A DNA stretch of 64,000 nt from assembly GCA_016208105.1 (NCBI GenBank), contig JACQYS010000029.1:1-64000 (forward strand), written 5' to 3'. Position numbers and translations under genes: made by a program. Every line of letters begins with the position of its first letter. The stretch's first letter is position 1. This stretch comes from Desulfovibrio sp. GTDB lineage: Bacteria > Desulfobacterota > Desulfovibrionia > Desulfovibrionales > Desulfovibrionaceae. Shown here piece after piece: positions 1 to 64,000 of this stretch. Below the pieces are notes generated by a model. The model ran no database searches. It was not told the origin of the DNA and was given only the letters and a program-made list of their open reading frames with translations.

Positions 1-132
1 CATCTTCAAAAATACCTCGATGAATTCTGCTACCGATTCAACCGCCGTTTCTGGCCTGGGCAGGGCTTCGACCGCCTCTTGAGGGCCTGCTCCAGTGCCA
101 CCCCTGTCACCTATGCGGAGTTAAGGGGATAG
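1..132 (+). mobile_element. C-terminal end of an IS1595-family (ISXO2-like) transposase
   Basis: An open frame enters from the left edge and ends at a TAG at 130-132, giving the last 43 residues of a protein. It contains YLDEFCYRFNRRF, the conserved tail of ISXO2/IS1595-type DDE transposases, where this segment closes the catalytic domain. Whether the element is intact cannot be judged because the rest lies outside the window, and no terminal inverted repeat was recognised in the following 100 bases. It marks the left part of an AT-rich accessory region. The family call rests on motif memory only. Confidence 0.75.
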
Positions 133-261
133 CCACGTTTGAATTTCGATATACCAAAATCTAATAGTGAGAATTTACTTGTCAAACAAGAGAGAGATAT
201 TCACGATAAGAGTGACGATTAAGGACAGAACAAACCAACAGACGCCGGAGGATAAACAGCA

Positions 262-276
262 ATGAAAAAAAAATAG
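262..276 (+). other. Shine-Dalgarno plus ATG on a run of nine A, ending in TAG after four codons
   Basis: A good ribosome site (GGAGG at 247-251) precedes ATG at 262, but nine A residues (265-273) put the frame onto a TAG at 274-276. With eight A residues the same ATG would run straight into the 138-residue frame starting at 281, adding six residues (MKKNSN). Either the run is a mutation or sequencing slip, or polymerase slippage or re-initiation at 281 produces the protein. The ATG at 281 has no Shine-Dalgarno of its own. Confidence 0.5.
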
Positions 277-280
277 CAAC

Positions 281-697
281 ATGATAGTTCTTTATTCAAC
301 ATTGATTAGTCTTCTGGTCGTGTTGATCGGTTCCTTATTTACATACGGTCTGAATTTTGGTTTGGATATATACAAGCTGTTGAATGACTATGAATCTGCA
401 GTAAAAGAGAATATTAACCACGGGAACATAAACGTACTAGAGCTCAAACACTTTGACGACATGATTAATGCAGAGACTGATATAGATGAAATAAAGAAAA
501 TTTACAACGACAAAATGGCACACATATATTCTTATATGAGAAATAAAAGTTTAAATTCTGACAAAATTTATCGCGAACTAGACGAAAAAATGGCATTTTC
601 TAACAAGTATTACAAGATATACATATATGTTATGTCTGCACTCATAACGCTATTGTTGCTTTCATTCTGGTGGCTATATAAAGCCTGTCGGCGCTAA
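281..697 (+). CDS. small two-transmembrane protein of unknown function
   Basis: The protein has 138 residues and is not recognised. A hydrophobic segment at residues 4-26 and a second at about 113-133 bracket a charged, Lys/Glu/Asp/Tyr-rich middle of about 85 residues. This predicts a hairpin-like topology with the middle segment on one side of the membrane. Codon use is strongly AT-rich, unlike the housekeeping genes further right. It probably starts upstream at 262 if the nine-A run is corrected or slipped through (see the entry at 262-276). It lies between the transposase tail and the putative defence genes and could be an accessory membrane effector of that island, but nothing shows this directly. 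Confidence 0.5.
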   Translation: MIVLYSTLISLLVVLIGSLFTYGLNFGLDIYKLLNDYESAVKENINHGNINVLELKHFDDMINAETDIDEIKKIYNDKMAHIYSYMRNKSLNSDKIYRELDEKMAFSNKYYKIYIYVMSALITLLLLSFWWLYKACRR

Positions 698-846
698 GCG
701 CATATTACAGTACTTTGCCGCATAATGACTTCACGCTTCCGATATCGAGCCCCGTGAAGGGAACCCTTGGGGTACCACACTGAGAACATAGCGAGGTGAA
801 TAGTCGCAATGAGGACGCGAAGCACAATAGCAAAGGACTCCGGCCA

Positions 847-1461
847 TTATACGTTGGAATACATGATTATTGGGGGAACACCAAAATCCATTCCATGCAC
901 TTCAAATGCACTTAATATTATATCTGAGCTGTCAAATAGCATTTCGCGCCGATCAATAATGCAGTGCTTATGTCTCTGGATATTCTTAACAATATTCTGT
1001 AAACATTTAGCATCATGGCAATGATTTCTTTTTTGGGAACTATCTTTGAATGAAACAAATCCCTCGAAGAGCCTTATTTCTCCGTCAAACTGAATGTTTG
1101 AAATATGTTTCAACAAATACGTGGCGGCCAACAAAACACTACATCCAGGTCCAACATACCAATACCTTGTCTTTCCATCAATTTTTTCAGGCCTTCTCCC
1201 CTTTGGGTTTCCATTCTTATCAAAACACACTGAAAGCGGCGCTTCAATTACCAAATTAATTACATTAACTTTTTGAACAGACAGACTACGCATACTAACA
1301 TAAGCATACATTCTCTCTTTTAAGCCAGCAAATGAAATCTCCATGCAATTTTCATCCGCAACAATAAATCCACAACTAGATTTCTTTGAAAATCCAATAT
1401 CAACAAACACCCATTCTCCAATATTCCAGTCAATTTCTTCAACCTTCCCAGATCTTATCAT
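847..1461 (-). CDS. putative RNase H-fold (DUF429-like) protein
   Basis: I start at ATG 1461 because GAGGGG lies nine bases upstream; a longer TTG frame from 1494 lacks such a site. The product has 204 residues. Short hydrophobic strands each carry an acidic residue, in the order VDIGFS, VIEAPL, RLFEGF and HCHDAK, which is the arrangement expected for an RNase H-like fold with a D-E-E-D metal site, as in DUF429 and similar predicted nucleases. The segment YWYVGPGCSVLLAATYLL would be the central helix region. Codon use is AT-rich. It is divergent from the helicase gene at 2133 with about 670 bases between them. The fold is inferred from spacing of acidic residues; no family name is certain. 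Confidence 0.5.
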   Translation of the reverse strand: MIRSGKVEEIDWNIGEWVFVDIGFSKKSSCGFIVADENCMEISFAGLKERMYAYVSMRSLSVQKVNVINLVIEAPLSVCFDKNGNPKGRRPEKIDGKTRYWYVGPGCSVLLAATYLLKHISNIQFDGEIRLFEGFVSFKDSSQKRNHCHDAKCLQNIVKNIQRHKHCIIDRREMLFDSSDIILSAFEVHGMDFGVPPIIMYSNV

Positions 1462-2132
1462 TTTCGCTACCCCTCGTAGATATGAAATAGTCAAACATAC
1501 ATTTTACCATATTATATCGTTCCATTGCCCTCTCCCTAGCCCCAAACCGGTTAATTCTGTTCAGATGAACATCAGACAACACCAATATACACAAGGCAAC
1601 AGGGCGGGGGCAATGCCTAGGCACCCTGTAGGTTTGACCGTAACCGTCCTTACACATGCAGTTTTGTCATGATTTGAGGGTAATTTTAGGGATCAAAAAT
1701 AGTCACAAGGAAAAGAAATTGGACAACATACCGAACCACAACCTACAACGTTAAGTGAAAAGCAGCATCATCTTGGGGCATTAAGCTCCCAACTTGAAGC
1801 CTTCTTATGTGAGGATGAACAGGCCTGGAGCAGGCGCCAGGACAACCCGCCACCACGCGATACTGCTGCGTGGAATGATATACCTGATGGAGATTTAGCT
1901 GGATGCGCTGGATTTGATTGGTTAGAGTAAAAGCGAATTTGAAACCCACATTCGACACGGAAATTTTGGCACAGCCATATCGTGGAATCGTAGAAACAGG
2001 GTTGTGCGTGAGCCAATGCCTGGAATAGTCTATATTTGGATTCAGGCTATGCATTGATCTCAACTCAAAGGGTGAAACTACATCTGACTTTTTAAGCGCA
2101 CTGATTGGCACACGCAAAAAGGTAGGAACACA
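1462..2132. other. 670-base stretch with no convincing gene, with one startless frame at 1703-1930
   Basis: This divergent intergenic region lies between the putative RNase H-fold gene and the helicase. It must hold both promoters, but no clear -10/-35 pair stands out. On the plus strand a 76-codon frame (1703-1930, bounded by TAG and TAA) reads like protein (it includes AAWNDIPDGDL and ends AGFDWLE) but has no ATG or GTG and no ribosome site. It may be the decayed end of an older gene. The reverse-strand frames here look spurious. Confidence 0.3.
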
Positions 2133-4616
2133 ATGATAATTGATTTCAGTAGACTAGGCAGCGAAAACACTTCAGACACAGTTTTGTCTCCAAGAGAAAT
2201 TTTTAATGCCTTGCCAAATAAAAATGAAGATAAGTTTCAGTACCCAAGAGATGTGCAGTCACAGGTGTGGAATAGGTGGTATGAAAGTAAGGACAACTCA
2301 GATTTAATCATCAAAATGAATACTGGAAGTGGTAAAACTGTTGTTGGACTTTTGATATTAAAAAGCTGCCTCAACGAGGGGAAATCTCCAGCTGTATATA
2401 TTGCACCTGACAATTATCTTATTCAACAAATTACAGATGAAGCTAAAGATCTTGGAATAGAAGTCACTACAGATGCTCATTCTCAAAGGTTCTCATCCGG
2501 AAAAGCAATACTTATAGCTAATATATTTAAACTAGTAAACGGACTATCTGTATTCGGTGTGGGAGACGATGGTGAAAAAATCAGCATTGGATCATTACTT
2601 ATTGATGATGCCCATGCGTGTTTAGACACAATAGAAGATCAATTTACACTAAATATTCCCAGATCAAGTGAAGTATATGCCAGTATATATGATATTTTCA
2701 AGGATGGACTTCGCAGGCAGTGCGAGTCAAAGGCCATTGAGATTGAAGCTGAAGACCCAAATGCATATTTACAAGTCCCGTTCTGGGATTGGCAATCAAA
2801 AACCGGGGATGTTTCAAAGGCAATAATTGCACATAAGGAAGATGACGCGATTAAGTATACGTGGCCCTTGATTAAGGAGTCATTCAAATTATGTAGATGT
2901 GTTGTTGGGTCTAGAAATATCGAAATCTCCCCTTTTTTTATACCAATTCAAATGATTCCTAGCATATCAAACGCTTCACGTAGAATATTTATGACTGCGA
3001 CACTGGCAGACGATAGCATATTGGCCAGTCATTTTGATGTTGCTGGCCACGTTCCGCAGGCGATCGTTCCGGATAGTGCTGGCGACATTGGCGACCGGAT
3101 GATTCTTGTCCCACAAATGATAAATACAGAAATTAACAATGACGACATAAAAATGATATGTAAATTTGTTTCTAAACGCCTTAATGTTGTCGTCATTGTT
3201 CCATCTGTAAATAGGGCTAGATACTGGGGAGACGTCTCAGATGTTGTGTTAGATAAGAACAACATTCCTGATGGCATAGCAAAACTTAAATCAAGCCATG
3301 TCGGCTTAGTGATCATGGTAAACCGTTACGATGGAATTGATTTGCCCAAGAAAGCTTGCAGACTTTTAGTAATCGATGGACTTCCCGATGTTCGAAGGAT
3401 GATCGACAAAATTAATCAGGGGGTTTTGCTTGGAGGCGAGAAGACGTCCAGTCAGATCATTCAAAAGATTGAGCAAGGAATGGGACGTGGTGTACGTTCA
3501 AATGATGATCATTGTGTTGTTTTACTCATGGGCAAAGATTTGGCAAGTAAATTATACTCTACAAATGCATTCCAGAAATTCTCCCCTGGCACAAAGGCTC
3601 AATTAACTCTATCGGAAAGACTATCGGAACAGATAAAAGGGAAAGGGAGCAAGGAACTCCTTGACGTGATGAAACTCTGCCTTACGAGGGATGAAAAATG
3701 GATTAGAGCTAGTAAGGGTGCAATGGCTACATTAAAATATGAAGATTCTCCCGGGATTGATCCGTACGCTTTAACGCAACGACAAGCATACGACGCAGCT
3801 CTTTGTGGAAAATATCAAGAAGCTGCAGAACTTATTAATACACTCGTGAACCAGACTAGTGGGAATAAACTCAAGGGATACTTAAAGCAGTGCATGGCAG
3901 AGTACGTTAATTTCTTTGACCAGCTTGAGGCTCAAAAGATATTAATGTCTGGTTCTTCATACAACAACAGGATATTGAAGCCATTGGCCGGGATATCATA
4001 CCACAAGCTCACTTCAACAGATATTGATCAAGCTCAAAACGCTGTTGACTTTTTTAAAGGTAACTACAAAGATCCGAATGCAATTGTTATTGACATTGAT
4101 GGCATTCTTGAGCTTTTAATTTTTAAGCCAGACACAGCGAACGCTTTTGAAGCTGCAATAAAAAGAATTGCCATGTTTCTAGGATTTACTAGTCAACGAC
4201 CTGAAAGTGAATTTGGCAAAGGACCAGACATCTTATGGAGCCTTGGTGGTCTAAAATACTTTATAATTGAATGTAAGAATGGAGCGATTACAGATAAAAT
4301 TAATAAGCACGACTGTAACCAGTTAAATGGATCTGTTGTGTGGTTTAACTCAAATTACGACAAAACATGTCGCTCAGTACCCATTATGATTCATAAGTCT
4401 AAATCACCAGAGTATGCTGCTAGCCTAAATCCCGACACTAGAATAATTGGAGAAAAAGAGCTTCAAGAATTCAAAGATTCTATCAGACAATTCATCGCTA
4501 CGATTTGTAGTCAGCGGACGCTTAATGACCTGTTGGAGGTACGAAAGGCGTTACAACATCATAATCTTCTTGGAGATCAATTATTCAAAAACCTTGGAAA
4601 ATCATTCAAACCATAA
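2133..4616 (+). CDS. SF2 helicase fused to a C-terminal PD-(D/E)XK nuclease domain
   Basis: This 827-residue protein carries a complete helicase core: Walker A NTGSGKT (63-69), Walker B with a DDAH box in LLIDDAHA (155-162), motif III MTATLAD (287-293), a motif V-like VNRYDGIDLP (396-405) and motif VI QGMGRGVRS (448-456). The last motifs resemble the XPD/DinG-like and defence-associated SF2 groups. After a helical linker (about 540-650), residues 670-735 form a PD-(D/E)XK site: E672, GPD at 697-699, IIECKNG with E713 and K715, then QLNGSVVWF. A single chain that unwinds and cuts nucleic acid is predicted. Codons are AT-rich, suggesting transfer. The zinc-ribbon gene follows 57 bases downstream. 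It is not HamB, DrmA or a type I R subunit by order of domains; the specific family is not recognised. Confidence 0.85.
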   Translation: MIIDFSRLGSENTSDTVLSPREIFNALPNKNEDKFQYPRDVQSQVWNRWYESKDNSDLIIKMNTGSGKTVVGLLILKSCLNEGKSPAVYIAPDNYLIQQITDEAKDLGIEVTTDAHSQRFSSGKAILIANIFKLVNGLSVFGVGDDGEKISIGSLLIDDAHACLDTIEDQFTLNIPRSSEVYASIYDIFKDGLRRQCESKAIEIEAEDPNAYLQVPFWDWQSKTGDVSKAIIAHKEDDAIKYTWPLIKESFKLCRCVVGSRNIEISPFFIPIQMIPSISNASRRIFMTATLADDSILASHFDVAGHVPQAIVPDSAGDIGDRMILVPQMINTEINNDDIKMICKFVSKRLNVVVIVPSVNRARYWGDVSDVVLDKNNIPDGIAKLKSSHVGLVIMVNRYDGIDLPKKACRLLVIDGLPDVRRMIDKINQGVLLGGEKTSSQIIQKIEQGMGRGVRSNDDHCVVLLMGKDLASKLYSTNAFQKFSPGTKAQLTLSERLSEQIKGKGSKELLDVMKLCLTRDEKWIRASKGAMATLKYEDSPGIDPYALTQRQAYDAALCGKYQEAAELINTLVNQTSGNKLKGYLKQCMAEYVNFFDQLEAQKILMSGSSYNNRILKPLAGISYHKLTSTDIDQAQNAVDFFKGNYKDPNAIVIDIDGILELLIFKPDTANAFEAAIKRIAMFLGFTSQRPESEFGKGPDILWSLGGLKYFIIECKNGAITDKINKHDCNQLNGSVVWFNSNYDKTCRSVPIMIHKSKSPEYAASLNPDTRIIGEKELQEFKDSIRQFIATICSQRTLNDLLEVRKALQHHNLLGDQLFKNLGKSFKP

Positions 4617-4673
4617 CACTAGTATTAGGATGGATATTTCGAAGGCAAGACTAAGACATGAGGATGATTTATA

Positions 4674-5039
4674 ATGATGCTATATGGTGCCGACAAACGT
4701 TTTACGTGTCCTTCTTGCGGAAATCAACCTAGTAGAGAAACTGCTTCAACTCGTGCTTGGAAATGCGACTGCGGAAGTGTTTTAGACATATTTTCAGACA
4801 AAGAGTTTGATAATATCAGAATCAATAAACCAGGCGAGACTCGAGTAGTTGTAAACCGCGTTTTACCATCTGAAATTGTTAGAGGTAACCATGTATATAT
4901 GCATCCGAACAGTCCAGATTTATATTTAGTTTATGACATAGTTGAAACGTCTAAAGGGTTCAACATACGCCTCAAGGGGTATGGTACTTGGCCGACAAAA
5001 AAGAGAGAGTTTGTAGATCGGTACAAAGGTGCCTGGTGA
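4674..5039 (+). CDS. small zinc-ribbon protein downstream of the helicase-nuclease
   Basis: This 121-residue protein begins at ATG 4674 (or the adjacent ATG at 4677), with a GAGGA site a few bases upstream. Its first third has CPSC (12-15) and a second pair, CDC, at about residues 31-33, forming a probable four-cysteine zinc ribbon. The remainder is beta-rich with many aromatic and basic residues (HVYMHPNSPDLYLVYDI), plausibly a nucleic-acid or partner-binding domain. It sits 57 bases after the helicase-nuclease on the same strand with similarly AT-rich codons, so the two are probably one transcript. I infer it is a partner or specificity factor of the helicase; no family was recognised. Confidence 0.65.
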   Translation: MMLYGADKRFTCPSCGNQPSRETASTRAWKCDCGSVLDIFSDKEFDNIRINKPGETRVVVNRVLPSEIVRGNHVYMHPNSPDLYLVYDIVETSKGFNIRLKGYGTWPTKKREFVDRYKGAW

Positions 5040-5146
5040 AATACGACCTGCCGGGTGTTCGCACCACGCCCATCCGTCCGGCCATTCTCACGCGAGACGG
5101 GCCGATGATTATTCGTGGCAAGAAACAATGGAACGCGAAGACGTGA
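5039..5146 (+). pseudogene. GC-rich orphan coding fragment
   Basis: Directly at the zinc-ribbon stop codon the base composition shifts to GC-rich, and another frame reads for 35 codons (including LPGVRTTPIRPAILTRDGPM and KKQWNAKT) to a TGA at 5144-5146. It has no start codon. It looks like the last codons of a chromosomal or phage gene left at a recombination joint. The parent gene is not recognised. Confidence 0.3.
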
Positions 5147-5212
5147 GGCCGACGCAGACAATAAAGATAAATGCCAGTGATCCATTAGTGTCCAGGCGCC
5201 CCCTACGCCAGG

Positions 5213-5866
5213 CTATAGAAGCGCTTCCCTGACAATTTCTCCCTTTTCAACAATATTTAGAAAATCATCATCCACAATATCGTGCGGGATTGTTGTACGC
5301 TTATCCTTAATATCGTTAAGCCACAGAATGAAGGCATTCTGAAGATCCGCATGCATCTCGACCTTGTTATCTTTTCTATAATTTATATGAAGTTTCTTAA
5401 AATACGAATCAAGAATGTCTTTTGTATATATCCAATTACACTCATGATCCAGCTTTGTTGACGAAATTGATATTTTATTGCTAACTTTATTAAAACATAT
5501 CTTGTCAATAAATATATACACAAGGTAGTCAACTTCTCTTTTCTTTTTAATATCATTTAAGAATGCGTATAATTTATTTGTGCCATACTTACTACTACTT
5601 ATTGCCTTAACTTCAAATACAGCTTTAATACTCTTATTAATCAAAATTGCAATATCGGCTCGCCTGCGCATTTTTTGAGTCGCTGCACCTTCGACTTCCC
5701 ATTCTCCAGAACGAATCTTTGCTTCTAGACATGCGCCACAAACGTTGATTTGTTGACGACCTGGTCCCAACACTGCAGTAATAGATGATAGTTTTTTTGC
5801 TTCACATTGTTTTGTCTGCACTTCACACACCCCTAGTGCAATTAAACCAGTCGTATCGATTAACAT
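5213..5866 (-). CDS. predicted PD-(D/E)XK nuclease-like protein with cysteine pairs
   Basis: This 217-residue protein has Cys14, Cys21 and CGAC (43-46), a possible zinc-binding head, followed by RRADIAIL with Asp71 and AVFEVKA with Glu85 and Lys87. That D-x13-ExK spacing on two hydrophobic strands is the core of PD-(D/E)XK endonucleases. The C-terminal half is Lys-rich and AT-rich in codons. Its ATG overlaps the stop of the upstream metallopeptidase gene by seven bases, so the two are translationally coupled on the reverse strand, convergent with the helicase/zinc-ribbon pair. The nuclease activity is inferred from the motif alone. Together with the protease this could be a self-contained effector pair. 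Confidence 0.6.
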   Translation of the reverse strand: MLIDTTGLIALGVCEVQTKQCEAKKLSSITAVLGPGRQQINVCGACLEAKIRSGEWEVEGAATQKMRRRADIAILINKSIKAVFEVKAISSSKYGTNKLYAFLNDIKKKREVDYLVYIFIDKICFNKVSNKISISSTKLDHECNWIYTKDILDSYFKKLHINYRKDNKVEMHADLQNAFILWLNDIKDKRTTIPHDIVDDDFLNIVEKGEIVREALL

Positions 5867-6303
5867 TTGCTCTCCCAGTGCTTATTCAATATACTACGAG
5901 CATAGCATATTAAATTTAGTCTATCATGTTCAGCAAGTGCTGGAGATAACGAGGCATGAAGACTTGCCTCCACCTCTTCTATATATGATCCATCCCCCTC
6001 AAAAGGCCTTTTAATTCCGACTTTATGTCTTTCTGCATGTGCCAATTCGTGGGCTAAACAAGCCAGAAGACTCATCCCCGAAAAATGACATGATGGCGTT
6101 GAAGAAGGAAATGCATCTGCGCCTAGATTGACACATCTCCTCGCAGGATTATATGTAGTTTTGCTATTATCTTGTCGCGCATTTTTCAATATGAGTTTTA
6201 TTTTCCTTCTCTCTCCGCCGAGTATTTTCCACGCGCTCTTGCTCTCCTTAATTTGTCCTGCTGTAAGCGCCCTGACATTCCTTTTACTAAACAAAAGGCT
6301 CAT
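5860..6303 (-). CDS. HEXXH zinc metallopeptidase-like protein
   Basis: I place the start at ATG 6303 because GAGAGG lies six bases upstream and a TATAAT on the reverse strand (6326-6331) would be the -10 element; a GTG frame from 6336 begins upstream of that box. The 147-residue product has LACLAHELAHAERHK, a HEXXH metal and catalytic motif (residues 85-89), followed 20-25 residues later by YIEEVEAS, which could supply the third (glutamate) ligand. It has no signal peptide or membrane segment, so it is probably cytoplasmic. It resembles the size class of ImmA/IrrE-type and phage-associated metalloproteases, but no helix-turn-helix partner is present. It is coupled to the PD-(D/E)XK gene at 5866. 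Confidence 0.65.
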   Translation of the reverse strand: MSLLFSKRNVRALTAGQIKESKSAWKILGGERRKIKLILKNARQDNSKTTYNPARRCVNLGADAFPSSTPSCHFSGMSLLACLAHELAHAERHKVGIKRPFEGDGSYIEEVEASLHASLSPALAEHDRLNLICYARSILNKHWESKC

Positions 6304-6917
6304 CAAAAACCTCTCACTCGCAATAATTATAGACACACATCACTTACATATATTATTCATTACGTGATTAACTATTATTATTTTGTAAGTTACTCGAAAA
6401 ACCCTGTCAACAATTTTAGAACTAGGTCTCAATCAGCCGACTTTTCAGGCATACATGTGCATAGAGAGATCCCTAGCAAGCATTCGTACGCGCAGAAGGG
6501 GACGGTAGTCTCGGAGTAATCACATGACACACTACGCGAGAGGAAGGAAAAGGTGAAGGCCGGTCGCAGCTAGTAGACAACACTAGACGGTCACCATTGG
6601 AGGCATTGACCCCCGAAGGCAGCCGAGGATAATTACTCGGAGAAACAGAAGATTATCCAGAATAGAGACTTGACTCAGAAGATATAACCGACTGGCAGTT
6701 TCATAAAGGGCATTTGGAAGGGTTGTGAACAATTCTCACCTGATGTCTTCCTTCTGGCTAAGACAACCATGCTGTGAGTAAGATTGTGAGTACAAAAAAT
6801 AATTCTTAATATTTTACAAATTAAAACAGTTAATAAGACATAAATTCGACTCCCCCCGCCCCACCAACAGGACTTCCAGTACAGTCCAACAAAGTCTACA
6901 TCCCCCAGGAATTTAAG
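6304..6917. other. AT-rich right flank of the island, no supported gene
   Basis: These roughly 600 bases contain the promoter of the metallopeptidase gene at the left end and no convincing coding frame. The longest frame (reverse, 6675-6935) has no ribosome site and runs through a terminator hairpin. Composition changes to GC-rich immediately to the right, so the island boundary is probably near 6900. No tRNA, integrase or direct repeat marking an attachment site was seen. Confidence 0.4.
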
Positions 6918-6945
6918 GAAAAAGGCGGGCCGCAAGGTCCGCCTT
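6915..6945 (-). terminator. rho-independent terminator for the SHOCT/DGC genes
   Basis: A ten-base-pair stem (6922-6931 with 6936-6945, one G-T/A-C mismatch) closes a GCAA-type tetraloop. Read on the reverse strand it is followed by TTTTTCC. It lies downstream of the reverse-strand gene at 7073. Confidence 0.75.
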
Positions 6946-7010
6946 CGTCCGTTTTGGTCAATTGATAGCCGCGTTTTCGGTGGGCAACTCCAAACCAGAA
7001 AAAGCTAATA

Positions 7011-7049
7011 CAAAGTGCGCAACCACCTTTCAGCGACTGCGCACTTTGA
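7011..7049. repeat. inverted repeat downstream of the SHOCT gene
   Basis: CAAAGTGCGC at 7011-7020 is exactly mirrored by GCGCACTTTG ending at 7049, with an 18-base spacer. It lies just after the reverse-strand stop at 7073 and could be a protective 3' hairpin or a second transcription stop, although no T-run follows directly. Confidence 0.5.
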
Positions 7050-7072
7050 TCATCCGCTACGGCAGAAGCGTT

Positions 7073-7321
7073 TCAGGAAAGATTACTTTTGATCTTATCG
7101 AAGTCTTCCTTGCTTATCTCGCCATTGGCGTAACGTCGCTTAACAATGGACAGAGCATCTTCATCTGCATGTTGTTGTCCTTTAAAAAGCGGCCATCCGC
7201 AACAATGTCCCATTCTGAACCGCATGAACAGTTGCATAAATAAAGCCATAAGAACTATCATACCGATCATAACGATGGGTATAAACCACACACCTAACCC
7301 GTTGTAATTCAAGAAGCACAT
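7073..7321 (-). CDS. small membrane protein with a SHOCT domain
   Basis: The protein has 82 residues. A transmembrane helix spans about residues 10-33 (VWFIPIVMIGMIVLMALFM), and the C-terminus IVKRRYANGEISKEDFDKIK is the SHOCT (short C-terminal) domain, an oligomerisation module common at the ends of small bacterial membrane proteins. A clear AAAGGAG site precedes the ATG. It follows the DGC-family gene on the same strand after 74 bases that include a GGGGGGG/CCCCCCC hairpin (7341-7361), so it is probably the second gene of that transcript. Its role is unknown. Confidence 0.75.
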   Translation of the reverse strand: MCFLNYNGLGVWFIPIVMIGMIVLMALFMQLFMRFRMGHCCGWPLFKGQQHADEDALSIVKRRYANGEISKEDFDKIKSNLS

Positions 7322-7395
7322 TGTAAACTCCTTTCAACAATGGGGGGGCCAACTCCCCCCCGTTCAGTATGTAAATAGGACTGTGTTTCACCGGT

Positions 7396-7956
7396 CTAAG
7401 AGGAACAGGCGCAGCACGCCTCGCCAGCAGTCCTGACCGATTTCGGTTCCCCAAGCCGGGCGGCCATCTGCTCGGCCACGTCGAGGGCAAGCCTCATGAT
7501 CTCTACCTCGGGCATTTCGTCCACGCTGAAGAGCTGCCGGTCGAAATCGATGAGGGAATCCGTGATGACCACGTCGGGTTCCAGCCCTTCCAGCACCCCC
7601 TGCATCATGCGGGTGGCGCACTTCAGGAAGCACCCCTCCATGGCGACAACCTGGGGTGCGTTGCGGACCAGGTTGCGCTGTCCGTTGTCCTTGGTGAACG
7701 CCCCGCCGAGGCATACCCGCACTGTCTTGTCCCTGAGCAGCGAATGGCACAGGATGTTGGACGCCTGTCGAGCGATCTCGCCCCGTAGGCATGAGCCTTC
7801 GCAGCACATGATGGCCACAGGCTTGACCGACTCACGGGCGGAATAATCCTCACAAAGCTGGCAGACTCCGTTCGGTTTGCGGATGAAGACGGTTTCGAAT
7901 TCCTTATTGCGCACAGCCAGATTCTCAGGTGTGGACTTGTTTTCAGAAAAACTCAT
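7396..7956 (-). CDS. DGC-family putative zinc-binding protein
   Basis: The start at 7956 is fixed by GGAGG eight bases upstream of ATG; a longer frame to 8016 has no site and overlaps a promoter-like motif. The 186-residue product shows the cysteine-rich pattern of the DGC/putative zinc-binding family: CQLCEDYS near the start, IMCCEGSCLRGEIARQA, VCLGGAFTKDNGQ, EGCFLKC, then a C-terminal CCACSS tail. These proteins are found near metal, arsenic or redox-response genes; their biochemistry is not settled. It is divergent from the ECF sigma gene and carries a motif shared with the CMD gene promoter, so it is a likely target of that sigma factor. Confidence 0.75.
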   Translation of the reverse strand: MSFSENKSTPENLAVRNKEFETVFIRKPNGVCQLCEDYSARESVKPVAIMCCEGSCLRGEIARQASNILCHSLLRDKTVRVCLGGAFTKDNGQRNLVRNAPQVVAMEGCFLKCATRMMQGVLEGLEPDVVITDSLIDFDRQLFSVDEMPEVEIMRLALDVAEQMAARLGEPKSVRTAGEACCACSS

Positions 7957-7989
7957 GACTAAATCCTCCAAATTGATTTTGCCCTTAAA

Positions 7990-8016
7990 GACGTACGCCG
8001 TCGTCGAAAGGTACAC
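7990..8016 (-). promoter_or_regulatory. candidate ECF-sigma promoter upstream of the DGC gene
   Basis: On the reverse strand TGTACCTTT (8016-8008) is followed after 14 bases by CGTC (7993-7990), 34 bases before the start codon. The same TGTACCTTT ... CGTC arrangement occurs upstream of the CMD gene at 8775-8800. CGTC is a typical -10 core for ECF sigma factors, and the sigma gene lies between the two sites. Confidence 0.5.
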
Positions 8017-8103
8017 CCTTGGCGTGAATTATTCGTAAATCTTGAAACGCTTGCCCGAGGGTTGAGCCGCTGATAGGGACCGGAACCGCCAGGAGGAATG
8101 AAC

Positions 8104-8682
8104 ATGTCTGAACAACCCGATTTTCAGACCCTGCATGACCAATACAGGCCGGGCATCCTGCGTTTTCTACGCCGCATGGTGGGGGAGGTGGATGCCGAGG
8201 ACATGACGCAGGTGGTTTTCGAACGGGCCAACAGGTCCCTGTCGGAATTCAGGGGTGACTCGTCCATGGCCACCTGGCTGTACCGCATTGCGACGAACGT
8301 GGCGGTCGATCTGCTGCGCAGTCCTGCTTTCCGCCGCCGGGACGCATCCCTCGAAGAGGTGAGCGAACCCGACGCTTCGGTTCTCGCTGAACGGCCCTCC
8401 AACAGCGAGCACCAAGCCATCAGAAACGAAATGAATGTCTGCATCCGCGAAGTAGTCGAGAAGCTTCCCGCCAACTACCGTACTGTCCTGATCCTGTCGG
8501 ACCTTGAAGGGTTCACGCCCGCCGAAGTCGCCGCCCGGCTGGGGCTTAGCCTGGAGGCGGCCAAAATCCGTCTCCACCGAGCCAGGGGCCGACTTCGCCT
8601 ATCTCTTGAGCAGGCATGCCAATTCTACCGAGACGATCTTGGCCAGCTCTCCTGTGATCGCAGGCAGGGTGACGGCTTCTAG
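8104..8682 (+). CDS. ECF-type RNA polymerase sigma factor
   Basis: Two ATG codons (8098 and 8104) follow AGGAGG; the second has the proper seven-base spacing, so I use it (192 residues). Region 2 spans about 12-80 (RFLRRMVGEVDAEDMTQ, then ATWLYRIATNVAVDLLR, the -10-binding helix) and region 4 spans about 110-165 (LPANYRTVLILSDLEG, then AEVAARLGLSLEAAKIRLHR, the -35-binding helix-turn-helix). The tail CQFYRDDLGQLSCD carries two cysteines and resembles tails of ECF factors paired with CMD-family proteins. No anti-sigma gene is adjacent. Neighbours on both sides carry a matching promoter-like motif, suggesting it controls them. Confidence 0.9.
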   Translation: MSEQPDFQTLHDQYRPGILRFLRRMVGEVDAEDMTQVVFERANRSLSEFRGDSSMATWLYRIATNVAVDLLRSPAFRRRDASLEEVSEPDASVLAERPSNSEHQAIRNEMNVCIREVVEKLPANYRTVLILSDLEGFTPAEVAARLGLSLEAAKIRLHRARGRLRLSLEQACQFYRDDLGQLSCDRRQGDGF

Positions 8683-8774
8683 TCCCATTTGTTCACGCTC
8701 TGGTTCTTGAAGTGCATCCTGCCTGACCGGAGTTCTGTTTCCGGGGACCAGCTCCAAGGTCTTCACAGCCAAGT

Positions 8775-8800
8775 GTACCTTTTAACTCTCCTCTCTCGTC
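8775..8800 (+). promoter_or_regulatory. candidate ECF-sigma promoter upstream of the CMD gene
   Basis: TGTACCTTT at 8775-8783 is followed after 13 bases by CGTC at 8797-8800, 32 bases before the ATG at 8832. It matches the motif on the opposite strand at 8016-7990, and both are at a similar distance from their start codons. Confidence 0.5.
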
Positions 8801-8831
8801 AATGCTTCCAAACACTATTTGGAGGTACACG

Positions 8832-9119
8832 ATGTCCGCTCTCAATTCTCAGGAAACGCTCGTTCTCATAGGCGCGGCCATGGCCGCTGGATGCAGGCCG
8901 TGCCTTGACGTCGCCTTGGGCCGTTGTCTCGAACTCGGCATAGACCCGCGCGAGGTCGCCCGCGCCCGGGAAATCGGCTGCATGGCGGCGAACCGCGCCA
9001 GGTCCGACATGGACGAGCACTCTCGGGCCTCATTTGGGGAGTTCGTTCCCGGGGTCAATGAAAACACCAGCGCAACTCCGTGTTCCTGTTCATCCAGCCC
9101 TGCCTGCACTGGGTCGTAA
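8832..9119 (+). CDS. carboxymuconolactone decarboxylase (CMD/AhpD-like) family protein
   Basis: The start is the ATG at 8832, after GGAGG. The 95-residue product has LIGAAMAAGCRPCLDVAL, the CxxC-bearing helix of the CMD/AhpD fold, followed by GIDPREVARAREIGCMAANRAR, the second helix pair. Many members are small thiol peroxidases or disulfide reductases; catalytic His residues typical of AhpD are not obvious here. The tail is cysteine-rich (CSCSSSPAC), as is the tail of the DGC protein on the other side of the sigma gene. It is followed after 31 bases by the ProC-like gene, probably in one transcript from the ECF-type promoter at 8775. Confidence 0.75.
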   Translation: MSALNSQETLVLIGAAMAAGCRPCLDVALGRCLELGIDPREVARAREIGCMAANRARSDMDEHSRASFGEFVPGVNENTSATPCSCSSSPACTGS

Positions 9120-9150
9120 GAAGAGAGCTCGGACGGAAAGGAAGAACGCC

Positions 9151-9930
9151 ATGAAAGCAAAGGATATCGGCTTCATCGGAGGCGGCCGGGTCACCACGAT
9201 ACTCCTGGAGGCGATGGCCCGCCAAGGAATGACGCTCGACGGACTCTGCATCAGCGATCCGAGCCAGACCGTGCGCGAGGGCCTCGCGGAGCGGTTCCCG
9301 TCAATAATCATTTGCGACGACAATCAGAAACCGGCGAGCCGGGAAATAGTCTTCGTCGCCCTGCATCCGCCCCTGTTCAAGGAAGTTCTCCCCGGCCTGA
9401 TTCCGGTTTTAAGGGAGCAGTCCGCCCTCGTATCGCTCGCGCCGGTGCTCGGCTTCGCCAAACTCAGCGAACTCGCGGGCGGCCACCAGCGGATCGTCCG
9501 CATGATCCCCAACGCTCCTTCCCTGATGAACCTGGGCTACAACCCTGTCGCTTTTGCGCCGGAGGTTCCCAGGGATCAGCGGGAAGCGCTCATGGGCCTG
9601 TTTGACGTCTTTGGTCAGCACCCGGAAGTGGATGAGGCAAAGCTTGAGGCCTATGCGATTCTTACAGCCATGGGACCGACATACTTCTGGTTCCAGTGGC
9701 AGAAGCTGCGGGAACTCGGGCAAAGCTTCGGGCTTTCCCCGCTGGAGGTCGATACCGGCCTGGAGGCGATGATCGCCGGAAGCGCGAAGCTCTTGTTTCA
9801 GTCTGGAATGTCGTTTGAGGATGTGGAGGACACTGTGCCGGTGAAGCCGCTTGCGGAGTTCTCCGGCCAGATCGAAGAAATGTACTCGGCCAAGCTGACT
9901 GCTTTGTTTGGCAAGCTCAAAGGCCGCTGA
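9151..9930 (+). CDS. pyrroline-5-carboxylate reductase-like NAD(P)-dependent oxidoreductase
   Basis: I start at ATG 9151 (GGAAAG upstream), 259 residues; longer frames overlap the CMD gene. The N-terminus IGFIGGGRVTTILLEAM is a Rossmann nucleotide-binding site, and VRMIPNAPSLMNLGYNPVAF corresponds to the conserved substrate-side motif of ProC (RxMPNxP). The C-terminal helical part (about 165-255) would be the dimerisation domain. It is divergent from housekeeping ProC, so the substrate may differ. A strong terminator follows. Its place behind the CMD gene suggests a stress-linked rather than a purely biosynthetic role. Confidence 0.75.
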   Translation: MKAKDIGFIGGGRVTTILLEAMARQGMTLDGLCISDPSQTVREGLAERFPSIIICDDNQKPASREIVFVALHPPLFKEVLPGLIPVLREQSALVSLAPVLGFAKLSELAGGHQRIVRMIPNAPSLMNLGYNPVAFAPEVPRDQREALMGLFDVFGQHPEVDEAKLEAYAILTAMGPTYFWFQWQKLRELGQSFGLSPLEVDTGLEAMIAGSAKLLFQSGMSFEDVEDTVPVKPLAEFSGQIEEMYSAKLTALFGKLKGR

Positions 9931-9940
9931 GCGCAGAGAA

Positions 9941-9977
9941 GCCCTGGAACCGGTTCACCCCGGTTCCAGGGCTTTTT
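9941..9977 (+). terminator. rho-independent terminator after the ProC-like gene
   Basis: GCCCTGGAACCGG (9941-9953) pairs perfectly with CCGGTTCCAGGGC (9960-9972) around a six-base loop and is followed by TTTTTATTT. Confidence 0.9.
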
Positions 9978-10240
9978 ATTTATGAGGCTGGAGGGTTATA
10001 GGTCGTCCAACTCAAGAGCGGAGATTGTTGACCTCAAGCGCCTGCGGGGGCCCTGGGAATCGGTGAATCCATCAATCAACTCCTTGCAGCGAAGGCCCGA
10101 AAAACGCTCCTGACTTGTTTTGCCAACGGCAATCCCCGGTCAGCGAAATAGACGCAGTAATTTGATCATCTGTGCTGGATATCTGGTGTTGCCTTTTGCC
10201 TCATTCCCGACTGAGACAGCCCACTGGCAGGCCATCCCCA
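9978..10240. other. non-coding gap, nothing recognised
   Basis: About 260 bases between the terminator and the Tex gene end contain no supported gene, RNA or clear hairpin. Confidence 0.4.
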
Positions 10241-12394
10241 TCAGGCCGGTTTCCGGCCTGTGGAAAGCCCGCGCATGCTGAGCCCGATGCGGCCGCGCTG
10301 CAGGTCAACATCCACCACCCGCACCAGCACCTCCCGGCCTACGGACACCACCTCCGCCGGGTCGGCCACGAAGCGGTCCGCCAGCTGGCTCACGTGCACC
10401 ATGCCGTCCCGGTGCACGCCGACGTCCACGAAGGCGCCGAACTTGGTCACATTGGTGACTATGCCTGGCAGCTCCATGCCGGGGGTCAGGTCCTCTATCT
10501 TGTTCACCCCCTCGGCAAAGGCGAAGGCGCTGAACCCTTCCCGGGGGTCCCGGCCGGGCTTCTCGAGTTCCGCCATGATGTCCGTGAGAGTGGGCATGCC
10601 GATGTCCTCGGAAACATACCCCTCAAGTCGGACCTTGGCCCTGGCGGACGGGTCGGACAGGAGCTCACTCACGGTGCATCCAACATCGCGGGCCATGCGC
10701 CGCACAAGGGCGTAGCGTTCCGGATGCACGGCGCTTTGGTCCAGCGGTTCCTCGCCTCGAACCCGCAGAAAACCCGCCGCCTGCTCGAACGCCTTCGGCC
10801 CCAAGCGCTTGACCGTGCGCAAGGAGTCCCTGCTCGCAAAAGGGCCGTGCTCAGCTCGATGCTCCACCACGGACTTTGCCAGAGCCGGACCCAGCCCGGA
10901 CACGAAGGTCAAAAGTTCCTGGCTGGCCGTGTTCACATCCACGCCCACGGCGTTCACGCAGCTCATGACCACGTCGTCCAGGGCCCGGCGCAGCCCGGCC
11001 TGGTCCACATCGTGCTGGTACTGGCCAACGCCTATCGATTTGGGGTCAAGCTTGACCAGTTCGGCCAGGGGATCCATGAGCCTGCGGCCGATGCTCACGG
11101 AGCCGCGCACGGTCAGGTCCAGATCCGGGAATTCCCGCCGCGCCACGTCCGACGCGGAGTAGATCGACGCTCCGGCCTCGTTCACCAGAACCACGGGTAG
11201 GAGAAGACCAAGCCCGCGCACAAAGGCCTCGGTCTCCCGTCCGGCCGTGCCGTTGCCTATGGCGATGGCCTGGACCTGGAACCGGGCGCAGAGTTCCTTG
11301 ATGGTTGTGGCCGAAGCCTCCCGCTGGCCGGCCGAGCCGGTGGGATGGATGGTGTCGTGGTGCAACAGGCCCCCCTGTGCGTCCAGCACGGTCAGCTTGG
11401 CCCCGGTGCGAAAGCCCGGATCCAGGGCCAGCACACGTTTCTGGCCCAGGGGCGGCGCCAGGAGCAACCCGCGCAGATTGGAGGCAAAGACGCGGATGGC
11501 CTCGCCGTCCGCCCTGGCCTTCACCTCGGCCCGGACCTCGCTCTCAAGCGACGGCGCCAGCAGGCGCTTGCAACCGTCCACCAGTGCGGCCTCAACCTCT
11601 TGCGCGTCAGGCCCCCTACCCCGCACGCCGCACACCGGCGAGCTGCGGGCCAGCTCGATGATTTCGTCCTCGGGCGGGTGCAAACTCAGCGACAAAAAGC
11701 CCTCGGCCTCTCCCCGAAACATCGCCAGAACACGATGGCCCGGAATCGACCGCAACGGCTCATCCCAGTTAAACCAGTCGCGGAAGGTCGCTCCGGCCTC
11801 CTCCTTGCCCTTGGCCACCTTGGACACGAACCTGCCGCGCCGGAAATACAGGTCACGCACGGCCGCACGCAGGCGGGGCTCCTCGGCCATGTTCTCGGCC
11901 AGGATGTCGCGGGCCCCGGCCAGGGCGCTTTCCACATCAGGGACTCCCTTGTCCGGGTTCACAAAAGGCCGAGCCAGTACTTGGGGATCACGGCCCTGCT
12001 GGGCCATGAGCGCCCTGGCCAAGGGCTCCAGCCCCCGTTCCCGGGCCATCAAGGCCCGGGTGCGCCGCTTGGGCCGGTACGGCAGGTACACGTCTTCCAG
12101 CCTGGCCTTGTCCTGGGCTTTCTCCACAGCCGTTTTCAATTCGGCTGTGAGAAGCCCGCGCTCCTCCAAAGAGGACAGGATGGCCTCGCGGCGCTTGTCC
12201 AGCTCGGCCAGTTCCTCCAGGCGGTCGCGGATGGCGGCCACGGCCACTTCGTCCAGGGAACCCGTCGCCTCCTTGCGGTAGCGGGCGATAAAGGGGACGG
12301 TGGCCCCGTCGGACACCAGGCTGGCCACAGCCGTCACCTGGGACTCAGACAGGGACATTTCTCCAGCGATTTTAAGGCAATAGTTTTCAATCAC
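10241..12394 (-). CDS. tex: Tex family S1 RNA-binding transcription accessory protein
   Basis: I use the GTG at 12394: AAGGAAA lies seven bases before it, and the protein then begins IENYCLKIAGE, matching the start of E. coli Tex (NDSFCRIIAGE) residue for residue. An upstream ATG at 12427 is possible. The 717-residue product has the Tex N-terminal helical domain (VPFIARYRKEATGSLDE), a YqgF/RNase H-like domain (VLALDPGFRTGAKLTVLD), helix-hairpin-helix motifs (VNTASQELLTFVSGLG), and a C-terminal S1 domain (MELPGIVTNVTKFGAFVDVG). Tex is a cytoplasmic nucleic-acid-binding protein linked to transcription. It stands alone on the reverse strand. Confidence 0.95.
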   Translation of the reverse strand: MIENYCLKIAGEMSLSESQVTAVASLVSDGATVPFIARYRKEATGSLDEVAVAAIRDRLEELAELDKRREAILSSLEERGLLTAELKTAVEKAQDKARLEDVYLPYRPKRRTRALMARERGLEPLARALMAQQGRDPQVLARPFVNPDKGVPDVESALAGARDILAENMAEEPRLRAAVRDLYFRRGRFVSKVAKGKEEAGATFRDWFNWDEPLRSIPGHRVLAMFRGEAEGFLSLSLHPPEDEIIELARSSPVCGVRGRGPDAQEVEAALVDGCKRLLAPSLESEVRAEVKARADGEAIRVFASNLRGLLLAPPLGQKRVLALDPGFRTGAKLTVLDAQGGLLHHDTIHPTGSAGQREASATTIKELCARFQVQAIAIGNGTAGRETEAFVRGLGLLLPVVLVNEAGASIYSASDVARREFPDLDLTVRGSVSIGRRLMDPLAELVKLDPKSIGVGQYQHDVDQAGLRRALDDVVMSCVNAVGVDVNTASQELLTFVSGLGPALAKSVVEHRAEHGPFASRDSLRTVKRLGPKAFEQAAGFLRVRGEEPLDQSAVHPERYALVRRMARDVGCTVSELLSDPSARAKVRLEGYVSEDIGMPTLTDIMAELEKPGRDPREGFSAFAFAEGVNKIEDLTPGMELPGIVTNVTKFGAFVDVGVHRDGMVHVSQLADRFVADPAEVVSVGREVLVRVVDVDLQRGRIGLSMRGLSTGRKPA

Positions 12395-12702
12395 TGCGTG
12401 GTTTCCTTGATCTCTCGGCCCATGCATGCCGGACAGGCCGCAGACCATCCTGAGAGAGAACACATTTTTGCTTAAAGTCGGTTTGTAGCGTTTCGCGGGT
12501 TGCTTGCCAATTGCGAGAGGCCAGGCGCCTGTTCTCGCAGGCGGGAATGAGCGCGGAGTTTAACGTTGGAGGGTGCGTGGTCGCGTCCCGCAGACGTGCG
12601 GACAATGCGTGGAGGTTTCCGACAGGCTTTCCGGCAGCGGATCAAAGACCGTCCCGTCCAAGAAGCAACATGTGTTTCTCTGCCGCTCCACCAGGGAGTA
12701 TT
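12395..12702. other. gap between tex and the downstream membrane-protein gene
   Basis: About 300 GC-rich bases hold the tex promoter region and no convincing gene; the short frames here lack ribosome sites. Confidence 0.35.
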
Positions 12703-13227
12703 TCAAACCGCTTCCTTCCCCGGCCATTCGAAAAGCCTTTTCAGGCGCGCCCAGAACTCTTCGCCGAGAATGAAGAGACTCACGAAAAAGAGCGCCTCCC
12801 CGGCCAGCAGCAGATACAGAATCGCTTGCAGATCGGGTTCCTTGGGATGCGCCAAAAAGAGAATCCCCATGGTGGCGTAATACGGCACGATGCTGAAAAA
12901 AAAGAGAGCCACGCCGATACCATGGCGCAACCGGCTTATGGGCTTTGGTCTGCCCGGCTCCTTGGGCCTGAAAAAGAAGCCTTTCACCTTGTCTTTGATG
13001 GTTATGACGAATTGTTTGCCAAGAAGCGCCACGGCGGCGAGAAAGGCGATTTCGCCCGAAGCCAGATAGATGGCCCCGAAGGTCACCGCGAAGGTTGGGG
13101 AAACGTCCAGGAAGGCGAGCAATTCGACAGTGCAGATGGGTATGAAACTGTAGACCACGAGCGCAATGCCCAGGCGCTGTTTCCAGCTTTTGGCAGCCGG
13201 TGCTGTGGTGGTTTCTGGTTCGGACAC
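12703..13227 (-). CDS. four-helix membrane protein (transporter-suffix-domain type)
   Basis: The start is GTG at 13227, six bases after GGGAGG. The 174-residue product has four hydrophobic segments (about 20-40, 48-70, 108-128, 137-157) and a basic cytoplasmic loop between the second and third (KDKVKGFFFRPKEPGRPKP). The pattern matches the short membrane proteins annotated as transporter suffix domain proteins, which resemble the last helices of some transporters but occur alone. The function is unknown. The gene is monocistronic between the tex region and the GGDEF-EAL gene. Confidence 0.7.
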   Translation of the reverse strand: MSEPETTTAPAAKSWKQRLGIALVVYSFIPICTVELLAFLDVSPTFAVTFGAIYLASGEIAFLAAVALLGKQFVITIKDKVKGFFFRPKEPGRPKPISRLRHGIGVALFFFSIVPYYATMGILFLAHPKEPDLQAILYLLLAGEALFFVSLFILGEEFWARLKRLFEWPGKEAV

Positions 13228-13334
13228 GTTCGGCCTCCCGGGATCGTCTGGCTGTGAAGAGCCCCAAACACACGCCCCTCGGGTGAACGCCGCTGTCGCG
13301 CCGAGCAGTTGGGGGGGAACGTCGTGAGGGCCGC

Positions 13335-15950
13335 TCAGGCAGTCTCTTTGATCAGATACTGTCCGGTCAAGACTGCCAAGGCTCCCTCCTCGGAGAGCGG
13401 GCGGGAATGCAGGTATCCCTGCTGCATGAAGCAGCCGAGGGAAACGAGCACCTCCCGCTGGAGTTCCGACTCCACGCCTTCGGCCACCACATTGAGTTCC
13501 AGGGCCCTGGCCATGTTCACGATGGTTCGCACCACTGCCAGATTGGCCTCATTTTGATTCAAGCCGCTTATTATGGAGAGATCGATCTTCAGATTTGAGA
13601 CCGGTAGTTTCGTGAGAAGCGCGAGATTGGAATACCCGGTGCCGAAGTCGTCGATGGACAGGCGCACGCCAAATTCCGCCAGTTCTGTCAGCTGCTCGAT
13701 GGTCTTCGGCAAGGCATCCATGATGACCGTCTCGGTGATTTCCAGATGGAGCTGCCCCGGCTTCAGACCATATTTATCGAGCGTCCTGCGCACCATCCCG
13801 AAAAACCCGACGGTTTTCAGCTGCCTGGGGGACACGTTGACCGAAATGAAAACATCCCTGGAAGCGGGCACCAACCGGTTCCAGTCAGCCAGGGTCCGGC
13901 AAGCCTTATCAAGGACCCACTCGCCCAATTTCACTATAAACCCTGTCTCCTCGGCCATGTGAATAAAATTCATGGGCGGGATGCTGCCGTTTTCCGGATG
14001 GTTCCAGCGGCACAGGGCTTCAAAGCCGGAAGCATCCCGGCTGTGAGACAGATCCACTATGGGCTGGAAAACCAGGTGGAGCTGTCCATTCTCCAATGCC
14101 GCCGGGAGTTCCTGTTCCATGATCCGAATGGACTGTATGCTTTCGAGAAGACGGGCTGTAAAAACTTTTGGCCCGCCCTTTCGGAGCTGCTTGGCATTGT
14201 GCATGGCCAGGTTCGCGTTTCGTATAAGTTCATCAGGCGTCGCATTTTCAGGCGGGTTGAGTTCAATTCCGATCGACGCCCGGAGGGATACGAGCGAATT
14301 TCCCGCATGGAAAGGCGCTTCCAACACATTCACGAGCCTGCGTGCCAAGCGAACAGCTTCGCGTGCCATCTGAATGCCCTTGATAACCGCAACGAATTCG
14401 TCGCCGCCGTACCGCGCAAGGGTATCCCCGGACCGTAAAACGGATTTGAAACGGCCCGCCACTTCTTTTAAAATATCATCCCCGACACTATGACCAAGAC
14501 TATCATTGACTATTTTAAACCTGTCCAAATCAATAAACAACACCGCAAAACTATAACTCGACTCACGAGACGACGACATTATGGCCTGACCAATTCTATC
14601 GCGCAGCAATGTTCTGTTAGCCAACCCGGTCAATGGGTCATGCAGGGCCATATGACGAAGCTGCGACTCCATCTCATGCCGCTCTGTAATGTCTCTTCCT
14701 TCAGCAATAAACATAATAACATCGCCGTTGTCATTGGTCACGGCCTGAACAGAAAAATCAATGCGGACTCTCTGGCCATTCCTGCTTGTGTGGTATGTTT
14801 CAAAACATTCCAGACCTGTTTTTCTGGCCTGATCCAGAGCCTGTTTGAGTTCCAACTGCTTTTTGGGATCATCGTTCCACCAGGGAGTGTCCCAAAAAGG
14901 CTTCCCGGCCACGTCCTTCAGGCTTACGCCCGCAACCGCGAGGGCCGCCGGATTCGCCTGAACAACGAAGCCCTCCGGGGTAAGCAGGCCGAAGAGTTCC
15001 CGGGTGTGCTCGATCATTGTCCGGAATTTTTTCTCACTCGCCCCCAATGCCGCCTCGGCTGCGCGACGTTCTTCATCGCGCTGGCGGAGCTTGAGAGTCA
15101 TGTGGTCGAAATTGTTCGAGAGCTGTGCCAACTCGTCGGCTACGCCCGTGATGCCGGCGCGAGTGTCGAGATCACCCTCGGCAATGGACTTGGTTGCTGC
15201 CATCAAACGGTACAATGGGCGGGTGATGGAGGAAGCCATGGCGATGGCCACGGACACTGCCAAAAGGGTAACGAGCCCCAGGTAGACGAAAGCGGCGTTG
15301 CGCAATTGAGCAATCACAGCCTGTATGTCGTCGTTGTAGTCGCCGGTGCCGATTATCCACCCCCACGGCTTGAACAGGACCACATACGATTCTTTCTGAT
15401 AAAGCTTCTCGGTGTACCCCCCCTCCTTTATGGGTTTGGGCCATACGTAAGATACGTACCCGCTGCCGTTCTCGAGGCATTCCTCCAGCATGGCCTGGGC
15501 AAGGTTGACCTTGTCGAGCTTTTCAGGGGGATCCGCGTTGCCGAATCGCTTGGCCGTTGCGCTGTAGAAGGCCGGCGCGTCGAGAATCATTCCTTCATAA
15601 GCCGGCATCACCGGATGCATGATCATTTTGGGAATGGGACGGGTGGTGTCCATAATCCAAAAATACTCGTCATTGCTGAGAACGATGCCCCTGATCCTTC
15701 GGATGGCCCGGCGCTGAGCCTCCGCCAGGGTCAGTTCACCAGCCTCGATCTCCGACTGGTACTGATGGAAGAGATTCATGATCGCCGCGGTCCGTTCCTT
15801 GAGGAAGTAACGCCGTTCGGAGTACGAGAATTCCTCAATGCGCGGCAGGAGCATCACGAGAAAGCCCGCCAGGAAGAAGACGACTCCGATAAGGGAAGCC
15901 ACGACTATCTTGGTGGATATCTTAAGACCGGAAGCCCAACGTTTGATCAT
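13335..15950 (-). CDS. membrane Cache-HAMP-PAS-GGDEF-EAL cyclic-di-GMP protein
   Basis: The 871-residue protein has a TM helix at 13-35, a periplasmic Cache sensor (about 40-215, with ILSNDEYFWIMDTTRP-like features), a second TM at 220-240, HAMP (241-295), a PAS domain (305-425), GGDEF (430-595) and EAL (605-865). The cyclase site GGDEF (515-519) is intact and an inhibitory RSGD I-site (506-509) lies five residues before it. The phosphodiesterase site is also intact (FEALCRW at 643-649, DDFGTGYS at 767-774). It can therefore potentially make and break c-di-GMP in response to an extracytoplasmic ligand. Which activity dominates cannot be told. It is monocistronic; PilZ effectors occur at 19365 and 41024. 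Confidence 0.92.
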   Translation of the reverse strand: MIKRWASGLKISTKIVVASLIGVVFFLAGFLVMLLPRIEEFSYSERRYFLKERTAAIMNLFHQYQSEIEAGELTLAEAQRRAIRRIRGIVLSNDEYFWIMDTTRPIPKMIMHPVMPAYEGMILDAPAFYSATAKRFGNADPPEKLDKVNLAQAMLEECLENGSGYVSYVWPKPIKEGGYTEKLYQKESYVVLFKPWGWIIGTGDYNDDIQAVIAQLRNAAFVYLGLVTLLAVSVAIAMASSITRPLYRLMAATKSIAEGDLDTRAGITGVADELAQLSNNFDHMTLKLRQRDEERRAAEAALGASEKKFRTMIEHTRELFGLLTPEGFVVQANPAALAVAGVSLKDVAGKPFWDTPWWNDDPKKQLELKQALDQARKTGLECFETYHTSRNGQRVRIDFSVQAVTNDNGDVIMFIAEGRDITERHEMESQLRHMALHDPLTGLANRTLLRDRIGQAIMSSSRESSYSFAVLFIDLDRFKIVNDSLGHSVGDDILKEVAGRFKSVLRSGDTLARYGGDEFVAVIKGIQMAREAVRLARRLVNVLEAPFHAGNSLVSLRASIGIELNPPENATPDELIRNANLAMHNAKQLRKGGPKVFTARLLESIQSIRIMEQELPAALENGQLHLVFQPIVDLSHSRDASGFEALCRWNHPENGSIPPMNFIHMAEETGFIVKLGEWVLDKACRTLADWNRLVPASRDVFISVNVSPRQLKTVGFFGMVRRTLDKYGLKPGQLHLEITETVIMDALPKTIEQLTELAEFGVRLSIDDFGTGYSNLALLTKLPVSNLKIDLSIISGLNQNEANLAVVRTIVNMARALELNVVAEGVESELQREVLVSLGCFMQQGYLHSRPLSEEGALAVLTGQYLIKETA

Positions 15951-16639
15951 GCCGTGTCCCTAAACACCCGCACAAGGTTCGGATGACCACACAATGCCAC
16001 TGATGAAGAACCAGTCACATTCCCAGCACATCCGCCGTGAATTCGTACCTTGAGTTTCTGCTCGTCGGAAGGCGGCACCTGCAACCAGGCCCTCCCGCGA
16101 GCTGTATGGGGCGGATGCAACCATTCTTGCCCTTTTTGAGGCCCTGCTGTCCAGCGTGGGGTCGCGCCTGAGAATGCTATAATATACTTTTATCGACCAT
16201 CTGACACAATGACAGCCTCGGCAAGGTAGGGGAACTGGAAAAACATCCGCAACAAACCGTAATCATTCCTTATATTGAATCAATATGAACCACCCGCACC
16301 CGCCGCATGCCCTCAGTTCGTTCCGGGTTTCCCTCACAAGCCCCGGAGGTCTGTTTTCTCCTCAAAACGTTTCCCAATGACCTCGATGCAAAAAAGGTGA
16401 TCACGAAATGTAATTGCCCTGAGTCCTTGTGTTTCTATGGAAAATGACGCTATTGATGCATCGCGGAGTCGGGGCAAATTGCCGCGTCCGCTTCGAGGCA
16501 GCGGGGAACGCCTGGCTGGCCAGACATCACGGACTGAACCGGGGGGGCCTCAAACCGTGGCCGGTGGTGTGCGCTCAAATGGAATTCGCTCTGTTCAGCG
16601 GATGTATCTGAACGGGCGACGAACAAAAGGACTTCCGCA
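15951..16639. other. 690-base divergent intergenic region
   Basis: This region separates two divergently transcribed signalling genes and must hold both promoters. GCTATAATATAC at 16178-16189 is a plausible -10 region. A GC-rich folded-looking stretch at about 16465-16540 was compared with the c-di-GMP-I riboswitch pattern and does not match. No gene is supported; the short frames near 16430-16640 lack ribosome sites. Confidence 0.35.
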
Positions 16640-18736
16640 ATGAAGGCAGGCACGAAGATACTCTTTCTGGGAATTGGGCTGTGCGTACTGATAGTTGCGG
16701 CTTACCTCGCGGGCAACGTCTACGTTGCGGCAGCCATGGCGGCCATTGGACTCGCAGCCTCCTGGTTTCTTTCCATCCAGATCCAGAAGCCCCTAGACGT
16801 GCTCCAGTCTGGATTTGAACTTCTCAATGCGAAGAAACGCGAGTTTCTTCTGGACGAAGTAACCAGCTGGGCGCAGCAAGGGCCCCTGCCCGCCCTCATC
16901 TCAGAGGTTGTCGAATTCAACATGCGCCGCCGGGAATTCTACCGGGGCGCCGTCCACTCCCTGGGAACGCCGTTTCTCATGTGCGACCTGAAAGGCGTTA
17001 TCACGCACGTCAGCAATTCGCTCCTCGAACTCCTCAAGAAATCCGAAAAGGACGTCGTCGGCAAGACCGTGGGTCAGGCGTTCTACAACCGCGAGGGGGA
17101 ATCCATAACCGAAAAGGTGATGCGCCAGGGAGTGAAGTCCGTCGATGAGCATTCGATAACACTTTGGGACGGCAGGGAAATGGAAATCTGGGCGTATATC
17201 GACGCCATCCGGAGCAGCAACGGAGAAGCCCTTGGCGCGGTCATGTCCATGGTCGACCTCACCGAAACGAAGAAGCAGCAAAGGCACATTGAGGAAAACG
17301 GCCAAAAGATGATCCAAATCGGCGAAGAGGTGAACGGCCTGGCCCAGCGCGTGGCTTCCGCCTCCGAAGAGCTTTCCGCCACTGCCGACGAACAGGCCAG
17401 AGGGGCGATGCAGCAGAAGAGCCAGTCCGAAACCGTGGCCACTGCCATGGAGGAGATGACTTCCACCGTCATGGAGGTGGCCAAGAACGCTTCCACCTCC
17501 TCCGAAGCCGCCACCGTGGCCAACCAGGCCGCCGCTACCGGAGCGCAGCAGGTTCACGACGCTGTGGAAGGGATCAATCTCGTGGCCAACTCCACCCGCA
17601 AGCTCGGACAGGTGCTCTCGACCCTGGATGGGCAGGCCGCCGAGATAGGCCGGATAATAAGCGTCATCAACGATATTGCGGACCAGACGAACCTTCTCGC
17701 CTTGAACGCGGCCATCGAAGCCGCTCGTGCGGGCGAGGCGGGCCGGGGCTTCGCGGTGGTCGCCGATGAAGTGCGCAAGCTGGCCGAAAAAACCATGACC
17801 GCCACCAAGGAAGTCGAAAACTCCATACTGCAGATTCAGGACGGCTCGCGCCAATGCGTGGCGTCCATGCAGGAAACCGAACAGTACGTCGAATCAAGCA
17901 CCGTCTCCACAGCCAAGACAGGCGAAGCTCTCGAAGAGATCACCAACCGCATTCAGGACATGACCAGCCAGGTGATGCAGATCGCCACGGCGGCCGAAGA
18001 GCAGTCCGCAGCGGCCGAAGAGATCAACCGCAGCATCGAGGACATCGCCAACGTGGCGGCCGAATCCGAAGAGGCCGCCGTGCAGACTGCCCAGGCCACC
18101 AGGGACCTGGCCCAGCTCTCCCAGGAACTTTTGACGCTCTCCCAGCAGTTTTCCGGCAGCAAGACCGACCTGAGCAAGATGCGGGTATCGGGCGGAGACA
18201 TGAAGGGCGTGCTCCCGAAACTAATGAGTGAGTACATCCGGATGGAGTTCGGGGCCAATGTCCACCAAGCCGTCCAGGCGGAGATCGGCAACCCGACCTT
18301 CCTGCCAGGGCAAAGCTACCCCGACCAGGTTCTCAGACAAATGGCTGAAATAGTTTCGAAAAAAACAGGAAAAAACCAGAAGGACATCTTCGTCGGGTTG
18401 GGACGGTACACAGTTCCCCAGTTCAACAAAATGTATAAGCGCTACTTCAAGGCCAGCGGGCTCAAGGAATTCTATTTGACCATGAACGACACCCATGCCC
18501 GCCTGACCAAGGATTTTCCTGGCATCCAACCGCCGCGCTTCACATACGAGGACAAGGGCAACACGCTGGTGATGACCTACCATTCGAAACGCGGCTACGC
18601 AGAGTACTACGAAGGAATTTTGCGCGGTGCGGCCGACTTTTTCAAGGAACCGGTGGACATAAGCGTATCCATGCAAAATGATGGTTCCGCCAGGGCGGAA
18701 ATCGTGTTCAAAGGTCCACGGGCGTTGCGGGCGTAA
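16640..18736 (+). CDS. methyl-accepting chemotaxis protein with PAS and C-terminal heme-NO-binding (H-NOX-like) domain
   Basis: The 698-residue protein has two closely spaced TM helices (6-26, 28-47) with no periplasmic domain, a PAS domain (about 100-215), the MCP signalling hairpin (225-505, core [20 protein letters not shown] at 351-370) and a C-terminal domain (520-698). The last domain matches the HNOB/H-NOX fold: a candidate proximal heme ligand His619 in MNDTHARL, and the propionate-binding Y-x-S-x-R motif as YHSKR (647-651). It should sense NO, O2 or another gaseous ligand inside the cell and signal to CheA. A terminator follows at 18775. The usual order in clostridial fusions is H-NOX first; here it is last. 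Confidence 0.92.
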
Positions 18737-18774
18737 TACCGAATCCAGGCGGACTTCCGGCCGGGAAGGTCATC

Positions 18775-18807
18775 AAGGGCGGGGCTTGCGAGCCTCGCCC
18801 TTTCTTT
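18775..18807 (+). terminator. rho-independent terminator after the chemoreceptor gene
   Basis: AAGGGCGGGGCT (18775-18786) pairs with AGCCTCGCCCTT (18791-18802), one mismatch, around TGCG, followed by TCTTT. Confidence 0.8.
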
Positions 18808-18893
18808 GCGCCCGCTACGCTTTGCAAATCATACCGCCTGAGGATAAGACGCCTTTCAGCCCTTTGCCGGGCCAAAAATCAAGGACAAGCAGA

Positions 18894-19238
18894 ATGACAG
18901 GATCATCCCTCGAAGCGATAAATTCCCTTCTCTCTCCCCTGGGCCTCAAGGCGACCCACGCCTTCGACGACATCTACTTTGTGGAACACAATTTGTTCCT
19001 CGTGATCGATTCCAAGGAAGACGGCCTGTTTCTCTTATGCTTCAACCGCGACTGTTCGCCGGACAAGGCCGCTTTGGCCGCGCTGACCCTCTACGCGAGG
19101 GCCGAGGAACTGGGGCTGGAATTGGGGCTTTCGGGGTCTTATGTCTTGGAGCAGGTCTCCGGGCAGGAGATGAAACTCCATTTCCATCCGCAGCAGACGG
19201 TGAAAGATCCGCAAAACGGCAACGGCGTAACCCATTAG
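18894..19238 (+). CDS. small uncharacterised soluble protein
   Basis: The start is ATG 18894, eight bases after AAGGA; longer frames overlap the chemoreceptor terminator. The 114-residue product has alternating hydrophobic strands and a helix (LGLKATHAFDDIYFVEHNLF, LFLLCFNRDCSP, ALAALTLYARAEELGLELG), suggesting a compact alpha/beta cytoplasmic domain with no signal or TM segment. It is not recognised. It lies between two signalling genes on its own after a terminator, so an independent promoter is expected. Confidence 0.65.
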   Translation: MTGSSLEAINSLLSPLGLKATHAFDDIYFVEHNLFLVIDSKEDGLFLLCFNRDCSPDKAALAALTLYARAEELGLELGLSGSYVLEQVSGQEMKLHFHPQQTVKDPQNGNGVTH

Positions 19239-19364
19239 CGAGCGATTAAATAACACAGGTGCATGCACGCGCCAGAGTCTGGCGAACGAATCATGCGACA
19301 CCACGCGAGCAGTTGGGAATAGCCTTGAGAACCTCGTGATCCAAGGCCCCGGGCACAAACGATT

Positions 19365-19730
19365 CTAGGTGTGAGGGGTCATAAAAGCCGGGACGGAAAG
19401 CTCCTTGTCGATGGAATCCGGGTCCTGGGAGTGGTAACGAACCAGATTTCTCAGGTGAAAAAACGCGGTTTCGTCCATGCCCACGAAATCAAGCGCCAAC
19501 CCCTTGGCATCGTTTCGGACCATGCGTACCTCGATGCTGAAGGAAACCGTGTCCGAAAGCGTAATAGTAACAGTGCATCCCTTGCGGCGTGCAATCTCCG
19601 GTGCGTGTTCGCAAAGCATCCCCTTCAGGCTTACGTTTTTTACCTTCACCGGATGCTTCTCTATTGCTCCACAGGACAAAACCGCTTCGAATCCCGCGTC
19701 CACCCGGCTGCGCTTGCGTTTGTCCGACAT
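19365..19730 (-). CDS. PilZ-domain protein (c-di-GMP effector)
   Basis: The start ATG at 19730 has GGGAGG at the right distance. The 121-residue product is a single PilZ domain: an N-terminal basic stretch MSDKRKRSRVD supplies the RxxxR c-di-GMP-binding arginines, followed by VKNVSLKGM in place of the D/NxSxxG motif (N-x-S-x-x-G retained) and LDFVGMDETAFFHLRNLV near the end. Such single-domain proteins relay c-di-GMP to motility or surface targets. It lies between the small unknown protein and the nitroreductase; the cyclase/phosphodiesterase at 13335 is a plausible source of its ligand. Confidence 0.8.
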   Translation of the reverse strand: MSDKRKRSRVDAGFEAVLSCGAIEKHPVKVKNVSLKGMLCEHAPEIARRKGCTVTITLSDTVSFSIEVRMVRNDAKGLALDFVGMDETAFFHLRNLVRYHSQDPDSIDKELSVPAFMTPHT

Positions 19731-19983
19731 TATCGTCCCTCCCGGCGGCAAAAGAGCCGCAACAGCCTAGTTCCTAGAGATATAGAAGCTCATTACCGTG
19801 AAAGTTTCTTCCATGCCAAGAGGAATCGCGGTTTATTTATCCGGATTTCTTGACGAGGGATCAAGTTGACACCTAGAGAGGTGTCACTGGAGAGCCTGAG
19901 TCCACAAGCATTCATGCGTGCCGGTGGCCCTGTTTTTCAATCGATTCTACCCTTCGTTTGGCAACAAAGTCATGGAGGTTCAG

Positions 19984-20580
19984 ATGAGCATCAAACGCAG
20001 AACCATTCTCGGCATGGCCGCGGCCGCCCCGGTGCTTGCCGCGAACGCGGCCTTCGGACAGAGCGTCAAAGGGATGGACGCCATTGAATGCATCCAGACC
20101 AGGCGGTCCATCAGGAAGTTTTTGGAGAAACCCGTCAACGACGACCTCGTGAAACAGCTGCTTGAAGCGGCCATGTCCGCGCCGTCGGCCCACAACGAGC
20201 AACCCTGGCACTTTGTGGTGGTCGCGAACAAGGACACGCTCAAAGCAATTTCCGAGGCCGGTTCCAGACCGGCGGCTGGCGCCGCGGCCGGGATACTTGT
20301 CTGCGGGGAGCCCGGCATCGCCAAGGCTCAGGGAACCTGGCCGTTGGACTGCTCCGCCGCCACCCAGAACATCCTCCTCTGCGCCAATGCCTTGGGCCTT
20401 GGAAGCGTCTGGACAGCGGCCTACCCGGATGAAGGCCGCATGGCCAAATACCGCGAGCTGCTTGGCATACCGCAAACGATCATGCCGTTCGCGTTCGTCT
20501 GTCTGGGATGGCCCGAAAAGCCGGGCTGGAAGGAGAACCGGTTCAAGCAGGAAAGGATCAAGCAGGAAAAGTGGTCCTGA
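19984..20580 (+). CDS. nitroreductase-family protein with a Tat-type signal peptide
   Basis: I start at ATG 19984 (GGAGG six bases before). The 198-residue product begins MSIKRRTILGMAAAAPVLAA and a cleavage-like AFG-Q follows: a twin-arginine signal, consistent with export of a folded flavoprotein. The mature part is the nitroreductase fold: IQTRRSIRKFLEKP (FMN phosphate site), SAPSAHNEQPWHFVVV, and the C-terminal LGLGSVWTAAYP and PFAFVCLGWPEKPG. Most nitroreductases are cytoplasmic, so an exported form points to a periplasmic electron-transfer role. It is monocistronic, with repeats downstream. Confidence 0.85.
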   Translation: MSIKRRTILGMAAAAPVLAANAAFGQSVKGMDAIECIQTRRSIRKFLEKPVNDDLVKQLLEAAMSAPSAHNEQPWHFVVVANKDTLKAISEAGSRPAAGAAAGILVCGEPGIAKAQGTWPLDCSAATQNILLCANALGLGSVWTAAYPDEGRMAKYRELLGIPQTIMPFAFVCLGWPEKPGWKENRFKQERIKQEKWS

Positions 20581-20613
20581 TGAGGGGAAGCATCAGACCA
20601 GCGGGCTGATGAT

Positions 20614-20725
20614 GCCTCCGGCGGCCAAAGGGGATTGACTCGGGCCGTCCTGGCCCTCGCCCTGCGGGCGCTGCATGCAGCGCCTAATTCCGCTGTCCTG
20701 CGGAATTATCGTTCCTTTGGAATCC
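20614..20725 (+). repeat. dispersed hairpin repeat, copy 1, with a 76-base insertion in the loop
   Basis: GCCTCCGGCGGCCAAAGGG at 20614-20632 and CGTTCCTTTGGAATCC at 20710-20725 are the two halves of an element that is contiguous at 23148-23190. Between them lie about 76 bases containing two further palindromes, GCGCTGCATGCAGCGC and ATTCCGCTGTCCTGCGGAAT. It sits downstream of the nitroreductase gene. Confidence 0.6.
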
Positions 20726-20781
20726 TCTATCGCTTCGCGTTTGTCGCGCTCTCTTGGCGATCGATCGCTGATTCGTAAATG

Positions 20782-20828
20782 ACGCAGCCCCGCTCACCGG
20801 AAGACCGGTGGGCGGGGCTGCGTTTATT
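20782..20828. terminator. bidirectional terminator between nitroreductase and ugd
   Basis: ACGCAGCCCCGC (20782-20793) pairs with GCGGGGCTGCGT (20812-20823), with an inner CACCGG/CCGGTG stem. TTTATTT follows on the plus strand and TCATTT on the reverse strand, so it can serve both convergent genes. Confidence 0.8.
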
Positions 20829-20840
20829 TATTGCCGGGGT

Positions 20841-20864
20841 CCGGGGGGAGGCGTCTCCCCCCGG
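20841..20864. repeat. perfect GC hairpin near the ugd 3' end
   Basis: CCGGGGGGAG (20841-20850) and CTCCCCCCGG (20855-20864) form a perfect ten-base-pair stem with a GCGT loop inside a GC-rich stretch just after the ugd stop. It resembles intergenic hairpin repeats of high-GC genomes. Confidence 0.5.
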
Positions 20865-20897
20865 CGGGGTTCGGGGCAGCGCCCCGTATCACTCTTG

Positions 20898-22235
20898 TTA
20901 CTTCGGGTCCCTGCGGCCGATGCAGAAGTAGGCGAAGCCCATCTCGCCCAGAAGGCTCGGCGAGTACAGGTTGCGGCCGTCGAAGATCAGGGGGGCCTTC
21001 AGGGTCTTCTTGATGCGGTCGAAGTCCGGGTTGCGGAACTGGTTCCACTCCGTGACCACGGCCAGGGCGCTGGCGCCCTCCAGGACGGCGTACTGCTCTT
21101 CCACCACCTCGACCAGGTCGTTGCCCTCGAACTCCTTGCGGGTGTTGGGGCCGGCCACGGGGTCGAAGCAGCGGACCTTCATGCCCTGGGCGGTCACGTC
21201 GCGAATGAGCTCGAAAGCGGCGGCTTCACGCACGTCGTCGGTGTTGGCCTTGAAAGCCAGACCCCATATGGCAAGGGTCTTGCCCTTGAGCCCGCCCTGG
21301 GGCTCGAAGTAGCGCTTGATCTTGCCGGAAAGCACGTGCTTCTGGCGGTTGTTGACCTCATCCACGGAGGCCAGCAGCTGCGGCTCGAAATCGTGCTGGC
21401 GGGAGGTGTCGATCAGCGCCTTCACGTCCTTGGGGAAGCAGGAGCCGCCGTATCCCATGCCGGGATAGATGAACTGGTAGCCGATGCGGCTGTCGGAGCC
21501 GATGCCCATGCGCACGTCGCGCACGTCGGCGCCCACGCGCTCGCATATGTTGGAGACCTCGTTGATGAACGAGATCTTGGTGGCCAGCATGCAGTTGGCC
21601 GCGTACTTGGTCATTTCGGCGGAGCGCACGCTCATGACGATGACCTTGTCGCGGCTGCGGGCGAAGGGACCGTAAAGGGCCTTCAGAAGCTCGGCGGTGC
21701 GCACGTTCTCGGTGCCCACCACAACGCGGTCGGGCTTCAAGAAGTCGCTCACCGCGTCGCCTTCCTTCAGGAATTCGGGGTTGGAGACAACGTCATATTC
21801 GATGGCCAGGCCGCGCTTCTTGAGCTCCTCACCGATGATGGAGCGCATCTTGTCGGCAGTGCCAACGGGCACGGTGGATTTGTCCACCACGATCTTGTAG
21901 TCGGTCATGTTCTGGCCGATTTCCTTGCCAACCTGATACACGAAGCTCAGGTCGCAGGAACCGTCGGCCTTGGAGGGGGTGCCCACGCACACGAACACGA
22001 ACAGCGCGCCTTCCATGCCTTCGGCAATGGACGTGGTGAACTTCAGGCGGCCCTGCTCGGTGTTGCGCTTGACGATCTCGTCAAGGCCGGGCTCGTAGAT
22101 GTGGACCTTGCCGTTGCGGAGGTTCTCCACGACTTTGGGGTTGATATCCACGCAGCAGACGTCGTTACCCATCTCGGCGAAACATGCGGCGCTCACGAGG
22201 CCGACATAACCAGTTCCAACTATGCACAGGTTCAT
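20898..22235 (-). CDS. ugd: UDP-glucose 6-dehydrogenase
   Basis: The 445-residue protein oxidises UDP-glucose twice to UDP-glucuronate with NAD+, for surface polysaccharide synthesis. Visible features are the N-terminal Rossmann motif VGTGYVGLVSAACFAEMG (6-23), DKSTVPVGT (118-126), EFLKEGDAVSDF (154-165), and the catalytic-cysteine motif GGSCFPKD with Cys266. The C-terminal UDP-binding domain follows (WGLAFKANTDDVREA). The length is normal for the family. It is divergent from pdxJ with 151 bases between them, and a bidirectional terminator lies downstream. Codon use is typical of the chromosome. Confidence 0.97.
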   Translation of the reverse strand: MNLCIVGTGYVGLVSAACFAEMGNDVCCVDINPKVVENLRNGKVHIYEPGLDEIVKRNTEQGRLKFTTSIAEGMEGALFVFVCVGTPSKADGSCDLSFVYQVGKEIGQNMTDYKIVVDKSTVPVGTADKMRSIIGEELKKRGLAIEYDVVSNPEFLKEGDAVSDFLKPDRVVVGTENVRTAELLKALYGPFARSRDKVIVMSVRSAEMTKYAANCMLATKISFINEVSNICERVGADVRDVRMGIGSDSRIGYQFIYPGMGYGGSCFPKDVKALIDTSRQHDFEPQLLASVDEVNNRQKHVLSGKIKRYFEPQGGLKGKTLAIWGLAFKANTDDVREAAAFELIRDVTAQGMKVRCFDPVAGPNTRKEFEGNDLVEVVEEQYAVLEGASALAVVTEWNQFRNPDFDRIKKTLKAPLIFDGRNLYSPSLLGEMGFAYFCIGRRDPK

Positions 22236-22386
22236 AATCCGCGCATCTCCATTCTTTTAGGTTAAGGCCCATCGATTGGGGCAGCATCCGATACGAGCGT
22301 CGGGGAAGTTTGTCAACACAGAGCTTTGATCTGGCAGGCACAATAAATATAGGCTACATTTCCGGCAGATTATAAGGAGCGCACAT

Positions 22387-23112
22387 ATGCCAATATTGGC
22401 CGTCAATATCGACCATGTCGCCACCCTGCGCCAGGCTCGCCTTGGCCAGGAGCCGGAACCGGTCACTGCCGCACATCTCTCGGAGATCGCCGGGGCCAGG
22501 GCCATCATCGTGCATCTTCGCGAAGACCGCCGCCACATACAGGACCGCGACGTTGCCCTCCTGCGCCAGCTCATAAAAACCAGACTGCACCTGGAGATGG
22601 CTGCCACCCAGGAAATGCACCGCCTGGCCCTGGGTATACGCCCGGACATGGTCTGCCTGGTGCCGGAAAAACGCCAGGAACTGACCACCGAGGGAGGCCT
22701 CAACTGCGTTGGCCGCGAAAAGGAGCTGGCGGACTACCTGGCCCCGCTGCACGACGCCGGGATCGGCTCCAGCCTGTTCATCGACGCCGACCCCGAGCAG
22801 ATCAAGGCTGCCAAGGCTGCTGGAACGCATTACATCGAGATACACACCGGGGCCTATGCGGACGCCAAAACGCCCAAGGACCGCGAACGCGAGCTGGCCA
22901 AGGTGCTTAATGGCATCCGCCTGGGGCGCGACCTGGGGCTCAAGGTGAACCTGGGCCACGGGCTCAATTACGACAACATCTGGGCCTTCGCCAAGGTGAC
23001 GGGCGTGAGCGAATACTCCATCGGCCACAGCATCATCTCGCGCGCGGTGCTCACGGGCATCACCGAAGCGGTGGAGAAGATGACTGGGATCATCCAGGGG
23101 TTTGTTGACTAA
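22387..23112 (+). CDS. pdxJ: pyridoxine 5'-phosphate synthase
   Basis: The 241-residue PdxJ condenses 1-deoxyxylulose 5-phosphate with 3-amino-2-oxopropyl phosphate to form pyridoxine 5'-phosphate, the last ring-forming step of DXP-dependent vitamin B6 synthesis. The sequence shows [19 protein letters not shown] at the N-terminus, [17 protein letters not shown], and the C-terminal [10 protein letters not shown] and [12 protein letters not shown] phosphate-binding segments. AAGGAG precedes the ATG. It heads the run pdxJ-acpS-nnr, an order known from many proteobacteria, and is followed by a copy of the dispersed hairpin repeat. Confidence 0.97.
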
Positions 23113-23147
23113 GCTGATGCAGGCGAGATTATGCCGTGGCAATGGAA

Positions 23148-23190
23148 GCCTCCGGCGGCCAAAGGGACACGTTCCTTTGGAATCCCTTTT
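23148..23190 (+). repeat. dispersed hairpin repeat, copy 2 (uninterrupted)
   Basis: The element reads GCCTCCGGCGGCCAAAGGG, then ACACGTTCCTTTGGAATCCC and TTTT, so that CCAAAGG and CCTTTGG can pair. It lies between pdxJ and acpS and could act as a processing or attenuation hairpin. A near-identical copy in the opposite orientation lies at 62911-62954. Confidence 0.65.
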
Positions 23191-23247
23191 ATGGCGCCGG
23201 GTTCTGTTTGGCATCTTAAGCGCGCGATAGAGTATTGGAAAGGCACT

Positions 23248-23622
23248 ATGATAGTCGGCTTGGGCATGGACATTACCGAACTGGACCGCATCGCCACGGT
23301 GTATGAACGCCATGGCGAGCGTTTCCTGGAGAAGATATTGACCCAGGCCGAGCGCGAAGCCATGCCCGCCAAGGCCGTTCCCTATCTGGCCGCGCGCTTC
23401 GCGGCCAAGGAAGCCGGAGCCAAGGCCCTGGGCACGGGATTTCGCGACGGCATCTGGTACAAGGACATCGAAGTCGTGTCGGACGCCATGGGCAAGCCGC
23501 GCGTGCTCTTTTACGGCCACGCCCGGGACCGGGCCATGGCCATGGGAGTCACGCACACCCATGTGAGCCTGACCCACGGCCGCGACGTGGCCGCCGCCGT
23601 GGTGGTTCTGGAAGCCCCATGA
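23248..23622 (+). CDS. acpS: holo-[acyl-carrier-protein] synthase
   Basis: The start is ATG 23248 (GGAAAGG upstream); the longer frame would translate the intergenic repeat. The 124-residue AcpS transfers 4'-phosphopantetheine from CoA to the serine of apo-ACP. Conserved features are [14 protein letters not shown] (with the Mg-binding Asp8), [15 protein letters not shown] (with the Glu-Ala-Lys helix) and the C-terminal [19 protein letters not shown]. Length is typical for the trimeric AcpS family. It lies between pdxJ and nnr, a commonly conserved neighbourhood. Confidence 0.96.
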
Positions 23623-23685
23623 AAGGGGCGGACCCAACGAAAGATTTCATGACGCATCGCTGAACGAAAGCCCTGGAGGCTTTTT

Positions 23686-25293
23686 GTGATAGACACTCTC
23701 CTGTTTTCCCCGCTTCTCACGCCAACGGAAATGAACGCCTGGGACAAGGCCTCGTCCGCCATGGGCTTGAAGACTGAGCTTCTCATGGAGAACGCCAGCC
23801 GCGAAGCCCTGCACGCCCTTGAGGACAAACTCGGCGATTTGAGCGGCAAGACCGCAATCTGTTTCGCCGGGCCGGGAAACAACGGCGGCGACGCCATTGC
23901 CCTGTCCAGGCACCTCCAGGACGCAGGAGCGGAAGTCACGCTTTTTTTGACCCGGCCGGGCAAGGCCTATACCGGCGCGCCCGGCTTTCACCTGCGCCTG
24001 GCCAAGCGCGCCGGGGTTGAAGTGAAGCTCCTGACGCCCTCTGAAGCCGACAAGCTCGACTGCCCGGACATCGTGGTGGACGGCCTTTTGGGAACCGGCC
24101 TCACCGGGAAGCCGCGCCCCGAATACCGCGCCCACATCGACACGGTGAACAGGCTTGGCGAGAGAGCCTTCGTCTTATCGCTGGACATTCCGTCGGGCCT
24201 GTCCGGTCTCTCCGGCGCCCCGTCCCAATCCACGGTCATCGCGGAGATGACCGTGAGCTTCGAAGCGGCCAAGCTGGGGCTGTGCCTGCCCCAGGCCTCG
24301 CCCTACGTCGGCGAGTTGGTGGTGCGCCAGATCGGCATCCCGCGCTCCATCCGGGAAAAGCTGCCGCCGGTCCATCATCTTCTCACGCCCGGCCTGGCCC
24401 TGCTTCTGCCTGGGTTTGATTCGTCCATGCACAAAGGAGCGGCAGGAAAGTTGCTCATAGTGGGCGGCTCGCCGGGCCTGACCGGGGCTCCCGTGCTCGC
24501 GGCCATGGGCGCGCTCAGGGCCGGGTCCGGGCTGGTCACCGTGGCCTGCCCCAGAGGCATCGAACCCACGTTAAAGTCCGGATACCCCGACGTGATGACC
24601 ATGCCGCTGGGGGAAGGCGAATCCTGGAACGCGGCCATGGCATCCACCTTGATCGAAAGGCTGCCCCAGTTCGATGCGGTGGTTCTGGGGCCAGGAATAG
24701 GGCGGGACTCCGGAGCCAGCAGTTTCCTGTCAGCCTTGGCGCCCGCATTTGCGGAGAACCGCGCCCAACCACAATCGGCACGCACCCCGGACAATGCCGG
24801 TCTGCCGAAATTCGTTCTGGACGCGGACGCCCTGTTCTGGCTGGCGGAGAATCCGAGCCCCCTGCCCGGCGCCGTCATCACGCCGCACCCAGGAGAGGCA
24901 GCCCGCATCCTCGGGAAAACCGTCCCCGAAGTGGAGGCGGACCGCCTGGCAGCCGTACGGGAACTGGCGAATCGCCTGGGCGCGGCTGCGGTGCTCAAGG
25001 GCCCGGGCACGGTCATCTGTCAGGCGGGCGGCCCATCCTCTCAAGTGTTCGTCTCTCCATTTGCCGAACCCAACCTGGCTGTCGGCGGTTCGGGCGACGT
25101 TCTCTCAGGCATTGTCGGAAGTCTCTTGGCCCGCGCTCTTTCCCCCTTGCTAGCCGCCTGCCTGGGGGTGTATTGGCACGGTCTCGCCGGACGGCTGGTG
25201 TCCGGTGAATTCCCCTACCGGGGCAACCTGGCCTCAGAAATAGTCCAGGCACTGCCCCGCGCCCTCACGGAGTGGCTCGATGCTGAAAGCTAA
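23686..25293 (+). CDS. nnr: bifunctional NAD(P)HX epimerase / ADP-dependent dehydratase
   Basis: It starts at a GTG preceded by GGAGG. The 535-residue protein repairs hydrated NADH and NADPH: the N-terminal YjeF domain (1-220) epimerises NAD(P)HX and the C-terminal ribokinase-like domain (235-530) dehydrates S-NAD(P)HX at the expense of ADP. Motifs are FAGPGNNGGDAIALSR in the epimerase, VDGLLGTGLTGKPR, then GKLLIVGGSPGLTGAPVLAA, VITPHPGEAARIL and NLAVGGSGDVLSGIVG in the dehydratase. The 3' end overlaps the CBS-domain gene by 14 bases, so the two are coupled. Confidence 0.96.
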   Translation: MIDTLLFSPLLTPTEMNAWDKASSAMGLKTELLMENASREALHALEDKLGDLSGKTAICFAGPGNNGGDAIALSRHLQDAGAEVTLFLTRPGKAYTGAPGFHLRLAKRAGVEVKLLTPSEADKLDCPDIVVDGLLGTGLTGKPRPEYRAHIDTVNRLGERAFVLSLDIPSGLSGLSGAPSQSTVIAEMTVSFEAAKLGLCLPQASPYVGELVVRQIGIPRSIREKLPPVHHLLTPGLALLLPGFDSSMHKGAAGKLLIVGGSPGLTGAPVLAAMGALRAGSGLVTVACPRGIEPTLKSGYPDVMTMPLGEGESWNAAMASTLIERLPQFDAVVLGPGIGRDSGASSFLSALAPAFAENRAQPQSARTPDNAGLPKFVLDADALFWLAENPSPLPGAVITPHPGEAARILGKTVPEVEADRLAAVRELANRLGAAAVLKGPGTVICQAGGPSSQVFVSPFAEPNLAVGGSGDVLSGIVGSLLARALSPLLAACLGVYWHGLAGRLVSGEFPYRGNLASEIVQALPRALTEWLDAES

Positions 25294-25735
25294 AGACATC
25301 ATGACCAAAACGGTCATCACCTTCTCCCCGGAAACCCCGATCTCGCAGGCCGCCCAAACCCTTTTGGACAAGCACGTCAACGGCTGCCCCGTGGTAGACG
25401 CCAGCGGGCGCCTGGTGGGCATCCTGTGCCAGTCGGACCTGGTGGCCCAGCAGAAGAAGCTGTCCCTGCCCACGGTGTTCACCCTGCTGGACGGGCTGGT
25501 GCCCATGACGTCCATGTCCGAGCTTGACCGCGAGATGGAAAAGATCGCGGCCATCACCGTGTCCCAGGCCATGAGCCCGGACCCCGAATACGTGACCTCC
25601 GAAACCCCCATCGAGGACATCGCCACCCTCATGGTCGAGCGCGGTTTCCACACCATGCCGGTTGTGGACGGGGGCAAATTGGCGGGCGTGATCGGCATGG
25701 AAGACATCCTGCGCACGGTCACCAGCCAGAAATAG
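25280..25735 (+). CDS. stand-alone CBS-pair protein
   Basis: The 151-residue protein consists of two CBS motifs (about 5-60 and 92-148): ITFSPETPISQAAQTLLDKH with NGCPVVDASGRLVGILCQSD, and YVTSETPIEDIATLMVERGF with HTMPVVDGGKLAGVIGMED. Such tandem pairs bind adenosine nucleotides (AMP, ATP, SAM) and regulate partners. A 25-residue insert separates the pairs. It overlaps nnr by 14 bases and is followed by tsaE after three bases, so it is embedded in the operon. Its target is unknown. Confidence 0.9.
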   Translation: MLKAKDIMTKTVITFSPETPISQAAQTLLDKHVNGCPVVDASGRLVGILCQSDLVAQQKKLSLPTVFTLLDGLVPMTSMSELDREMEKIAAITVSQAMSPDPEYVTSETPIEDIATLMVERGFHTMPVVDGGKLAGVIGMEDILRTVTSQK

Positions 25736-25738
25736 GCG

Positions 25739-26242
25739 GTGGCCGGGCTCTTTTTACCGGACGAAGCGGCAACCCTGGCCCTGGGGCGAGCGTTGTCGCT
25801 GAACCTGCCGGAGAATTGGGAGAGCCCCACCGTGCTCTTGCGCGCCGGGCTCGGTTCAGGCAAAACCACCCTGACCCGCGGCTTCGTGTCCGCCCTGCCC
25901 GGCAGCGCGGACGCCGAAGTGGCCAGCCCCAGCTTCAACCTGGTCAACGTCTATCCGACCGACCCTCCCGTGGTGCACATCGATCTGTACCGTCTTGGCG
26001 AAGGTTTCATGGACGCGGGCCTGGAAGAACTTCTGGACGCTGGGCACGGAGTTGCAAGACGGGTCGTGCTTGTGGAATGGGCTGAATACCTGCCTGACTT
26101 TTTGCGCCCGCCAAGCTTTATCGACCTGGAACTGGCCGAAGAAGGCCCGGGACGCTCGGCACGGTTCACAGCCCACGGTTCCAAGGCGGCACAATGGCTT
26201 GAGAGAACCCTTTCAACCTACTTACAGAGCGGCAAGTCATGA
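25739..26242 (+). CDS. tsaE: tRNA threonylcarbamoyladenosine biosynthesis ATPase TsaE
   Basis: It starts at GTG 25739, three bases after the CBS gene. The 167-residue P-loop protein has LLRAGLGSGKTTLTRGF (Walker A), VASPSFNLVNVY (switch-like), VVHIDLYRLGE (HxDxYR, family hallmark) and VLVEWAEYLPDFL. TsaE activates the TsaB-TsaD complex that makes the t6A37 modification of ANN-decoding tRNAs. The stop overlaps the lysC start by four bases (ATGA). The N-terminus is a little longer than in E. coli, which is ordinary for the group. Confidence 0.95.
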   Translation: MAGLFLPDEAATLALGRALSLNLPENWESPTVLLRAGLGSGKTTLTRGFVSALPGSADAEVASPSFNLVNVYPTDPPVVHIDLYRLGEGFMDAGLEELLDAGHGVARRVVLVEWAEYLPDFLRPPSFIDLELAEEGPGRSARFTAHGSKAAQWLERTLSTYLQSGKS

Positions 26243-27471
26243 AAATCATGGTTCAAAAGTACGGCGGCACCTCCGTTGCCGGACTGGAACGGATGAAGAA
26301 GGTGCTGTCCAGGGTCAAGAAGGGCATTGACGAGGGCTACAAGATGATCGTGGTCCTCTCGGCCATGTCCGGCGAGACCAACAAGCTCCTGGCCCTGGCC
26401 AAGGAATTCTGCGCCAAGCCGGACCCGGAGGAAATGGACTCCCTGGTGGCCAACGGCGAGAACGTGTCCATCGCGCTGTTCTCCATCCTGGCCAAGTCCG
26501 AGGGGATAAAAGCCAAGTCCTTGCAGGGCTGGCAGATCCCCATCCAGACCACCGATGCCTACATGAAGGCCCGCATCATAAGCATCGACGACAAAAAACT
26601 TAAAGCATTGCTTGAAGATTGTGATGTGCTCGTGGTGGCCGGGTTCCAGGGTGTGGACTGCAAGGGCCGCGTCACCACCCTTGGCCGAGGCGGGTCCGAC
26701 ACCACCGGCGTGGCCCTGGCCGCCGCCATAAAAGCTGACGTCTGCGAGATCTACACCGACGTGGACGGGGTGTTCACCACCGACCCGCGCATCTGCTCGG
26801 CTGCCCGCAAGTTAGATGTCATCTCCTACGACGAGATGCTTGAGCTGGCCAGCTCCGGCTCCAAGGTTCTCCAGATCCGTTCCGTGGAATTCGCCAAGAA
26901 ATTCAACGTGCCCGTCCGGGTGCGTTCCACCTTTACCGACGACCCGGGTACCCTGGTCACCCAGGAGGACGCTATGATGGAAGATCTCGTGATTTCCGGC
27001 ATCGCCTATGACCGCGACCAGTGCCGGGTGACCGTCTACCAGGTCAAAGACAAGCCCGGGGTGGCAGCGTCCATTTTCGGCGCCATCTCCAAAAAACGCA
27101 TCCTGGTGGACATGATCATCCAGAACACCAGCCACGACGGTTTCACGGACATGACCTTCACCGTGCCCCGCGCGGACCTTGAGCAAACTCTTGCGATCCT
27201 GGACTCGGTGAAGGACGAGATCGGTGCGCAGTCCGTGCAGCACGACCTCAACGTGGCCAAGGTCTCCGTGGTGGGCGTAGGCATGCGCAACCACTCCGGC
27301 GTGGCCTCCACCATGTTCCAGGCCCTGCGCGACGAAAACATAAACATCAAGCTCATCTCCACCTCGGAAATCAAGATCACCTGCCTGATCGACGAGAAAT
27401 ACGTTGAGCTGGCCGTTCGCGCCCTGCATTCGGTCTTCGGGCTGGACAAGGAAGAAAAGGCCGCCTGCTGA
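26239..27471 (+). CDS. lysC: aspartate kinase
   Basis: The 410-residue enzyme phosphorylates aspartate, the first step to lysine, threonine and methionine. The kinase domain (1-235) begins MVQKYGGTSVAGLERM and includes LGRGGSDTTGVALAAAI and EIYTDVDGVFTTDPRI. Two C-terminal ACT domains (about 265-405) contain DKPGVAASIFGAISKKRI and VGVGMRNHSGVASTMFQAL and would bind the feedback amino acid. Overlap with tsaE (ATGA) shows translational coupling. It is followed after 113 bases by cimA, so aspartate- and isoleucine-family steps are cotranscribed. Confidence 0.97.
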   Translation: MKIMVQKYGGTSVAGLERMKKVLSRVKKGIDEGYKMIVVLSAMSGETNKLLALAKEFCAKPDPEEMDSLVANGENVSIALFSILAKSEGIKAKSLQGWQIPIQTTDAYMKARIISIDDKKLKALLEDCDVLVVAGFQGVDCKGRVTTLGRGGSDTTGVALAAAIKADVCEIYTDVDGVFTTDPRICSAARKLDVISYDEMLELASSGSKVLQIRSVEFAKKFNVPVRVRSTFTDDPGTLVTQEDAMMEDLVISGIAYDRDQCRVTVYQVKDKPGVAASIFGAISKKRILVDMIIQNTSHDGFTDMTFTVPRADLEQTLAILDSVKDEIGAQSVQHDLNVAKVSVVGVGMRNHSGVASTMFQALRDENINIKLISTSEIKITCLIDEKYVELAVRALHSVFGLDKEEKAAC

Positions 27472-27584
27472 TTGCCCCAGGGGCTGGCGCTCACTGCGCT
27501 TGCCCCTCAACATGACTTTGCCAAGACGTTGCCCGTAAGACCGCTTAAGCAGCGCGCCAAGCGGAGCAACGCGGGAAGGATGCG

Positions 27585-29183
27585 GTGAAGGTACAGATAT
27601 ACGACACCACCTTGCGCGACGGGGCCCAGGCCGTGGACATAAATCTCACGGCCGAAGACAAGATGCGCATAGCACTTAAGCTCGACGAGCTTGGCGTGGA
27701 TTTCATCGAGGGGGGCTGGCCGGGATCAAACCCCACGGACAAGCGCTTCTTCGAGGACATCCAGGGCCACAAGCTCAAGCATTCCCGCATCGCGGCCTTT
27801 GGGTCCACGCACAACTCCAAGAACACCGCCGAGGCCGACCCCAACTTAAAGGCCCTTGTGGCCAGCAAGGCGCCGGTGCTGACCATTTTCGGCAAGGCCT
27901 GGGAACAGCACGTCATCGAGGCCCTGCGCGTGGATTTGCCACGCAATCTTGAGCTCATCGAAAACTCCCTGGCCTTTTTGAAGCCCCAGTGCCAGGAGCT
28001 ATTCTTCGACGCCGAACACTTCTTCGACGGTTTCCGCGCCAACAAGGACTACGCCCTGGAGTGCCTCAAGCGGGCCCACCACGCGGGCGCCCAGGTCCTG
28101 GTTCTCTGCGACACCAACGGCGGCACCCTGCCCTGCGACATCCGCAAGATCTGCGACGCGGTCCTGAAAACCCTGCCTTTGGCCAAGATAGGCATCCACG
28201 CCCACAACGACACGGACATGGCCGTGGCCAACTCGCTCATGGCCGTCCAGGCTGGCGCTGTGCAGGTCCAGGGAACCATGAACGGCTACGGGGAACGCTG
28301 CGGCAACGCCAATCTCTGCTCCATCATCCCCACCCTGGAGCTGAAGCTCAAGAAGCAGGCCCTGCCCAAAGGAAACCTGCCCCTTATCACCGAAGCCTCC
28401 CGTTTCATCGACGAGGTGGCCAACAGGGTGCCGTTCGCACGGCAACCCTATGTGGGCGAATCGGCATTCACCCACAAGGCCGGCATTCATGTGGCCGCAG
28501 TCACGAAGAATTCAAGCCTCTACGAGCACACCCAGCCGGAAAAGGTGGGCAACGTCCGCCAGGTGGTCCTCTCGGACATGGCCGGACAGTCCAACATCCT
28601 CTTCAAGGCCAAGGAATACGGCATCCTTTTGGAAAAAGGCTCTCCGGATGTTTTGGAAATCCTGCGGGAAGTCAAAGAGAAGGAGGCCGCCGGCTACGAG
28701 TACTCCGCGGCCGAGGCCTCGTTCGAGCTTCTCATGCGCCGGGCCCTGGGCATGAGCCGCCGCTATTTCTCCCTGGTGAAATACCGCGTGCTGGACTGGA
28801 AACAGGCCGACTGCGAGGAGCCCTTGGCCGAGGCCACCATCATGGTCCAGGTCGGCGGCCATGTGGAGCACACCGCGTCCGCGGGCCTGGGCCCGGTCAA
28901 CGCCCTGGACACCGCGCTCAGAAAGGCCTTGTCGCGCTTTTATCCTCGCATCAGCGAAATTCGGCTCCTGGACTTCAAGGTCCGGGTGCTTAATTCCAAG
29001 ACAAAGCACGACACGGGCACGGCGTCCCACGTCCGCGTCCTGCTCACCTCGGGCGATCAGCAGGATACCTGGACCACTGTTGGCGTCTCGCACAACATCA
29101 TCCAGGCCAGCTGGCAAGCCCTTGAGGATTCGGTCAATTTCAAATTGCTGCTTGATGACCGGAAAAAAATGTCCAAACGCTGA
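27585..29183 (+). CDS. cimA: (R)-citramalate synthase
   Basis: It starts at a GTG after GGGAAGGA; 532 residues. CimA condenses pyruvate with acetyl-CoA to (R)-citramalate, giving isoleucine without threonine deaminase. The catalytic TIM barrel starts YDTTLRDGAQAVDINLTAED and contains GGWPGSNP, HAHNDTDMAVAN (metal-binding His) and MNGYGERCGNANLCSI; the C-terminal LeuA-type allosteric domain (about 385-525) contains VQVGGHVEHTASAGLGPVNA and follows the barrel. The GAQA variant of the RDGxQ motif is typical of CimA rather than 2-isopropylmalate synthase. A strong terminator follows. Confidence 0.96.
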   Translation: MKVQIYDTTLRDGAQAVDINLTAEDKMRIALKLDELGVDFIEGGWPGSNPTDKRFFEDIQGHKLKHSRIAAFGSTHNSKNTAEADPNLKALVASKAPVLTIFGKAWEQHVIEALRVDLPRNLELIENSLAFLKPQCQELFFDAEHFFDGFRANKDYALECLKRAHHAGAQVLVLCDTNGGTLPCDIRKICDAVLKTLPLAKIGIHAHNDTDMAVANSLMAVQAGAVQVQGTMNGYGERCGNANLCSIIPTLELKLKKQALPKGNLPLITEASRFIDEVANRVPFARQPYVGESAFTHKAGIHVAAVTKNSSLYEHTQPEKVGNVRQVVLSDMAGQSNILFKAKEYGILLEKGSPDVLEILREVKEKEAAGYEYSAAEASFELLMRRALGMSRRYFSLVKYRVLDWKQADCEEPLAEATIMVQVGGHVEHTASAGLGPVNALDTALRKALSRFYPRISEIRLLDFKVRVLNSKTKHDTGTASHVRVLLTSGDQQDTWTTVGVSHNIIQASWQALEDSVNFKLLLDDRKKMSKR

Positions 29184-29203
29184 TACCAGTAACAAGTCAC
29201 TAT

Positions 29204-29234
29204 TGAAAAAAACCGGCCTGTGCCGGTTTTTTTA
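29204..29234 (+). terminator. rho-independent terminator after cimA
   Basis: AAAAAACCGGC pairs with GCCGGTTTTTTT around a short CTGT loop, ending the pdxJ-cimA run. Confidence 0.9.
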
Positions 29235-29357
29235 TTGCATGATTCAACGTCTCGGTACATATGGTAGCAATATTTGCTTATTGCATTGTCGGCTTTGCCT
29301 TTTGGCGCATGCGTGAGAACGTGAAACGTATATCTGCTGCCAGATACGAGCCAAAAG

Positions 29358-30941
29358 ATGGATGCTCCGCCGCGCGCTCCGCAGGCCACTGACAACAGCG
29401 CTCCTGACCAGCAATTCTCCATCATAGAGGATCTCCCGGCGCTTATCTGGCGGATGAACGCCCAGGGAGCCCACGACTACTTCAACAAGACCTGGCTGGC
29501 TTTCACCGGCCTGACCTTTGAGCAATCAAGCAACGATGGATGGATGCGCCGGGTCCATCCCGACGACCTGCCGGACCTCCGAAAAAACTTAAACCATCAC
29601 TTTACATTCAGGCGGGAGTTCGAGTTCCACTACCGCCTGAAGCGGGCCGACGGAGCCTGGCGATGGATCACCGATATCGGCCGGCCCTCGCAAGACGCTG
29701 AAGGCGCGTTCTCGGGATTCCATGGATGTTGTTTCGACATTACCGACCGCATCGAGCAGGAACAAACCCTCAAGCAGGAAAAAGAAAAAGCCGTCGTCGC
29801 CGGGCAAGTGAAGAGCGAATTTTTGGCCAACATAAGCCATGAGGTGCGCACGCCTTTGAATGGAATAATGGGCATGCTCGACGCTCTTTCGGAAACCCAT
29901 CCGTCCCCTGAACAGGAAGAATTGATCGCCACCGCGACGTATTCGGCCAAGCAGTTGCTCGCAGTGATAAACGACCTGCTGGACGTGGCCCGGATCGAAG
30001 CAGGCAACCTGAGCCTGAACACCAGCCCGGTCAACGTTGGGGAGCTTATCCGCAAGGGCGTTGGCCCCTATTCCATCGAGGCGAGAGAACTGGGCATCTC
30101 CACGACTATCAATGTTTCCTCCGAGATTGATCTGGTAATGCTCTCGGTCGATGAAGTCCGCCTTCGCCAGATTCTCTTCAATCTCATGGGGAACGCCCTC
30201 AAGTTCACCACCTTTGGCGGCATAATCTGCGTCACCGCCTTTCTTTCCGGGAGCATTGAAAAAATGATGCTGGTACTCCAGGTGTCCGACTCGGGCATCG
30301 GCATCCCCGACGACAAAATGGCCGTGATTTTCGATCCGTTTGTCCAGGCCGAAGGCTCATTGACCCGCCGGCATGGAGGAGCGGGGCTCGGGCTCTCCAT
30401 CGTGAAAAAGCTGGTGCTCATGATGGGTGGAGCCCTGTGCGTGAACAGCTCGCAGGGAGAAGGGACCGACTTCGTCCTGAGCATCCCTGTCAGCCTGGTT
30501 CCTGCCAAAGAGCCAGAAAAGCCGGGACAGCCGTTTGAAAATAGGACGCTCCCGAAAGCCAAGGCGCTTCTGGTGGAGGATGAACGGGTCAATCAGCTCA
30601 CCGCCAGGCGTATGCTGGAGAAATTCGGGCTCACCGTCACCTGCGTGAGCGACGGCTTTCAGGCAGTGGAAGCGGTTTCCACGAATAACTACGACATAGT
30701 GTTCATGGACATCCAAATGCCGGTGATGGACGGCCTCTCGGCCACCCGGGCCATCCGCGCCTTGGAGGCCTCCCGGCCCGGGAGCGCGCGCCTGCCCATA
30801 GTGGCCATGACCGCGCATGCCATGAAAGGCGATAGGCAGACGTGCCTGGATTCGGGAATGGACGAATACGTGCCCAAACCCCTGGACAAGACCGTTGTCC
30901 TCGAAGCCGCCTGGAAGGTGTTGAAGAGCTCCCGGGGGTAA
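29358..30941 (+). CDS. PAS-containing hybrid histidine kinase with receiver domain
   Basis: The 527-residue soluble protein has a PAS/PAC sensor (20-135, WRMNAQGAHDYFNKTWLAFT), HisKA with His161 in SHEVRTPLNG, a HATPase domain (265-380; N-box NLMGNALKF, G1 DSGIGIP, G2 GGAGLGLSIVKKL), and a C-terminal receiver (400-522) with Asp451 in FMDIQMPVMDG and Lys near VPKPLDK. No membrane segment is present, so the signal is cytosolic. The phosphate would pass from His161 to Asp451 and then probably to a separate phosphotransfer protein. No partner regulator is adjacent. It is an orphan between the cimA terminator and a convergent esterase gene. Confidence 0.93.
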   Translation: MDAPPRAPQATDNSAPDQQFSIIEDLPALIWRMNAQGAHDYFNKTWLAFTGLTFEQSSNDGWMRRVHPDDLPDLRKNLNHHFTFRREFEFHYRLKRADGAWRWITDIGRPSQDAEGAFSGFHGCCFDITDRIEQEQTLKQEKEKAVVAGQVKSEFLANISHEVRTPLNGIMGMLDALSETHPSPEQEELIATATYSAKQLLAVINDLLDVARIEAGNLSLNTSPVNVGELIRKGVGPYSIEARELGISTTINVSSEIDLVMLSVDEVRLRQILFNLMGNALKFTTFGGIICVTAFLSGSIEKMMLVLQVSDSGIGIPDDKMAVIFDPFVQAEGSLTRRHGGAGLGLSIVKKLVLMMGGALCVNSSQGEGTDFVLSIPVSLVPAKEPEKPGQPFENRTLPKAKALLVEDERVNQLTARRMLEKFGLTVTCVSDGFQAVEAVSTNNYDIVFMDIQMPVMDGLSATRAIRALEASRPGSARLPIVAMTAHAMKGDRQTCLDSGMDEYVPKPLDKTVVLEAAWKVLKSSRG

Positions 30942-30944
30942 TCC

Positions 30945-31700
30945 CTACCCCGTCTCGCAAAACTCTTGTACGAACGCCGCGCACAACCCGGAAACCATGC
31001 CCTTGGTTTCCCTGTGGGTTGTGAGAAGATGGTGCTTTGTTACCCGTTCCTCAATGGACAGCACGGCGCAGCGCCGGACCGCTGAATCCACGCTCCTCGT
31101 TATCTCCCACAGATTGCCGAAAGGCACGTACCGGTCCAGGGGCGAATGGATCGTGAGAAGCGGCGCGGTAACCCTGCCAAGGTTTAAGCGCACCTCGCGG
31201 AGGCCGGTCAGAAAGCTGTGCAAAGGCTCAAGCGCGACCGCCTCTTCGTACCCCTGCCAGGGCGCTATGAGTCGTGATTCAGGCTTTTTGGGGGCGCTTG
31301 GCCAGATGGGGCGAAACTTCTTGAGCAGGCCGGTAAAGGGCAAACGCCAGTCCGTGGCTTCCAGAGGCAGATAACGGTAGAGAAAGACAGGCGAGGCGAT
31401 GGTAACCACCCCGGCCGGGCGATAGCGCTGGGCCAAGGCAAGGCACAGGCTCCCCCCCATGGAAAGCCCCAGGACAAAAACCTTGCCGTGCGAGGCTTGC
31501 AGCCTCTCATACTCGGCGCAGACGTGCCCCAGCCAATCAGACCAGCGGGTACGGCTCCAATCGTCTATTGTACTGGCATGGCCAGGCAGGACAGGCAGGC
31601 TCACGTGGTGGCCGCCCATTTCCAAGGCCTCGGCCACCGGGGCCATCTCAAAGGGCGTCCCCCCGAATCCGTGCACGAGCAGGCAGGCGCAGCCTGACAT
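30945..31700 (-). CDS. alpha/beta-hydrolase, carboxylesterase type
   Basis: The 251-residue cytoplasmic enzyme has the oxyanion motif HGFGG (10-14), nucleophile Ser80 in GLSMGG, acid Asp189 in HSPLDRYVP and a candidate His223/224, a complete serine-hydrolase triad. The closest well-known family is the EstB/Est30 monoglyceride-lipase-like carboxylesterase group. The start codon lies four bases after the mtnP stop, so it is translated from the mtnP transcript, although a link with methylthioadenosine salvage is not obvious. It is convergent with the hybrid kinase, with only three bases between stops. Confidence 0.88.
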   Translation of the reverse strand: MSGCACLLVHGFGGTPFEMAPVAEALEMGGHHVSLPVLPGHASTIDDWSRTRWSDWLGHVCAEYERLQASHGKVFVLGLSMGGSLCLALAQRYRPAGVVTIASPVFLYRYLPLEATDWRLPFTGLLKKFRPIWPSAPKKPESRLIAPWQGYEEAVALEPLHSFLTGLREVRLNLGRVTAPLLTIHSPLDRYVPFGNLWEITRSVDSAVRRCAVLSIEERVTKHHLLTTHRETKGMVSGLCAAFVQEFCETG

Positions 31701-31704
31701 GGAT

Positions 31705-32448
31705 CTACGCGCTCGCGATGGCCTCGATCAGGACATTGGTCACCTTTTCGGCGTTCTGCTTGAAGATGTGCAGGATGTCCTCCCAGGTAACGGGAGGCTC
31801 GTCCGTCTTCCAGCAGTCGTAATCCGTGGACATGGCCACCGCTGCGTAGGGGACGCCGGCTTCCGCCGCGAGGATGGCTTCGGAGGCCACGCTCATGTTG
31901 ATGACGTCCGCACCCCACATGCGAAACATGTTGGACTCGGCCCTGGTGGAGAAACGTGGCCCTTCAATGGTGACCAGGGTGCCAGTAGGATGGTGCGCAT
32001 AGCCGTATTTGGCGCAGGCGTTGATGAGTTTATTTCTCAGGCCGTCGTCGAAGGGATCGGCCATGGGAGTGTGCACAGGCGCATGGGGTTCGAAGCTTTC
32101 GTGGAAGGTGATCGGCCGGTGACGGGTGAAATCGATGAACTGGTCCAGCACAACCAGGTCGCCGCGCTTGATCTCGGCCTTCAAAGACCCGACGGCCGTG
32201 GTGGCCAGGATGTGCGTGCACCCGGCGTTTTTCAGTGCCCAGACATTGCCCCTGTAGTTCACCCAGGTGGGCGGGGTGGTGTGCTGGCGCCCGTGCCGGG
32301 CCAAAAGGACAACCTCGCGTCCCTTTATGAGCCCGTGGCGCAGGGTGGAATTGGGCTTGCCGTAGGGCGTGTCGATTTCCTGGTCCTGGGGATTTTCCAG
32401 AATGTCAGGGTTGTCCAGGCCACTGCCGCCGATGATGCCAATCTTCAT
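31705..32448 (-). CDS. mtnP: S-methyl-5'-thioadenosine phosphorylase
   Basis: The start is ATG 32448 (CGGAAGA upstream); 247 residues. MtnP phosphorolyses methylthioadenosine to adenine and methylthioribose 1-phosphate. Features include IGIIGGSGLDNPDI, RHGRQHTTPPTWVNYRGNVW, FIDFTRHRPITF, TIEGPRFSTRAESNMFRMWG and INMSVASEAILAAEAGVPYA, all typical of the PNP/MTAP family. Adenine released here is the substrate of Apt encoded immediately upstream. With the amidohydrolase at 35962 the neighbourhood is a nucleoside-recycling group. The enzyme could also accept inosine, as some family members do. Confidence 0.95.
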   Translation of the reverse strand: MKIGIIGGSGLDNPDILENPQDQEIDTPYGKPNSTLRHGLIKGREVVLLARHGRQHTTPPTWVNYRGNVWALKNAGCTHILATTAVGSLKAEIKRGDLVVLDQFIDFTRHRPITFHESFEPHAPVHTPMADPFDDGLRNKLINACAKYGYAHHPTGTLVTIEGPRFSTRAESNMFRMWGADVINMSVASEAILAAEAGVPYAAVAMSTDYDCWKTDEPPVTWEDILHIFKQNAEKVTNVLIEAIASA

Positions 32449-32548
32449 GATTCTTCCGTTTCCCTTCAATGAATATGAAAAGCGGGCCATCTCCGGCCTG
32501 GCCGGACTAGCCGCCTCGTGAACCAGCAGGCAACTGAAACCGTTCGGA

Positions 32549-33064
32549 TCAGCTTACCTGGATGATGCTGTCGAAAGGCAGGCCGTTGATCTTCTCCCTG
32601 CCGTTTAAGAATCCAAGCTCGATCAGCACTCCGATGCCGACTATCTCGGCGCCGAATGTTTCCATGAGCTTGAGCATGCCCTGCAGGGTGCCGCCGGTGG
32701 CCAGCACGTCGTCGATCACCAGCACCTTTTCGCCCTGAAGCAGCGCATCCTCGTGCATGCACAGGGTGTCGGTGCCGTATTCCAGGTCGTAGGTGACAGT
32801 GGTGGTCTTCCAGGGGAGCTTGCCGGGCTTGCGCACAGGCACGAACCCAAGGCCCATCTTGTAGGCCAGGGCGGCGCCGAAGATGAAGCCGCGGGCTTCG
32901 GCGCAGACGATCCGCGTGGCCCCGCAGTCCTTGAAGCGCTCGGCCATGGAGTCGATGGCGTGGCGGAAGGCCTTGCCGTCGCCGAGCAGCGGGGTGATGT
33001 CCAAAAAGATGATGCCGGGTTTGGGGAAGTCCGGAATGTCTCTGATCAGGGCACGCAAGTCCAT
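32549..33064 (-). CDS. apt: adenine phosphoribosyltransferase
   Basis: The ATG at 33064 has AGGAGAG upstream; 171 residues. Apt joins adenine and PRPP to AMP. The start LRALIRDIPDFPKPGIIFLD is the family signature; EARGFIFGAALAYKMGLGFV precedes the flexible loop, and VLVIDDVLATGGTLQGMLKL is the PRPP-binding motif. It lies 100 bases upstream of mtnP on the same strand, fitting a salvage path methylthioadenosine to adenine to AMP. Longer in-frame extensions upstream lack a ribosome site. Confidence 0.97.
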   Translation of the reverse strand: MDLRALIRDIPDFPKPGIIFLDITPLLGDGKAFRHAIDSMAERFKDCGATRIVCAEARGFIFGAALAYKMGLGFVPVRKPGKLPWKTTTVTYDLEYGTDTLCMHEDALLQGEKVLVIDDVLATGGTLQGMLKLMETFGAEIVGIGVLIELGFLNGREKINGLPFDSIIQVS

Positions 33065-33150
33065 GACAGCTCTCTCCTGAAGTGGTATTGATGCGTTGAC
33101 GCCGCTACGACAAATGTGCGTCCCCGTCAAGCGTCCTGCAAACCATCTTA

Positions 33151-33753
33151 TTGAAAAGTCTGGGGAATTTCTTGAGCTGCCTGCGGAAACCCTTCTGGAA
33201 ATACATCTTTTTCCCACTCGTGGTGAACATGGCCCTTGTGGGCCACTTCATGGTACGCGATCCAGGCTGGTGGGGGCTCAAGGCGCTCTACGACCGCATC
33301 GGCTGCATGGCCGGGAGGCAGACCACCGTTTTGCAGGGCCTGCATCAGGGGTTTGCCGAGGGGGACGCCCCGCCGCAGCGACTGGTTCAGGCCTTGCCCC
33401 AATCCGTTCGAGACGAAGCCACCGACACACCCGGATGGAGACTGTTGGCCGTACCGGAAGGAGCAACCACCCTGACCCTTCTCTATGACGTTCAGCCCCG
33501 GAGCGGCATGCTGACCTTTTACCCACGCGCGAGCGGAGCGGAGAGCGCCGTGGAGGTCTCGGTTGTGCGCGGAGGGAAGCTCAAGCCAGTGACCAAGCTC
33601 ACCGGAAAACCCGGAGCCTGGTCGCCCATCAGCGCCCGGTGGAGCATTTCCCTGGATTGTCTCGACAGGGATGGCCCCATAACCTTTCAGGTAACGCTCA
33701 CGGGGCCGTGGGCCCAACTCTGGACCAAGGACGGCGCGGCATTCTTCGAATAA
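33151..33753 (+). CDS. uncharacterised protein with one N-terminal membrane anchor
   Basis: The 200-residue frame most likely begins at TTG 33151 because a TM helix (about 17-35, YIFFPLVVNMALVGHFMV) follows; the first ATG (33229) would remove it. No good ribosome site is visible, so the start is uncertain. The rest is predicted extracytoplasmic and beta-rich (TLTLLYDVQPRSGMLTFYPR, SISLDCLDRDGPITFQVTL), resembling a jelly-roll-like domain. Its end resembles the beta-rich tail of the adjacent reverse-strand membrane protein in style, so a shared envelope function is possible. The family is not recognised. Confidence 0.5.
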   Translation: MKSLGNFLSCLRKPFWKYIFFPLVVNMALVGHFMVRDPGWWGLKALYDRIGCMAGRQTTVLQGLHQGFAEGDAPPQRLVQALPQSVRDEATDTPGWRLLAVPEGATTLTLLYDVQPRSGMLTFYPRASGAESAVEVSVVRGGKLKPVTKLTGKPGAWSPISARWSISLDCLDRDGPITFQVTLTGPWAQLWTKDGAAFFE

Positions 33754-33831
33754 TCCCGTCCAGCTGGATTATTTCAACAGGATGCGAAGATCGGCTTTTA
33801 GGATGGGATATTAAACCTGCCAGATGCAGCC

Positions 33832-35883
33832 TTAATCAAACGTCTTCAACACGGCCAGGGCTCCATGACGGGGCGAGATCCAGGCGTTGCCGGAAAGCTC
33901 GACCAGCAATTCCACACTGTTTCCGAATGATTCTCCCTTCAGAGTCACGTTGCGCAGTCCCTTGTCCGTTACCGGCAAAGACGCCAGTACCCTGCCCTCC
34001 GCCCCAATGAGGGAGATTCGAACCGCGCTCCCGGGGTCCTTGGGGTCCAGGCGCACATCCAGGGCAGCCTCCACGTAGGGCGCGGCCTTGTCCGTCATGA
34101 GCGTAAAGCGCAGTATTCCCGGCCGGTTTCGGTCCAGAGGGGCAAAGCCTTCGGTCTCCTGGTGCAAGGTCGTTAGGTACACCGAAAGCACCCGCCCCTT
34201 GCCGTTTGACCAGCCTTTGCCGGAACCGTCCACAGCCGCCACCAGAGCGGCATTCGAGGGAGAATGGATTACATATTGATCCGCCTTCGCCTTTATGTCG
34301 TAGGAAATGGCGGCCGCATCGAGCACTGACTGGGGAAGAAACCCCCCGTAAAAGACCAGATGACCGAACTTTCTGTTGCGTATGTCAGAAACCAGGCCTG
34401 ACCCCTCACTTTTCCATAAACCCGTCTGTTCATAGAGCTGGGTTTCAATGCCATCGAAGAAGGTCACGGTCCGCCCTGGCTTCTCTCCCAGAAAGAGATG
34501 GCCGCCCTCCGTATTGACCAGGAGGGTTCCATCCATCCCCTGAAGCGTAGAGACGTCCGCCAGGGTGTTCTTGGGATGTCCTGAGGACGCATGCAGGCTA
34601 AGAAACAGCAGCGCGAACGCCAGGCCCTTGCCGTACGGTTTCGTCGCGGCCAGGGCGCCCGCCAGCAGGCCCGCGCAGAGCACCGCCGGAACCACTGAGC
34701 CGAAGGCGTAGTTGATGTCCGCTCCCCAGGATGCCAGGAGTTTCACCATGAAGGCGACATTGACCACGGTGAGAACCATGGGCAAGTCCCAACGTCTGTT
34801 CCAGATCGCCCAGGCCAGGTACCCTGCGGATAAAAGCCACAGGGTCCGGAACTGCTCCCACACCTGGCCAAGCCGGACCAGCAGGTTCTCGAGGGTTGAA
34901 ATCGATGCCAGGGACCCCATGAGCTTGGGATAGAGCACGATGTCGCGCAGGAAATAGCCGCCGCTCCACATCTCAAGAGCGCCTCCCAGGAGAGCGCTCA
35001 ACGCAATGCATGACAGACACATAAGAAAAGCCGGACGCCATCCTGCCCTGCCCTTTCCAGCAGCCCAGACAATACAGCCCAGAAGATACGGCAAGGTCTG
35101 CTGCTTGGTAAACAGGGCAAGGCACAGCGCGATGCCCGAGACCAGGGCCAGCCGCCCGCTCCTTTGCCGCTCCGGCGCGTTGCAGGAGCCCCAGAAGCAG
35201 GCGGAACCAGCCAAAGCCAAAAGCCATGCCAGCATGTCCGGCCGGGCGTGCAGGCTCCACTCTCCCAGAGCCGGGTCCAGCAGGAGAACGGCAAGCACCA
35301 GAAAGGCCGCGATACTTGAGCCGGTGAGACGATGGGCAAACATCACTGAAAGGGCAGCCAGGCACAAAAAGCTCGCCAGGCTCACCCATCTTCCGGCCCC
35401 GATGCCCCATCCGGCCAGCAAGGCCGCCCCAGCGGTAACGGCGTGGTAGACGGGGGGATAGATTGTGATCAGGTAGGGATGGGTTTCCAGGGAAGGATAG
35501 ATGTTCTGGCCGTGGGCAAGAAGCCAGGCTTTGACCGACTCGCGCCCTTCCATGGCATTGAGGGGAAAAAGCCTGGGGAGCACGTCCCGAACATCCTGCC
35601 AATACGCCTGGGTGAAGCCTGCCAGCAGCGCGAGCGCCAGCACCCAGCAGCAGTATTCCATTATCCGTGTTACGCCATTGAATATTCGTAGAATTCTTCG
35701 TTTGGCATCCGGAACAGAGGTGATTTTGAACGTGACTACCTTGAAACAAACCACGTTCACCATCAGGATGGCAAGGAGGATGCCTTGAAGGCGGATGTTG
35801 ATCCCGAGAGAGGAAAACACGGAGAATGCGGCGGCCGCGAAAGTAACGAGCGTGAGCAGCCGGGTGACAACGTTGCGGGACAT
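33832..35883 (-). CDS. GT-C type membrane glycosyltransferase-like protein
   Basis: I place the start at ATG 35883 (683 residues) because upstream codons overlap the divergent amidohydrolase gene. About ten or more TM helices fill residues 8-465. The first extracytoplasmic loop has RESVKAWLLAHGQNIYPSLE and IYPPVYHAV, the pattern of ArnT/PMT-like GT-C enzymes in which an acidic residue and YPP follow the first helix. The C-terminal 200 residues are a soluble, beta-rich domain. It probably transfers a sugar from a polyprenyl carrier on the periplasmic side; substrate unknown. Codon use is normal for the chromosome. Confidence 0.7.
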   Translation of the reverse strand: MSRNVVTRLLTLVTFAAAAFSVFSSLGINIRLQGILLAILMVNVVCFKVVTFKITSVPDAKRRILRIFNGVTRIMEYCCWVLALALLAGFTQAYWQDVRDVLPRLFPLNAMEGRESVKAWLLAHGQNIYPSLETHPYLITIYPPVYHAVTAGAALLAGWGIGAGRWVSLASFLCLAALSVMFAHRLTGSSIAAFLVLAVLLLDPALGEWSLHARPDMLAWLLALAGSACFWGSCNAPERQRSGRLALVSGIALCLALFTKQQTLPYLLGCIVWAAGKGRAGWRPAFLMCLSCIALSALLGGALEMWSGGYFLRDIVLYPKLMGSLASISTLENLLVRLGQVWEQFRTLWLLSAGYLAWAIWNRRWDLPMVLTVVNVAFMVKLLASWGADINYAFGSVVPAVLCAGLLAGALAATKPYGKGLAFALLFLSLHASSGHPKNTLADVSTLQGMDGTLLVNTEGGHLFLGEKPGRTVTFFDGIETQLYEQTGLWKSEGSGLVSDIRNRKFGHLVFYGGFLPQSVLDAAAISYDIKAKADQYVIHSPSNAALVAAVDGSGKGWSNGKGRVLSVYLTTLHQETEGFAPLDRNRPGILRFTLMTDKAAPYVEAALDVRLDPKDPGSAVRISLIGAEGRVLASLPVTDKGLRNVTLKGESFGNSVELLVELSGNAWISPRHGALAVLKTFD

Positions 35884-35961
35884 GGAGGGGAGTTTTCCCG
35901 TTTTTTCCAGGCCCTGCAAGCCAGAACTTGACTTCAGGCGCCCACATGGCATGACCGCCAG

Positions 35962-37281
35962 ATGCCACAGATGCCGAACACCTGCGACACCCTCATACGC
36001 GCCGGAACCCTCGTCACCCAGGACGCGGACAGGCGAATCCTGCCGGATGCCGGCATTGCCGTCACCAATGGCCAGGTAGACTCCCTGGGCCGCTGGCAGG
36101 ACTTCAGAGACTTTGAAGCCCGGGAAACCATCGATCTCTCGGAACACATCGTTCTTCCAGGGCTTGTGAACACCCACACCCACGCGGCCATGACGGTGTT
36201 TCGCGGCCTGGAGGACGACCTGCCCCTCATGGAGTGGTTGAACACCCACATATGGCCGGCCGAAACCAGGCTTTCTCCTGAAATCGTCTCAATGGGCACG
36301 GCCCTGGCCTGCGCCGAAATGCTGGCCACGGGCACCACGACATTCTGCGACCTCTACCTGTTCGAAAAGGCCATTGCCCGGACGGTCGACACCATAGGCA
36401 TGCGGGCCTTTCTCGGGGAAGGCGTCTTCGACACGCCCAACGCCTCCTACTCCACCGTGGACCAGGCATTCGAGCGGATTTCGGAGCTCGTCAGCTTCTG
36501 CGAGGACAAAGGCCTGGTCAAGCCGTGCCTGGTGGCCCATTCCGTATACGCAACAAGCCACAATTCGTTGGAGCGCCTGTCCGGCCTTGCCCGGGACTTG
36601 AGCCTTACCCTGACCTTGCACGCGGCCGAAACCACATCCGAAACAGCCATGTGCCTTGAACGGTTCGGCGCGCGGCCAGTGGGCATTCTGCAACGACTCG
36701 GCCTTCTCGCCCCGAACCTGCTCATAGCCCACGCCGTGGACGTGAGCGACGCCGAGATAGGGCTCATGGCCGCACATGGCGTCAAGGTGGCTCACAATCC
36801 GCGCAGCAACATGAAGCTGGCCTCGGGCATGGCCCCGGTGGCAGCCATGCGCTCAGCCGGGATCACCGTTGGCCTGGGAACCGACGGAGCGGCAAGCAAC
36901 AACGCGCTCAACATGTTCTCGGAATTAAACACCGCCGCCCTTCTGGCCAAAGTCCGCGACCTCGACCCCACCGCCCTGCCCGCACAGGCTGTGCTGGACA
37001 TGGCCACCACGCAGGGCGCGCTCGCCCTGGGCCAACGTGACATCGGAGCACTCGCGCCCGGCATGCAGGCGGACCTTATCGCCTTGGACGCGAACGTCGC
37101 GAACCTCAATCCTCTTCACAATCCCGTGTCCCATCTGGCGTACAGCGCCACTGGCCATGAAGTCCGCCTGACCATGGTGGCCGGGAAAACCCTCTACAGA
37201 AACGGCCGGTTCCACACCATTGACTACCAGGCCCTGCTCGGGGAGATGAATTCCGTCAGGAAATGGGCGCGCGGGTCTTGA
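35962..37281 (+). CDS. mtaD: amidohydrolase, methylthioadenosine/S-adenosylhomocysteine deaminase type
   Basis: The 439-residue metal-dependent deaminase has NTHTHAAMTVFRGLEDD (HxH metal motif), HAAET, LLIAHAVDVSDAEI, VAHNPRSNMKLASGMAPV and LGTDGAASNNALNMF (catalytic Asp), all in the order of the MtaD/SsnA group. It would convert methylthioadenosine or SAH to the inosine form. ATG 35962 and 35971 are both possible starts. Related enzymes deaminate 6-amino-6-deoxyfutalosine in menaquinone synthesis, and sequence alone cannot exclude this. The nearby mtnP and apt genes favour the methylthioadenosine reading. Confidence 0.85.
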   Translation: MPQMPNTCDTLIRAGTLVTQDADRRILPDAGIAVTNGQVDSLGRWQDFRDFEARETIDLSEHIVLPGLVNTHTHAAMTVFRGLEDDLPLMEWLNTHIWPAETRLSPEIVSMGTALACAEMLATGTTTFCDLYLFEKAIARTVDTIGMRAFLGEGVFDTPNASYSTVDQAFERISELVSFCEDKGLVKPCLVAHSVYATSHNSLERLSGLARDLSLTLTLHAAETTSETAMCLERFGARPVGILQRLGLLAPNLLIAHAVDVSDAEIGLMAAHGVKVAHNPRSNMKLASGMAPVAAMRSAGITVGLGTDGAASNNALNMFSELNTAALLAKVRDLDPTALPAQAVLDMATTQGALALGQRDIGALAPGMQADLIALDANVANLNPLHNPVSHLAYSATGHEVRLTMVAGKTLYRNGRFHTIDYQALLGEMNSVRKWARGS

Positions 37282-37366
37282 CAGTCCGCAAAGAATGATG
37301 AAAGAGAGCACGGTTCCAAACGACGTGAATCGTATCGCCCATTGGGCGTGAACGGAGGATAGATCA

Positions 37367-37603
37367 ATGAGCTATGTCGTGAACGGCGTTCAGTGCCAGC
37401 CCATCGTGGAAAAGTGCGAAGGCTGCGAGCGCACCAAAGAAGTCGAGGGAGCCAAGTACTGCTCCAGCTATCCGCTGCCCGAGCGCAAATGGTCGCACAG
37501 CGTGTGCAACTTCGCCACCCATGTGAAGGCCGAGAAGGACACCGGCGGCAAGATCAAGGTCAACCCGCTGAAGGCCTCCAAGCGCGCCGCCCGCGGACGT
37601 TAA
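37367..37603 (+). CDS. PxxKW family cysteine-rich protein
   Basis: The 78-residue protein has CQPIVEKCEGCERT, YCSSYPLPERKWSHSVCNFA and the basic tail NPLKASKRAARGR. The P-x-x-K-W segment (PERKW) and the spaced cysteines define this small family, found mainly in Desulfovibrionales; its function is unknown, though the cysteines suggest metal binding. GAGGAT precedes the ATG and a terminator follows, so it is a single-gene transcript. Its presence is one of the better clues to the host lineage. Confidence 0.88.
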   Translation: MSYVVNGVQCQPIVEKCEGCERTKEVEGAKYCSSYPLPERKWSHSVCNFATHVKAEKDTGGKIKVNPLKASKRAARGR

Positions 37604-37619
37604 GCCTCTCGTTTTCACC

Positions 37620-37650
37620 AGGCGGGAGCCGTCGGCTCCCGCCTTTTTCT
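37620..37650 (+). terminator. rho-independent terminator after the PxxKW gene
   Basis: AGGCGGGAGCC (37620-37630) pairs with GGCTCCCGCCT around a short loop, followed by TTTTCTTT. Confidence 0.9.
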
Positions 37651-37730
37651 TTGCGCCTTGCCAGCGCCCCCTGCAAAGGGCTACAGATCGCTCGACCCCA
37701 AACCCTTTGTGAGCAATACTTGGAGCCCCC

Positions 37731-38969
37731 ATGCTTCCCGGCATTCTTGAAAACATCGCGGCCAGCCGCGAGACCGTCATCGACCTGCAGAGAACCCTCG
37801 TCTCCATCCCGGCGGTAGGCCCAGACAACGGCGGCCAGGGCGAACGGGCCAAGGCCGACTACATGCTCGCCTGGCTTGCGGATCACGGCATCACCGACGT
37901 GGCCGAATACCAGGCCCCGGACAGCCGCGTCCCCTGCGGCCACCGCCCAAGCCTGAAGGCCGTCATCCCAGGCAAAGACACCTCCCGCACCTTCTGGGTG
38001 ATCTCCCACCTCGATGTGGTCCCCCCCGGAGACCTGTCCCTGTGGGCCACCGATCCCTTCACGCTCTCCGTGGAAGGCGACGTGCTCGTTGGGCGCGGCG
38101 TTGAGGACAACCACCAGGGAGTGGTCGCCTCGCTTCTGTTGGCCAAGGCCATTGTGGAGAACAAGGTCACGCCCCCCATGAACTACGGCATGCTCCTGGT
38201 GGCGGACGAGGAGAACGGCTCCAAATTCGGCCTGGATTGGCTCTTGAAGAACCATCCGGAAATATTCGGCAAGAATGACCTCTACCTCATCCCGGATTTC
38301 GGCATCCCCTCTTCCGAGATGGTCGAGATTGCCGAGAAAAGCATGCTCTGGCTGCGCATCACCCTTTCGGGCAAGCAGTGCCATGCCTCCTCGCCCGAGG
38401 AGGGCGTGAACACGCTGGTGGCCACTGCCGCCTTCATTCTCCGCCTGACCAAGCTCCACGACCGTTTCCCGGCCGTGAACGAGCTTTTCAAGCCGGCCAA
38501 CTCCACGTTCCAGCCCACCAAGAAGGAGGCCAACGTGGAGAACGTCAACACCATCCCCGGTCGTGACGTCTTCTACATGGACTGCCGCGTGCTGCCCCAG
38601 TACGAACTCGACGATGTGCTGGAGGCCGTCTACGAAATGGGCCGGGACATCTGCAAAACCTATGGCGTTACCGCCGAATACCACATCGTCCAAAAGGAAC
38701 AGGCCGCACCGGCCACTCCCAAGGACGCAGAGATCGTCACCAGGCTTCTTCCGGCCGTGCAGTCGGTCTATGGGGGGTCTCCCAGGCCCATGGGCGTGGG
38801 CGGCGGCACTGTCGCGGCGTATCTGCGCCGAGCCGGCCTGGACGCGGCGGTCTGGGCCACCTGGACCCCCAATGCGCACCAGCCCAATGAACGCTCGCTC
38901 ATAAAGTACAACATCGGCGACGCGCAGGTGATGGCCAAAGCGCTCTTCGACGGAGAGCCCAAGGCTTAA
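37731..38969 (+). CDS. M20 family metallo-hydrolase (peptidase/deacylase)
   Basis: The 412-residue enzyme shows the M20 pattern: FWVISHLDVVPPG (first metal ligand), VLVGRGVEDNHQGVVASLL (bridging Asp), LLVADEENGSKFGL (catalytic Glu pair), a dimerisation insert with QCHASSPEEGVNT, and the C-terminal MGVGGGTVAAYLR and NAHQPNERSL. The group includes ArgE/DapE-like amidases; the residue pattern does not fix the substrate. It has no signal peptide and is cytoplasmic. It is followed by mnmG in the same direction after about 120 bases. Confidence 0.88.
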   Translation: MLPGILENIAASRETVIDLQRTLVSIPAVGPDNGGQGERAKADYMLAWLADHGITDVAEYQAPDSRVPCGHRPSLKAVIPGKDTSRTFWVISHLDVVPPGDLSLWATDPFTLSVEGDVLVGRGVEDNHQGVVASLLLAKAIVENKVTPPMNYGMLLVADEENGSKFGLDWLLKNHPEIFGKNDLYLIPDFGIPSSEMVEIAEKSMLWLRITLSGKQCHASSPEEGVNTLVATAAFILRLTKLHDRFPAVNELFKPANSTFQPTKKEANVENVNTIPGRDVFYMDCRVLPQYELDDVLEAVYEMGRDICKTYGVTAEYHIVQKEQAAPATPKDAEIVTRLLPAVQSVYGGSPRPMGVGGGTVAAYLRRAGLDAAVWATWTPNAHQPNERSLIKYNIGDAQVMAKALFDGEPKA

Positions 38970-39087
38970 ACTGTGAAAACGCGCCACCAAGGCCCTGTGC
39001 TTGCGCCGCTTCAGGGTTCGCAGAGCCAGCAGCCCCTGGCTCGCGGGCGCGGCTTCTCCCCCTTGCCACAGGCCGCAACCTTCCAAA

Positions 39088-41010
39088 ATGACTGACCAGC
39101 CGCACCCTCTCCCGGTTCAAGGGCCAAGCCCGGCCAAGCTCCCCTTGCCAGCCCGTTTCGACCTCATAGTCGTGGGGGCCGGGCATGCTGGGTGCGAGGC
39201 TGCCATGGCCGCGAGCAAGCTGGGCCTCACCACGCTCCTCATCACCATAAACGTAGACCGCATCGGCCACCTTTCCTGCAACCCTGCCATCGGCGGTCTG
39301 GCGAAAGGGCACATGGTCAAGGAGATCGACGCGTTGGGGGGCATGATGGGCCTATGGGCGGACGCTGGGGGTATCCAGTTCCGCCAGCTCAACACCCGAA
39401 AAGGGCCCGCCGTGCGGGCCACGCGTGCCCAGATCGACCGGGACGCCTACATGCGGGTGGTCAAGCGCGACATATTCTCCCAGGCCAACCTGTGGGTCCG
39501 CCAGGATACGGCGGTCAGCATTTTGTCCGAAAACGGCCGGGCCTGCGGGGTGGTCACGGCCCTGGGCGAAAACCACCAGGCCGGCGCGGTCCTCTTGACC
39601 ACCGGGACCTTTCTTCAGGGGCTCATCCACGTCGGGTTGACCAATTTCCCAGGAGGCCGCCTGGGGGATCCCGCTTCCGTAGGGTTGTCCGAAAGCTTGC
39701 GCGGGCATGGCATTACGCTCGGGAGGCTCAAGACCGGCACTACCCCACGGCTCCTCAAGGATTCCATCGATTTTTCCAAAATGGCCATCCAGCCCGGGGA
39801 CGAGCCGCCCACGCCGTTCAGCTTCCGCTCTCCGGGCGTCCCCCTGCCTCAGCTGCCCTGCTGGCTCACCTACACCAACCAGGCCACCCACGAGGCCATC
39901 CGCGCGGGCTTCGACAGGTCCCCCCTGTTCACCGGCGTCATCAAAGGCACCGGGGCGCGCTACTGCCCCTCCATTGAAGACAAGGTGGCCAGGTTCCCGG
40001 AAAAGGATCGTCATCAGATCTTCATCGAGCCCGAAGGGCTGGATAGCCCCGAGGTCTACCCCAACGGCATACCCACCAGCCTGCCGTACGAAATCCAGAA
40101 GGCCATGCTGGCCACCATCCCCGGGTTGGAAAACGCCCAGATAGTACGGCCCGGTTACGCCATCGAATACGACTACTCGGACCCCACACAACTTAAAGCA
40201 ACACTTGAAACAAAGTCCTTGGCTGGCCTGTATTTCGCAGGCCAGATCAACGGAACATCCGGGTATGAGGAAGCAGCCGCCCAGGGGCTTTGGGCCGCGC
40301 TCAACGTGTACTGTTCACTCAGCGGCCGTCCGGCCTTCGTCCTTCGCCGGGACCAGGCCTACATGGCCGTGCTCGTGGACGACTTGGTCACCAAAGGCAC
40401 TTTGGAACCCTACCGCATGTTCACCTCGCGCGCCGAGCACAGGCTCCTGCTGCGCGAAGGCAACGCAGATTCCCGGCTCACCCCCGCCGGGCGGGAGCTT
40501 GGCCTTGTGGATGACGATCACTGGGAGATCTTCAGTGCCAGAGAGCGGGCAATAACCGCCGTGGTGGAAGAGCTGGAAACCATCCGCCTGCGTCCCGACG
40601 CGCCCACCCGGGATATATTGGCCGGCATGGGAGCCGCCATACCGGGCAAGTCCGTCTCCCTGGCCGAAATGCTACGCCAGCCTCAACTGTCCATCAAAGA
40701 CCTGGAGCCGCTTTGGCCCCAAGTAACGGCATTTTCGGATGAGGCCCTCCAGGAGGCCGAAACCATGGTGAAGTACGAGGGCTACCTCAAGCGCCAGGGG
40801 GAGCTGGCCGGAAAACTTGTTCGGTTGGAATCCCTGGAACTTCCGGCTGATATGAAGTATCAGGAGGTAGCCGGGCTTTCCCGTGAGGTTGTGGAGAAGC
40901 TCGGAACGGTACGCCCGCTCACTCTCGGGCAGGCTTCGCGGATCTCGGGCATCACCCCGGCCTCATTGGCCTGCCTTGAGATCCACCTGAAGAAGACCGG
41001 GCGATTATAA
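39088..41010 (+). CDS. mnmG: tRNA uridine-5-carboxymethylaminomethyl modification enzyme MnmG (GidA)
   Basis: I start at ATG 39088 (640 residues), close to the family length. MnmG with MnmE installs the cmnm5 group on wobble uridine 34. The FAD-binding motif [19 protein letters not shown] (28-46), [20 protein letters not shown], and [14 protein letters not shown] are diagnostic; the C-terminal helical domain that contacts MnmE follows. TrmFO lacks this C-terminal domain, so MnmG is preferred. The N-terminus is about 20 residues longer than in E. coli, and the start has no strong ribosome site. It heads the mnmG-to-minD forward run. Confidence 0.96.
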
Positions 41011-41023
41011 CCCAGGTGCATAC

Positions 41024-42097
41024 ATGGTCGACCTGCAAATGACTCCGAACTTCCTCGCCTCGTTCAACGACTTCTTCACGAGGATGTTCGAGGACATTCT
41101 GGCCGGCCGGGTCACGCTTGAGTCGGTGATTCTGGTCGTGGCCTTCTTCGGCTGCTTTGCTCTGCTCACCACCTTCGCCTTTGTTTTTCAAAAAAAGCCT
41201 GTCGAGTTGATGCGCGACCACCCCATGACGTGGATTACCGATTACCGCCGCATCATGGAACTTCTCGACGCCGCGGTGGTCCAACGCAGCAAGATACGCG
41301 TGAGCTTCCACCGCGATCTGGGCGCGGCGCGCTCCACCGACGGCACCTTCATTGAAGTGAACAAGAACCAGGTGGTCCTGGAGATGTCCTCCATCAAGGC
41401 CATAAACCCGGCCTGGGTTGGCCGCACCCTGCAACTCCATTTCAGGCTCCGCTTGCCGGAACAGCCCAAGATTCAGACGAATTTCGGCTTCGTCTCGGAC
41501 ATTTTGTCCTACCAGCATGTCGAAGAGGACATCATCCATTTGAACGTCTCCCGGCCCTTGCGGCTGGAGCTCAACCAGAACCGGCTCCATTTACGGGTGG
41601 AACCGCCGGAGAAATACATCAAGAGCTTTTGCCTGTGGCCCGAAGAAACCGTTCGCCGCAACGCCGATCCCAAGGAACCCGACACCTGGGGCGCCCCTCT
41701 CTATTGCCTGGATTCCGGAGTGTCCCGCGACATTCGGTTGGAGAACATATCCGGAGGAGGCCTGCGCCTGGAGATCCTCCCCGAGGCGCTGCGGACAAAA
41801 GCGCACAAAATCACGCTGAACCAGCAATACTTCTGCCGGCTCACCTTGGCTTCGCCTGATCTTACGGATTTCACCACCCACTATGTTCTCACCCGGGTGC
41901 TCAAATGCTACGATGACTGTGATTCCAGGATCGACCTGTCCTTAGGGATGAATTTCGCCGGAGTCGGCGTGCCGTACGAGCCCCCCCTTACCGGGCTGCA
42001 ATGGCGCACCGTGAACCGGGATTTCGGCATCAGCGAACTCGACGATTGGGCCTACGAACTGCATCTGGAACTGTACCGTAACAAGGGTATCGTATAG
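41024..42097 (+). CDS. membrane-anchored PilZ-domain protein
   Basis: The 357-residue protein has one TM helix (about 33-55, VILVVAFFGCFALLTTFAFVF), a YcgR-N-like beta domain (about 85-185), and a PilZ domain beginning RLHLRVEPP (R-x-x-x-R) with LENISGGGLRLEI (N-x-S-x-x-G) about 60 residues later. Both c-di-GMP-binding motifs are intact. The spacing between them is unusual because of an insert with LYCLDSGVSRD. It begins 13 bases after mnmG. It may couple c-di-GMP to flagellar or envelope targets; the forward run later contains a GGDEF cyclase and a FlhG-like ATPase. Confidence 0.75.
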   Translation: MVDLQMTPNFLASFNDFFTRMFEDILAGRVTLESVILVVAFFGCFALLTTFAFVFQKKPVELMRDHPMTWITDYRRIMELLDAAVVQRSKIRVSFHRDLGAARSTDGTFIEVNKNQVVLEMSSIKAINPAWVGRTLQLHFRLRLPEQPKIQTNFGFVSDILSYQHVEEDIIHLNVSRPLRLELNQNRLHLRVEPPEKYIKSFCLWPEETVRRNADPKEPDTWGAPLYCLDSGVSRDIRLENISGGGLRLEILPEALRTKAHKITLNQQYFCRLTLASPDLTDFTTHYVLTRVLKCYDDCDSRIDLSLGMNFAGVGVPYEPPLTGLQWRTVNRDFGISELDDWAYELHLELYRNKGIV

Positions 42098-42142
42098 CGC
42101 GAGCCGCTTGCTGGCGGTACACGCCTATTCTGGAGGACGACG

Positions 42143-42997
42143 TTGGAAGAAGGATCGGAAGGACGATTTTGGAACCTGGTCAACAAATTCTTTCGCGGTC
42201 GAAACGACCTGCCCCTGGAGGAACTGATCCAGGCGGCCAAGGAAGATGGAGAAGTCGGAGATGACGACGCATCCGTACTGCTCAAGTTCTTGAAACTCGG
42301 AAAGAAGCAGGTGGCGGACATCATGGTGCCCCGCACGGACATAGTCTGTGCGGACGAGGAAGACGGCTTCCCCGAGGTCACCCGGCTCATCATAGAAAAA
42401 GGGCATTCCCGCATCCCCATCTACCGGGAAAACCGCGACCACATCATCGGCGTGGTTCACGCAAAGGACCTGCTGAAATACCTGGTGAACCCCCAGGCAA
42501 AGACACCGCCCGTGTCCTCGGTGATGCGAAAGCCCCTCTACATTCCGGAAACCAAGAACTTGAAGGACATGCTGGCCGAATTCCAGAAAGGCCGCATCCA
42601 TATCGCCATCTGCATGGACGAGTATGGCGGCACGTCCGGCCTGGTGACCTTCGAGGACGTGCTCGAGGAGTTCGTGGGCGAAATCGAGGACGAGCACGAT
42701 CCGACCCGGCCGGCGGAATACCAGGAGCTCGGTGACGGCAAACTCAAGCTCCACGGACGCTTTCCCCTGGAAGAACTGGCCGGACGCTTTGAAATAGATC
42801 TTTCCTCCGAGCAGGTCGAAACCCTCGGCGGCTACCTCTCGGAACTGGCCGGACGCGTGCCGCGCCAGGGAGATTCCTTCGAGGACGCCGGGTACCGTTT
42901 CACTGTCATCGAAGCCGACAGGCGCCAGGTGCGCTGGGTTCTGGCCGAACCGATTTCAGAGCCTGGAAGGGACAATGATCCGGCTCCTCCGGCCTAA
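42143..42997 (+). CDS. corC: CorC/HlyC-type CBS-domain protein
   Basis: It starts at TTG 42143 with GGAGG seven bases upstream; 284 residues. Two CBS motifs (about 65-185; ADIMVPRTDIVCADEEDGF and HIAICMDEYGGTSGLVTFED) are followed by the CorC_HlyC domain (about 200-275). These cytoplasmic proteins lack the DUF21 membrane domain and are linked to Mg/Co efflux and to membrane homeostasis. CorC is commonly next to lnt, as here: the two genes overlap by 23 bases, so they are translated together. Confidence 0.93.
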   Translation: MEEGSEGRFWNLVNKFFRGRNDLPLEELIQAAKEDGEVGDDDASVLLKFLKLGKKQVADIMVPRTDIVCADEEDGFPEVTRLIIEKGHSRIPIYRENRDHIIGVVHAKDLLKYLVNPQAKTPPVSSVMRKPLYIPETKNLKDMLAEFQKGRIHIAICMDEYGGTSGLVTFEDVLEEFVGEIEDEHDPTRPAEYQELGDGKLKLHGRFPLEELAGRFEIDLSSEQVETLGGYLSELAGRVPRQGDSFEDAGYRFTVIEADRRQVRWVLAEPISEPGRDNDPAPPA

Positions 42998-44498
42998 TCA
43001 GGCCGGGGGCATCGTTCTCCTGGGAGCTCTGGCTGGTTTTCTGGCTTTCGAAAATCCGTTTGTCCGGCTGCCCGTTCTGGTTTTGGCGATGCCGTGGTCC
43101 CTGGCCGTCTTGGCCAGGCTTGCGGGTAGCGGCAAGCACGCCCTGAAACTGGGCTGGCTCCAGGGCGCGCTTGCAGCTTCGGCCAGCCTGTACTGGATTG
43201 CACTTCCCGTCCATGACTATGGCTATCTTCCCTGGATTCTGGCCGTACCCTGTCCGCTTCTCATGGCGGCTGTGCTCGGGCTCTACCCCGCCCTGTTCTG
43301 CTGGCTGCTCTACTCCACGCGCTCCGCTCTGCGCCCAGCTTTGTGGGGAGCCTTCGCGGGATTGAGCTGGATAGCCATAGAAGCCCTGCGCGGCTGGCTG
43401 TTCTCGGGTTTTCCCTGGCTTCCGTTGGCCGCCACCCTTGCTCCGTGGCCTTTCGCCATTCAGGCGGCCTGCCTGCTCGGTGCCTATGGCCTGTCCGGTA
43501 TTCTCGCCGCCTGCGGGGTGTGGATTTCCGGGCCCGGCCTGGCCAGCCGGCTCCTCTGCCTCACCACCCTGGCAGTCCTGACCGCATATGGGTTCTGGTC
43601 CTTGGCCCAGCCGGTCAAAACCGACGGGGAAATAACCGCGGCCATGATCCAGGGCAACATCGAGCAGGCGGTCAAGTGGGACGCGCAAACCCTGGCCCAA
43701 GCAGTGGGAAAGTACGCCGCCCTTACGGAAACCGTTCTCTCCTCCAAACCCGACATCATCATCTGGCCCGAGACATCCTTGACCTTCTTTGTCCAGGAAC
43801 CAAGCGTGGAATCAAGCCTGGTCAAAATCTTCGCCCGAAAAACGGGCGTCCCCCTGGTGGCCGGAGCTCCGGGATACGAGCGCAGCGGCAAAAACGTGCT
43901 GGTCTTCAACAGGGCGTACCTCATAAGCGCGGACAAACTGGTGGACTATTACGACAAGGAGCATCTGGTTCCCTTCGGTGAATACGCTCCCTTCGGCGAG
44001 GACATCCCCATACTGTCGGGTTTGCTCATGGGGGTTGGCGCGTTCACTCCAGGCAAACGAACAAGCCCGCTAATTGCTGGCCGCCTTGCCATGGGTATGC
44101 TCATCTGCTATGAATCCATCTTTGCGGAACTGGCTCAGGAGCGTGTTCGGTCCGGCGCCAACGTGCTGGTGAACATCTCCAACGACGCCTGGTTCGGCCG
44201 CTCAGCGGCTCCCAGGCAACACCTTGAGCTGGCCGTCCTCCGGGCTGTGGAACAGAACAGGTTTCTCCTGCGCGCCACCAACACCGGCATAACGGCGCTC
44301 ATCGACCCGAAGGGCCGCATAACAAGCGAGACTCCCCTGTTTCAGGAGGCTGCCGTGGCAGTATCCGGAGTCGGACTCATCACGGAAAAGACGCCCTACC
44401 ACCGGCTTTACGGCTGGATTGAGGGTTTGGCCGCTCTTCTGGCCTTGGCCCTTTTCGCAAGGGCGACTCATCTCAAGAAACGCACACGCGGCGAATAA
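42975..44498 (+). CDS. lnt: apolipoprotein N-acyltransferase
   Basis: The 507-residue inner-membrane enzyme adds the third acyl chain to the N-terminal cysteine of lipoproteins. Residues 1-205 contain about six TM helices (ASASLYWIALPVHDYGYLPW, GFPWLPLAATLAPWPFAIQ). The nitrilase-like domain has the catalytic set IIWPETSLTFF (Glu), the lysine in the following segments, and GMLICYESIFAELAQERV (Cys), then NISNDAWFGRSAAPRQHLEL. A last TM helix is at 482-500. Length and order are normal. It overlaps corC and is followed three bases after its stop by prfB. Confidence 0.96.
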   Translation: MIRLLRPNQAGGIVLLGALAGFLAFENPFVRLPVLVLAMPWSLAVLARLAGSGKHALKLGWLQGALAASASLYWIALPVHDYGYLPWILAVPCPLLMAAVLGLYPALFCWLLYSTRSALRPALWGAFAGLSWIAIEALRGWLFSGFPWLPLAATLAPWPFAIQAACLLGAYGLSGILAACGVWISGPGLASRLLCLTTLAVLTAYGFWSLAQPVKTDGEITAAMIQGNIEQAVKWDAQTLAQAVGKYAALTETVLSSKPDIIIWPETSLTFFVQEPSVESSLVKIFARKTGVPLVAGAPGYERSGKNVLVFNRAYLISADKLVDYYDKEHLVPFGEYAPFGEDIPILSGLLMGVGAFTPGKRTSPLIAGRLAMGMLICYESIFAELAQERVRSGANVLVNISNDAWFGRSAAPRQHLELAVLRAVEQNRFLLRATNTGITALIDPKGRITSETPLFQEAAVAVSGVGLITEKTPYHRLYGWIEGLAALLALALFARATHLKKRTRGE

Positions 44499-44500
44499 AT

Positions 44501-45617
44501 ATGGCACTCCTACAATATCCCGATCTCAAATCCCAGGCCAAGGACATCCAGGATCAATTCGACTCCCTTTGGGGGCGACTTTGACTTGGACGGCAAAAAG
44601 CTCCGTCTGGAAGCCATAGAAGCCGAGCTTTCCAAACCGGATGCCTGGCAGAATCCCGAACTCCTTACTCCTTTTTTGCGTGAAAAAGCCGACCTGACCG
44701 GCAAGGTCGCAAGCTTCGAGGCCCTTCTGAAGTCCCGCGAGGACATGGAAGAGTGGCTGCTCATGGCCCAGGAGGACCCTGGCCAGGAGATGCTGCAGGC
44801 CTTGGCGGATCAGCTCGGACATCTGGGCAAGCTGGTGCAGGATGCGGAACTGGCCACCCTGCTCTCCGGAGCGGAGGACGCCTCGGGCGCCATCCTGGAA
44901 ATCCATCCGGGAGCGGGCGGCACCGAGGCCCAGGATTGGGCCGAGATGCTCCTTCGCCTCTACCGCCGCTGGTGCGAGCGCCACGAGTTCGGCGTGGATG
45001 TTCTGGACTTTCTTCCCGGCGACGAGGCCGGGGTGAAATCCGTGACGCTTCAGGTGAACGGCGCATACGCCTACGGTTTTTTGAAGGCCGAAAAGGGCAT
45101 CCACCGGCTTATACGCATTTCCCCCTTCGACTCCTCGGGCAGGCGGCACACGTCGTTCGCTTCCGTGGACGTCTATCCCGACGCCGGGGCCGACATCCAG
45201 ATCGAGGTCAAGGAAGAGGACATCCGCGTCGACGTCTTCAGGGCCAGCGGCCCGGGCGGCCAGCACGTCAACAAGACCAGCTCCGCCATCCGCATCACCC
45301 ACATGCCCTCGGGCATCGTGGTCCAGTGCCAGAACGAAAAGAGCCAGCACCGCAACCGCGAATCCGCCATGAAGGTGCTCAAGGCCAGGCTCTACGATCT
45401 TGAGATAAAAAAACAGCAGGCCCTGCGCCAGGCCGAGTACGACTCCAAGGAAGCCATCGGCTTTGGCAGCCAGATCCGCACCTACACCATGCAGCCGTAC
45501 CGTCTGGTCAAGGACCACCGTACCGGCAGCGAAGCGGGCAATGTGGAAGCCGTGCTCGACGGCGACATCGACACCTTCATCCGCGACTATCTCCTCCACT
45601 TCCATGCGGGAAAATAG
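44501..45617 (+). CDS. prfB: peptide chain release factor 2 with programmed +1 frameshift
   Basis: Translation from ATG 44501 runs 27 codons to an in-frame TGA at 44582-44584. The site reads TGG GGG CGA CTT TGA C, the classic RF2 autoregulatory shift with an internal Shine-Dalgarno-like GGGGG; slipping at CTT to frame +1 continues GAC TTG GAC to the stop at 45617. The product carries the SPF anticodon-like tripeptide (ISPFDSSGRRHTSF) that reads UGA/UAA and the GGQ loop SGPGGQHVNKTSS. When RF2 is scarce the TGA is not terminated and shift occurs. It is followed by a GGDEF gene overlapping by 14 bases. Confidence 0.97.
44570..44585 (+). promoter_or_regulatory. RF2 programmed frameshift site
   Basis: GGGGG at 44571-44575, a three-base spacer, then CTTTGAC at 44579-44585. 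Its geometry is the same as in E. coli prfB. Confidence 0.95.
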
Positions 45618-46473
45618 CAGCCACCGCGCCGCTTTCGCTGAAGACAGGCAGGCCATCCTGGAAGAAATCGCCAGGTTGCGGGAAGCCCTGGCCAAAAAAG
45701 GCCGGTCCACCCTTAGCGGCTGCCCGGACGGGCTTATCATAGCCCGGCTGTGCTCGGGGCTGACCATGGCGGATTGGAAGGAGCTCGTGCATGATGGCCA
45801 CTTCATCAACTGGCTGGCCCTGCCCGCATCCGGCGATGCCACGCCGCATCTGGCCAGCATCCAGCGGACCCTGGAAGAACTGGCGCACCAGACCCGGCAC
45901 GACCCCCTCACCGGGCTTGCCAACCGGCGCGCTTTTGAAAAGAATCTGAAGCTGGAGCTTGAACGCGCCTATCGAAGCGGCAGCAGCCTCTCCCTGGCAA
46001 TCCTTGATCTGGACGACTTCAAGGCGGTCAACGACACCTACGGACATCTCTGCGGCGACCGCGTTCTCATGGGCATTGCGGCGGCGCTTTTGGGCCACAA
46101 GCGCGGTTACGACATGGCGGCGCGCATAGGCGGCGAGGAATTCGCGCTCATCCTGCCCGGTTCGGGCCTCATGCAGGCCGAGTCGTCCCTGGAGCGATTG
46201 CTGAACGAATCCCGCGAGCACAAGGTGACCTGCGAAGGCGTGGACGAACCGGTGGGGGTTACCTGTTCCGTCGGACTTGTCTGCACCAAGGGGAAGATGC
46301 CCCTTTCAGTGGATCGCTTTGTCGATCTGGCCGACAAGGCCCTCTATGAGGCCAAGGCCCAGGGCAAGAACCGCATCGTCAAAGCCCCCATCCCCGATCT
46401 TATGGAAACTCCCCAGGCAACCCTGGTCCATGCCCAGGAGAAACAGTTCCTGTTCACGGGGCCGGACACATGA
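45604..46473 (+). CDS. GGDEF-domain diguanylate cyclase
   Basis: I start at ATG 45604, inside the last codons of prfB (14-base overlap); 289 residues. The first 110 residues are an uncharacterised helical sensor/linker. The GGDEF domain follows (HDPLTGLANRRAFEKNL, then LAILDLDDFKAVNDTYGH) with active site RIGGEEF; the GGEEF variant is catalytically competent in the family. RGYD lies five residues before it and is an intact I-site for product inhibition. No membrane helix is visible. The stop overlaps the minD/flhG start by four bases, suggesting the cyclase acts in the same process as that ATPase. Confidence 0.9.
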   Translation: MRENSSHRAAFAEDRQAILEEIARLREALAKKGRSTLSGCPDGLIIARLCSGLTMADWKELVHDGHFINWLALPASGDATPHLASIQRTLEELAHQTRHDPLTGLANRRAFEKNLKLELERAYRSGSSLSLAILDLDDFKAVNDTYGHLCGDRVLMGIAAALLGHKRGYDMAARIGGEEFALILPGSGLMQAESSLERLLNESREHKVTCEGVDEPVGVTCSVGLVCTKGKMPLSVDRFVDLADKALYEAKAQGKNRIVKAPIPDLMETPQATLVHAQEKQFLFTGPDT

Positions 46474-47297
46474 GCCAAGAAACAGTCAATCCCCTCTCCA
46501 CCCTCTCCATCTCCATCCTTTCCGGCAAAGGCGGCGTCGGCAAGACGAATCTGGCCCTGAACCTGGCCTACGCCCTGTACAAGGCCAACCACAAAATGCT
46601 GGTCATGGACTTTGACGTGGGCCTTGCCAACGTCGATGTTCTCCTGGGCGTTTCCCCGGAAAAGAACCTCCAGGATCTTTTGAAGCCCGGAGTACTGCCC
46701 GCGGATGTCGTGGCCCCGGTGGAACCCGGCGGTTTCGACTTCCTTCCCGCGGCCAGCGGCGTGCCGGAACTTCTTGAGCTCGACGAGGACATGCGCGATT
46801 CTGTTTTCACCAAGCTCAATACGGTGCTTGGCGAATACGACTACATACTCTTCGATCTCGGGGCTGGCATAGGCAAGACCGTGCTCTCCCTGGCCTCCAT
46901 GACCCGCATGCGCATTCTGGTGGTCACCCCTGAGCCCACGTCCCTCACGGATGGCTACGCGGTCATCAAGGTCCTGAAAAACCAGTACAATATCAAAGAC
47001 TTCCAGGTGGTGGTCAACCAGGCAACCAACGCCAAGGAAGCCCAGACAACCTTTGACCGTCTGCACGGGGCCTGCAAGCGTTTCCTCGATCTGGACATCG
47101 CCTACATGGGCGCGGTTCACACGGACCCCAATGTTCCCGATGCGGTGCGCCGGCAGGTGCCGCTCATCAAATACGCCCCGCAGTGCCGGGCTTCCCAGGA
47201 CATCTTGAGTTTGGCCATCAAAATCGGGCGGCACCGGGCCGAATCAAAGTCGCATCTCAAGATGAAGTCTATTTTAAAAAAAATAACGCATGCTTAA
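46470..47297 (+). CDS. MinD/ParA-family ATPase, FlhG-like
   Basis: The 275-residue P-loop ATPase has the deviant Walker A KGGVGKT (20-26), the switch-like DFDVGLANVDVLLG and ILFDLGAGIGKTVLSL. DxGLANxDVLLG is typical of FlhG/YlxH, which sets flagellar number and position, more than of cell-division MinD. A C-terminal basic stretch (RHRAESKSHLKMKSILKKI) could be the membrane-binding helix. It overlaps the upstream cyclase gene by four bases. No flagellar or min genes are adjacent, so which of the two roles it has remains open. Confidence 0.85.
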   Translation: MSQETVNPLSTLSISILSGKGGVGKTNLALNLAYALYKANHKMLVMDFDVGLANVDVLLGVSPEKNLQDLLKPGVLPADVVAPVEPGGFDFLPAASGVPELLELDEDMRDSVFTKLNTVLGEYDYILFDLGAGIGKTVLSLASMTRMRILVVTPEPTSLTDGYAVIKVLKNQYNIKDFQVVVNQATNAKEAQTTFDRLHGACKRFLDLDIAYMGAVHTDPNVPDAVRRQVPLIKYAPQCRASQDILSLAIKIGRHRAESKSHLKMKSILKKITHA

Positions 47298-47402
47298 CTT
47301 GACGGCACCTTTAGTATCCGCAATACATACAAAAACCGACTGCTGTATTTGAAACCATCGCGCCATCCGGAACAATCAGGATGGCCGGAAACGGAGGCTG
47401 TC

Positions 47403-47678
47403 ATGAACAAGAGCGAACTCATCAACGCCCTGGCCGAAAGCCGCGACATCCACATCGATGAAGCCTCGGCAGTGGTCAACTCGTTCATCGACTCCATTAA
47501 AAGCGCCCTTGTCGACGGGGACCGCGTGGAGATTCGTGGATTCGGCAGCTTCAAGGTCAAGGGATACAAAGGCTACACCGGCCGCAATCCGAAATCCGGC
47601 GAAGTGGTGGATGTGGCTCCCAAACGCCTGCCATTTTTCAGGCCAGGCAAGGAACTCAAGGAATTTCTCAACAAGTAG
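47403..47678 (+). CDS. HU/IHF-family DNA-binding protein
   Basis: The start is ATG 47403 with GGAGG close upstream; 91 residues. The sequence MNKSELINALAESRDIHIDEA, IEIRGFGSFKVK-like core (VEIRGFGSFKVKGYKGYTGR) and NPKSGEVVDVAPKRLPFFRPG are the HU beta-arm and body. The RNPKSGE-type arm with Pro is the DNA-intercalating tip. It organises the nucleoid and is likely a homodimer. It is followed after eight bases by the selenoprotein gene in the same direction, so the two are probably cotranscribed. Confidence 0.95.
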   Translation: MNKSELINALAESRDIHIDEASAVVNSFIDSIKSALVDGDRVEIRGFGSFKVKGYKGYTGRNPKSGEVVDVAPKRLPFFRPGKELKEFLNK

Positions 47679-47686
47679 GACTTTTC

Positions 47687-48589
47687 ATGCGTTTTCTTTC
47701 GGCGCTTCTCGTAGCGTTGTTTGCTTGTATTGGATTTACGGCCTCCGCCCAGGCAGAACCGGTTGTTTCCATAGTATTCTCGGGTAATTCCTGGGGCTAT
47801 CTCAAACCTTGCCCCACCTGAGGTAACCGCACCCTAGGCGGGCTGGCCCGGCGGGCCAGCGCATTCACCAAGTTGCGTTCCCAGGAGAGCGCCAAAGGGC
47901 AGACGCTCTTTATTGCGGGGCCCTACGAGTTTATTTCCGACGACGGCAAGGACCACGCCCTGCCCGATGCTTTCGTGCCCCTGGTCAAGGCGTATGAAAG
48001 CCTCGGATATGACGCCGGCGCGGTCTCCCCGGCCGAGGCCGCGAAACTCGCGAGCCTGAAAACCGCTGCTCCGAAAGGTTGGCAGGTCCTGGACCAGAAG
48101 GAACCCAGGACCGTCATCCTGGACAGCCCCAAGGGAAAGGTCGGCGTCGTGTTTTTCCCTGAGACCAAGAAGGTGGGCGACGACCCGGACCAGCAGGCCA
48201 TCCAGGCCATCGGCCGCGCCATCAAGGAGCTCAGGCCCCAAGTGAAGCTGGTGGTGGGCGTGAGCCCCTGGGGCGTCCAGACGGAATCCGACTTTTTGGA
48301 GAAATCCAAGCCGGATCTCGACATCCTGCTCGGCAGCGGCGGAGGCGTTGGTTTTTCCGGCAAACCGGCTGAAGGCGGCAAGGTCTTATGGGTGCATACC
48401 TACTCGAAGGGCAAGGCCATCTACACCGTTGACGTGCTTGCCTGGCCGGGAGAAAAGGGATTCAAGTGGGAGCCTGGCACGAATTTCACCACCCAGGCTA
48501 TGGTGCTGGACGACACGTACACTCCTGATCCGGGCATTGAGCAACTGCTCCAGAACGTCCCGGACCCTGGCGACAAGCAAGCGAAATAG
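47687..48589 (+). CDS. exported selenoprotein candidate with CxxU motif and metallophosphatase-like GGLARR segment
   Basis: Translation from ATG 47687 (AGGA upstream) meets TGA at codon 45 (47819-47821) and then stays open in the same frame to 48589, for 300 residues if UGA is read as selenocysteine. Residues 1-23 are a signal peptide ending AQA. The UGA lies in KPCPTU (CxxU, Cys42-Sec45), a redox-type motif, followed by GNRTLGGLARRA, a segment typical of 5'-nucleotidase/metallophosphatase-like proteins that normally have Cys near here. A perfect hairpin follows the UGA (see 47842-47860). Downstream sequence (VVGVSPWGVQTESDF, LDILLGSGGGVGF) is fully coding in style. The function is unknown, presumably periplasmic. 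Confidence 0.85.
47842..47860 (+). promoter_or_regulatory. candidate bacterial SECIS hairpin
   Basis: GCTGGCCC (47842-47849) pairs perfectly with GGGCCAGC (47853-47860) around the loop GGC. The loop begins 28 bases after the UGA, inside the range used by SelB, and opens with G as bacterial SECIS elements require. It lies in coding sequence. Confidence 0.75.
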
Positions 48590-48638
48590 GCCTGTAACGG
48601 GCCTCTAATTGCTCAAGAAAGCTTATTTGGAGGGGAGC

Positions 48639-49520
48639 ATGCAGTTTACCGGAGCTTTCACCGCGCTCGTCACTCCGTTCAAGAACGGGCGGGTGGACGA
48701 AGAAGCCTACCGCGCGCACATAGAGTGGCAGATCGAGCAGGGAATAGACGGCATGGTGCCTTGCGGCACCACCGGGGAGTCCGCCACCCTGTCCCATGCT
48801 GAGCATGCCCAGGTCATCAAGATTTGCGTCGACCAGGTGAAAGGCCGGGTGCCTGTTCTGGCCGGGGCTGGTTCCAACAACACCACCGAGGCCATTGAAC
48901 TCACCAGGGTGGCCAAACAGGCTGGAGCCGACGGCGCCCTGCACATCACCCCCTACTACAACAAGCCCACCCAGGCCGGGCTTATCGCGCACTTCGCGGC
49001 CATCGCCAAGGAAGTGTCCATGCCCTTTATCGTCTACAACGTTCCAGGGCGGACCTCGGTGAACCTGCTTCCCCAGACCCTGGCCGCCATGAAGAAGCAG
49101 ATTCCCGAAGTGGTCGGCGTCAAGGAAGCCACCGGCAACCTGTGCCAGATTTCCGATGTCATCGAGTTCTGCGGCAAGGACTTCATCATTCTTTCGGGAG
49201 ACGACTTCACGGTGCTGCCCACCCTGGCCATCGGCGGGCACGGCGTGATCTCGGTGGTCTCCAACGTGGCCCCGGCTATGATGCGCAAGCTCTGCAAGGC
49301 CTGGCGCAAGGGCGACACCGCCAAGGCGCGCAAGCTTCACTACAAGCTCGCCCCGCTCAACCGGGCCATGTTCATCGAGACCAACCCGGTTCCGGCCAAG
49401 ACCGCCCTTGGGCTCATGGGACGCATGACATCTGAACTGCGTCTTCCCATGGTGAACATGTCCAAGGACTCGGAAGCCAAACTCGTCGAGATTCTCAAGA
49501 GTTCCGGCATCTTGAAATAA
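48639..49520 (+). CDS. dapA: 4-hydroxy-tetrahydrodipicolinate synthase
   Basis: The start is ATG 48639 after AGGGGAG; 293 residues. DapA condenses pyruvate with aspartate semialdehyde, the first committed step to diaminopimelate and lysine. Key residues are visible: VPCGTTGESATL (40-51), YNVPGRTS with Tyr133, and the Schiff-base Lys162 in VVGVKEATG. The family length is normal. The upstream substrate path begins with lysC at 26239. A hairpin terminator follows; the reading frame is preceded by the selenoprotein gene after about 50 bases. Confidence 0.97.
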   Translation: MQFTGAFTALVTPFKNGRVDEEAYRAHIEWQIEQGIDGMVPCGTTGESATLSHAEHAQVIKICVDQVKGRVPVLAGAGSNNTTEAIELTRVAKQAGADGALHITPYYNKPTQAGLIAHFAAIAKEVSMPFIVYNVPGRTSVNLLPQTLAAMKKQIPEVVGVKEATGNLCQISDVIEFCGKDFIILSGDDFTVLPTLAIGGHGVISVVSNVAPAMMRKLCKAWRKGDTAKARKLHYKLAPLNRAMFIETNPVPAKTALGLMGRMTSELRLPMVNMSKDSEAKLVEILKSSGILK

Positions 49521-49540
49521 TCTTCCCATTTTCAGCGCAG

Positions 49541-49573
49541 AAGGCCGGCCGCGACAAGCGGCCGGCCTTCTTT
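49541..49573. terminator. bidirectional terminator between dapA and the cupin gene
   Basis: AAGGCCGGCCGC (49541-49552) pairs with GCGGCCGGCCTT (49558-49569) around GACAA; CTTTG follows on the plus strand. It can serve both convergent genes. Confidence 0.8.
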
Positions 49574-49584
49574 GTTCTACGCCG

Positions 49585-50043
49585 TTACTTCACCATGTTC
49601 GCGTCGCCGCCCGGGGGAAGTTGCGGCGTGTAGATGGAGAGAAAACGCATGTTCTCATTGAGTGCCCGCGTGTCGTGGACCACGCCGCGAGGATTCACGT
49701 GAACATCCCCCTGCTTTACCGCCACCCATTGGCCATTCAAGAACAACTCCCCGCTGCCCCCAACGACAATGACGATTTCATCAGCTGTGGAGTGATAATG
49801 GGCTCCAGCCGTGAACCCTTTGAGAATCGTCCTGAGCTGTACCTGCGACCTGGGCGATGTGAAGATCGTATCCACATCAATGCTTGGTTTTTCCGGCAAT
49901 TGCCGCTTGGAGTAGTATTGATCAAGGTTAATCAGAAGCGCCTGTTCCGGTTTGGAATCAATGAGCCCTTTGGGAATTACCTGGGCAGAAGCAGGGACGG
50001 CAACAAGAAGCGCGAGCATGGCAAGACCAATCATTTTCTTCAT
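49585..50043 (-). CDS. periplasmic cupin-domain protein
   Basis: The 152-residue protein begins MKKMIGLAMLALLVAVPASA, a signal peptide with cleavage after ASA. The cupin barrel follows with the first motif GFTAGAHYHSTADEIVIVVGGSG (G-x5-H-x-H-x4-E) and the second GDVHVNPRGVVHD (G-x5-P-x-G-x2-H/N), which supply three His and one Glu for a metal. It would be a small metal-bound enzyme or binding protein in the periplasm; the reaction is not predicted. It stands alone on the reverse strand with a long upstream region. Confidence 0.85.
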   Translation of the reverse strand: MKKMIGLAMLALLVAVPASAQVIPKGLIDSKPEQALLINLDQYYSKRQLPEKPSIDVDTIFTSPRSQVQLRTILKGFTAGAHYHSTADEIVIVVGGSGELFLNGQWVAVKQGDVHVNPRGVVHDTRALNENMRFLSIYTPQLPPGGDANMVK

Positions 50044-50437
50044 GCGGTTCTCCCTTCGTTACTTGTTGTCTGGCCATGAGCCGATAACGGACTCCATATT
50101 CCACTGACGATGCCTTGCCTGTCTCACTGAACGCACCTCCTGGATAGCCGTTTGGCCTCAAAAGGCATTTATGCGGGTTAATGGGCTGAATTTCCGTCGG
50201 GAAATGCAACTTCAGACATCTTAGGGCATCCTCGTGAAGTGCATTGTTGCCTGTTGCAAGATGCCAATCGGTTTCGTATAGCTACCCCCGGTCGGCAGTT
50301 CACCCAGGCGTCGCCGCCCCTTACGGGGAGCTAAACCTGCCATTTCCTCTTCGATCGACACCTTATCCCGTGCCGAGTCGGAAGACGGCGACCACCGGCA
50401 ATCCATTCCTGGATAGGCGCGCTTGCGAGGATAAGCG
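50044..50437. other. divergent intergenic region, no supported gene
   Basis: About 390 bases separate the cupin gene and the DUF2087 gene. A reverse frame (50221-50568) overlaps the DUF2087 start and lacks a ribosome site. No clear promoter pair or RNA was recognised. Confidence 0.35.
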
Positions 50438-51019
50438 ATGTCTAGAACTCCCCTTCCCTTACACGTTGAGGACATCTCCGCCATGGCACGCTCCTTGCGC
50501 GACCAGCTCAGTGCGTGCGATTCCACGCCTGGCCATGTGGAGCTTTTGAACATGCTGGCCCGGTCCACCGGCTACCGGAACTTCCAGCATTTCCGGGCGA
50601 TTGCTGAAGGGCAAACCCGCCTCGCTCCCCCTGATCAGCGTACACCGAACGACGATTCGGCAGGCAACAAAAGCGAAGTTGCCACCGTTGATTCGGCCAA
50701 AGTGCAGCGCGTGGCGCGCTACTTCAATCCGGGCGGGCAACTGATACGCTGGCCTGGAAAGTACAGCCACCGCGAGCCCTGCCTATGGGTACTGTGGTCA
50801 CGATTCCCGGCCCGCCAGGACATGACCGAAAAGCAGGTGAACGAGCTGCTTCTGGCTGGCCACCTGTTCGGTGACCACGCCCTGCTCCGCCGAGAGATGT
50901 TCGACCGTGGGATGCTGTCCCGAACGCCCGACGGCCGGGTCTATCGGCGCATCGAACAGGAGCCTTCACCCGAAGCCCTGGCCTTGCTCCAGATTCTGAG
51001 CGAACGCCAGACCAACTAA
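50438..51019 (+). CDS. DUF2087 domain protein
   Basis: The ATG at 50438 has GAGGA upstream; 193 residues. The C-terminal half matches DUF2087: VARYFNPGGQLIRWPGKYSH, CLWVLWSRFPARQDMTEKQV and HALLRREMFDRGMLSRTPDG, ending with YRRIEQEP. The N-terminal 90 residues (ISAMARSLRDQLSACDSTPG, MLARSTGYRNFQHF) are helical and may bind DNA. DUF2087 often forms the C-terminal part of ArsR/MarR-like regulators, so a regulatory role is plausible but unproven. The gene is monocistronic with a strong terminator. Confidence 0.85.
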   Translation: MSRTPLPLHVEDISAMARSLRDQLSACDSTPGHVELLNMLARSTGYRNFQHFRAIAEGQTRLAPPDQRTPNDDSAGNKSEVATVDSAKVQRVARYFNPGGQLIRWPGKYSHREPCLWVLWSRFPARQDMTEKQVNELLLAGHLFGDHALLRREMFDRGMLSRTPDGRVYRRIEQEPSPEALALLQILSERQTN

Positions 51020-51031
51020 ATCCAAACAAAA

Positions 51032-51060
51032 AAGCCCGGAGCGGTTACCGCTCCGGGCTT
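51032..51060. terminator. bidirectional terminator between DUF2087 and ppaC
   Basis: AAGCCCGGAGCGG (51032-51044) pairs perfectly with CCGCTCCGGGCTT (51048-51060). On the reverse strand it runs into TTTTTTGTTT. Confidence 0.88.
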
Positions 51061-51086
51061 CATCATTTCGCTAAGTCTTGGTGCTA

Positions 51087-52010
51087 CTAGGCGCCGAAGA
51101 CCTTCTCGAACTTGGGAACCACGTCTTTCTTGCGGCTCATCACGCCGGGCAGCCACACCGAGGTGCCGGTGGGCTTCACGCCGAAGGCCTTCTCGACCAC
51201 GGAGGCGTCGTCGGAGACGATCAGCATCTCGGTGCCTTCCTTCATGATGTCGGTGAGAAGCAGGAACACGGAGTGCAGCTTCTTCTCGGCCTTCACCTTG
51301 GCGATGTCCGCCTGCAGGTCGGCTTTGTACTTGTCCAGGATGGCCAGGTCCACCACTTCCAGCTGGCCGATGCCAACGTTGGTGCCGGACATGCTGAAGT
51401 CCTTGTAGTCACGGAAGACCAGGTCGCGGATGGGGGTGCCGTCCACAGCGGACTTCACCTTGAACATCTCCATGCCCAGGGCCATCATGTCGGACACGCC
51501 AGCGATCTTGGCCAGCTTCTCACAGGCCTTCTTGTCGGCAGGGGTGCAGGTGGGGGACTTGAACATGACGGTATCGGACAGGATGGCGCACAGCATGATG
51601 CCGGCCATGTTCTTAGGGATCTCGATGCCGTAGAAATCGTACATGCTGGCGATGACGGTGCAGGTGCAGCCGGCGGGCCAAACCCACATCTCCAGCGGGG
51701 AGGAGGTGGTCACGTCGCCCAGCTTGTGGTGGTCGATGACGCCCAGGATCTCGCCCTTGCCGAGGTTGTCCAGGCTCTGGGCCAGATCGGAGTGGTCCAC
51801 CAGGATGATCTGCTTGCCTTCGGCGTCGGTGATAATCTCAGGGGCCTTCACGCCGAACTTGCCGAGAACGAAATCGGTCTCAGGGGTGGTTTTGCCCTGA
51901 GCGGCGGCCACGGCCTTGGTGCCGCGCTTGGTCATCAGGTCGGCCACGGCAATGGCCGAGGCGATGGAGTCGGTATCCGGGTTTTTGTGTCCAACGACAT
52001 ATGCTGCCAT
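51087..52010 (-). CDS. ppaC: manganese-dependent inorganic pyrophosphatase
   Basis: The 307-residue family II pyrophosphatase of the DHH superfamily hydrolyses PPi to phosphate. Visible metal ligands are His8, Asp12 and Asp14 in VGHKNPDTDSI, Asp72 in ILVDHSD, and DHH at 93-95 (VIDHHKLGD); the C-terminal DHHA2 domain ends SVWLPGVMSRKKDVVP. No CBS insert is present, so it is the simple form. Sulfate reducers need strong pyrophosphatase activity to pull sulfate activation, and family II enzymes serve this in many of them. The gene is monocistronic. Confidence 0.96.
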   Translation of the reverse strand: MAAYVVGHKNPDTDSIASAIAVADLMTKRGTKAVAAAQGKTTPETDFVLGKFGVKAPEIITDAEGKQIILVDHSDLAQSLDNLGKGEILGVIDHHKLGDVTTSSPLEMWVWPAGCTCTVIASMYDFYGIEIPKNMAGIMLCAILSDTVMFKSPTCTPADKKACEKLAKIAGVSDMMALGMEMFKVKSAVDGTPIRDLVFRDYKDFSMSGTNVGIGQLEVVDLAILDKYKADLQADIAKVKAEKKLHSVFLLLTDIMKEGTEMLIVSDDASVVEKAFGVKPTGTSVWLPGVMSRKKDVVPKFEKVFGA

Positions 52011-52109
52011 GTTCGAATCCCTCCTGAGGTGGTGTGCAAAGTTAACTTGTGGAAAATATCACAAAGATCATCTGTTGCCAAGACCCTCGTCCAAGATTGA
52101 ACGCACGGA

Positions 52110-52804
52110 CTACAAAAACATGCGGCTGGCCACAGCCAGGGCCACCCCACCCAGAAGGATGGCGTAGGCAGGACGATGCCTGAGGGAGAGCACGGCTCCA
52201 ACGCTGGCCACAACCCAAAGATGGGGCCATTTGAGCGGAATGCTACCAAGCAAGGGCGCGAGCCTGGGCAGAACAAGGTGCATGATTGCCAAAAGCCCGG
52301 CCAAGGCCATGGTAAAGGCCACGAAATTCAGCGGCAGCATGACCATGATGGCGCGCCTGGTAAGGACTCCCGGGCCAGGCGTATGCTCCGGACGCTTGGC
52401 CCAGAGGAGGAGGCGGTCGAAGGCGTGGTTCTCGTATTGGCGGTGGTAGCGCTCAAGAAAGGTGAAAAGCCTCCCCAGGGGCAGGGCGGCAAGCATTATC
52501 ACCGCCGCAAGGGCGGGCGAGGCAATGCCGAAGAGCCACATGACAGCAAGGCTGGCCAGTGCCGGAGCCAGGGAATGCGGGGGGATGATGGTGCCTGCCG
52601 GGAATATGTCCAGCCAGAGAAGCTCGAAGAAAAGGGTCACGCCCAGGCTCGTTGCCCAGTCCCCGGTGAAGAGCCCCCACACGAAGCCCACGGTCAGCGG
52701 CCTGTCGAGCAAAGGCAGGTTGATCAGGAAACGAAAGCAGGAAAAGAGGGCAAAAAAAAAGCGCAGGCGAGGATGAAAGGTATGTCAGTGGCGTTTAATT
52801 CCAT
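52110..52804 (-). pseudogene. mannose-family PTS IIC subunit, interrupted by a homopolymer frameshift
   Basis: Frame one starts ATG 52804 and reads MELNATDIPFILACAFF, an N-terminal TM helix, until a run of nine T on the reverse strand (52752-52760). The frame then shifts to the one that continues ALFSCFRFLINLPLLDRPLT and GFVWGLFTGDWATSLG to 52110. One extra T would join them (231 residues, about six TM helices), the size of sorbose/mannose-type IIC. Without it the first frame ends after 26 codons and the second would begin at a TTG (52712) lacking TM1. It could be a true lesion, sequencing slip or transcriptional slippage. No IID gene is adjacent. Confidence 0.7.
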
Positions 52805-52912
52805 CAGTGTGTCCGGTTGCGCTCAATCGTTACCTGACGATGCCCGAAAAGAAGGGAAAAGAAAAGTCCGGGACGCAAGAAACCGCCAAGGCACGAGACC
52901 AGGAAGCGGTTT

Positions 52913-53368
52913 TCAAACAATCTCCACGGAATCGCTCGGGATGCACCGGTAATCCAGATCAACGTGTTGTGACTTGAGAAAGCTCAGGCACGCCTCGTCT
53001 TCCTTGCTCAGAGCGATGTGCTGGCAGATCTGCTTCTTGCCAGGCCCATAATGCAGATTGCCCAGGTTCAGACGCGAAAAGCTTAGCCCCGCCTCGAATG
53101 CCCGCCTGGCGTCCGGACAGGAGGCGAACAACACAAGAACGTCCTTTCCCACGATAGTTTTCCCGGACAAATAGTCTTGAATATTCTTCACAGCCACGAA
53201 GGCGATGTCCACCCCGAGGGGGATGGCTATGGACATGATCTGCTGGCGCAGTTCGTCCTCAGCCAATTCATCATTGGCCACGACAATGGACCTGGCGTCG
53301 GTGAAGGGAAGCCACGCCTCGATGATTTGGCCATGAACCAGCCGGTTGTCGATACGAACCCAGAACAC
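52913..53368 (-). CDS. PTS mannose/fructose/sorbose-family IIB subunit
   Basis: The 151-residue cytoplasmic protein has RIDNRLVHGQIIEAW with phospho-acceptor His12, and the IIB fold continues (ARSIVVANDELAEDELRQQI, SRLNLGNLHYGPGKKQ). It accepts phosphate from IIA and would pass it to sugar entering through IIC. Its start lies two bases after the IIA stop, so they are coupled. In Desulfovibrionales such incomplete PTS sets next to rpoN and rapZ are thought to act partly in regulation; this is inference from context. Confidence 0.93.
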   Translation of the reverse strand: MFWVRIDNRLVHGQIIEAWLPFTDARSIVVANDELAEDELRQQIMSIAIPLGVDIAFVAVKNIQDYLSGKTIVGKDVLVLFASCPDARRAFEAGLSFSRLNLGNLHYGPGKKQICQHIALSKEDEACLSFLKSQHVDLDYRCIPSDSVEIV

Positions 53369-53370
53369 TC

Positions 53371-53808
53371 CTATTCCCCGGAAACCTTTTTCCGCAGTAT
53401 CTCCCCAGCCACAACAATACCCTGAACCCCCGCGGTTTTGGCGTCCGCGGAAAGCAGCTCCAGCGCCTTGGTCCGGGTCGAGAGGATTTTTATGAGCATG
53501 GGCAGATTCACGCCGGTCACCACTTCGATACGGTGCTGGCCGATGAGGGAAAGTGAGAGGTTGGTGGGTGTGCCGCCGAACATGTCGGTGAGGATGATGA
53601 CCCCACCGCCCTGGTCGACTTCCTTGATAACCCGGTTCAGCTCTTTCACGGTCTCGGCGGTGTCCACGCCTACGTCCACAGAGACAGTGCCGGTCTTCTC
53701 CTGCGGGCCGATGATCATCTCTGCGGCTTTGAGCAGTTTATCGCCGTAATCCGTGTGGGTCACAATGACCACGCCCACAGGGGGCGGGACAGGAATAGTG
53801 TCGTTCAT
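53371..53808 (-). CDS. PTS mannose-family IIA subunit
   Basis: The 145-residue protein begins with VGVVIVTHTDYGDKLLKAAE, in which His18 is the HPr-phosphorylated residue of the mannose-type IIA fold, and contains GGGVIILTDMFGGTPTNLSL, the family signature, with GVNLPMLIKIL near the end. It is separated from rapZ by ten bases and from IIB by two, in one reverse-strand transcript. Such IIA proteins frequently double as regulators. No sugar-specific enzymes are nearby. Confidence 0.94.
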   Translation of the reverse strand: MNDTIPVPPPVGVVIVTHTDYGDKLLKAAEMIIGPQEKTGTVSVDVGVDTAETVKELNRVIKEVDQGGGVIILTDMFGGTPTNLSLSLIGQHRIEVVTGVNLPMLIKILSTRTKALELLSADAKTAGVQGIVVAGEILRKKVSGE

Positions 53809-53818
53809 CGTTGAAATA

Positions 53819-54703
53819 TCAGCCTTTTTCTATATGACGGTGTTCCAGGGAGACTGTGTATCCCGCCTTTCGCAGCGTGTCAAAGACGGCCTCGGCAGTG
53901 GCCACGGAGCGGTGCCTGCCACCGGTGCACCCGAGCGAGATGGTCAGGCGGTAGCGCCCTTCCTTTGCATACAGGGGAATCAAGTCGGTAAGAAAGCGTT
54001 GAAACTTCGGCATGAACGACTTGCCCTCTTTGGAGCCCAAAACGTAGTCCACTATGCGCTTGTCCTGCCCGGACAACGGTTTGAGGTTCGGGTCAAAATA
54101 AGGGTTCGGGAGAAAACGCAGGTCAAAAAGAAGGTCGGATTCCGTTGGTATGCCGTATTTGAACCCGAAGCTCATGATGTGCACTTTCATTGCCGGGCCT
54201 TGCCCTTCAAGGAACTGCCACTTGTCCTGAAGCTGGCGGCGCAGATCGTGAATCGAGAAGTCCGTGGTGTCCATGACCAGGTCGGCGGCTTCACGAAGCG
54301 GGGTCAGGCGCTTTCGCTCCTCTTCAACAGCCTCTCCCAAGCCATACCCTTCCGACTCGAGAGGGTGCGGCCGCCTGGTGGTCGCGTAGCGGCGCATGAC
54401 TTCCTGGGTGGACGCCTCGATGAAGATCATCTGGGGCAGGTTGCCCAGGGCTTTAAGTTCCTCAAGCGCCGGTTCCCAGCCAGCTTCGAAGTCCAGCTGG
54501 CGCATGTCCATGCCCAGGGCCAACCCCCTGTACCGGGTGGCCGCCTGGGACTCATAGAGATTGACCAGTTTCGCCATGAGGCTGACAGGAAGGCCATCCA
54601 CGCAAAAATAGCCGAGATCCTCGAAAACATTGAGGGCCGTGGACTTTCCTGATCCGGAAAGACCCGTGATGACAACAACGGGCAGTCTGACAGGGTATGG
54701 CAT
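53819..54703 (-). CDS. rapZ: RNase adapter / nucleotide-binding protein RapZ
   Basis: The 294-residue P-loop protein has Walker A GLSGSGKS (14-21), DLGYFCVDGLP, and a C-terminal domain with SFGFKYGIPTESDLLFDLRF and ISLGCTGGRHRSVATAE, the conserved phosphate/metabolite-binding part. In E. coli RapZ guides small RNAs to RNase E and senses glucosamine 6-phosphate; in this lineage the role is inferred only. It follows ptsN, but a rho-independent terminator lies between them, so its dose may be controlled by readthrough. Confidence 0.95.
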   Translation of the reverse strand: MPYPVRLPVVVITGLSGSGKSTALNVFEDLGYFCVDGLPVSLMAKLVNLYESQAATRYRGLALGMDMRQLDFEAGWEPALEELKALGNLPQMIFIEASTQEVMRRYATTRRPHPLESEGYGLGEAVEEERKRLTPLREAADLVMDTTDFSIHDLRRQLQDKWQFLEGQGPAMKVHIMSFGFKYGIPTESDLLFDLRFLPNPYFDPNLKPLSGQDKRIVDYVLGSKEGKSFMPKFQRFLTDLIPLYAKEGRYRLTISLGCTGGRHRSVATAEAVFDTLRKAGYTVSLEHRHIEKG

Positions 54704-54721
54704 GCGGCCGGCTCCTTGGGC

Positions 54722-54760
54722 AAAAAAATCCCCGTTCCGTTGTTAAATCGGAACGGGGAT
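54722..54760 (-). terminator. intra-operon rho-independent terminator between ptsN and rapZ
   Basis: On the reverse strand ATCCCCGTTCCG (54760-54749) pairs perfectly with CGGAACGGGGAT (54739-54728) around a nine-base loop and is followed by seven T. It would end or attenuate rpoN-hpf-ptsN transcripts before rapZ. Confidence 0.88.
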
Positions 54761-54804
54761 GAACGCTAGCACATCATCGAGCGATAATCATTACAGAATA
54801 ATGA

Positions 54805-55257
54805 TCAGGCGTGGCTGGTGAGCACCCGCCAGAGGCTATCGCTGTCCTGGGCATCCAAAAATGAGCCACGAAAGCTCTCATCCGAAAGAAGCCTCGATAT
54901 CTGGGCCAGAATGCGCAAATGCATGCCCGCCACGTGTTCCGGAGCGAGCACCAGGAAGAAAATGCGGCAAGGCTTGTGATCGAGGGATTCGAATTCCACC
55001 CCCGTCCTGCTCCTTCCGGCCACGATGACTATCTCCTTGAGAGAGTCCATCTTGCCGTGAGGAATGGCTACTCCGTCGCCAATGCCGGTGGTCCCCAGGT
55101 TCTCCCGGTCCATAAGGACCCGCAGGGCCTTTTCCGGATCAAGGTCCGGGAAAGACTTCGCAACGGGAGAAACCAATTCGGCCAGGACCTCCGGCTTGTC
55201 GGTAGCCTTGAGGTCATCAAGCACGAAATCCTTGCGCAGATACTCCCCTAACCGCAT
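54805..55257 (-). CDS. ptsN: nitrogen-PTS IIA protein
   Basis: The 150-residue EIIA-Ntr has GTTGIGDGVAIPHGKMDSLK with the phosphorylated His67, and FFLVLAPEHVAGMHLRILAQ, the family core. It regulates by protein contacts rather than sugar transport and is encoded with rpoN and hpf in most proteobacteria. Its ATG overlaps the hpf stop (TGATG), so translation is coupled. A terminator follows before rapZ. Confidence 0.95.
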   Translation of the reverse strand: MRLGEYLRKDFVLDDLKATDKPEVLAELVSPVAKSFPDLDPEKALRVLMDRENLGTTGIGDGVAIPHGKMDSLKEIVIVAGRSRTGVEFESLDHKPCRIFFLVLAPEHVAGMHLRILAQISRLLSDESFRGSFLDAQDSDSLWRVLTSHA

Positions 55258-55796
55258 CAGAGTGTAACTCCAGGGTCAATGAGACCGTAGTCGCCGTTTT
55301 TGCGCTTATAGATAACGTTTACGCGCTCCGTCTCGGAATTCAGAAACACGAGGAACTCATACTTCATGGCCACCAGCTGCTCGGCGGCTTCCTCCACTCC
55401 CATGGGTTTGGGATTGTATTTGTCGGATTCCTCGATGGAGTGGACCTTGCCCTCATCCGTAAAGCTGATGACCCCCATGGTGACGGGTGAAGAAGCGGCC
55501 TTGCGGCGGTCCTTCATTTTCTCGCGCATCTTGCGCACCTGGGCCTCGAGCTTGTCGGTGATCATATCGATGGTGGAATACATGTCGTCGGACCGCTCGT
55601 GGGCGGAGATGTGCATGGCGTCCGCATCGATGATCACATCCGCGATCTGGCGGGTCTTTTCCACCAGAAGGGTGACCACCACCTCGGCATTGTCGGAATT
55701 GGGCATGTATTTGGCCAGCTTCTCGAAACGCTTGCTGGCGTATTCGCGAAGGCCGGGGGACGGTTCGAAATTCTTGAAATGAAAAGCGATGTTCAT
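55257..55796 (-). CDS. hpf: long-form ribosome hibernation promoting factor
   Basis: I start at ATG 55796, which follows GGAGGAAG; an in-frame TTG at 55808 is less likely. The 179-residue protein has the N-terminal HPF/YfiA domain (MNIAFHFKNFEPSPGLREYA, then DVIIDADAMHISAHERSDDM) and a C-terminal dimerisation domain (PKPMGVEEAAEQLVAMKYEF, VIYKRKNGDYGLIDP). The long form lets one protein form 100S ribosome dimers. It lies between rpoN and ptsN, as is common. Confidence 0.95.
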   Translation of the reverse strand: MNIAFHFKNFEPSPGLREYASKRFEKLAKYMPNSDNAEVVVTLLVEKTRQIADVIIDADAMHISAHERSDDMYSTIDMITDKLEAQVRKMREKMKDRRKAASSPVTMGVISFTDEGKVHSIEESDKYNPKPMGVEEAAEQLVAMKYEFLVFLNSETERVNVIYKRKNGDYGLIDPGVTL

Positions 55797-55838
55797 ATCT
55801 TCCTCCAAGGTCTAAGCCACAGGCGAACTGCGGCTGGA

Positions 55839-57278
55839 TTACAAGACGGCTTTGCGTTTGGACGAGGAGTCGATACCCATGGCCATGCGGTATTTGGCCA
55901 CGGTTCGGCGGGCGATGTTCACCTGAAGTTTCTGCTTGAGGATGTCCGCTATCTGCTCGTCGCTTATGGGCTTCTTCTCGTTTTCTCCGGAAATAAGCTG
56001 CTTGATGAGAGCTTTCACCGATTCCGAGCCGACGGACGTGCCGTCGTCCAGTTCCAGCGAGGAGTTGAAGAAGAATTTCAGCTCGAAGATCCCGTGGGGC
56101 GTGGCCACGTATTTGCTCGTGGTAATGCGGCTCACCGTGGACTCATGCATGCTGATGTCGTCGGCCACGTCTTTCAAAATAAGGGGCTTTAGTTTCGTCA
56201 CCCCTTCCCTGAAAAAGGCGTTCTGAAATTTAACAATCGATTCCAGCACCTTAAACAACGTGCGTTGGCGCTGGTACAGGCTCTTCATAAGCCACTGGGC
56301 CGAGCGCATCTTGTCCTGAAGGTATTCCTTGTCCTTTCCCCCGCCCGTTTTGCTGAAATCTTCCATGTAATAGGGAGAGAGCTGGAGCTTGGGCAGGCCG
56401 TCCTCGTTGAGCACTATGACGAAGTCGTCTCCGTACTTGTACACGAACGCGTCCGGGCTGACATACACAGGCTCCGAAGAGCTGAAGTGCGAACCCGGGA
56501 GGGGATCAAGCGTCTGGATGATGTCCAAGTAGTTCTTGATGTCCTCGAAGGTGATCCGAAACTTCTTGGCGAGCGGTTTATAACGCTTCTTTTCGAGATC
56601 TTCCAAATGATCGCGCACGATTTCCAGGAGCACGGGATCGGTGTAGCCGTAGACCTCCAGCTGGACCAGCAGGCACTCCTGGGGCGTACGGGCGGCCACG
56701 CCCACAGGGTCGAACCGCTGCAGCGCATAGAGAACCTTCTCGACATGCTCAGTTTCGGTTCCGGTTTCAGCGGCGATTTCCTCCACCGTGGACTGAAGAT
56801 AGCCCATGGCGTCGAGGTTGCCTACAATGACGTCCGCGATGGCGCGTTCAACATCGGTGAAGGGAGAGAAGTTTATCTGCCAGGCGAGATGCCCCTCGAG
56901 CGATGTCTTTGAAGCGAGCCTGGCTTCGAAAGACATGCCCTCTTCCGGGGCTTCGTATTCGCGGACGGTTGCCTGGCGCGACGTGGACGCGAAATCGCCG
57001 ATGTAGTCGTCCCACTCGGCCGTTTTTTGGAGTTCGCGATGCATGGCCCCTTCGTCCGTGGTGGCATCCGGGGCATGGGAGTCCTCGGTGATGGTCGGTT
57101 CGGGACGTTCCTCATCGACCATGACCTCTTCCAGCAATGGATTCTCCAGGAGTTCCTGCTGAACGGTCTCCATCAGTTCGAGGCGGGAAAGCTGCAAAAG
57201 CTTGATGGCCTGCTGCAGCTGGGGAGTCATCACCAGTTGCTGCGAGAGCTTGAGTTGCTGTCTGAGCTCCAAAGCCAT
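55839..57278 (-). CDS. rpoN: RNA polymerase sigma-54 factor
   Basis: The 479-residue protein has the glutamine-rich activator-interacting region I (MALELRQQLKLSQQLVMTPQ, ending at about 50), an acidic linker (55-120), the core-binding domain (about 125-310), and the DNA-binding domain with the RpoN box ARRTVAKYR near residue 460. Sigma-54 needs AAA+ activators and recognises -24/-12 promoters, in this group for flagella, nitrogen and carbon use. It starts the rpoN-hpf-ptsN run. In related genomes the LPS-transport lptBAC genes lie upstream; here a glycosyltransferase is found instead. Confidence 0.97.
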   Translation of the reverse strand: MALELRQQLKLSQQLVMTPQLQQAIKLLQLSRLELMETVQQELLENPLLEEVMVDEERPEPTITEDSHAPDATTDEGAMHRELQKTAEWDDYIGDFASTSRQATVREYEAPEEGMSFEARLASKTSLEGHLAWQINFSPFTDVERAIADVIVGNLDAMGYLQSTVEEIAAETGTETEHVEKVLYALQRFDPVGVAARTPQECLLVQLEVYGYTDPVLLEIVRDHLEDLEKKRYKPLAKKFRITFEDIKNYLDIIQTLDPLPGSHFSSSEPVYVSPDAFVYKYGDDFVIVLNEDGLPKLQLSPYYMEDFSKTGGGKDKEYLQDKMRSAQWLMKSLYQRQRTLFKVLESIVKFQNAFFREGVTKLKPLILKDVADDISMHESTVSRITTSKYVATPHGIFELKFFFNSSLELDDGTSVGSESVKALIKQLISGENEKKPISDEQIADILKQKLQVNIARRTVAKYRMAMGIDSSSKRKAVL

Positions 57279-57394
57279 TGTGCGTACAGGTCCTCGTGAA
57301 AGTTTGGGCGACTAGCAAGAAAAATGCCGAAGGCGTCTCAAAACGGTGTTTTTATGCATCAAATTCCAAGGTCGCGCAAGCTTTATTACACGGG

Positions 57395-59715
57395 TCAGTA
57401 CAATAGGTGGCCATCTACAGGAGGCTTGCTATAATTGAGGAGGAACCGTCCAAAGGCCAAGGACAAAGGGCGCTTATCCAGTTCGTTCAAGACAATTTGC
57501 CCTTCAGGCCCTCCCTTTCCATTCCATTTTGCGTAATGAATTACTAGCTCATTATTGCCCACACGAGACTGCAACGGGAGGTAGATATTGGTCCATTCCT
57601 GCAGCCAAGGATGAGCACTCATATTCGATATATCTTTGACCATTTCCCCATTGAACTCTATCCAAACTCTTTGATCAGGAAATGGATTGTTCAAAGAAAG
57701 ATCCAACACTATTTGCTGTGACATCTGCGTATAAAAAAGGACACGAGTCTCTGGACCCTCTGCCCACCTCCATGTTCCAACTCCATCTCTCTCTACACCT
57801 TCAATTCCAGCTTCATTCAATCGCAATGAATGCGAAACAAATGACTCCTTGTCTACAGAATTGCAATAGAAATTTAAACCCCTAAGACGTAATGTACCTG
57901 TTGCATTTCCAGTCATTGTAGGAGCGGAATGGTCTGCAATCAATTCAACTCGAACATGAAAATCTTGGAAATTTGAATTCTTTGCGATGATGAGTCTTCG
58001 AGTCTGAGACGGCTCAAGATTATCTAACACACAGCCAACAGTCCAGTCATCGGAGTCAAAACGGTAAAGAATTTTCACTGAGTTCTTACGGTTGGTAGAC
58101 TCAACGTGCATGTCCACAGCGATAAAATTCGGCGAAATGGAATTAGCAGTATTAGAAAAATGATACTCTAAGACGCCAGGTTTTTCTGTTGAATTTGGAA
58201 TAACAGAACAGCCGAAATAAGGGTCAAATGTAATATTAGAAAACCATGAGGCGTTCTTGAGAAGTTCATCAGGTCGAGCACGCAATGCGAGAGAATATGG
58301 AAGGGTCGTGACCACCTGCCTTGGAACACGGTCCAACTCTAGATAATACAACTTTGCAGATCCGAACTGTGTTACAGCTGTAACCCTATCGAAATATCCA
58401 ACAAAATCCCCATCACCACTAGAGAATGCACTGTCGTTGAATCGAAGAAAACAAGCCCGAAGAAGGGGATCACCCAACAGGTCTGGCCAATGCTTCGTTA
58501 ACGCACGTCCAGAAAATTGATTTGAATACCAAGCAGTACAATCTGCATCGTATCCATCCTGGTATACCCACATGGCACGACCATCTAAAACAGATGGGAC
58601 GGCTTTAGCCCACTGCTTATACTGACCACTATGACTAGACTCTTCATAGAACCGTTCGTAACGAACGTAAAAGTTAAATATAAAAAAAAGTCCGCACAAC
58701 GCAATACTAGCACATGCAGCGTACCTATCGCGCAATAAAGTTGACAAGCCATAGGACAAAAGCAACACTGAAACTGGCGTGACTGCGAATAAATGCCATG
58801 CATTAAAGTAACTTCCATAACGCATAGCTCCAAGAATCATTACTGGAGTCATCAGAATAAATAAAAAATATAAAAACTGTACTGAGTTGTCCTGGAGAAC
58901 CCTGCTCGCCCCCAAGACACACAGGACGAATGCAGTAACTAAAAAGACTGGCGCCTTATTATCCCATAATCCTTCGTATAGTTTATAGAATGTTTGAATT
59001 ATAGCGTCAGAAAAAGTCGATGTTGACACCTGGCTTAAAGGCGTATGATAGAATAACAAAGCAGGAATAATAGCAAGCGATGCACCTATGCATAGATTGA
59101 CAATAAACTTTGTGCGATTATTACTCTTACGAATGCATGCAAAAAAAATAAACACGTAATTAGAAAAAGTAAATAAGAAAGTAGAGTAGTGCCAGAGTCC
59201 GAGAAGTGCATTCCATATGACCATTACACGGAAATTTTTATCGGAATAATCCCTCAGGTATTTTACTCCGGCAGCAAGCGTCATGCAACTCAAAAGGAAT
59301 ATGATCGCATAAGGCCTCACTTGCCTGGACATGAGCAGGTGGAGGGGCATACCTGACACAAACGCTGCCGCTAGCAACGCGGCAGCCCCATTCCCAGCTA
59401 TCCGAATCAATTTGTAGATAGCATAGACAGAGATCGTTCCACAGAGTGCCGATGGCAGGCGAAGGGCAAAATCGGATATCCCGAATTGTTGAACTGCTTT
59501 TATGGCCAGATAGAAATATGGTGGATGAAAATCTTCCGTCCGTGCCCGTTGCAGAATGTACTCCACAGGTTTAGAGGCAATAAGCGGTACAAGTATCTCA
59601 TCCCACCACATAGATGGGACTTCAAGTGCATAGAATCGAAGAAAGAAAGAGACGCTAAGAACAAACCATAGCGCGACTCGCGTGAGTAACGAGTCGTGCT
59701 CTTCACCTTTCAAAT

Positions 59716-59728
<13 letters not shown>
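57395..59728 (-). CDS. AT-rich GT39/ArnT-like membrane glycosyltransferase
   Basis: I start at ATG 59728 (777 residues), overlapping the kdsC end by 13 bases. Residues 15-420 contain about ten TM helices; the first loop has MWWDEILVPLIASKPVEYIL and DFHPPYFYLAIKAVQQFG, the acidic-residue and HPP pattern of PMT-like GT-C enzymes. The C-terminal 300 residues are soluble and beta-rich. Codon use is strikingly AT-rich against kdsC and rpoN, indicating recent transfer. It would move a lipid-linked sugar to a periplasmic acceptor, probably lipid A or O-antigen. The order kdsC-GT-rpoN replaces lptC-lptA-lptB seen in relatives. Confidence 0.8.
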
Positions 59729-62012
<2,284 letters not shown>

Positions 62013-62037
62013 TCAAGAAACCCCTGGAGCATTGTTC

Positions 62038-62850
62038 ATGGCCCAAGTTAAGACACTGGTCATTACCGGCTACGGCACGAACTGCGAGACGGAGTCCGCT
62101 CATGCCGCCAATCTGGCCGGTTCCGACCAGACCGACATCGTCTATTTTTCCGATATTACCGCCGGACGGGTCCGCCTGCCCGGGTATAATTTCATTATTT
62201 TCCCCGGCGGATTTCTCGACGGCGACGACCTGGGTGCCGGGCAAGCCGGCGCCATCCGCTGGAAATACGCCAAGTCGGCCAAGGGTGAAACCTTGCTTGG
62301 CCAACTGAAAACTTTTTTTGAAGACGGCGGCATCATCCTAGGCATCTGCAACGGCTTCCAGCTTCTGGTGAAGCTTGGGCTCCTGCCCGCCCTGGACAAG
62401 AAGTACTTCGAGCGCCAGGTCACTCTTTCCAACAACGATTCTGGACGGTTCGAAGACCGCTGGGTCACGGTGCGCGTGAACAAAACGAGCCCCTGCGTGT
62501 TCACCAAGGATATCGACCTGCTCGACCTGCCCGTGCGCCACGGCGAAGGCATGGTCATTCCTTTGGACAACGCCACCCTCTCCCGCATTGTCACCGAGAA
62601 CCTGATCGCGCTGCAATACGCCGATCCGGCCACGGGGCGCCCGACCATGGAGTACCCCGGCAACCCCAACGGATCGCCCATGGCCATCGCCGGACTCACA
62701 GACCCGTCCGGGCGCATCCTGGGGCTTATGCCGCACCCAGAGGCTTTCAACGACCCGACCAACCATCCCGGCTGGACCCGCGGCGAAAAGCCCCGTCTGG
62801 GCATATCCATTCTGGAAAACGGTATTCGTTATCTCAAGGAAAACGCTTAG
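62038..62850 (+). CDS. purQ: phosphoribosylformylglycinamidine synthase, glutaminase subunit-like
   Basis: The start is ATG 62038 (GGAG ten bases upstream); 270 residues. The class I glutamine amidotransferase features are LVITGYGTNCETESAHAANL, FIIFPGGFLDGDDLGAG, the nucleophile Cys104 in GICNGFQLL, and a C-terminal GLMPHPEAFNDPTNHP with His and Glu. It supplies ammonia for the fourth step of purine synthesis with a PurL partner. The length (270) is above that of Bacillus-type PurQ (about 227), nearer the variant found in deltaproteobacteria. It is followed by a hairpin and an intergenic repeat. Confidence 0.9.
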   Translation: MAQVKTLVITGYGTNCETESAHAANLAGSDQTDIVYFSDITAGRVRLPGYNFIIFPGGFLDGDDLGAGQAGAIRWKYAKSAKGETLLGQLKTFFEDGGIILGICNGFQLLVKLGLLPALDKKYFERQVTLSNNDSGRFEDRWVTVRVNKTSPCVFTKDIDLLDLPVRHGEGMVIPLDNATLSRIVTENLIALQYADPATGRPTMEYPGNPNGSPMAIAGLTDPSGRILGLMPHPEAFNDPTNHPGWTRGEKPRLGISILENGIRYLKENA

Positions 62851-62857
62851 AGTATCC

Positions 62858-62882
62858 GGCGGGGAGCCCGGCTCCCCGCCTT
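62858..62882 (+). terminator. GC-rich hairpin after purQ
   Basis: GGCGGGGAGC (62858-62867) pairs perfectly with GCTCCCCGCC (62871-62880) around CCG, followed by only two T, so termination may be partial. Confidence 0.6.
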
Positions 62883-62910
62883 ACCCAAATCTTCGCCCCT
62901 GACGCGAAGC

Positions 62911-62954
62911 CAAAAGGGATTCCAAAGGGACGTGTCCCTTTGGCCGCCGGAGGC
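62911..62954 (-). repeat. dispersed hairpin repeat, copy 3 (opposite orientation)
   Basis: Read on the reverse strand it gives GCCTCCGGCGGCCAAAGGG, ACACGTCCCTTTGGAATCCC and TTTT, differing from the copy at 23148-23190 by about one base. It lies between purQ and tadA. Confidence 0.65.
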
Positions 62955-63025
62955 ATCCCCCGGCCTCCTTTTCGACCTCAATCGGGCGGCGGCAATCCCT
63001 GCGCCCTCTCCCTGCGAGGCCATCA

Positions 63026-63559
63026 GTGAACATTCTCCAAACGCCAGCCGCAATCTTCACACAGCCGCCGCACGGATGGAAATCCTGGCGCCTGGTCATG
63101 ACGCGGGCGCTCAAGCAGGCCTGGCGGGCCGGGAAAAGCGGCGAGGCCCCAATCGGGGCAGTGGTGATAGACGCCGCCTCGGGCAAGGTGCTGGCCGAGG
63201 CCTGCAACGGCCCCATCGCGACCAACGACCCCACGGCCCACGCCGAAATACTGGCTTTGCGCCAGGCCGGGCAGGAGCTCGGCAACTACCGGCTTGGCGG
63301 GGCGATCCTGGCCGTCACGCTTGAGCCGTGCATCATGTGCCTGGGAGCCATGGTACATGCGCGCATTGGCGGCCTGGTTTTCGGGGCGCGCGACCCCAAG
63401 GCCGGGGCCGTGGTCTCAAACCTGGACGGCCCGAACCTGCCTTTTCTGAACCACCGGTTTCCCGTTCTGGAGGGAATTCTGGCTGGCGAATGCGGAGCGA
63501 CGCTTTCACGGTTTTTCTCGGCGCGCCGCAAGGAAAAAGCCGCCCAAAGCGGCCCATAA
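63026..63559 (+). CDS. tadA: tRNA adenosine(34) deaminase-like protein
   Basis: It probably starts at GTG 63026 (GAGG about seven bases upstream); ATG 63098 is an alternative. The 177-residue protein has the deaminase metal site HAE (72-74) in DPTAHAEILALRQAG and PCIMC (101-105), with the expected Zn ligands, and the C-terminal helix with HRFPVLEGILAGECGATLSRFF. TadA changes A34 of tRNA-Arg(ACG) to inosine. The N-terminus is slightly long. tRNA-Ser(CGA) lies just downstream. Confidence 0.93.
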   Translation: MNILQTPAAIFTQPPHGWKSWRLVMTRALKQAWRAGKSGEAPIGAVVIDAASGKVLAEACNGPIATNDPTAHAEILALRQAGQELGNYRLGGAILAVTLEPCIMCLGAMVHARIGGLVFGARDPKAGAVVSNLDGPNLPFLNHRFPVLEGILAGECGATLSRFFSARRKEKAAQSGP

Positions 63560-63611
63560 GAGGCTTGCCAACAAGGCCCGATTTCTCTAATGTCCGCTTC
63601 CTTCATGGCGC

Positions 63612-63705
63612 GGAGAGGTACCGAAGTGGCCGTAACGGGCCCGACTCGAAATCGGGTTGCGGGTTAATAGCCTGCACGTGGGTTCGAATCCCACCCTCTC
63701 CGCCA
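63612..63705 (+). tRNA. tRNA-Ser(CGA)
   Basis: The cloverleaf is complete: acceptor GGAGAGG pairs with CCTCTCC (63695-63701), anticodon stem CCCGA/TCGGG holds CTCGAAA with anticodon CGA, a long variable arm follows (class II tRNA), and the T arm has GTGGGTTCGAATCCCAC. The 3' end has encoded G plus CCA. Reads UCG serine codons. The following integrase gene suggests this tRNA 3' end is an island attachment site. Confidence 0.96.
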
Positions 63706-63817
63706 TCTACTCTTCCGCCAACATCCTCATAAGTCCTAATTGCCACGAAATCATTGACAAATTGCTGTGTCGTTTGTCCTCGCTCGTCCACCAACGACCG
63801 CTGACAGCCTCTATTTC

Positions 63818-63912
63818 ACCGGATAACTCACCGGATAACTCAGGTTTATCTGGCCAACCCAACCGGATAACTATGGGATTCCCCGCTATATCTTGATCGA
63901 GAGGTTATCCGG
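63818..63912 (+). promoter_or_regulatory. repeated ACCGGATAACT boxes upstream of the integrase gene
   Basis: Three direct copies of ACCGGATAACT lie at 63818-63828, 63830-63840 and 63862-63872, and a related inverted copy AGGTTATCCGG at 63902-63912 abuts the ATG. Such iterated boxes between a tRNA and an integrase gene are typical of arm-type integrase sites or of an operator that represses the integrase. Confidence 0.7.
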
Positions 63913-64000
63913 ATGTCCCTGACCGATGTCGCCGTTAAGAATGCCAAACCGGGACCGAAGCCTTTCAAGCTCCATGACGAGCGTGGGCTTTTCCTTCTGG
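63913..64000 (+). CDS. start of a tyrosine-recombinase (P4-like) integrase
   Basis: The frame beginning ATG 63913 runs off the window after about 29 residues, MSLTDVAVKNAKPGPKPFKL then HDERGLFLL. This is the N-terminal arm-binding domain (DUF4102-type) of P4/CP4-family integrases, whose proteins usually start M-x-L-T-D-x-x-I/V-x-N-A-K-P. It lies 208 bases after tRNA-Ser(CGA), so a genomic island is expected to the right. Confidence 0.88.
   Translation, partial: MSLTDVAVKNAKPGPKPFKLHDERGLFLL

What the first reader, a model, noticed from the sequence alone, without database searches (positions are those of the whole stretch)
47687..48589. Candidate selenoprotein: exported CxxU protein with an in-frame UGA and a perfect SECIS-like hairpin
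The only interruption in a 300-codon frame is UGA at codon 45, which is preceded by a signal peptide and lies in a CPTU redox motif followed by GNRTLGGLARRA, a stretch normally seen in Cys-containing metallophosphatase-like proteins. A perfect eight-base-pair hairpin with GGC loop starts 21 bases after the UGA (loop at +28). Reading the UGA as stop would give a 44-residue secreted peptide followed by a startless but well-kept frame of more than 250 codons. I do not recognise this as one of the commonly listed bacterial selenoprotein families, so it may be new or little described.
Basis: partly seen in the sequence, partly recalled or inferred. Interest (0 to 1): 0.87.

Follow-up and report, generated by a model that had tools for sequence, protein, structure and literature searches.

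The report
Known periplasmic selenoprotein, UshA-like family 2
A stop codon inside this gene is very probably read as the rare amino acid selenocysteine, making an exported protein of a selenoprotein family that is already catalogued but has no assigned function.

Summary
Frame 47687-48589 (+) has one in-frame TGA, codon 45 (47819-47821), in a CPTU motif after a signal peptide; a perfect 8-bp hairpin with a GGC loop starts 21 bases later. The selenoprotein reading is supported: the genome has selA, selB, selD and tRNA-Sec; of 103 homologues, 88 have TGA and 15 Cys at this column, none anything else; a stem of 5 bp or more at this register occurs in 76 of 88 TGA genes (11.7 expected from synonymous resampling) but 1 of 15 Cys genes (0.86 expected); the stem covaries; the part after the UGA is under purifying selection. 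It is not new: it scores 312 bits (cut-off 140) against NCBIfam NF049981, 'UshA-like (seleno)protein family 2', which a 2026 review lists as CxxU. Likely mechanism (inferred): a periplasmic selenol redox protein on the UshA/SoxB metallophosphatase fold. Of seven UshA metal-ligand columns, 85 of 103 homologues keep none, and a sister selenoprotein family is fused to cytochromes. Substrate and partner are unknown.

The parts
47687..48589 (+). CDS of the selenoprotein, 300 residues with UGA-45 read as Sec, stop TAG
   Evidence: NF049981 312 bits over cut-off 140
47687..47758 (+). putative Sec-type signal peptide, residues 1-24
   Evidence: read by eye from the translation; no predictor run
47810..47821 (+). 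CPTU motif, residues 42-45
   Evidence: residue 45 is TGA in 88 and Cys in 15 of 103 homologues, C42 kept in 100 of 103
47819..47821 (+). in-frame UGA, Sec codon
47842..47860 (+). SECIS-like hairpin: arms 47842-47849 and 47853-47860, loop GGC 47850-47852
47403..47678 (+). upstream HU-like DNA-binding protein gene, 8 bases before the selenoprotein start (context)
   Evidence: HU-like neighbour in 57 of 103 copies, many with only 1.5 kb of flank; name read from sequence
48639..49520 (+). downstream dapA-like gene (context)
   Evidence: dapA-like neighbour in 46 of 103 copies; name read from sequence

Best explanation
The gene encodes an exported selenoprotein of NCBIfam family NF049981. UGA-45 is decoded as selenocysteine, with SelB and Sec-tRNA-Sec acting on the hairpin that begins 21 bases downstream (supported by computation, not by biochemistry). 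The mature protein has the fold of the N-terminal metallophosphatase domain of UshA, CD73 and SoxB (predicted model). The residues aligned with UshA's dinuclear metal ligands are replaced, and a C-P-x-U segment lies in a gap of UshA just after the first ligand motif (alignment). Inferred mechanism: it is not a metal-dependent phosphoesterase but a periplasmic selenol/thiol redox protein. Sec45, usually with Cys42, does the chemistry near the old active site, and electrons are perhaps exchanged with c-type cytochromes, as suggested by the cytochrome-fused sister family NF041198. My odds: selenoprotein 0.98; redox rather than hydrolytic role 0.65; cytochrome as partner 0.3. The confidence below is for selenoprotein plus redox role.
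For: NF049981 312 bits, cut-off 140, positions 1-262 of 262. selA, selB, tRNA-Sec and selD, all over cut-off, in the window's genome. Residue 45 TGA in 88 and Cys in 15 of 103. Five of 8 Cys-only genomes lack both selB and strong tRNA-Sec, against 2 of 86 genomes with a TGA copy (Fisher p 2e-5). SECIS register: 76 of 88 TGA genes v 11.7 expected; 1 of 15 Cys genes v 0.86 expected. Covariation: 4 of 8 pairs change on both sides, score reached by 0 of 500 shuffles. dN well below dS after the UGA. Fold: pLDDT 92.4; Foldseek hits are 5'-nucleotidases, UshA and SoxB. Of 7 UshA ligand columns, 85 of 103 rows keep none, 13 keep one, 5 keep two. CxU-type relatives: 6 of 7 carry CXXCH motifs downstream; 4 of 4 scanned hit Pfam Cytochrome_C554.
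Against: No protein-level evidence of Sec. 12 of 88 TGA genes lack a 5-bp stem at this register, three of them in the same genus with one A.C mismatch in the stem. In one search two measures are reached by 56 and 43 of 500 shuffles, and sliding by -1 gives as many doubly changed cells (24). Against a redox pair: C42 is missing in 3 of 88 TGA genes that keep Sec. Against metal loss: E81 is conserved in 98 of 103, one column from UshA D84, and could be a replacement ligand; the ligand list is recalled and the alignment near D84 and N116 is uncertain. Against a cytochrome partner: 0 of 14 CxxU-type relatives have CXXCH motifs in the frame; co-occurrence with a stand-alone cytochrome fails outside the family (p 1.0). 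Model confidence dips at residues 41-50 (block mean 74), and the model has Cys for Sec.
Confidence: 0.64

Rival explanations
1. Selenoprotein, but Sec45 with Cys42, E81 or others binds a metal or toxic ion: a metal- or selenium-handling or still hydrolytic periplasmic protein rather than a redox carrier.
For: E81 is conserved in 98 of 103; some relatives outside the family keep up to four of seven UshA ligands (L134); Sec is kept in three genes that lost C42.
Against: 85 of 103 family rows keep none of seven UshA ligand columns; the C-terminal 5'-nucleotidase domain is absent (300 residues); sister CxU proteins carry cytochromes.
Confidence: 0.25
2. UGA works as a selenium-dependent switch: a 44-residue secreted peptide when selenium is short, the full protein when it is present, and the short product has a role.
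For: By the standard code the frame stops at codon 45 after a signal peptide.
Against: Nothing tested shows a use for the short product; it would be about 20 residues after signal cleavage (inference). Cys homologues have no such switch (15 of 103).
Confidence: 0.05
3. The UGA is a real stop, a nonsense mutation or a sequencing error.
For: By the standard code the frame stops there, and a TTG-started 238-residue ORF follows.
Against: TGA at the same codon in 88 of 103 homologues, Cys in the rest; purifying selection after it; SECIS kept in TGA genes but not in Cys genes; full Sec machinery.
Confidence: 0.01

Closest known systems
NCBIfam NF049981, UshA-like (seleno)protein family 2 (UshA_like_Sel_2)
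   Same: Score 312 bits against cut-off 140 over the whole profile; CxxU motif as listed in PMC13188914 (passage).
   Different: Nothing found that separates the window protein from the family.
NCBIfam NF041198, UshA-like (seleno)protein, PCGU type (COG0737 UshA-like with CxU; PMC2398784, PMC9312934)
   Same: Related N-terminal domain (46 bits), Sec after a Cys, GGLARR stretch.
   Different: 46 bits against cut-off 275; CxU, not CxxU; C-terminal cytochrome part (profile length 519) absent in the window protein.
UshA / CD73 5'-nucleotidases and SoxB thiosulfohydrolase
   Same: Fold of the N-terminal metallophosphatase domain (Foldseek 3ive E 2.7e-16, 1ush 2.5e-12, SoxB 2wdc 2.7e-11); weak sequence matches (5h7w E 0.0048, 2z1a 0.0053, 2wdc 0.045).
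   Different: UshA metal-ligand columns replaced; no C-terminal substrate domain; CPxU segment in a gap of UshA.

Membership tests
NF049981 UshA-like (seleno)protein family 2 | score over the curated cut-off of 140 bits | tested here: met
   312.4 bits, E 2.3e-93, profile 1-262 of 262
NF049981 UshA-like (seleno)protein family 2 | CxxU (or CxxC) motif | tested here: met
   CPTU, residues 42-45; listed as CxxU in PMC13188914
bacterial selenoprotein | UGA aligned with Cys of homologues | tested here: met
   88 TGA and 15 Cys of 103
bacterial selenoprotein | SECIS hairpin just after the UGA, kept in Sec and not in Cys genes | tested here: met
   76 of 88 v 1 of 15; 12 of 88 exceptions
bacterial selenoprotein | selA, selB, selC, selD in the genome | tested here: met
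bacterial selenoprotein | selenium in the protein | not testable with these tools
   needs proteomics or 75Se labelling
NF041198 UshA-like PCGU type | score over the curated cut-off of 275 bits | tested here: not met
   46.1 bits
NF041198 UshA-like PCGU type | C-terminal cytochrome part | tested here: not met
   no Pfam family at E 10; profile match ends at 266 of 519
UshA-type 5'-nucleotidase | metallophosphatase fold | tested here: met
UshA-type 5'-nucleotidase | dinuclear metal ligands (D41, H43, D84, N116, H217, H252, Q254 in E. coli UshA; list recalled) | tested here: not met
   window protein has N, W, Y, P, P, G, G at these columns; 85 of 103 rows keep none; alignment near D84 and N116 uncertain
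UshA-type 5'-nucleotidase | C-terminal substrate-binding domain | tested here: not met
   protein ends after 300 residues; best PDB hits cover only part of targets of about 500 (TMt 0.41 or less for the 50 listed)

The most novel reading that the evidence does not exclude
A branch of the metallophosphatase superfamily in sulfate reducers and their relatives has exchanged its dinuclear metal centre for a selenocysteine redox centre, turning a hydrolase fold into a periplasmic electron-transfer selenoprotein that works with multihaem cytochromes. Intermediates (partial ligand loss, CxU or CxxU, cytochrome fused or not) are still visible in living genomes.
Probability: 0.3. Interest if true: 0.5.

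Novelty: already known. Interest (0 to 1): 0.24.

Why it matters
As a gene-finding result it is ordinary: one more member of a catalogued selenoprotein family, with textbook SECIS, machinery and Cys homologues. What is worth taking on is that the family has a name but no function, and that 'UshA-like' may mislead: the UshA metal ligands are gone and selenium sits in their neighbourhood. If the redox reading is right, this is a hydrolase fold converted into a selenium redox protein, with intermediates available for experiment.

Tried and rejected
Pfam gave no family for the protein and no consistent one for 43 aligned members: 10 families, each matched by 1 of 43. Folding energy does not separate the hairpin from chance, so I used codon resampling and covariation. 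Gene neighbourhood gives a conserved but apparently housekeeping cluster: lnt-like, prfB-like, GGDEF-like, MinD-like, HU-like, this gene, then dapF-like and/or dapA-like (names read from sequence; 30 loci had only 1.5 kb of flank, so counts are low). It does not reveal a function. A stand-alone tetrahaem cytochrome in the same genome resembles the C-terminal part of NF041198 (102 bits); it co-occurs with the selenoprotein inside the family but not in the rest of the order, so it stays a weak lead. A second TGA with hairpin and open frame (62900 +) was rejected as terminator-like. The covariance model scores the window hairpin 57.8 bits, but the window was in its training set, and Cys genes score up to 39.6 bits in the same search, so I do not lean on it.

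Full report
What was checked. The frame at 47687-48589 (+) reads 300 residues with a single TGA at codon 45 (47819-47821) and ends in TAG. It starts 8 bases after an HU-like gene and is followed by a dapA-like gene (names read from sequence). Of 1911 TGA trinucleotides in the window it is the only one with a stem of 8 or more Watson-Crick pairs and a 3-nt loop at that distance.

Machinery. The window's own genome (99.99% complete by the tool's figure) holds selA (600 bits), selB (366 bits, cut-off 242), tRNA-Sec (79.4 bits, gathering 47) and selD (334 bits). selD has an in-frame TGA at a SAGU motif. The genus appears to be Fundidesulfovibrio: the same-genus genome G001 has its match on a contig of the same length (165514) and place as Fundidesulfovibrio agrisoli SG106.

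Homologues. 96 of 149 genomes, most from the genus and family and the rest from the order, have a match. After leaving out four fragmentary or frame-broken loci (L107-L110), 103 copies from 94 genomes were aligned: residue 45 is TGA in 88, Cys in 15, anything else in 0. Counted by hand: 79 genomes have TGA copies only, 8 Cys only, 7 both. In three of those 7 the Sec and Cys copies stand side by side (L008, L010, L011). Of the 8 Cys-only genomes, five (G014, G054, G060, G081, G142) have neither selB over the cut-off nor a strong tRNA-Sec; of the 86 genomes with a TGA copy, two (G027 and G147, 67% and 77% complete) have neither (Fisher p 2e-5). 'Strong' is my own line, drawn by hand above a group of matches near 47-53 bits that I take for other tRNAs. 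Three Cys-only genomes (G033, G064, G085) do have the machinery. A quick tree needs at least 6 Sec/Cys changes, of which well-supported branches force 3.

SECIS. In 73 of 88 TGA genes the best hairpin has its loop at +28; in Cys genes 1 of 15. With codons resampled synonymously from local usage, 11.7 of 88 TGA genes would be expected to have 5 bp or more there; 76 have it. For Cys genes 0.86 of 15 are expected and 1 is seen. That one, L010's Cys copy, stands next to a Sec copy, as a fairly recent Sec-to-Cys change would look. On 85 distinct rows, 83.5% of cells pair and 4 of 8 pairs change on both sides; 0 of 500 shuffles reach the cells paired, the number of doubly changed cells or the covariation score, but 56 and 43 of 500 reach the other two measures, and a slide of -1 gives equally many doubly changed cells with far fewer paired. 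Also against: 12 of 88 TGA genes lack 5 bp at this register. Three of them are in the same genus, with one A.C mismatch in the stem, and several others fold another hairpin nearby.

Coding constraint. After the UGA, dN is well below dS in the genus: window v L002 0.16 and 0.90; L003 v L004 0.025 and 0.37; L005 v L006 0.029 and 0.26. For the window against the other five, dN is 0.21-0.31 and dS 0.75-1.33, where dS is becoming unreliable.

Family. NCBIfam NF049981 'UshA-like (seleno)protein family 2' scores 312 bits against a cut-off of 140 over positions 1-262 of 262; all 43 members of my protein alignment match it at E 0.001 or better. A full-text search for the accession finds one paper, PMC13188914; its table, seen as a passage, lists the family with CxxU and as 'GenBank annotated'. 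The older UshA-like family with CxU is in PMC2398784 (passages) and PMC9312934 (passages). deep-Sep (PMC12013277) has no 'UshA' in its main text. Haft and Tolstoy 2025 is not held. So the selenoprotein family is known. The listings of six searches show no title on experimental work with it; I did not read those papers beyond the passages named.

Fold and active site. AlphaFold2 on 43 rows (with Cys for Sec) gives mean pLDDT 92.4 and pTM 0.90; the weakest blocks are 291-300 (66), 11-20 (72) and 41-50 (74), the last holding the motif. Foldseek puts a 5'-nucleotidase first (3ive, E 2.7e-16), then snake-venom enzymes, CD73, UshA and SoxB. A profile search of PDB sequences finds the same group weakly (5h7w E 0.0048, 2z1a 0.0053, SoxB 2wdc 0.045). 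On an alignment with E. coli UshA, seven ligand columns (list recalled) are kept in the family as follows: D41 9, H43 5, D84 6, N116 0, H217 3, H252 0, Q254 0 of 103; 85 of 103 rows keep none, 13 keep one, 5 keep two. The window protein keeps none. The CPxU segment lies mostly in a gap of UshA just after the first ligand motif. Nine relatives outside the family keep none to four of the seven; L134 keeps four. Against a clean loss: E81, conserved in 98 of 103, lies one column from D84 and could be a substitute ligand, and the alignment there is uncertain. Other conserved positions include G78, P158, S193, W195, G196, E200, G216, G218, G220 and W235. C42 is lost in 3 of 88 TGA genes that keep Sec.

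Wider superfamily. In a sample of 297 genomes of the phylum, 122 match NF049981 at E 0.001, but only 4 pass its cut-off, all in the window's taxonomic family; many of the weaker matches have a TGA inside. Among the relatives I fetched from that sample (L117-L142), 6 of 7 CxU-type genes have CXXCH motifs in the frame after the motif and 0 of 14 distinct CxxU-type genes do. Of nine proteins scanned, the four CxU-type (L134, L137, L138, L140) and one Cys form (L122) hit Pfam Cytochrome_C554, and the four CxxU-type (L117, L127, L131, L132) do not. This is the main clue to a redox role, but it comes from the sister branch, not from the window's own.

Mechanism, with steps marked. Supported by computation: UGA decoded as Sec; metallophosphatase fold (model); loss of the UshA ligands (alignment). 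By eye: export signal. Inferred: the selenol does redox chemistry in the periplasm; electrons may pass to or from c-type cytochromes. Not known: substrate, partner, physiological role. A stand-alone tetrahaem cytochrome of the same genome resembles the fused domain. Its co-occurrence with the selenoprotein holds inside the family (both 50, selenoprotein only 14, cytochrome only 7, neither 18; p 1.8e-5) but not in the rest of the order (21, 11, 19, 9; p 1.0), and neither test corrects for kinship or genome size.

Verdict. The finding is real, already catalogued and of modest interest. The open matter is function, where the loss of the UshA metal site next to a Sec motif is the most useful observation.

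Noticed in passing
window 44501-45617 (+): prfB-like gene (release factor 2) with a TGA at 44582-44584 in a CTT-TGA-C context, as in the well-known +1 programmed frameshift (recalled): a second UGA recoding site 3.2 kb before the Sec UGA.
   Followed up: partly
window 62900 (+): TGA followed by an 8-bp hairpin and a long open frame; upstream frame looks non-coding and a tadA-like gene follows, so probably a terminator.
   Followed up: yes
window 50289-50342 (+): Rfam COG3860 RNA motif, 76 bits against gathering 42.5.
   Followed up: no
L036:1122-2042 (G000:C3): The genome's selD has its own in-frame TGA at a SAGU motif.
   Followed up: partly
L145:1474-1935 (-): Stand-alone periplasmic-looking cytochrome, 153 residues with four CXXCH motifs, resembling the C-terminal part of NF041198.
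   Followed up: partly
L008, L010, L011: Three genomes of one genus have a Cys copy and a Sec copy of the gene side by side; the Cys copy in L010 keeps a SECIS-like hairpin.
   Followed up: partly
L039, L060, L100: Three homologues keep the Sec codon but have lost the Cys of CxxU.
   Followed up: no
L107, L110: Two homologues are broken across frames in their assemblies; described only.
   Followed up: no
G000:C19:132809-133630 (L146): Another UshA-like frame of the same genome without TGA (75 bits to NF041198, 560-residue open frame), perhaps an ordinary 5'-nucleotidase.
   Followed up: no
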